From a virus, in IMG/VR virus record IMGVR_UViG_3300042908_000747, positions 1 to 22,668 of that record: a stretch of 22,668 bases of DNA. One strand, written 5' to 3'. Below are positions 1-22,668 of this stretch, piece by piece (within the stretch, counting starts at the first letter, position 1; the number at the start of each line of letters is the position of its first letter). A program made the translations under genes and the position numbers. The notes below the pieces were generated by a model. That model saw only the letters and a list, made by a program, of their open reading frames with translations. It was not told the origin of the DNA and did no database searches.

Positions 1-1
1 G

Positions 2-961
2 CGCCTGACGTGGCCGACGACGGGCACTATCGCTACGACCTACAGCGCCGAGGAGCCCGACCAGCTCCGCGGCCCGCAGCATGACGCAGCCCTCGCCGAC
101 GAGGTCGCCGCGTGGTCACGGCCCGACGCGTGGGATCAGTTGATGATGGGGCTGCGCCTCGGCGTCGACCCTCGCGTGGTGGTCGCAACGACACCGCGTC
201 CGACGCCGCTCATCCGCTCGCTACTCGCCGCCGAGGGCACAGTGGTGACGCGCGGCGCGACGCGCGACAACCTCGCGAACCTCGCGCCCGGCGTCGTCGC
301 CGACCTCGAGCGCCGCTACGCCGGCACGCGCCTCGGCCGACAGGAGCTCGACGGCGAGATCCTCGACGACTCCGCTGGCGCGCTGTGGCGGTGGCAGTGG
401 ATCGACGCCGCGCGCGTCACCCGCGCACCGGACCTGCGCCGCATCGTGGTCGCGATCGACCCCGCCGCATCGTCGCACGATGAGAGCGACGAGACGGGCA
501 TCGTGGTCGCGGGCGTGGGCCACGACGGCCGCGCGTACGTTCTCGCCGACGCGAGCGGGCGCTACCGCCCCGAGGAGTGGGCACGCACCGCCCTCGCCCT
601 CTACCGCGAGCACAAGGCCGACGCGATCGTCGCCGAGGCCAACAACGGCGGCGAGATGGTGGCCTCGACCTTGCGCGTGCACGACCGCGGCGCCAACGTG
701 CGCACGGTCCACGCGACGCGCGGCAAGGCCACGCGCGCCGAACCCGTCGCCGCGCTGTACGAGCAGGCGCGCGTCTCGCACGTCGGCGCCCTCGCCCGCC
801 TCGAAGATCAACTGACGACGTGGGACCCGGCGACGAGCCGCACGAGCCCCGACCGCCTCGACGCGCTCGTGTGGGCACTCACTGAGCTTCTGGTGACGCA
901 CGATGCGACACCCGCAGAGCCTCCTCGCACGCAACGCTCCCGCCCCGCATGGGGCTTCTGA
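2..961 (+). CDS. Phage terminase large subunit, 5'-truncated
   Basis: Motor and nuclease that cuts phage DNA and pumps it into the prohead. The frame is open from base 2, so the N-terminal Walker A part lies outside the window. Seen in the 319-residue fragment: an acidic Walker B-like stretch (ADE, residues 32-34), the coupling motif ATTPRP (about 62-67), then an RNase H-like nuclease domain with candidate metal-binding acids at D153 (AIDP), E212 (VAEANN) and D287 (RLDALVW). This is the usual pattern of Mu gp28 and related TerL proteins. The TTG at 140 is only an internal in-frame codon; the motifs upstream of it show that translation begins further left. It ends TGA and overlaps the portal by 13 nt if the first portal ATG is used. 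Confidence 0.9.
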   Translation, partial: RLTWPTTGTIATTYSAEEPDQLRGPQHDAALADEVAAWSRPDAWDQLMMGLRLGVDPRVVVATTPRPTPLIRSLLAAEGTVVTRGATRDNLANLAPGVVADLERRYAGTRLGRQELDGEILDDSAGALWRWQWIDAARVTRAPDLRRIVVAIDPAASSHDESDETGIVVAGVGHDGRAYVLADASGRYRPEEWARTALALYREHKADAIVAEANNGGEMVASTLRVHDRGANVRTVHATRGKATRAEPVAALYEQARVSHVGALARLEDQLTTWDPATSRTSPDRLDALVWALTELLVTHDATPAEPPRTQRSRPAWGF

Positions 962-2280
962 CAATGCCCGTCGCCACACGCAACATCACCGCGCCCTCGC
1001 CGCAGGACCGCAATCAGCGGCGCCTCGGCGCAGGCCTCACGCCGCAGGCCATCACGTCGGTGATGCTCTCGGCCGACCAGGGGCGCATGGATCGGTGGGC
1101 CGACCTCCTCGACGAGATCCGCCAAGGCGACCCGCACCTTCACGGCGACCTCTCGAAGCGCGAACTGAGCGTCTCGGGCGCGACCTACGAGGTGCGCCTC
1201 CCCGAAGGCGCGTCGAAGCGTTCCGGCGACCGCGCGCTGAAGCTGTGTCAAGACGCGCTCGCGTCCGTCGACGTCGTGCCCGGATCGCTCGGGCTGTCGA
1301 TGCGCGGCGCGTGGCAATCGCTGCTGACGTCGACCTACCACGGGCGCAGCGCCGTTGAGGTCGTGTACGCGCGCGACGGGCGCTACATGCTCCCGCGCAA
1401 CCTCTACGCGATCCACCCGCGCCGTCTCGCCTGGTCGAATGAAGCGCGCGATTGGCGCCTCTACCTCTACGACGCGACGGTCGCGCTGACGCCCTTCTCG
1501 CAGTTCCCCGGCGTGCCGCTCGACGACGCCGCGGCGTTCCCTCGCGGGAAGCTGATGGTGCAGACGACGCGCAGCTTCGGCACGTACCCGACGCGCGAAG
1601 GCCTCGGCCGCGCGCTCGTCTGGTACAGCGCGTTCAAGCGGTGGTCCGTTCGCGATTGGCTCGCGTTCGCCGAGTGGTCGGGCCGCGGTATGCGCGTAGG
1701 CAAGTACGCGACCGGGCGCGACCCGAAGAACCCCGCGCGCGCCAACGCCGAAGACGTCGACGCGCTGCAAGAGGCGCTCGACGCGATGTCGTCGACCGTC
1801 GCGACGGTGATTCCCGACGTCACCGACCTGACGGTGATCGAGGCGAAAGACAACAGCGTGCACGCGGAGTTGATCAAGCTCTGCAACGGCGAGATGTCGA
1901 AGTGTGTGCTCGGCGGCACGCTCACGAGCGATCCCGGCGACAAGGGCGCGCGCAGCCTCGGCGAAGTGCACCTCCGCGCGATGTACCAGCTCCTCGCGAG
2001 CGACGCGCAGGGCCTCGGCGACACGATCCGCCGCGACCTCTTCGCTCCGCTCGTGCGCCTGAACCTCGGCGACAACGCGCCGGTGCCCACGATCATGTTC
2101 GCGGTCGAGCCGCCCGAGGATGCGAAGAGCAGAGCGGAGCGGCTGTCGATGTACATGGATCGCGGCCTCACCGTGCCCGCCTCGTGGGTGCGTGACCAGG
2201 AGGGCGTGCCCGACCCCGTCGACGGAGAGCCCGTCGTCGGCAAGGTGCAACCCGCCACCGCGACGCCCGCGGACGTGTGA
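949..2280 (+). CDS. Portal protein, DUF935 / Mu gp29-like
   Basis: Forms the dodecameric ring at the packaging vertex, through which DNA enters and leaves and to which the tail joins. The 443-aa product matches the DUF935 family in overall pattern. It has an N-terminal helical region with a 'WADLLDEIRQGDPHL' type motif, a central part containing 'YHGRSAVEVVY', and a C-terminal half with 'TLTSDPGDKGARSLGEVH' before 'RRDLFAPLVRLN'. It is somewhat shorter than the roughly 500 aa of many relatives. Two in-frame starts are possible: ATG 949, inside the terminase gene, and ATG 964, two bases after the terminase stop with GGGG about 9 nt upstream. The second looks at least as good. Position directly after TerL supports the call. 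Confidence 0.9.
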   Translation: MGLLTMPVATRNITAPSPQDRNQRRLGAGLTPQAITSVMLSADQGRMDRWADLLDEIRQGDPHLHGDLSKRELSVSGATYEVRLPEGASKRSGDRALKLCQDALASVDVVPGSLGLSMRGAWQSLLTSTYHGRSAVEVVYARDGRYMLPRNLYAIHPRRLAWSNEARDWRLYLYDATVALTPFSQFPGVPLDDAAAFPRGKLMVQTTRSFGTYPTREGLGRALVWYSAFKRWSVRDWLAFAEWSGRGMRVGKYATGRDPKNPARANAEDVDALQEALDAMSSTVATVIPDVTDLTVIEAKDNSVHAELIKLCNGEMSKCVLGGTLTSDPGDKGARSLGEVHLRAMYQLLASDAQGLGDTIRRDLFAPLVRLNLGDNAPVPTIMFAVEPPEDAKSRAERLSMYMDRGLTVPASWVRDQEGVPDPVDGEPVVGKVQPATATPADV

Positions 2281-4055
2281 CCGTGGCGCTCTTCGACGGC
2301 ATCAACTTCGCGCCGCCCGCTGGCGTGCGAAGCGCCCTCCGTCGCGGCCTCGCGCTGCACGAGCAGGGGCTCTCGGGCGACGGCGTCCAACCCGATACCG
2401 TCGCATGGGCGCGGCGCATGGCAGCGGGCGAGAAGGTGAGCCCCGAGAAGGCGCGCAAGATGGCGCGTTTCTTCGGGCGCAACCGGCGCTTCGCTCGTGA
2501 GCCGAAGGACTCGCCCGCGTGGGTCTCGTGGCTCCTGTGGGGCGGCGCTGCGGGCGACGCATGGTCGCGAAAACTGGTGCGACAGATGAACTCAAGACAG
2601 CAGTTGAATCAGCGCCTCGGCGGCGTGCCCGTCGCGCTCGCGAAGGCGCAGGGCGAGAGCCCGTGGAACGTGCTCGCGTACGAGGTCGCGCTCAAGGGCC
2701 GCGGCCCCGGCGTCGCGCTCGCGCGCGCCGACTTCGAGCAGTGCATTGCGAACTTCGAGCGGTGGGGCAAAGAGGTACCCGTGGTGCTCTACCACGCGGA
2801 CACGAAAGACAGCGCCCACCCCGCGAGCCGTGCCGCGCACGCATGGATCACCGCCATGCGCGTGGGCTCCATGCGTCGCAACGGCGCCACGGTCGCGACG
2901 CTCGAGGCGCGCTTCCGCTGGGTGAACGCCGAGACGCGCGCGCAGGTCGAGACCGGCGAGCTCGCCTACGGCTCCGTCACGCTCGTTCAGCACGGCACCG
3001 ACGAGGAGACGGGCGACGACGTGGGCTCGTACCTCTGGAGCTTCTCGCTCACGAACAACCCCGCGCTCGTCGACATCCCGCGCATCGCCGCGGAGATGGG
3101 CGGCGAGGATGACAGTTACGGCCACGGCTACCAGGTGAGCGGCCCCGACGACGTGCTGCCGATGCTTCGGTGGGCCTTCGCGCTCCCGGCGCTCGCCACC
3201 GAAGACGACGTGCGCAGCAACCTCGCGCGCCTCGACGCCCTCGCGCGTGCTGGTGACGCCGAAGCGCTCGGCGTCGACCTCGACGACGTGGTTGGTTGCA
3301 TCCGCGATGCGATGCGCCTGCCCGCGCTCACGACCGCACCCGAAGTGGTCGCCGCCGCCCTGGCTGCGCTCGACAAGATGAACGCCCCGGCATCCGCCGC
3401 GGGCATGGCTTCGGCGGATGACCCGCCGATGAACGGCGGCCCGAGGGTCGCCACGGAGAAAGCCCACATGGCTCACATGATGACCCTCGCGGCGCGGCTC
3501 GGCATCGCCGCCGCGAGCGAAGAGGATGCCTCGGCGGCCATCGCCGCCCGCGCTCAGGAGACCGCCGACGTTCGGCGCGCGCTCAACCTCACCAGCGACG
3601 CCACGGGCGCTCACGTCGCCGCGAAGATCGCGGAGCTGTCGGGCCTCTCGGTGAAGGTCGCCACGCTCACGACCGAACTCGACGCCGCGAAGGCGCGCGA
3701 GTCGGAGCGCGTGGAGCTCGACGTCGCCGCGCACCTCGACGCGATGATCGCCGCGCAGCCCGCGCTGAAGCCCGTGCGCGCGTCGCTCGAGTTCGCCGCC
3801 CGCGCCGACTTCGCCGCCTTCGCGAAGGCGAACCCGCTGCCGCGTGCGAGCGCCGCCACGACCTCGACGCTGACGCAGCGCGTGACGGCCCTCGCCGCCG
3901 CGCACGACGCCACGCCCTCGAACGTGGTCGCCATGCCCGCGCGCCACAACGACGCCGCGGGCGCCCGCGCTCGCGACCTCATGGCCGCTGACAAGACCCT
4001 CACCCTCGAAAGCGCGCTGAAGCAGGCTTCGCGCGAGATCAAGGCGGCGCGCTGA
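2277..4055 (+). CDS. Mu gpI-like prohead protease fused to scaffold
   Basis: Likely self-cleaving capsid maturation protease with a built-in scaffold. Starts at GTG in a GTGA overlap with the portal stop. Three parts are visible in 592 aa. Residues about 35-103 form an extra N-terminal module with motifs like TVAWARRMA, EKARKMARFF and WLLWGGAAGDAW, seen in other phage head proteins. Residues about 110-275 resemble Mu-like prophage I protein (PF10123): H173 in VVLYHAD, then GELAYGSV with S233, then 'SLTNNPALVDIP'. H173 and S233 are my candidate catalytic residues. After an Ala/Pro/Met-rich linker (about 365-400), a helical Ala-rich tail ends in 'ARDLMAADKTLTLESALKQ', typical of Mu-type scaffolds. 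It precedes the decoration and capsid genes, as in Mu. Confidence 0.83.
   Translation: MTVALFDGINFAPPAGVRSALRRGLALHEQGLSGDGVQPDTVAWARRMAAGEKVSPEKARKMARFFGRNRRFAREPKDSPAWVSWLLWGGAAGDAWSRKLVRQMNSRQQLNQRLGGVPVALAKAQGESPWNVLAYEVALKGRGPGVALARADFEQCIANFERWGKEVPVVLYHADTKDSAHPASRAAHAWITAMRVGSMRRNGATVATLEARFRWVNAETRAQVETGELAYGSVTLVQHGTDEETGDDVGSYLWSFSLTNNPALVDIPRIAAEMGGEDDSYGHGYQVSGPDDVLPMLRWAFALPALATEDDVRSNLARLDALARAGDAEALGVDLDDVVGCIRDAMRLPALTTAPEVVAAALAALDKMNAPASAAGMASADDPPMNGGPRVATEKAHMAHMMTLAARLGIAAASEEDASAAIAARAQETADVRRALNLTSDATGAHVAAKIAELSGLSVKVATLTTELDAAKARESERVELDVAAHLDAMIAAQPALKPVRASLEFAARADFAAFAKANPLPRASAATTSTLTQRVTALAAAHDATPSNVVAMPARHNDAAGARARDLMAADKTLTLESALKQASREIKAAR
3468..4055 (+). CDS. 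Possible nested scaffold protein from internal start
   Basis: In-frame ATG inside the protease gene, preceded by GGAG at 3455-3458 with a 9-nt spacer. The same core and spacing occur before the tail tube gene at 9052. Initiation here would give a 195-aa protein made only of the helical scaffold part of the longer product. Mu (gpI/gpZ) and lambda (C/Nu3) are known to make free scaffold from a nested start in this way. The start falls just after the low-complexity linker, where a scaffold domain would begin. What is seen is the ribosome site and the domain border; that it is used is inference. Confidence 0.42.
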   Translation: MAHMMTLAARLGIAAASEEDASAAIAARAQETADVRRALNLTSDATGAHVAAKIAELSGLSVKVATLTTELDAAKARESERVELDVAAHLDAMIAAQPALKPVRASLEFAARADFAAFAKANPLPRASAATTSTLTQRVTALAAAHDATPSNVVAMPARHNDAAGARARDLMAADKTLTLESALKQASREIKAAR

Positions 4056-4462
4056 TGGGCCTCTCGAATCGCTTCCCCGGTCAACTCATTCCCGTCGTGT
4101 CGGAGTCGATCCTGACCGACGGCATGATCGTGCGTGTCGGCTCGGCCGACAACACCGTGCGCCTCCCCGGCGGCGCCTCGCCGACCACGTCGCTCCTCGG
4201 CTGCATGATGCGCCCCGACGGCAGCGCGTGCGCCGCGGGCGACACCATCGACCTCGTGCTCAACGGCGTCTACCCGCTCATCGCGGCGGGCACCATCACG
4301 CGCGGCGACTTCGTCACCTCGGGCGGCACCGACGGCTCGGTGATCACCGAGACCGCCGCCGCGGGCACCAACGTGGCCGTCATCGGTCAGGCGCTCGAGA
4401 GCGCCGTCACGGGCGACCGCGTCGCCGTCGCCATCAACCCCTTCATGAAGCAGGGCGGCTGA
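4055..4462 (+). CDS. Capsid decoration-like protein, DUF2190-like
   Basis: 135-aa beta-rich protein between scaffold and major capsid genes, the usual place for a head-decoration or stabilising protein. The composition is Gly/Thr/Val-rich with alternating hydrophobic residues ('DGMIVRVGSADNTVRL', 'GDTIDLVLNGVYPLIAAGTI', 'GDRVAVAINPF'), which resembles DUF2190-type proteins ('virtual' capsid stabilisers with a GD.V.LV..G.....a...I..G pattern). Start ATG 4055 shares one base with the previous stop (TGATG), so translation is probably coupled. The family match is by pattern only; a head fibre or spike base is an alternative. Confidence 0.65.
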   Translation: MGLSNRFPGQLIPVVSESILTDGMIVRVGSADNTVRLPGGASPTTSLLGCMMRPDGSACAAGDTIDLVLNGVYPLIAAGTITRGDFVTSGGTDGSVITETAAAGTNVAVIGQALESAVTGDRVAVAINPFMKQGG

Positions 4463-4465
4463 TCC

Positions 4466-5500
4466 ATGAACTCCGAAATGCACTCGCTCCAGATGGAGCT
4501 GCTCATGGCGCACGGCCTCAACGCCGCGCAGGCCGCGAGCGTGATCGAGGCCTCGTTCTCGCCGTCGTCGGTTCACGTCGACGCGCCCCTGTCGAACTTC
4601 GCGTCGACCATCCGCAACCGCGACATGATCGCTGACATGGTCATGCCGATCGTCGACGTCACCAAGCCGAGCGACAAGTTCTTCAAGTACGGCGGCGACA
4701 CGTTCTTCGAGGAGCAGTCGGCCTCGCTCGCGGGCGCCGAGGCGATGCCCGGCCGCGTGCGCTACACGATCTCCACGGACAACTTCAGCACCGTCGACTA
4801 CGGGCTGATGGACTTCGTGAGCAACAAGGAGATCGAGTCGGCCGACGCGCCCATCGACCCGCAGATGCACGCCGTCAAGGTCGTGACCTCGCGGCTCGAC
4901 ATCGCCAAGGAGCGCCGCGTCGCCGCCATCGCGTTCGCGTCGGGCTCGTACGGCAGCAACACCGCCGCGCTCTCGGGCGCCGATCGCTGGGACACCAACA
5001 CCAGCGACCCCGTGCAGAAGATCGACGACGCCATCGAGGCCTGCGACGAGCGGCCCAACATCATGGTGATCGGCGCGCAGGCGTGGATCAAGCTGAAGAA
5101 CCACCCGAAGCTCAAGGAGACGATCCTCTCGCGCTCCTCGACCATCTCGGGCGCCACGCCCGACCGCGTGACCACCGACCTCGTCGCCTCGCTCTTCGAG
5201 CTCGACGCGGTCTACGTGGGCCGCGCCAAGTACGTGACCTCGCGCGAGGGTCAGACCTCGGCGAAGGGGTACATCTGGGGCAAGTCGTGCGCGCTCATCC
5301 GCGCCACCGACAACCCTGGCCCGCGCGAGACGGCCGTCTTCGGCAAGCAGTTCCGATTCGGCCCGCGCGAGACGCAGACCATCGACGCGCCCCTGCCGGG
5401 CAAGTCGGGCGGCATGTATGTGAAGGTGACGGAGTCGCTCGACGAGAAGGTCGTAGCGGGCTCGGCCGCGGGCTTCCTCTACACCACCGTCGTGAGCTGA
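4466..5500 (+). CDS. Major capsid protein
   Basis: 344-aa protein in the major head subunit position (Mu gpT place), three bases after the decoration gene. Features typical of an HK97-fold capsid protein are visible. There is an N-terminal helical arm, then 'FASTIRNRDMIADMVMPIVDV' and 'FFKYGGDTFF' (early strand region), a long helix with 'VVTSRLDIAKERRVAAIAF', 'IMVIGAQAWIKLKNHPKLKETI' (the A-domain helix pattern often annotated in these proteins), 'YIWGKSCALIRA', and a C-terminal strand 'MYVKVTESLDEKVVA'. No prohead delta domain or obvious cleavage site is evident; scaffolding is supplied by the upstream gene. Among Mu-like phages it seems closer to 'phage capsid protein' groups than to Mu gpT itself. 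Confidence 0.85.
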   Translation: MNSEMHSLQMELLMAHGLNAAQAASVIEASFSPSSVHVDAPLSNFASTIRNRDMIADMVMPIVDVTKPSDKFFKYGGDTFFEEQSASLAGAEAMPGRVRYTISTDNFSTVDYGLMDFVSNKEIESADAPIDPQMHAVKVVTSRLDIAKERRVAAIAFASGSYGSNTAALSGADRWDTNTSDPVQKIDDAIEACDERPNIMVIGAQAWIKLKNHPKLKETILSRSSTISGATPDRVTTDLVASLFELDAVYVGRAKYVTSREGQTSAKGYIWGKSCALIRATDNPGPRETAVFGKQFRFGPRETQTIDAPLPGKSGGMYVKVTESLDEKVVAGSAAGFLYTTVVS

Positions 5501-5766
5501 TGTCCCGCCGCAGTCAGAACCGCCCGCAGGAGTCGCGCAGCGTGCCCGTGCGTGCGTCGGAGTCCGTCTCCGCGCCCATCGTCGCGCCCGAGTCTCCCGC
5601 GGCCCCTACGGAGCCCGCAGACGCGGTGCCTCCTGCGCTCGCGCGTGTGCGGTTCCGCGCGCGGGTGCGCATCCACGCGGGCACGACGTACGAGCCCGGC
5701 GCGGAGATCCCCGAGACCGTCGCGATGGACGGACTCACCGAAGGCGTGGAGTACGACCGTGGCTGA
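5500..5766 (+). CDS. Small head-tail region protein, unknown
   Basis: 88-aa protein starting at ATG 5500, which shares a base with the capsid stop (TGATG). Residues 1-45 are Ser/Pro/Ala/Glu-rich and probably disordered. Residues 46-88 are more structured (VRFRARVRIHAGTTYEPGAEI then ETVAMDGLTEGVEY) and read like a small beta domain. It holds the place of Mu gp35, between capsid and gp36, but I cannot assign a family. The 3' end overlaps the gp36-like gene by 8 nt, so the gene fits tightly in the operon and is probably real. The same frame is open upstream to 5083, but that part is a shadow of the capsid gene. Confidence 0.72.
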   Translation: MSRRSQNRPQESRSVPVRASESVSAPIVAPESPAAPTEPADAVPPALARVRFRARVRIHAGTTYEPGAEIPETVAMDGLTEGVEYDRG

Positions 5767-6262
5767 ACTCACCGCGATCATCACGAGCGCCGACGTCACC
5801 GGCCGTCTCTCGACGCAGGCGTATGCGCGCCTCTTCGCGAAGAACGGCGGCGCCACCGCGGACACAACGTTTCGCGACCTGTGCATCGCGGAGACCAACA
5901 GCCGCATCCGCACCCTCACGCGCGCAGCATTCCCCGACGGCCTCTACCTCACGACGGACACCGTCGACCCCGAGGTGACGGGCCGCGGCGTCGACATCGT
6001 GTGCATGATCGCCGCCTCGCGCCACGCGAGCGCAGGCGCCACAGCGGGCGACGAGAGCGGCGCGTACCTCTCGCACGGCCGCGCGGCTGAGCGCTTCTTT
6101 CGCGAGATGAGTCGCGACGCCGATGCGCGCCCGCCGAACTCCAACGCGAGCGTCGGCGACGCACGCCCGCGCGCATCGAACACGAACCTCGTCGACTCCG
6201 CGAACGAGTACACGAACCCCTACACCCGCGCCGCAGATCGCCGCGACGGGTCGGCGTTCTGA
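5759..6262 (+). CDS. Mu gp36-like (DUF1320) head-completion protein
   Basis: 167-aa protein starting at GTG 5759, overlapping the previous gene by 8 nt. DUF1320/Mu gp36 proteins are connector proteins just after the capsid gene. Seen here: an N-terminal 'AIITSADVTGRLSTQAYARLFA' segment similar to the family opening (roughly Y.t..dl..r......l..Lt), then 'CIAETNSRIRTLTRAAFPDGLYL' (helix in which family members carry D/E-A...I...L), then 'DIVCMIAASRH' and a polar tail with 'PNSNASVGDARPR'. The tail matches a loop often seen before the C-terminus. It probably helps join the portal to the tail. The longer open frame back to 5552 is not coding: its upstream part shadows the 88-aa gene. Confidence 0.72.
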   Translation: MAELTAIITSADVTGRLSTQAYARLFAKNGGATADTTFRDLCIAETNSRIRTLTRAAFPDGLYLTTDTVDPEVTGRGVDIVCMIAASRHASAGATAGDESGAYLSHGRAAERFFREMSRDADARPPNSNASVGDARPRASNTNLVDSANEYTNPYTRAADRRDGSAF

Positions 6263-6264
6263 CC

Positions 6265-6621
6265 GTGGCCGAGTGGATCGACGCGGTCGACGCGATGCGC
6301 GGCGCCCTCTCCCGCGCGCTGCCTCCTGCGCTCACTGCGGGCGCGAAGATCGTCGCCGCGTACGCGAAGGCCAACCACCCGTACACCAACCGAACCTTCC
6401 GCCTCCAGACGCACACCGAGTGGCAGTTCACGGACGGCTCGCTCGCGAGCGGCTACGTGATCCAGGTGCACGGCGGGATGCCCTACGGGTCTTTCGTCGA
6501 AGAGGGCACGTCGCGCAACCGCCCGTACCCGTACCTGCGCCCCGCGTGGCTCGCGATGGGGCAGACCATGGCTGAGATCGTCGCCGCCTCGATGGTGGGC
6601 GCCGTGCAGAACACCCGATGA
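6265..6621 (+). CDS. HK97 gp10-like head-tail joining protein
   Basis: 118-aa protein starting at GTG 6265, two bases after the gp36-like stop. The C-terminal half contains 'YGSFVEEGTSRNRPYPYLRPAW', which closely follows the conserved signature of HK97 gp10-like and minor tail completion proteins (YA.fVE.GT......PFl.PA). The N-terminal part is a helix (IDAVDAMRGALSRALPPALTAGAKIV) followed by a strand region 'TEWQFTDGSLASGYVIQVHG'. Such proteins sit at the tail-proximal face of the connector or act as tail terminator partners. The position between gp36-like and gp37-like genes is right for a neck protein. Ends in an ATGA overlap with the next gene. Confidence 0.75.
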   Translation: MAEWIDAVDAMRGALSRALPPALTAGAKIVAAYAKANHPYTNRTFRLQTHTEWQFTDGSLASGYVIQVHGGMPYGSFVEEGTSRNRPYPYLRPAWLAMGQTMAEIVAASMVGAVQNTR

Positions 6622-7241
6622 GCGCCGCCACACTCGCAAGCATCGAGCTCGCGCTCTACACCGCGCTCTCGGGGCTGCTGACGAACGTCACCACGGGGCC
6701 GACGACGTCGCGCCCCTTCGCGTGCGTCGGGCGCTACGCCGGGCCGGTGCCGCCCGAAGGCCTCGCCGAAGCCGCCGCGCAGTACCCCTGCGCCATGCTG
6801 CGCTTCGACGAAGACCTGTCGACGCGCGACGTGATGGGCTTCGGCGCCGCGTCGATCGAAGACCGCGCGCTGTCGCAGTTCTCGGTGCTCGTGGCCGTCG
6901 AAGACGCCCGCGCGATCGACGACGGCATGGTGGGCGACTCAAGCGCCCCCGGCCTCCTGCGACTCGTCGACGCGGTCATCGCAGCGTGCAACGGACTCGT
7001 GGTCGCGGACACGCACATGAACCTCTCGACGCGCTACGCGGGCACCCGCGCGGAGCTGATCCGCCGCGGCGCCGTCTACGTCTACGCCGTGCGCTTCGAG
7101 GCGACGCGCGACGCCGAAGCCGCGACCTACGACAGCAGCGCCGCCGTCACGATCCCCGCCGTCTACAGCGACATCAACCTCGTGGGCACCGGCACTGCGC
7201 CGAACCCGCTCGTGCAGATCGTCTCTGACACCACCCCGTGA
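6618..7241 (+). CDS. Mu gp37-like (DUF1834) tail-neck protein
   Basis: 207-aa protein in an ATGA overlap with the gp10-like gene. The place (after the joining protein, before the DUF2635 protein and sheath) and layout match Mu gp37/DUF1834. It has an N-terminal helix 'LASIELALYTALSGLL', a middle 'YPCAMLRFDEDLSTRD', beta-strands 'SQFSVLVAVEDAR', a helix 'GLLRLVDAVIAACNG' and a late strand 'AVYVYAVRFEAT'. DUF1834 proteins are thought to act as tail terminator at the head-tail junction. The C-terminus (IPAVYSDINLVGTGTAPNPL) resembles an extra beta tail. Function is inferred from family and position. Confidence 0.72.
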   Translation: MSAATLASIELALYTALSGLLTNVTTGPTTSRPFACVGRYAGPVPPEGLAEAAAQYPCAMLRFDEDLSTRDVMGFGAASIEDRALSQFSVLVAVEDARAIDDGMVGDSSAPGLLRLVDAVIAACNGLVVADTHMNLSTRYAGTRAELIRRGAVYVYAVRFEATRDAEAATYDSSAAVTIPAVYSDINLVGTGTAPNPLVQIVSDTTP

Positions 7242-7426
7242 GCCACTCCATGAAGACCATCAACGTGCGCGCCGTCGGCGATGCGCGGCTCCCCGTGCCC
7301 GGCTCCGTGTCGGCGCGCTACGTGGGCCGTGACCGACGCGGCGAGATCATCCCCGAGGGCGTCACCGTGCCCGACGACAGCTACCACCGCCGCGCTCTCT
7401 CGCGCGGAGAACTCGAGGCCCTGTGA
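7238..7426 (+). CDS. Mu gp38-like (DUF2635) small protein
   Basis: 62-aa protein just before the sheath gene, exactly where Mu carries gp38 (DUF2635). The visible pattern fits the family. A short strand 'INVRAV' is followed by 'GRDRRGEIIPEGVTVPDDSYHRRALSRGEL', matching the usual P..G..V.d......LP..G..VP....W.RRL..GE layout. GTG 7238 overlaps the previous stop (GTGA). ATG 7250 is an alternative start and would remove only four residues. The biochemical role of DUF2635 is not known; its constant place suggests sheath or neck assembly. Confidence 0.72.
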   Translation: MSHSMKTINVRAVGDARLPVPGSVSARYVGRDRRGEIIPEGVTVPDDSYHRRALSRGELEAL

Positions 7427-9039
7427 GCATCTCCGTCCCCGGCGTGCCGTCGTCGCGCAAGACGCCCGGCATCACGTTCAACGTCGTGCTCGGCGGCCCT
7501 GGCTCGTCGAGCGGCAGCGCCACCAAGACGCTCATGTTGCTCGGGAACATGATCGGTACCGCCATCACCGGCGCCTCGCCCGCGCTCTCCGTGGCCGCGG
7601 GCACCGCGACCGTGGCGACGCCTGTGTTCGTCGCGTCCGACGCCGACGCGCAGACGCTCTTCGGCGCGGGCTCGGAGCTGCACCGCATGGCCCTCGCGGT
7701 GTTCGCGCAGTACCCCGACGCGACGCTCTACGCGTGCCCCGTGGCCGACGCTGCGGGCACCGCCGCGAGCGGCGTCATCACGTTCGCGACGACGTCGACC
7801 GCCGCGTTCACCGTGCGGCTCAAGCTCTGCGGGCAGACGATCGACGTACCCGTCGCGCTCGGCGACACCGCGACCGTCATCGCTGCCGCGGTGGCCGACG
7901 CGATCAACGACGCGCTCACGCTCCCCTTCACGGCGCAGAACAGCACCGGCGCTGTCACCCTCACCGCGAAGCAGACCGGCCCGCGAGGCTCGGTGATCGT
8001 GGTCGACGCCTACTTCGTGCCGACGGGCTCGACGCTGGAGACGCGCATCACGACGAACAGCACGTCGAGCGGCGCAGCCACGACGGGCACCTGGTCGGGC
8101 ACCGACGCCCTCGGCGGCGAGATCACGCTGAAGAACGGCGCGACGCAGGACAGCTTCGCGAACGCCCTCGCGGCGATCAACCCCACGCGATACGACCGGA
8201 TCGCGTGTGCGTGCATCGAGGCCACGAACGCTGACCTCGTAGTGGCCGAGCTCAACACGCAAGCCGGGCCGACGGTGCAGCTCCTCGAGCAAGCGATCAT
8301 GGCGACGAGCGCGACCTATGCGAACGCCGTGACCCTCGCCACGGGCCGCAACGCCTCGCGGATGCAGGTCGCATGGCACCACGCGAGCGTGCTCCCGCCG
8401 CCCGACGTCGCCGCACAGGTCGCCGCTGCGCGCCTCGCGGGCGACGCCTACGCGGGCGGATCGCTCGTGGGCGAAGCGAGCGACCCCGCCGCCAACCTCG
8501 ACGGCGTGAACCTCGCGAGCGTGCCCATGCAGCGCCTCCCCGCCGACCGCCCCACGGGCACCGAGATCGAGAACGCGCTCAACAACGGGCTCGCGGTCGT
8601 CGGCACGAGCGCGCTGCGCCCCGGCTACGGCGCCCTCGTGCGCTCCGTGACCTCGCGCTCCACCGCGGCGGGCGTACCCAACTACGCGGTCATCGACACG
8701 GCCTACGTGACCGTGTGCGACTACGCCGCCGATGACCTGCGCGCATACCTCGCGACGGAACTCGCGGGTGCGAAGCTCGGCGCCGACGACGCGAGCGGCA
8801 ACCCTGTGACGCGCGCGCCGAACGTCACCACGCCCTCGGCGATTCGCTCGCTCATCTTCGGGCGTCTCAAGACCTACGAGGCCGACGCGATCCTGCGAGA
8901 CGTGAGCCTCAACGACGCGCTGCTCGTGGTCGAGGCCGACGGCACCACGCCGGGCCGCGTCAACTGCGAGATCCCCTGCGAGCCCATCACCGCGCTGCAC
9001 CAGGTCGCGGGCAACGTCCGTCAACTCGCGAGCCTCTAG
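7423..9039 (+). CDS. Contractile tail sheath protein, Mu gpL-like
   Basis: 538-aa sheath subunit that polymerises around the tail tube and contracts at injection. Starts at GTG in a GTGA overlap. Seen: an N-terminal 'SISVPGVPSSRKTPGITFNVVL' typical of gpL-type sheaths, a variable Ala/Thr/Gly-rich outer domain (about 130-235), 'ALAAINPTRYDRIACACIE' at the start of the conserved domain, 'VTLATGRNASRMQVAW' and 'DPAANLDGVNLASVPMQ' as in family members, and a C-terminal sheath handshake region 'LVVEADGTTPGRVNCEIPCEPITALHQVAG' (Phage_sheath_1C-like). Size is a little above Mu gpL (about 495 aa). The tube gene follows after 12 nt. Confidence 0.92.
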   Translation: MSISVPGVPSSRKTPGITFNVVLGGPGSSSGSATKTLMLLGNMIGTAITGASPALSVAAGTATVATPVFVASDADAQTLFGAGSELHRMALAVFAQYPDATLYACPVADAAGTAASGVITFATTSTAAFTVRLKLCGQTIDVPVALGDTATVIAAAVADAINDALTLPFTAQNSTGAVTLTAKQTGPRGSVIVVDAYFVPTGSTLETRITTNSTSSGAATTGTWSGTDALGGEITLKNGATQDSFANALAAINPTRYDRIACACIEATNADLVVAELNTQAGPTVQLLEQAIMATSATYANAVTLATGRNASRMQVAWHHASVLPPPDVAAQVAAARLAGDAYAGGSLVGEASDPAANLDGVNLASVPMQRLPADRPTGTEIENALNNGLAVVGTSALRPGYGALVRSVTSRSTAAGVPNYAVIDTAYVTVCDYAADDLRAYLATELAGAKLGADDASGNPVTRAPNVTTPSAIRSLIFGRLKTYEADAILRDVSLNDALLVVEADGTTPGRVNCEIPCEPITALHQVAGNVRQLASL

Positions 9040-9042
9040 GAG
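9038..9042 (+). promoter_or_regulatory. Shine-Dalgarno site of tail tube gene
   Basis: AGGAG overlapping the sheath stop codon, 9 nt before ATG 9052. It is the clearest ribosome site in the window and fixes the tube start. A separate strong site makes sense because tube protein is needed in high copy. The same core is seen at 19296-19299, 20039-20042, 22470-22473 and 3455-3458. Confidence 0.75.
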
Positions 9043-9051
9043 CCCCGAACC

Positions 9052-9423
9052 ATGGCACGCTACTCCGCTCCCGGCGCCGTCTTCTACCGCGGCCGCCCCG
9101 TCCTCGAATCCACGTCCATCACCATGGACCTCGACAGCGGCAACAAAGACGTCGTCACCATTCTCAAGGGCCGCGCGGGTCACACCGCCGGGCCGCTCAT
9201 GGCGACGATCGCCGTGGACAACGCGCTCCCCTCGACCGGCCCCGAGGTCGACTGGATCGGCCTCTGCGCCGCGCAAGATGAGGTCGCGCTCGTCTTCAAG
9301 ATCGCCGGCGACTCGTACGCCTTCAAGGGTGACGTGCGCACCGCGAAGATCGACACCAAGGCCGAAGGCACGCCCAACAGCGTGAGCTTCAGCTACCACG
9401 CTACCTACGTCGGCACCGCGTGA
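9052..9423 (+). CDS. Tail tube protein, Mu gpM-like
   Basis: 123-aa protein directly after the sheath gene, the standard place and size of the inner tube subunit of Mu-like phages (Mu gpM about 118 aa). The sequence is beta-rich and reads like a tube fold: 'VFYRGRPVLESTSITMDLDSGNKDVVTI', 'AGPLMATIAVDNALP', 'VALVFKIAGDSYAFKGDVRTAKIDTK', 'GTPNSVSFSYHATYVG'. It has its own AGGAG site, unlike most neighbours, and ends in a GTGA overlap with the chaperone gene. Confidence 0.85.
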   Translation: MARYSAPGAVFYRGRPVLESTSITMDLDSGNKDVVTILKGRAGHTAGPLMATIAVDNALPSTGPEVDWIGLCAAQDEVALVFKIAGDSYAFKGDVRTAKIDTKAEGTPNSVSFSYHATYVGTA

Positions 9424-10088
9424 CCGATCACCTCAAAGGCTCGAAGCTCTCGCGCCTCATGGCGGGGCGCGAGCGCCCGACGCGCCGATTCACCGTCGAG
9501 GTCGTGCGCGAGAGCGGCCCCGAGTCGCTTGCCCTGGCCGTGCGTACGCTCTCTGCTCACGAGCAGGAGCAGGCGCACGCCGAGGCCATCAAGTGGCTCG
9601 TGGGCACGGGCGGTTGGATGCGCGAAGACCTCATCGGCGACGCGGGCGACGCGGTGCTGAACCTCGAGGTCATGGTGCAGATCCTCGCGCGCGCCCTCGT
9701 CGACCCCGACCGCACCGATGCACCCTTCGCGGCCGACGCTGCGGAGCTGCGCCGATGCTTCGACGTCGACGAGGTGCGCGCGTGCTTCGACGAGTACACC
9801 GCGCACGCGCTGGAGCGGTCGCCGTTCCGGCATCTCAAGACGCTCGCAGAGGTGCGCGAGGTAGCTGATGCGCTGGGAAAAGGGCTGACGCAGCCGACCA
9901 GCTTGCAGCGCTTCGACACCACTACGCTCCGGCTCATCATCACCTCACTGGTCGACCGGGCGGCGAGATGGACGACGCCGAACTCCTCGGCCACTACGCC
10001 GCCGATCGACTCGCCCACCGACTCCTCGCCGACCTCGACGGCGACGACGCCCCGAGCGATGACGCTCGACGACTCCGAGACGCCCTGA
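9420..10088 (+). CDS. Tail assembly chaperone, Mu gp41 / lambda G-like
   Basis: 222-aa protein between tube and tape measure, the position of tail assembly chaperones that coat the tape measure protein during tail building. Starts at GTG in a GTGA overlap. Residues 20-180 are mostly helical and acidic ('FTVEVVRESGPESLALAVRTLSAHEQEQAHAEAIKWL', 'LNLEVMVQILARALVD', 'CFDEYTAHALERSP'). The last 40 residues are almost only Thr, Ser and Pro, while the -1 frame over the same bases reads like a normal protein. The codons at 153-154 sit on a GGGAAAA heptamer (9875-9881) in correct phase for -1 slippage, as in lambda G-T. A frameshifted product would have 225 aa. The true C-terminus is therefore uncertain. 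Confidence 0.75.
   Translation: MTDHLKGSKLSRLMAGRERPTRRFTVEVVRESGPESLALAVRTLSAHEQEQAHAEAIKWLVGTGGWMREDLIGDAGDAVLNLEVMVQILARALVDPDRTDAPFAADAAELRRCFDVDEVRACFDEYTAHALERSPFRHLKTLAEVREVADALGKGLTQPTSLQRFDTTTLRLIITSLVDRAARWTTPNSSATTPPIDSPTDSSPTSTATTPRAMTLDDSETP
9875..9881 (+). promoter_or_regulatory. Candidate -1 ribosomal frameshift heptamer
   Basis: GGGAAAA read as G GGA AAA in the chaperone frame, the X XXY YYZ form used in tail assembly genes of lambda and many other phages. One base downstream a 5-bp stem is possible (GGCTG 9883-9887 with CAGCC 9891-9895, loop ACG), and GCGCTG 9870-9875 can pair with CAGCGC 9906-9911 around the site. The spacing of the first stem is shorter than the usual 5-9 nt, so structure may not matter here. 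The -1 frame stays open to the stop at 10094-10096. Confidence 0.55.
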
Positions 10089-10096
10089 CCCGCTGA
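9968..10096 (+). CDS. Overlapping -1 frame: GT-type extension or small ORF
   Basis: The -1 frame relative to the chaperone is open from before the GGGAAAA heptamer to TGA 10094-10096. From ATG 9968 it encodes 42 aa, beginning MDDAELLGHYAADRLAHRLL and ending RRLRDALTR, with strong C-ending codons and a helical look. Over the same bases the chaperone frame gives a Thr/Ser/Pro run. Two readings are possible: the C-terminal part of a frameshifted gp41-42/GT-like fusion, or a separate small gene. ATG 9968 has only a weak upstream GGGCGG, which favours the frameshift. Between 9881 and about 9966 codon use favours the original frame, so a fusion would carry a poorly biased linker. It ends three bases before the tape measure ATG. 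Confidence 0.5.
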   Translation: MDDAELLGHYAADRLAHRLLADLDGDDAPSDDARRLRDALTR

Positions 10097-10099
10097 ACC

Positions 10100-12247
10100 A
10101 TGCCCCGCGCTGTACTCCAAATCGACGCCGACACGAGCGGCCTCCTCGCAGCCTTCGCCGCCGTCCGTGGCGCCGCGAAGGCCGCCGAGGCCGACGTGAA
10201 AGCGTCGATGGGCAACGCTGTCCGCGCGTCGACGGCGGGCTACCAGCGCACAGGCCGCGTGGCGCGTGACGAGGCTGCACGTACCGCGCGCGCCGAGGAG
10301 CAAGGCGCGCAGCGCTCGCTCGCGGCCTTCGTGCGCAGCGAAGACCAGAAGCGCCGCGCGCTCGCCATGACCGCGGCATCGCGACGCCGCGCCGAGACCG
10401 ACGCGACGAAGTTCGCGCAGGACGAGGCGCGCAAGCGCGGGCTTACAGGCGAGCAGGAGGCGCGCGTGCGTCAAGGCGCGCTCGAGCGCTTCACGCGGCA
10501 ATACGAGAGCGCCGAGAAGCGGCAGACGGCCATCGCGCAGCGCGAGGCGTCCGCGCGGTCGCGACAGGGCAGTCAGATCGGCACGGGGCTCCGCCGCGGG
10601 CTCAACGTCGGTCGCGATGCCGCGTTCAACGTCGCCCGCGAGGCGCACTCACAGATTCAAGACGCGCGGCAGCGTCGCGCCGCGAGCGAGCACACGCTCA
10701 ACGCGGCGTTCTTTCAGGCGGGCATCGGCGGCAACGAAGCGACTGCGATGCGCTCGCGGCTCCAGCGCGAGATCGCCACGGGCGGGCTGCGCGGGCTGTC
10801 GATGGAAGACGTGTCCGGTGCGCTCATGGGTGCGCAGACGCAGTTCTCGGTGCTCACGGGCGCGAGCCCCGCCGAACGCGCTCAGCGCCTCGACGAGCAG
10901 GTCTCGCGGATGCGCTTCGCGCGTGCGACCTTCCAAGACCCCGCCGAGGTGCTCCGCGTGTCGGGGATGCTCTCGCAGCAGGGCATCCGCGGCGGCGACC
11001 AGATGAGCGTGTTGCAGTCGCTCACGGGCATGGCGCAGGCGGGCTCCATCGAACTATCGACGCTCACGGGGCAGGCCCTCGGGCCGCTCATGCAGAACCT
11101 CGCGCGCGTCACGAACCAGAATCAGACGCCAGAGCAGCGCGCCGCCGCTGTGCGCCGCGCGACCGCGGAGACGATGGCCGTTGGCGAGATCGGCGCCGCC
11201 GCAGGTCTCACGCCGCGCGACTCGCTCAACGCGCTCGCGAAGATGCGCACGTCGGTCGAAAACCCGATGGTCGCGGAGCGCCTCCGCACGCGCCTCCGCA
11301 ACGCGGGCCGTGGCGACCTCGCCGAGCAGCTTGTGCAGGGCAACTCGCAGCAGGGCTACACGCTCCGCAACAGCGACCCGATCGCGCTCATGTCGTCGCT
11401 CGTCACGGGCATGGGCGGCGACACGAACGCCGTCACGAACCTCCTGAGCGCAGGCGGCTCGCGCGGCGCGATGGTGCTCGACTCGCAACAGCGGCGGCTC
11501 ATCTCCGCGATGGCCTCGCAGACCTCGGGCGGGCAGACGATCGCGCAGCGTGTCTCGGCGATGACCGCGACGGGCAGCAACTTCGGCATGGGCGACGTGG
11601 GTCGCGGCGCCGCGATGGTCGACGCCGAGCAGCAGACCGCGCTCCGCGCCGCAGAGGCCACGCGCGACAACGCGCTGACCGACAACACGAGCGCCATCGT
11701 CAATCTCTCTCGCGCTATTGCTGACTGGAGCACAGAAAACCCGATCGGGTCTTCCGTCGTGCAGACCCTCGGAGGTCTCGCGGGCGGCGTGCTCGGCGGC
11801 GCTTCTTTCACGGGTATTGGCACATGGCTCGCGGGCGTCGCGGGCTCCGTCGCTGGCGTCGCAGAGGGCGCCACCGCAGCGCTTGCGACAGCGGGCACGG
11901 TGGGCGCGACCCTCGCTGGCACCGTTGGCGCCGCTGGCGCGAGCACTGTCGGAGCGGTCGTTGGAGCGGGCACTGCCCTCGGCGCAGGCGCGGGCACGCT
12001 CATCAACCGAGGCGTCTACGACGACGCTACGGCGCGCGACACGGCGGGACGCACGACGGGCGAAGCGGGCGGGCAAGCGGCCTACACCAACGTCTTCAGC
12101 GGTGACTTCTTTCGCGGGTTCACCACGAGCGTCTCGCAGGCCGTTCGCGACGGGCTCAGCAACGCCACCGTCACCGCGACCGTCGCGCCCGTCGACGCCG
12201 CACACGCATCCTCGCAGGCTCCCGCCGCAGGCGCTCCCTCGCGATGA
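10100..12247 (+). CDS. Tape measure protein
   Basis: 715-aa protein that sets tail length and probably passes into the cell envelope with the DNA. Identified by place (after the chaperone, before the DNA circularisation-like gene), by being the longest gene here, and by composition. Residues about 25-170 are charged, Ala/Arg/Glu-rich and probably coiled coil. Residues 170-530 are helical with Gln, Thr and Met. A long Gly/Ala/Val hydrophobic region follows at about 551-637 (GGLAGGVLGG, GTVGATLAGTVGA), likely membrane-active. The end is a short amphipathic stretch plus Pro/Ala tail. Length is close to Mu gp42 (about 690 aa). Start ATG 10100 follows the -1 frame stop by three bases. No lysozyme or peptidase domain is obvious. 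Confidence 0.86.
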   Translation: MPRAVLQIDADTSGLLAAFAAVRGAAKAAEADVKASMGNAVRASTAGYQRTGRVARDEAARTARAEEQGAQRSLAAFVRSEDQKRRALAMTAASRRRAETDATKFAQDEARKRGLTGEQEARVRQGALERFTRQYESAEKRQTAIAQREASARSRQGSQIGTGLRRGLNVGRDAAFNVAREAHSQIQDARQRRAASEHTLNAAFFQAGIGGNEATAMRSRLQREIATGGLRGLSMEDVSGALMGAQTQFSVLTGASPAERAQRLDEQVSRMRFARATFQDPAEVLRVSGMLSQQGIRGGDQMSVLQSLTGMAQAGSIELSTLTGQALGPLMQNLARVTNQNQTPEQRAAAVRRATAETMAVGEIGAAAGLTPRDSLNALAKMRTSVENPMVAERLRTRLRNAGRGDLAEQLVQGNSQQGYTLRNSDPIALMSSLVTGMGGDTNAVTNLLSAGGSRGAMVLDSQQRRLISAMASQTSGGQTIAQRVSAMTATGSNFGMGDVGRGAAMVDAEQQTALRAAEATRDNALTDNTSAIVNLSRAIADWSTENPIGSSVVQTLGGLAGGVLGGASFTGIGTWLAGVAGSVAGVAEGATAALATAGTVGATLAGTVGAAGASTVGAVVGAGTALGAGAGTLINRGVYDDATARDTAGRTTGEAGGQAAYTNVFSGDFFRGFTTSVSQAVRDGLSNATVTATVAPVDAAHASSQAPAAGAPSR

Positions 12248-13131
12248 CCGACTACCTCAAAGACCTCGCGGAGTTCTCGTACGAGGGCATCCGTTTCCCC
12301 GCGCAAGCCGCGGAGACGATGGGTGGCAACGACTTCGTGAAGCACGTCGCGTATCGCCGTCGCGGCGCCGACGTGGAGTACACGGGGCAGCGCGCGTACA
12401 GCGGGTCTTTCACCATCCCGCTCGTGAACTCGCCGCAGCTCGTGGCGCGCTACGGAGACCTCGCCTCTGACGTGCGCTACGACCTGCTGAACGCCTTCGA
12501 GACGACGCCCATCGGGAGCCTCCAGCACCCCACCTACGGGCTGCTCACGGCGGCGATCGAGGAGTGGTCGGAGCCCATCGACGCGGGCGTGCGCAACGGC
12601 TTCGTGTGGACCGTGAAGTGGTCGGAGCACAACGCCACCGCGGGGCTGCTCCTCGGCCCTGATGGCGCGCTCCCCACGGACACCGACGCGACCGTTGAGA
12701 CGCGCGCGGAGACCGCCGACGCCCTCGGCGCGAGCGTCGCAGGCTACCGCCCCACGGCGCCCACGATGCGCTCGCAGATGACGTTCCTCGCGTCCGCGCC
12801 GCGGAGCTACACGCAGGTCAACGACGCGTTCCGGCAGATGGCCGACGTGGTGGCGTTTGACCTCGCGCTCCCCGGCATGGTCGGCCCCTCCTCGAACGCC
12901 GCGACGCGCGCGCTCCTCGACCTCCGCAGCGCGATCGACGACCTGCGCGGGCGCTACGTCGTCGGCGACGGGCGGCGGCGCTTCTACACTGTGCCGTCGG
13001 GCATGGCGCTGTGGGAAGTCTCGCTCGCGGTCTACGGCACCGCCGCGCGCGTGCGTGACCTGCTCGGCGCGAACACGATCACCGACCCGCTCGCGGTGCC
13101 CGCCGGCACCGTCGTTGTGGTGCTCCCGTGA
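12244..13131 (+). CDS. Mu gp43-like tail/baseplate protein with LysM-like end
   Basis: 295 aa, ATGA overlap with the tape measure gene. The N-terminal 100 residues look like the DNA circularisation N-terminal domain (Mu gpN/gp43): 'LAEFSYEGIRFPAQAAETMGG', then 'HVAYRRRGADVEYTGQRAY' and 'YDLLNAFETTPIGSLQHPTYG', where relatives have a G.l.HP..G strand. In baseplates this protein links tape measure and hub. The last 50 residues ('RRFYTVPSGMALWEVSLAVYGTAARVRDLLGANTITDPLAVPAGTVVVV') follow the LysM-like pattern of P2 gpX (Y.V..Gd.L..IA...YG......l...N.l.dP..l..G..l.iP). The middle is a helical linker. It is much shorter than Mu gp43 (about 490 aa) and looks like a gp43-gpX fusion. Confidence 0.72.
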   Translation: MTDYLKDLAEFSYEGIRFPAQAAETMGGNDFVKHVAYRRRGADVEYTGQRAYSGSFTIPLVNSPQLVARYGDLASDVRYDLLNAFETTPIGSLQHPTYGLLTAAIEEWSEPIDAGVRNGFVWTVKWSEHNATAGLLLGPDGALPTDTDATVETRAETADALGASVAGYRPTAPTMRSQMTFLASAPRSYTQVNDAFRQMADVVAFDLALPGMVGPSSNAATRALLDLRSAIDDLRGRYVVGDGRRRFYTVPSGMALWEVSLAVYGTAARVRDLLGANTITDPLAVPAGTVVVVLP

Positions 13132-14525
13132 CGGTCGCGAACGACCCGCGCGAGCACACCGTCGACCTCGTGCTCGCGGCCTCGGGCCTCGCGCCGGATG
13201 TGTGGGACGAGTACGCGATCACGATCGACATGCTCCAGGCGGGAAACGCCTTCACCTTCGGGCTGTGGTCGTCGGAGACGAACGGCACCACATGGGCCGC
13301 GCTCCGTCGAGGCGTGAAGGCGCTCGACTCCGTCGTGGTCGGCATCGACGGCGCCGCGCAGCTCAACGGGCGCATCGAGAAGATCGAGACCGGCGCCGAC
13401 GGCCACGGCGAGGCGCGCATGGTCATCTCGGGCCGCGACCTCGCAGGCCCCGCGCTCGATTGGGACGCCGACCCGACGTTGACGCTCACGGGCATACCGC
13501 TCGAGCAAGCGCTTCAACGCGTCTTCGCGGGCGTCGGGCTCCCGGTGCGTATCACCACCGCCGACGCAGCGCGCGAGACCACCACGCGCCGCAGCCACGG
13601 CGCGCGCGGCACGGCCACCGAAGCCGCCGCGTCGAGCCGCCCCGCCGCAGGCCTCACGCCCGCGCTGCGCGCTGCGCTCGGCGAAGCCGCCGCGCTCCCG
13701 CTCGCGTGGAACGCCGAGGGCATCGCCGCCCGCAACACGATCGCCCTCACGCCGCTGACGCCCCGCCGCTCGGCTGCGCGGGCGCGCGCTCGCGCCATCA
13801 AGGACATCATCATTCCCGAAGCGCACCCGAAGCCCGGCGAGCGCGTATGGGCCTTCGCCGAAGCCATCTGCGCGCGCATCGGCGCCCTCATGTGGACGTC
13901 GCCCGACGCACAGACGGGGCTCACGATCGTCGTTGACACGCCGAACGACACCGACCCCGCGACCTTCGTGTTCGCGCGGCGCATCGTCGACGGCGTGGCC
14001 GATCGACGGAGCAACATCCTCGCGGGCGTCGAGACGATCGACGCGCGCCCCGCGCCCACGAGTGTCACCGTCTACACGGGCTCCGACCGCGGCGACAAGG
14101 TGAGCGTGCGGCAGCGCGCCGTCGCCACAAACACCGCGCTCACGGACGCGCGCGTGACCCGCGGGCTCGTGGTGGCCGACCCGCCGCCGCAGCCCCGGCA
14201 CATGCGCTCGACGCGCGCGAAGACCCTGGCTCGCGCCGAGCAAGAGGGCCGCCGCACCATCCTCGACGCGATGCGCGCCTTCCGCACGTACCGCTTGACG
14301 GTGCGCGGCCACGGGCAGCTCGTCGACAACGTGCGCACGCTCTACGCGGTCAACACCGTGGCACGCGTGTACGACGACCTCTGCACGAACGCCGACGGCG
14401 CCCCGCTCGACGAGGACATGCTGATTACACGCGTCACCTTCAAACGCTCGCGCACCGCGGGCACCGTGACGGAGATTTCGCTGGTGCCCCGCGGCGCCCT
14501 CGCGATGGAGCCCGACGATGTTTGA
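13128..14525 (+). CDS. Baseplate hub protein, Mu gpP / gp44-like
   Basis: 465-aa protein at the tip of the tube that carries the spike; homologous in fold to P2 gpD and T4 gp27. Seen: an N-terminal domain with 'ITIDMLQAGNAFTFGLW' and 'VVVGIDGAAQLNGRIEKIETG....ARMVISGRDLAG', matching the gpP opening (F.l......l...f.pG..v.i..dg...l.G.Id.....s..g..l.v.GRD...dl.dc). Later come 'AHPKPGERVWAFAEAICARIGALMWTS' and 'TRAKTLARAEQEGRRTILDAMRAFRTYRLTVRGHG', again family-like. Between residues about 145 and 230 lies an Ala/Arg-rich segment that looks disordered and explains the extra length over Mu gpP (about 380 aa). GTG start in a GTGA overlap. Confidence 0.82.
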   Translation: MTVANDPREHTVDLVLAASGLAPDVWDEYAITIDMLQAGNAFTFGLWSSETNGTTWAALRRGVKALDSVVVGIDGAAQLNGRIEKIETGADGHGEARMVISGRDLAGPALDWDADPTLTLTGIPLEQALQRVFAGVGLPVRITTADAARETTTRRSHGARGTATEAAASSRPAAGLTPALRAALGEAAALPLAWNAEGIAARNTIALTPLTPRRSAARARARAIKDIIIPEAHPKPGERVWAFAEAICARIGALMWTSPDAQTGLTIVVDTPNDTDPATFVFARRIVDGVADRRSNILAGVETIDARPAPTSVTVYTGSDRGDKVSVRQRAVATNTALTDARVTRGLVVADPPPQPRHMRSTRAKTLARAEQEGRRTILDAMRAFRTYRLTVRGHGQLVDNVRTLYAVNTVARVYDDLCTNADGAPLDEDMLITRVTFKRSRTAGTVTEISLVPRGALAMEPDDV

Positions 14526-15231
14526 TCAGCTCCTCGACTTCGTGAAGCTCTCGCGTCTCACGGTCTCGACCGCGCGTCGTGTGCTCACGGCGCAGATCAC
14601 CGGCGCGGGCGACGCGGGCGACGACGCAGCCGCGGAGACGCTGTCGAGCGTCGAGGTGGTGCAGCCGCTCGGGCTGCTCGCGTACCCCACGCTCGGCGCC
14701 ACGACGGAGGCGCTCATCGCGCGCATCGGTGACACCGCCGTCGCGCTCGGGTTGATCGACAAGGGCGGCGCCGCGCAGGCCGTCGAGGCGGGCGAGGTGC
14801 GGCTCTACGGGCCAGGGTCGCAGAACGCGACCGCCGTCGTGCGCATCCGCGCCGATGGCTCGATCGAGATCACAGCGAAGACCGGGCTGAACGTCACCGC
14901 CACGGCCCCGGCCGCGGGCGTGGTGATCTTGCAGGACGGATCGCAAGCGTTCGTGCGAGGCGCGCAGTACGCAAGCGCGCTGACGTCGTATCTCACGGCC
15001 GAGAGCACCCTGCTTACCGCGCAATCGGTGTTCCTCGGACTGCTGTCCACATACGCCGTCGCGATCCAGCCGATCGCCGACCCGACGAACGCCCAGACGC
15101 CGATCCTCACGGCCGGAATCGGCGCGCTGCAAGCGGCTATCGCGGCGCGCGCTGCGAGCGTCTCGACGTTCGCTAGCACTGCCGTCAGCGCCCCTACCGG
15201 GTGGCTCTCGACGAAGGTGCTTGGCCAATGA
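14518..15231 (+). CDS. Baseplate spike protein, Mu gp45-like
   Basis: 237-aa protein following the hub gene with an 8-nt overlap. The central part matches Mu gp45/gpV-type spike proteins: 'VEVVQPLGLLAYPTLGATTEALIARIGDTAVALGLIDKG' (family: v...qp.Gf.s.P..G.ea..l..gG....vvi...d), 'VEAGEVRLYGPGSQNATAVVRIRADGSIEITA', then a beta prism-like end. Residues about 130-237 are unusual for gp45. After 'DGSQAFVRGAQYASAL' comes a helical Ala/Thr/Leu-rich section ending 'TGWLSTKVLGQ', a tail found on some other spike-like proteins. The HxH iron-binding tip of Mu gp45 is not present, so the piercing point may be built differently. Confidence 0.8.
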   Translation: MFDQLLDFVKLSRLTVSTARRVLTAQITGAGDAGDDAAAETLSSVEVVQPLGLLAYPTLGATTEALIARIGDTAVALGLIDKGGAAQAVEAGEVRLYGPGSQNATAVVRIRADGSIEITAKTGLNVTATAPAAGVVILQDGSQAFVRGAQYASALTSYLTAESTLLTAQSVFLGLLSTYAVAIQPIADPTNAQTPILTAGIGALQAAIAARAASVSTFASTAVSAPTGWLSTKVLGQ

Positions 15232-15605
15232 CCGACCTCTACGCCTACACGCGCCGCCGCGACCCGACGACGGGCGAGGTGCTCTTCGCGGGCAACAACT
15301 GGATCGAGTCGCCCGCGCCGCAAGCGGAGCGCGTGCTGATGATCCTGCGCACGCCACGCGGTACGTGCCTCGTCGACCCCACGCTCGGCGTCGAGTGGTC
15401 GCGCGTTGACAAGCTCGGCACCGGCGCCGCGTCGACCGCGCGCGACGTGATCCTTGCGGCGCTCGCGTTCGTCGTCGCCGCGGGTGACATCACGGCCCTC
15501 GTGGTCTCCTGCGAGGTCGACGTGCAGCGCGGGCTGCTGCTCTACGATGTCTCATTCACAGACCCGCGCCTCGACAGGCGCGCACGCATTCGCGGCGAGG
15601 TGTAG
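15228..15605 (+). CDS. Baseplate wedge protein, Mu gp46 / gp25-like
   Basis: 125 aa from ATG 15228 (ATGA overlap with the spike gene). The frame is open further upstream to 15201, but the overlap start and the sequence itself favour 15228. Gp46/GPW_gp25-like proteins form the inner wedge with baseplate J. Visible family features: 'NNWIESPAPQAERVLMILRTPRGTCLVDPTLGVEWSRVDKLG' (relatives: ...ai...l.T.rG.r..dp..G......l), then 'DVQRGLLLYDVSFTDPRLDRRARI' as the final strands. Its place between spike and gp47 is the standard order. Confidence 0.78.
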   Translation: MTDLYAYTRRRDPTTGEVLFAGNNWIESPAPQAERVLMILRTPRGTCLVDPTLGVEWSRVDKLGTGAASTARDVILAALAFVVAAGDITALVVSCEVDVQRGLLLYDVSFTDPRLDRRARIRGEV

Positions 15606-15607
15606 CG

Positions 15608-17110
15608 GTGTTCGTCGGACGATCTAGAGACACGATCCGCGATGAGCTCATCGCGTACCTGCGCGCGGAGTACACCGCCAACAGCCGCACGCTGCTGACC
15701 TCGCGTGGGAGCGACGCCTACCTCGACGCGTCGGCCCTGGCCGTCGTGCTCGAAGGGCTCGAGGCGCAGGCCGAGCAGAACGCGCGCGACATCCTCCCCG
15801 ACCAGGCGAGCGATGAGGCCGTCGCGCGGCATGGCTACGTCTACGGCGTCGACCGGCGCACGGGCGTTGCTGCGCGCCACACCGTCACCGTCACGGGCAC
15901 GCCGTCGGCGACGATCACGATCCCCTCGGGCTCCGCGTTCGCGTGGACCGACGGCACGCTCTACGCGGTCACGTCCACCAGCGTCACGCTCTCGGTCGGC
16001 GGCTCGGGCACCGTGAGCGCGAGCGCGACGACGACGGGCGCGAGCACCACACGCGACGTCGGCGACGTGCTGACGTGGGTGTCTGCGCCCTCGGGCCTCG
16101 ACCCCACCGGCACGGTCGCGAGCGTCGTCACCACGGGCGCCGATGCTGAGACGGTGCAGGCGTGGGCGCAGCGCATCGTCGATCGGCTGCGCTACCGCCC
16201 CGGCGCGGGCAACGCCGCCGAGTGGCGCGAGTGGTGTCTGTCATACCTCGGCCTCGACGTGCGCGACGCGTACGTTTACCCGCTCCTCGCGCCGCCCGTG
16301 TCGTACCCCGGCGCGGGCACCGCGAGCACGCTCGGATGCGTGACTGTCGTGCTCGTGGGGCCGCCGCAGGGTGACAGCCCGTCGAACACGCGACTGCTCG
16401 GCGGCGTGTCGGGGGCGCTGCTCTCCGAGGTGCGCGAGTACATCAACGGCACGCGCACGATTCTCGGCCTCCCGACGTCGAGCGGAACGCAGCTTCGCAG
16501 CGTGGGCATCTCGACGGGCGACACCTCGATCGAGGCCATCACCGAGGACACGCAAGACGCCTTCGCGACGGTGACGGTGAACGCCGCCAACGCCTACGGC
16601 TTCGCGTCGCCCGCGACGATCCACTCGAGCAGCACGACCACGTCGCTTGTGCTCACGGGCGACTACTCCGCGACGGGCATCGACCTCGCCTCAAAGGCCG
16701 CGCTCGTGAACGTCGGGACGTCGGTCTACCGCGGCGGCTACTACCGCGTTGTGCTGCCCACGGGCACCTACAACGGCGGCACCGGGCGCACGACCTTCAG
16801 CCTCACCGCGACACCGCTCCCGGCGAACCCCGCGACACTGACGCTCTACCCTGCGCCCGCCAACTGGAGCGCGCTTCGCCTCGCGGCGTTCGCCTACTTC
16901 GACGCGCTCGGCCCCGGCGACACGAGCCCCGCCGCGCGCTTCCCCGCCGAGGACAGCAGCGCCCGCGCGACGCTCTACACACAGGCGCTCTCCGCGGCGC
17001 TCATGGCCGTCCCCGGCGTGCTCTCGGCCGAGGTGACGACGCCCGGCCTCGACGTCACGCCCGCGGCGAAGGCCGTGCTCACGCTCGACCTGTTCTTGGT
17101 GTCGCAGTGA
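15608..17110 (+). CDS. Baseplate J-like protein, Mu gp47-like
   Basis: 500-aa wedge protein of the contractile baseplate. Starts at GTG two bases after the gp46 stop. Seen: an N-terminal helix with 'DTIRDELIAYLRA.....SRTLLTSRGSDAYLDASALAVVLEGLEAQAE', 'LPDQASDEAVARHGYVYGVDR' (relatives: p.ta....L...a...G..R......a.G.v...G), a beta domain 'ITIPSGSAFAWTDGTLYAV', and the core motif 'ADAETVQAWAQRIVDRLRYRPGAGNAAEWREWCLSYLGLDVRDAYVYP', typical of baseplate J. Residues about 330-430 form an extra Ser/Thr/Gly-rich beta region not in short Mu-type gp47 (about 360 aa). The C-terminus 'VPGVLSAEVTTPGLDVTPAAKAVLTLD' is standard. Confidence 0.87.
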   Translation: MFVGRSRDTIRDELIAYLRAEYTANSRTLLTSRGSDAYLDASALAVVLEGLEAQAEQNARDILPDQASDEAVARHGYVYGVDRRTGVAARHTVTVTGTPSATITIPSGSAFAWTDGTLYAVTSTSVTLSVGGSGTVSASATTTGASTTRDVGDVLTWVSAPSGLDPTGTVASVVTTGADAETVQAWAQRIVDRLRYRPGAGNAAEWREWCLSYLGLDVRDAYVYPLLAPPVSYPGAGTASTLGCVTVVLVGPPQGDSPSNTRLLGGVSGALLSEVREYINGTRTILGLPTSSGTQLRSVGISTGDTSIEAITEDTQDAFATVTVNAANAYGFASPATIHSSSTTTSLVLTGDYSATGIDLASKAALVNVGTSVYRGGYYRVVLPTGTYNGGTGRTTFSLTATPLPANPATLTLYPAPANWSALRLAAFAYFDALGPGDTSPAARFPAEDSSARATLYTQALSAALMAVPGVLSAEVTTPGLDVTPAAKAVLTLDLFLVSQ

Positions 17111-17541
17111 CCGCGCTCTGGCAGCGTCGCGACACCGACGTCGCCTACCGTCTGCCTGTGCCCGCCGACTACGGCTGGGCCTTCGCGCGCGCCGTCGACC
17201 CCGGCGCCTCGGCGCTCGTGTCGGCCGTGCTCCTGCGCGACGGGCTCGTGTACCTGATGCGATCGAGCACCGTCTACGCGGGCCGCTACGAGCTCGACGG
17301 CGCCACGCAGGGCTCGGCCACGGGCGCAGCGTCGAGCGTCAGTGACGGGGCCGCGGGTACCCCGCTCGCGGTGTTCCTGAGCGAGATGAACATGCGGTGG
17401 CGCGCGTGGGCAGCATCGCGCATCGCCGACCTCACGAACGCGGGCGGCCCGGCCTACGGCGGCCCTGTGTGGAGCGGCGCAGGCAGCGCGCTCGCTTCGC
17501 TCGAGGCCGCCGCGACCGCGTGGGCGTGGGAGGCGATCTAG
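17107..17541 (+). CDS. Baseplate-region protein, unknown
   Basis: 144-aa protein starting at GTG in a GTGA overlap with gp47; not recognised. It contains 'YGWAFARAVDPGASALVSAVLLRDGLVYLMRSSTVYAGRYELDG', which reads as paired beta-strands, then a Ser/Gly/Ala linker and a C-terminal helical part rich in Trp and Ala (MRWRAWAASRIADL, AAATAWAWEAI). Mu has no gene here between gp47 and gp48. Tight coupling to gp47 and normal codon bias say it is real and probably a baseplate or fibre-attachment component. Its stop is one base from the stop of the opposing lipoprotein gene. Confidence 0.68.
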   Translation: MTALWQRRDTDVAYRLPVPADYGWAFARAVDPGASALVSAVLLRDGLVYLMRSSTVYAGRYELDGATQGSATGAASSVSDGAAGTPLAVFLSEMNMRWRAWAASRIADLTNAGGPAYGGPVWSGAGSALASLEAAATAWAWEAI

Positions 17542-17542
17542 C

Positions 17543-18067
17543 CTACGAGCACCGAACGCCGCCGCTCCACCGCACGCACATGCCACGGCACGCCGTCGTG
17601 CACGACCCGCAGGTCTCGCGCCGGTCAAGGCGCACCTCGCACCCTGTCGAGGGGTCGCCGTCGCAGTCGGCGAAGTTCGCGGGGCACACGTCCACGCACT
17701 GCCCCGCCTGACACGACGGCACCATCGACGGGCGCAGCGTGCCGCAGTCGCGCACCGTCACGCACGGCCGATCGCCCTCGACGCGCCGAGCATCGCTCGC
17801 GGTGTCGCTGAGTGGCGATGCGTCGCCCCCGGGTGCTACGTCGGGCTCGCGCGCGACGTCTTGCGGCACGACCGCGGCGGCTTCGGGCGCGGCGTCGACG
17901 GCCACCGCGACGGCGGCATCCTGCGACGCCTCGGGCGCGTCTTCGCTCGCGGTGGCTACGTCCGTGCTCACGACGTCGCCCGCCGCGTCTGGTGAGGCGC
18001 TGACGGGCTCCGCGGAGCCGCATCCGAGGGCCACGAGCGAGAGCATCGCGAGGAGAAGAGCCTTCAT
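17543..18067 (-). CDS. Cys-rich predicted lipoprotein (moron), opposite strand
   Basis: 174 aa and the only leftward gene. The N-terminus is a lipoprotein signal: MK, hydrophobic LLLAMLSLVALG, then C16, with G17 and S18 after it. Residues 17-100 are an Ala/Asp/Val/Pro-rich acidic linker. Residues 102-173 hold 12 Cys, including 'CPANFADCDGDPSTGCE' (128-144) and 'CGSCTTAC' (153-160), a layout common in Myxococcota surface and secreted proteins; the DCDGDPSTGCE loop may bind calcium. Predicted site: outer membrane or cell surface. It lies between an unknown baseplate gene and gp48, with a 1-nt gap at its 3' end and 39 nt before the gp48 start. It is probably a lysogenic-conversion gene; function unknown. 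The frame is open further upstream to 18907, but that part only shadows gp48 and the next gene. Confidence 0.82.
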   Translation of the reverse strand: MKALLLAMLSLVALGCGSAEPVSASPDAAGDVVSTDVATASEDAPEASQDAAVAVAVDAAPEAAAVVPQDVAREPDVAPGGDASPLSDTASDARRVEGDRPCVTVRDCGTLRPSMVPSCQAGQCVDVCPANFADCDGDPSTGCEVRLDRRETCGSCTTACRGMCVRWSGGVRCS

Positions 18068-18075
18068 GGTCGCGC

Positions 18076-18105
18076 ACGATACGCCACAAACTCCCCCGGT
18101 GTCAC
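18076..18105 (-). promoter_or_regulatory. Candidate sigma70-like promoter for lipoprotein gene
   Basis: On the minus strand GTGACA (18105-18100; 5 of 6 match to TTGACA), an 18-bp spacer, then TATCGT (18081-18076; 4 of 6 match to TATAAT). The start of transcription would lie only a few bases before ATG 18067, giving a very short or absent leader; no GGAG lies at a useful distance from the ATG. The gene needs its own promoter because it opposes the operon. Six-base matches arise by chance, so confidence is low. Confidence 0.27.
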
Positions 18106-18106
18106 A

Positions 18107-18718
18107 ATGCCCTTGACTGCGCCGCAATCGCTCCCGTCCGCGAGCAGCGACGCCGCGACCCTCGCGCGCCAGCTTTTGCGCCTCGTCGGCCCTGGCTGGC
18201 AGGCGCCCGACGGCTCGAACAACGCCGCCGACGCCCTCGCTCGCGGCGCGACCCTCGCCGACTCGCGGCAGATGCTGCTTGACACGGCGCTCGAAGCGTT
18301 CGCGTCGCTCGCGACCGACCTGCTCTCGGAGTGGGAGGCGCTGCTGGGCATCCCTGCTGATGACACGCTCCCCGACGCCGACCGCCGCGCGCGCCTCGCG
18401 GCCTACGCGCGCTCGCAGCTCGGCGGGTCGCCGCAGGCCATCGCCGCCGCGGTCGAGGCCATCACGACCGCGTGCACGGTCGAAGAGACGACGGCCGCAG
18501 AATGCGCCGCCGCGCTCGCCACGGCGCGCGACGTGTTCCGCTTCGCCGTCGTGGTGCCCATCGGCTTCGTGCAGATCGCGTCGAAGAACGCTAGCGTGCG
18601 CGCCATCGTCGACCGCATGAAGCCCGCGCACACTGCCTACACCGTCGCGAACGCCGTCGGCTTCTACTGCGACGGCTACCTCGACACGTACCTCGACACG
18701 ACCGCCCTCGACAGGTGA
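18107..18718 (+). CDS. Baseplate/tail protein, Mu gp48-like (DUF2313/YmfQ)
   Basis: 203-aa protein. The pattern matches the Mu gp48/DUF2313 family: 'LARQLLRLVGPGWQAPDGSNNAADALARGATLADSRQMLLDTALEAF....LLSEWEALLGIPADDTLPDADRRARLAAYARSQLGGSPQAIAAAVEAI' (relatives: ...LLPpG.aw......l..ll.a.a..l.r......lL.e.dP.ta...L..WE..lGlp.......R...l......ggt). The end 'DRMKPAHTAYTVANAVGFYCD' also fits, since relatives have a .P.HT.. strand near the C-terminus. ATG 18107 lacks a clear ribosome site and lies just past the leftward lipoprotein gene, so the usual coupling to the gene upstream has been lost. Confidence 0.78.
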   Translation: MPLTAPQSLPSASSDAATLARQLLRLVGPGWQAPDGSNNAADALARGATLADSRQMLLDTALEAFASLATDLLSEWEALLGIPADDTLPDADRRARLAAYARSQLGGSPQAIAAAVEAITTACTVEETTAAECAAALATARDVFRFAVVVPIGFVQIASKNASVRAIVDRMKPAHTAYTVANAVGFYCDGYLDTYLDTTALDR

Positions 18719-18722
18719 CGCA

Positions 18723-19256
18723 ATGGACCGCATCGCAACGTACAGCCCCAACCAGATCGTCACCTCGGCGCAGCTCAACTCGATCCAGGACCAGGCCGTC
18801 GGCGCCCTGGCCCTCGCGACGGGAAACCTCACGGCGATCGACCCCGGCGAGCGCGTGGTGCACTGGGAGTCCGCGACCGACATCGCGACGAACACCATCA
18901 CGACCATCGACGGCGTGAACGTGTGGACTGACTACGTCGTGCAATGGGCGCTCAACATCAAGGGCGGCGCCAACAGTCAGATTGGCGGCTCCGATGATGC
19001 ATCGTGGCAAGGCACCGTCACGCTGGGGCTCGGCTATCTCGGCCTCGGCGCCAAGAACGGCGGCGGCACGCAAGTGAGCGTCGGCAACCCGCCCGTGCGC
19101 GCCGCGGGCACCTCGTGGGCCGTGCTGCTCGCGGCGAACCTGTGGCTCTACATCGACCTCTTCGACAGCTTCAAGCTGAAGCTCTTTAACGACACCGGCT
19201 CGTCGCTGCGCACGCCGTATCTTCGCCTCTCAGGCACCGAAACCAACAAGCGCTGA
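18723..19256 (+). CDS. Tail fibre/baseplate-associated protein, unknown
   Basis: 177-aa protein four bases after gp48-like. The N-terminus 'TYSPNQIVTSAQLNSIQDQAVGALAL' is a polar helix of the type that anchors fibre or tail-tip proteins. The rest is beta-rich: 'ERVVHWESATDIATNTITTIDGVNVWTDYVVQWALNIKGG', a Gly-rich repeat-like part 'TLGLGYLGLGAKNGGG', then 'SWAVLLAANLWLYIDLFDSFKLKLFNDTG'. I do not recognise a family. Position after gp48 is where Mu has its fibre gene S, so a structural tail role is likely. It is followed by a 49-nt gap with a perfect hairpin. Confidence 0.65.
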   Translation: MDRIATYSPNQIVTSAQLNSIQDQAVGALALATGNLTAIDPGERVVHWESATDIATNTITTIDGVNVWTDYVVQWALNIKGGANSQIGGSDDASWQGTVTLGLGYLGLGAKNGGGTQVSVGNPPVRAAGTSWAVLLAANLWLYIDLFDSFKLKLFNDTGSSLRTPYLRLSGTETNKR

Positions 19257-19261
19257 CCCCC

Positions 19262-19279
19262 GCGCCGCACGCGCGGCGC
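19262..19279 (+). other. Perfect GC hairpin in intergenic gap
   Basis: GCGCCGC (19262-19268), loop ACGC, GCGGCGC (19273-19279): a 7-bp perfect stem six bases after the previous stop, in one of the few gaps in the operon. There is no T-run after it, so it is not a classical intrinsic terminator. It could be a partial terminator, an RNA end-protecting hairpin or an RNase stop between baseplate and fibre mRNA. A chance palindrome is possible in DNA this rich in GC. Confidence 0.35.
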
Positions 19280-19305
19280 TCACACACCACGCACCGGAGA
19301 TCATC

Positions 19306-20007
19306 ATGGGTAACCCCTCGTCTTTCGTGTCCGCCGCCTCGGTCGACGACGTCAACACCTTCACGCAGACGCAGACCTTCGCCGCCGCGGCCGCCTCGTC
19401 GGGCGCGCGCTCGCTTCTCGTCGTGACCGCCCCCGCCGACACGGGCATCACGGCCTCGACCGAGCAGACCGACGTTTACTTCAACCTCTCGGCGACGCGC
19501 ACGTGGGCCACCGGCGCCCTCACGACGCAGCGGTTCGTGCGCCTCGCCGCGCCGACGATCGCGTTCGCGGGCGCCTCGACCGTGACCACGGCGGTGACGT
19601 TCGACATCGCGGGCGCGCCCACCGCGGGCACCAACGCGACGATCACCACCAGCTACGCGTTCCGCGTCGTCGCGGGCACCTCGTACTTCGGCGGCGCGGT
19701 GGTTCTCGCGAGCGGCGCGCTGCTCGCGGGCAACATCCAGGTCGACAGCACCGACGCGAGCGGCACGCCCGGCGCGGCCACGATCAACAGGCCCTCGGGC
19801 ACCGTGTCCATCGCCATCGGCGCAGCGAGCGTCACGGTGACCAACAGCCTTGTGACGGCAAGCTCGCGCGTGTTCGCGACGCTCCAGTTCGGCGACGCGA
19901 CGCTCACGACGATCCTTCGCGTGGTGCCCGGCTCCGGGTCGTTCGTCATCACCGGCAACGCCAACGCCACGGCCGCGACGAAGATCGCGTTCTTCGTCAT
20001 CAACTGA
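19306..20007 (+). CDS. Tail fibre-like protein with C-terminal knob-type domain
   Basis: 233-aa Thr/Ala/Ser/Val-rich protein. The start is fixed by GGAG at 19296-19299, 6 nt before ATG 19306. The N-terminal 'VDDVNTFTQTQTFAAA' resembles fibre openings. The middle is beta-rich (VYFNLSATRTWATGALTTQRFVRLAAP). Residues 155-233 ('AATINRPSGTVSIAIGAASVTVTNSLVTASSRVFATLQFGDATLTTILRVVPGSGSFVITGNANATAATKIAFFVIN') follow a small C-terminal domain that I know from many phage fibre and virion proteins (G...i..G..sv.VtN..vt..S.v...l...Da.......v.p..GsF.i......a....v.w.v.N). It probably trimerises and contacts the cell surface. Receptor unknown. Confidence 0.72.
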   Translation: MGNPSSFVSAASVDDVNTFTQTQTFAAAAASSGARSLLVVTAPADTGITASTEQTDVYFNLSATRTWATGALTTQRFVRLAAPTIAFAGASTVTTAVTFDIAGAPTAGTNATITTSYAFRVVAGTSYFGGAVVLASGALLAGNIQVDSTDASGTPGAATINRPSGTVSIAIGAASVTVTNSLVTASSRVFATLQFGDATLTTILRVVPGSGSFVITGNANATAATKIAFFVIN

Positions 20008-20054
20008 TGATCACCGCACACCCCATCGTCACCGCCACGGAGACCTCCCGATGA
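20007..20054 (+). CDS. Possible 15-codon minicistron
   Basis: ATG 20007 shares a base with the fibre stop (TGATG), and its own TGA (20052-20054) overlaps the next ATG (ATGA at 20051). It would encode a 15-aa peptide starting MITAHPIV and it contains the GGAG site of the following gene. The double overlap would let ribosomes pass from one gene to the next. It may simply be chance; no protein function is proposed. Confidence 0.22.
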   Translation: MITAHPIVTATETSR

Positions 20055-20380
20055 GCGGCGGCATTCAGCAGTACCTCGCAACCGCGACGCTCCCCGCGGG
20101 TGTCGCCACGCCCGTCGACATCGCGATCAACGGCGCGCAGAACTGGACGATCGTCGTCCGCAACACCGGCGCTACGAACGCCGTCACCGCGCTCACGATC
20201 GCCGTGTCCCCGCTCGGCACGCTGTTCGAGGCCGCGGCGTCGATCGCAACGGGCATCCCGCTCGCGGCGTCGACGTCGCTCGCGGCCATCGTCGGGTCGA
20301 ATGAACCGTGCTCGACCGCGCGCCTGACGCTCACCAGCACGAGCGGCACCACCGTGTCCATCGAGGGCGTCGGCCGATGA
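20051..20380 (+). CDS. Small beta-rich virion-type protein, unknown
   Basis: 109-aa protein with GGAG at 20039-20042, 8 nt before ATG 20051. The sequence alternates hydrophobic and polar residues throughout: 'IQQYLATATLPAGVATPVDIAINGAQNWTIVVRNTGATNAVTALTIAVSPLG', then 'TARLTLTSTSGTTVSIEGVG'. It looks like a single beta-sandwich domain with Ala/Thr/Gly-rich loops. It lies between two fibre-like genes and overlaps the second by ATGA, so a minor fibre, fibre-tip or decoration role fits, but no family is recognised. Confidence 0.66.
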   Translation: MSGGIQQYLATATLPAGVATPVDIAINGAQNWTIVVRNTGATNAVTALTIAVSPLGTLFEAAASIATGIPLAASTSLAAIVGSNEPCSTARLTLTSTSGTTVSIEGVGR

Positions 20381-21381
20381 TCACCTGCGGAACGCAGATC
20401 GTCAGCGGCAGCACCGGCGGCGGCGCCTCCGCGCCCGCGGGCACGGGCGTCGTCACCGTCTCGAGCGGCGCGTTCGTCGACCCCGTCCCCTCGGCGGCGA
20501 CCACGCGCACGACGCTCGGGCTCGGGTCACTCGCCACCGCGTCGACGGTGACGGCCTCGCAGATCAGCGACTCGACGTCCGCGGGGCGGGCGGTGCTCAC
20601 GGCGGCCGACGCTGCGGCGCAGCGCACGGCGCTCGGCCTCGGCGACGCGAGCGGGCTGAACGTCGGCAGCACCTCGACGAGCGTCGCGGCGGGCACCGCG
20701 ACCGACACGCTGATCACGCTCGGCGGGTGGACCGACACGGGGCGCCTCTCGCGCGCTGCGACCGCCGCGGTCGACGCTGCGGGCGGCACGGGCTACGTGT
20801 GGCTGCTCGTCGGCTACCTCGCCTCGTCGACCGCGGCGCAGCGCAAGATTTGGGAGTACTACAACACCACGGGCTGGGGCTTCTTGCTCAACGGCACGAC
20901 GCTCCAGATGATCGGGGCGGGCATCAACATCGGCGGTGGCGGCGCGACAACGCCGTCGAGCATCGGCATCACGCTCGGCACCGCGGCCCAGTTCGCGGTC
21001 GCCGTCGAGATGACCGCGACACACATCCGCGCGTCGCTCAACGGCGCCGCCGTCGTCGCCACGAGCTACACCGGCACCTTCAGTCCGGCGCTCGCGGCGT
21101 CGACAATGGGCATCGGCGGCGACAAGAGCGCAGGCGCGGGGTTCGGTTTCATCGAGGGCTCGCTCGCAGCGTACGCGGCGCTCAACGGCGCGCTCGGCGA
21201 CGCACGTCTCGTGACGCTGTCGAGCGCGATGGTGACGCAATGGGACGCCGAGAACGCGCTCACGACGGGGGAACTCGCGACGCTCGTTTTCTCGTGGCGC
21301 GCGGCCACGTCGCCGCGCGTCCGCGTGGGCTATGGGCCGATGACGCAGAACTCCACCCAGGTCGCAGTGAGGCGCAAATGA
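20377..21381 (+). CDS. Tail fibre-like protein with lectin-type domain
   Basis: 334 aa from ATG 20377 (ATGA overlap); the frame is open back to 20308, but that part lies inside the previous gene. Residues 1-40 are Gly/Ser-rich. Residues 43-50 (TRTTLGLG) and 82-89 (QRTALGLG) are two copies of the R..LGLG fibre motif, 39 residues apart. From about 130 to 310 the order of strands resembles a LamG/concanavalin-type fold: 'GYVWLLVGYLAS', 'YYNTTGWGFLLNGTTLQMIG', 'QFAVAVEMTATHIRASLNGAAVVATSYTGTFSPALAASTMGIGG', 'GSLAAYAALNGALGDARLVTLSSAM'. This part could bind host surface sugar. The fold is inferred from pattern only. Probably the main receptor-binding candidate in the window. Confidence 0.7.
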   Translation: MITCGTQIVSGSTGGGASAPAGTGVVTVSSGAFVDPVPSAATTRTTLGLGSLATASTVTASQISDSTSAGRAVLTAADAAAQRTALGLGDASGLNVGSTSTSVAAGTATDTLITLGGWTDTGRLSRAATAAVDAAGGTGYVWLLVGYLASSTAAQRKIWEYYNTTGWGFLLNGTTLQMIGAGINIGGGGATTPSSIGITLGTAAQFAVAVEMTATHIRASLNGAAVVATSYTGTFSPALAASTMGIGGDKSAGAGFGFIEGSLAAYAALNGALGDARLVTLSSAMVTQWDAENALTTGELATLVFSWRAATSPRVRVGYGPMTQNSTQVAVRRK

Positions 21382-21581
21382 GCACGCTCCCCCGTCCCGT
21401 CGTCTACTACCAGGGCGCCGACGCCGCGAGCGCGTGCGCCGCGATCATCACCACGACGCAGACCGCGAGCGGCACCGCGTCGATCTGCGCGTACCTCGGC
21501 GGCTACTGGATCGAGCTGGGCGAGCGCGCGCAGTGCGACCCCGCCACGCCCACCGCCGGGCACTGGTCGGAGATCGCGTGA
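21378..21581 (+). CDS. Small Cys-containing protein, unknown
   Basis: 67-aa protein between the lectin-like fibre gene and the coiled-coil gene, joined by ATGA on the left and GTGA on the right, so it is very likely translated. It has three Cys (C19, C37, C53), several aromatic residues ('VVYYQGAD', 'YLGGYWIEL', 'GHWSEI') and no signal peptide or membrane segment. It could be a fibre assembly helper or small virion protein. The same frame is open upstream to 20727, which only shadows the fibre gene. Confidence 0.6.
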   Translation: MSTLPRPVVYYQGADAASACAAIITTTQTASGTASICAYLGGYWIELGERAQCDPATPTAGHWSEIA

Positions 21582-21976
21582 CAGCCGCGGAGATCGTCAA
21601 CGCCCTCACGGGCTCCGCGATCCTCGCGGCCGCCGTGCGCGAGGGCTGGCGGTGGTACACCACGCGCGCCTCGCAGAGCGACGCGGCGAAGGCGGCCGCC
21701 GATGGCAGCGTCGCGTCGCTCCTGCGAGAGCAGATCACCGCGGGCGAGGTGCGCGCAGAGAAGGGCGCAGAGCGCGCCGTCGCCATCGCAGGCGCGCTCA
21801 CCGCGAGCGCCACGGCGACGTCAGAACTCGCGCGCGCCGTTGAGCGCATCGTGCCCGCGCTCGACGCGATCGACGATCGGATCGACATGCGCATGGAGCA
21901 GATCGACCGGCGCCTCGCGCTCATCGAAGCGCGCCTCACGCCGCCGACGGGCGAGCATCGCGCAGGTGGCGCGTGA
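21578..21976 (+). CDS. Coiled-coil protein, possibly lysis-associated
   Basis: 132-aa protein starting at GTG in a GTGA overlap. Residues 1-20 are mildly hydrophobic (AEIVNALTGSAILAAAV) but short for a membrane segment. Residues 28-115 are a long Ala/Glu/Arg-rich helix with heptad-like spacing (AAKAAADGSVASLLREQITAGEVRAEKGAERAV), ending in a second amphipathic helix 'DDRIDMRMEQIDRRLALIEARL'. The layout (short anchor plus coiled coil) recalls haemolysin XhlA-like or spanin-like phage lysis proteins and the position after the fibres fits, but neither is shown. Frame upstream of 21578 is a shadow. Confidence 0.55.
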   Translation: MTAAEIVNALTGSAILAAAVREGWRWYTTRASQSDAAKAAADGSVASLLREQITAGEVRAEKGAERAVAIAGALTASATATSELARAVERIVPALDAIDDRIDMRMEQIDRRLALIEARLTPPTGEHRAGGA

Positions 21977-22482
21977 TCGTCGCGGCTGACGCCGTGCTCG
22001 CGGGGTGCTCCGCGGTCCTGGGCGGATGCGCCATGCTCGACGCCGCCCGCGTGCGCCTCGCGCTCTCCCTCGACGCGCTCATCTCGCGCGACAGGCGAGA
22101 CACGCCGCAGCCAACGCGGTGCGTGCTCGTGCTCGACGACGAGGAGGGCGGGCGGGATTCGATGCGTCTCCTGCTCGCGCCGCTCGGTGCCGAGGTGATC
22201 ACAGCCTCGACGCCGGCCGAAGCGCGCGCGCTCATCAGCGCTCGACGGCCCGCCGCCATCGTCGCGGACTACTACCTCCGCGGCGAGACGTCGGCCGCGC
22301 TGCTTCGCGGGCGCCCCGCCTACGCGCGCGCTGTGCTCGTGACCGGCGCCGTCGACCTCACCGCGCTCACGGGCATCGCGCGCGGCTGCGGCGCTGACCT
22401 GCGCGAGCGCCCCATCACCCTCGAAGCGCAGGACGCGCTCTGCGCCCTCGTCGCCTCGTACCTGCCACCGGAGACGCCATGA
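21973..22482 (+). CDS. Response-regulator receiver-domain protein
   Basis: 169 aa, GTG start in a GTGA overlap; ATG 22033 is an in-frame alternative that removes 20 residues. Residues 48-164 read as a CheY-like receiver: strand and acidic pair VLVLDD (D55, D56), helix 'DSMRLLLAPLGAEVITASTPAEARALI', phospho-acceptor in IVAD (D99), switch residue in VLVTGA (T124), and 'ADLRERPI', where R146 takes the place of the usual Lys. Spacing D56-D99 (43), D99-T124 (25) and T124-R146 (22) is close to CheY (44, 30, 22). Residues 1-36 are hydrophobic with two Cys and might be an anchor. No output domain follows. Such genes are abundant in Myxococcota chromosomes but odd in a phage late operon. Possibly a host-signalling modulator. 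Confidence 0.75.
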   Translation: MIVAADAVLAGCSAVLGGCAMLDAARVRLALSLDALISRDRRDTPQPTRCVLVLDDEEGGRDSMRLLLAPLGAEVITASTPAEARALISARRPAAIVADYYLRGETSAALLRGRPAYARAVLVTGAVDLTALTGIARGCGADLRERPITLEAQDALCALVASYLPPETP

Positions 22483-22668
22483 CCGAGCCCACGACCAACC
22501 CCGACGGCCTCGATCACGCAAGCACAGCGGTCGCGTGGCTGCTGCCGCTCGCGCTCCTCGCCGCCCTGGCTGCGACGCAGTGCGGGTGCGGCGGCGCGGG
22601 CGCGATCACCGGCGTCGCGGGCGCCGTCAAGACCACGCTCGACGTGCTGCGACAGACGCGCGCCGTGC
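22479..22668 (+). CDS. Small membrane protein, 3'-truncated
   Basis: Starts at ATG 22479 (ATGA overlap, GGAG at 22470-22473 five bases upstream) and runs off the window after 63 codons. A polar N-terminus (about 16 residues) is followed by a hydrophobic segment AVAWLLPLALLAALAA (about 18-33), then two Cys in TQCGCGG, a Gly/Ala stretch and the start of a polar helix (VKTTLDVLRQTRAV). It is probably an inner-membrane protein. The Cys do not fit a good lipobox (the residue before C35 is Gln), so a lipoprotein such as an outer spanin is possible but weak. The position suggests a lysis gene. Confidence 0.55.
   Translation, partial: MTEPTTNPDGLDHASTAVAWLLPLALLAALAATQCGCGGAGAITGVAGAVKTTLDVLRQTRAV

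Follow-up and report, generated by a model that had tools for sequence, protein, structure and literature searches.

The 22,668-bp IMG/VR virus record analysed here over its whole length (hereafter the window) covers the head-tail region of a Mu-like phage with a contractile tail. A lipoprotein gene running against the surrounding operon has long resided there, under a predicted promoter of its own, at a baseplate junction that bears other cargo in some relatives. Its product is judged to be an outer-membrane lipoprotein of host-like type whose expression does not depend on the late operon, and for which superinfection exclusion, following the logic of Llp and Cor, would by analogy be the likeliest function. 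The complete proposal, i.e. a self-contained unit in which an outer-membrane lipoprotein is made apart from the late operon and excludes phages with similar tails, is put forward tentatively, as one that may quite possibly be right.

The rightward genes of the window encode terminase, Mu-type portal, capsid, sheath, tape measure, gpN, gpP, gp45 to gp48 and fibre-type proteins, and the sole minus-strand gene retained by a codon-score gene caller is that of the lipoprotein (17543-18067; 174 aa, ATG start, stop codon included). It lies among baseplate genes, between the gp47 side and gp48. The left border of the junction is gp47 (15608-17110, plus strand; Baseplate_J, PF04865, E 1.5e-23, phrog_6), followed by a 144-aa orphan gene (17107-17541, plus strand) that is convergent with the lipoprotein gene, 1 nt from its stop, and is often, not always, its companion; the right border is a gp48-like baseplate gene (18107-18718, plus strand; PF10076, E 2.2e-13, phrog_203), whose start lies 39 nt from that of the lipoprotein gene. 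No family match was obtained for the 144-aa orphan, and its structure model was poor. The first-pass annotation had described a leftward 174-aa lipoprotein gene with an Ala/Asp/Pro linker and a 12-Cys domain, set between a gp47-linked orphan and a gp48-like gene in an otherwise rightward region; the translation reproduces the former exactly, and the family matches and gene calls bear out the latter. By its capsid protein, the nearest cultured phage is Pseudomonas phage B3 (32%), and gp47 had no match among 50,697 phage records. The window's phage family probably has myxobacteria-type hosts (Myxococcota), and for the window's own phage we infer such a host; a temperate life, which the window's phage may share, is supported by the sequences of relatives, namely a prophage in a metagenome-assembled genome (MAG), an integrase in relative G001 and an anti-repressor in the junction of the latter. 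Two other places vary strongly among near relatives, namely the C-terminal part of gp45 (14925-15228, 70% amino acid identity to 3300017754) and a fibre-type gene (19306-20007), which is hypervariable and replaced.

Regarding its architecture, the protein starts with a signal peptide ending at the lipobox cysteine (residues 1-16, MKALLLAMLSLVALGC, 18020-18067, minus strand; lipobox VALGC, Cys16), followed by an Ala/Asp/Pro-rich linker (residues 17-97, 17777-18019, minus strand) and by a head domain (residues 98-174, 17546-17776, minus strand) holding 12 further Cys beyond that of the lipobox, with the motifs DCDGDPSTGCE and CGSCTTAC. In the AlphaFold2 model, residues 15-94 fall below pLDDT 50, as for a disordered tether, and the head is small with pLDDT of about 60-78; searching the PDB with this model gave a best match at E 1.5, EGF-like and not significant. 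The sequence matched no Pfam, PHROG or NCBIfam model above its cut-off (the Fer4, Nodulin_late and Lpp matches all being below theirs, and Stig1-like, PF04885, not matching the window protein at all), nor any defence family. In M. xanthus, a Lys at position +2 retains lipoproteins in the inner membrane and an Ala at +7 directs them to the extracellular matrix (PMC3222651). The window lipoprotein has Gly at +2 and Val at +7, hence neither signal, and since neither +2 Lys nor +7 Ala occurs in any complete version among relatives, the protein is predicted from its sequence to reside in the outer membrane.

An outer-membrane-type lipoprotein that comes from a prophage, as is presumed here, and whose C-terminal domain varies recalls a SitA-like toxin delivered by outer-membrane exchange. 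This reading is scarcely credible and was rejected on missing features, as the protein has no nuclease domain and no gene follows it on its strand that could act as an immunity gene.

The head is built as one repeat of a host-type module. A profile of the lipoprotein matched 223 places in a Myxococcaceae MAG, two long proteins of which display a signal, a lipobox and an A/D/P linker followed by many DCDG..GCE..CGxCGxxC repeats. The phage protein thus appears as a miniature made of the host-type module, which upholds the earlier idea of a host-type surface lipoprotein with a Cys/DCDG layout, some of the matching host proteins being lipoproteins of the same signal-linker-repeat plan. Comparison of 20 kb of the phage with 379 Myxococcota genomes at the DNA level pointed to the same gene: it contained 7 of the 8 best matches and, among the best 40, 14 where 1.06 would be expected. 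The protein search that had been suggested against phage and Myxococcota proteins was fruitful in part, as host-type modules were retrieved at 47-52% identity, but no phage record matched and no full-length homologue was present in 141 Myxococcota genomes. All versions of the lipoprotein share the short signal, the lipobox and the acidic linker, and it is the head that differs: the window clade has DCDG..GCE..CGxC, L038 (25.7 bits) and L028 (25.2 bits; the same gene as L036) have Stig1-like heads that pass the Pfam gathering cut-off of 24.1, and the MAG prophage locus L061 has Cu-binding_MopE (E 3.1e-11).

Since 131 open reading frames can be drawn mechanically in the window, many of them reverse shadows of other genes, the existence of a reading frame proves little by itself. 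The gene is nonetheless real, as its protein features, its inverted place and the promoter before its ATG are conserved; homologues down to 38-41% identity keep the signal, the lipobox, the linker and most of the domain Cys. A reverse-strand shadow is ruled out by the conserved Cys, lipobox and promoter, and a virion protein is unlikely given the signal, the strand and the promoter. Distant Mu-like phages do have the gene at this position, which the first-pass annotation would have taken as a refutation had it coded for a virion protein there; what they carry is again an inverted lipoprotein gene and no virion gene.

The junction was compared among relatives, as had been advised, and the lipoprotein gene proved present in some and absent mainly in one clade. 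It is in place in the three near relatives 3300044516, 3300017754 and 3300011338. A scan with a gp47 alignment, which yielded 31 loci from viruses and one from a bacterial genome, located an inverted lipoprotein gene with a Cys-rich head between gp47 and gp48 in L036, L037, L038, L039, L040, L042, L044, L061 and, partially, L041, where gp47 is 48-70% identical to that of the window in the phages and 30% in L061, a prophage on a 108-kb contig of the uncultured Myxococcaceae MAG. In L014, L016, L043, L045-L051 and L054, gp47 runs straight into gp48 without the lipoprotein, which is also absent from the more distant relative L053. On the gp47 tree, where L061 and L053 form long branches, three changes are needed to explain presence and absence, and ten contigs without the gene make up one supported clade (99/98) beside L038. 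The simplest reading of these sequences is an old resident gene lost in one clade, a single origin being unproven. The same inverted gene in divergent relatives rules out a lone recent insertion, and a search of the flanks for direct repeats, such as an insertion would leave, gave nothing convincing. The earlier view of an inserted moron with its own signals is consequently only partly right: the predicted promoter agrees with it, but a gene occupying the same junction in divergent phages is an old resident.

The 144-aa neighbour has relatives next to the lipoprotein gene in L036, L038 and L044; it is absent wherever the lipoprotein is absent, and L037, L039-L042 and L061 hold the lipoprotein without it. 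Other genes are also lodged at this place. The MAG prophage has a Mrr_cat restriction-nuclease gene between the lipoprotein and gp48 (L061:12487-13218, minus strand; PF04471, 34 bits vs. 21), so the junction carries other cargo. The junction of 3300025073 contains an anti-repressor-like gene (L037:9696-10574, plus strand; phrog_63, E 1.4e-6), an odd place for lysogeny control. Upstream of the lipoprotein, a second inverted gene encodes a membrane-anchored protein with conserved Cys (L037:8066-8794 and L044:8545-9135, both minus strand; 48% identity between the two) that matched no family and nothing in 189 Myxococcota genomes. Just behind the tail genes of a distant relative lies another inverted lipoprotein gene with a weak Lcl_C match (L056:10770-11729, minus strand), and apparent type I-E cas genes, read by eye, directly follow the MAG prophage on its contig (L082:11571-19861). 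CRISPR spacers compared with the window gave three short near-exact matches, none of them in a repeat array.

A lysis helper of the o-spanin type would share the lipobox and the predicted outer-membrane location, and in L037 and L044 the adjacent membrane-anchored gene on the same strand could be seen as its partner. The window has no such partner, however, and its gene is enclosed in the baseplate operon, on the strand opposite to the late genes, with its own promoter and a Cys-rich head; besides, separate rightward lipoprotein-like genes stand near the presumed lysis region (window 22479-22668; L084:405-728, the latter also Cys-rich and host-like). This very improbable reading was rejected on missing features.

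Regarding expression, a promoter is predicted on the minus strand 8 nt before the ATG (GTGACA-18-TATCGT, 18076-18105; one found vs. 0.0 expected), and it is the only promoter-like site in 1.8 kb; with only 8 nt from promoter to ATG, the mRNA would have almost no leader. The layout recurs as GTGACA-18-TACCCT in L044 and L061, 7 and 8 nt before the ATG, respectively, although their gp47 proteins are only 48% and 30% identical to that of the window and other genes separate the lipoprotein from gp48 there. Altogether, GTGACA-18-TANNNT-7/8-ATG is found in three lineages of the window's family as well as in the E217-like phages described below, and three further lineages of the family have the -10 box alone. 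GTANNNT stands 6-8 nt before the ATG in 6/6 lineages with a free upstream region, vs. 0/110 called genes and 13/1564 ATGs; the L037 version, whose start overlaps the upstream gene, is devoid of promoter. Among 2.9 million viral contigs, the stricter pattern GTGACAC-N16-GTAYCST-N7/8-ATGMR occurs in four only, each time at the lipoprotein gene. A general host promoter is ruled out: the 8.5-Mb MAG has just two copies of the pattern, one belonging to the prophage lipoprotein and the other preceding a 238-aa protein that is no lipoprotein, and the host proteins L063 and L064 are without the full promoter. A scan confined to intrinsic terminators, as distinct from rho-dependent ends, found none for the lipoprotein gene. 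From these sequences, the gene is predicted to have its own, conserved promoter.

The head is the most variable stretch among near relatives. In 3300017754 and 3300011338, the lipoprotein is 76-78% identical to that of the window, vs. 98% for gp47; at the nucleotide level, gp47 is about 95% and gp48 90-99% identical among close relatives, vs. 71-79% when the head of the window is set against those of its two relatives; the end of the 144-aa gene that faces the head shows a shallower drop. Differences were flat over the three codon positions in one near-relative pair (29/28/27), and dN/dS among near relatives came to 0.39-0.92 over the full gene, the head taken by itself giving 0.23-0.73. The flat codon positions and the dN/dS of the whole gene suggest weak protein constraint or recombination, and, with dN/dS below 1, the variation of the head may likewise stem from either. 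Recombination, relaxed constraint and mild diversification would all fit these data, and positive selection is unsupported by dN/dS. Such values, together with the clade without the gene and the other junction cargo of some relatives (Mrr-type nuclease, anti-repressor, membrane protein), could also be expected from an accessory gene under weak constraint that does little and persists since the junction tolerates cargo. Against this, which seems improbable, the intact reading frame, the Cys pattern, the promoter and the position are kept across phages whose gp47 proteins are 48-70% identical.

A phage type unrelated to that of the window has this arrangement too, having either evolved it separately or received it by transfer. 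Scanning with the lipoprotein sequences disclosed two phages, L110 and L111, that have no detectable structural protein in common with the window and whose baseplate genes are of E217 type (Dit-like, E217 gp41, Baseplate_J). Between their gp45-like and gp46-like genes, so labelled from gene order and weak family matches, lies an inverted gene for a 338-aa Cys-rich lipoprotein (L110:4380-5396; L111:4575-5591), which in L111 overlaps the stop of the convergent gene by 4 nt. It is preceded by GTGACA-18-TAGGAT-8-ATG, an out-of-sample success for the promoter rule, which had been made before these loci were seen. A bolder version of the proposal, that of a mobile self-promoted cassette lodged in reverse orientation within baseplate operons of Myxococcota phages that are unrelated to one another, with exchangeable heads copied from surface proteins of the host and acting as a tail-specific receptor mask or decoy, is conceivable but rather unlikely.

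As for mechanism, the leftward promoter would allow the lipoprotein to be made while the late operon is silent, in lysogeny or early infection, and late transcription, which would run antisense through the gene, suggests production when that operon is off. The product would combine a lipid anchor, a disordered tether of about 80 residues and one disulfide-type head as in host Cys-rich surface proteins, and would most probably protect the infected cell, perhaps by occupying or modifying an envelope component so that phages with similar tails no longer re-infect it. Exclusion fits best with the tail-linked place, the exchangeable heads and the own promoter, and exclusion of similar-tailed phages would account for both the residence in the tail module and the change of head between lineages. 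Exclusion lipoproteins adjoining tail-adhesion genes and blocking receptors from the periplasm are known, e.g. T5 Llp for FhuA and Rtp45 for LptD (PMC9586334; PMC12685063), and the same idea of their locus has been stated elsewhere (PMC11990801). The main rival is lysogenic conversion without exclusion, where a miniature of a host adhesin-type lipoprotein would alter adhesion, predation, kin interaction or outer-membrane exchange. Its architecture copied from host surface lipoproteins, its own predicted promoter and the known prophage lipoproteins with social roles in myxobacteria, i.e. SitA on Mx-alpha (PMC5562445), speak for this reading; yet nothing would explain why a gene of general fitness resides among the baseplate genes of two unrelated phage types, and the protein is without the extended repeats and the C-terminal domains of its host counterparts. 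An effect on host surface or social behaviour instead of exclusion seems unlikely, if deserving of serious attention.

Myxococcota phages are little known, and in a review of M. xanthus phages the words receptor and lipoprotein are absent. A self-promoted, host-like lipoprotein maintained among the tail genes of several lineages offers a concrete candidate for the way such phages remodel the cell surface, and its short promoter signature provides a means of finding more such genes. If the lipoprotein excludes other phages, its head would point to the receptor. Beyond this family, its occurrence in two unrelated baseplate operons suggests a testable general idea, namely that genes modifying the surface travel together with the tail genes that depend on the receptor involved.

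Compared with known systems, the window lipoprotein resembles T5 Llp, Cor and Rtp45 in being phage-coded beside tail genes and in being expected to act at the outer membrane of the host, without a part in building the virion. It differs from them in its larger size, long linker and Cys-rich host-type head, the known exclusion lipoproteins being much smaller and no host mimics, as well as in its orientation opposite to the tail operon; no version matched a PHROG, and exclusion is here a proposal. In phage lambda, bor is a moron lipoprotein gene that lies in the late region but has a promoter of its own and is read in the direction opposite to the late operon. The window gene has the same setting, with a predicted promoter, and, as for morons, is present or absent at one junction between related phages; it differs from bor in being Cys-rich, unrelated in sequence and long established at a single junction throughout a phage family. 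The earlier statement that no moron of this type had been described was too strong, SitA on Mx-alpha (PMC5562445) and lambda bor being precedents. With SitA of this Myxococcus prophage, the window lipoprotein shares a presumed prophage origin, a predicted outer-membrane location and a variable C-terminal part, but it has no toxin domain, immunity gene or sitB and occupies another place in the phage. The Cys-rich repeat lipoproteins of Myxococcota (Stig1-like or DCDG-type, e.g. L063 and L064) share with it the signal, the lipobox, the acidic A/D/P linker and the DCDG..GCE..CGxC module, and it departs from them by having one repeat instead of many and no C-terminal domain.
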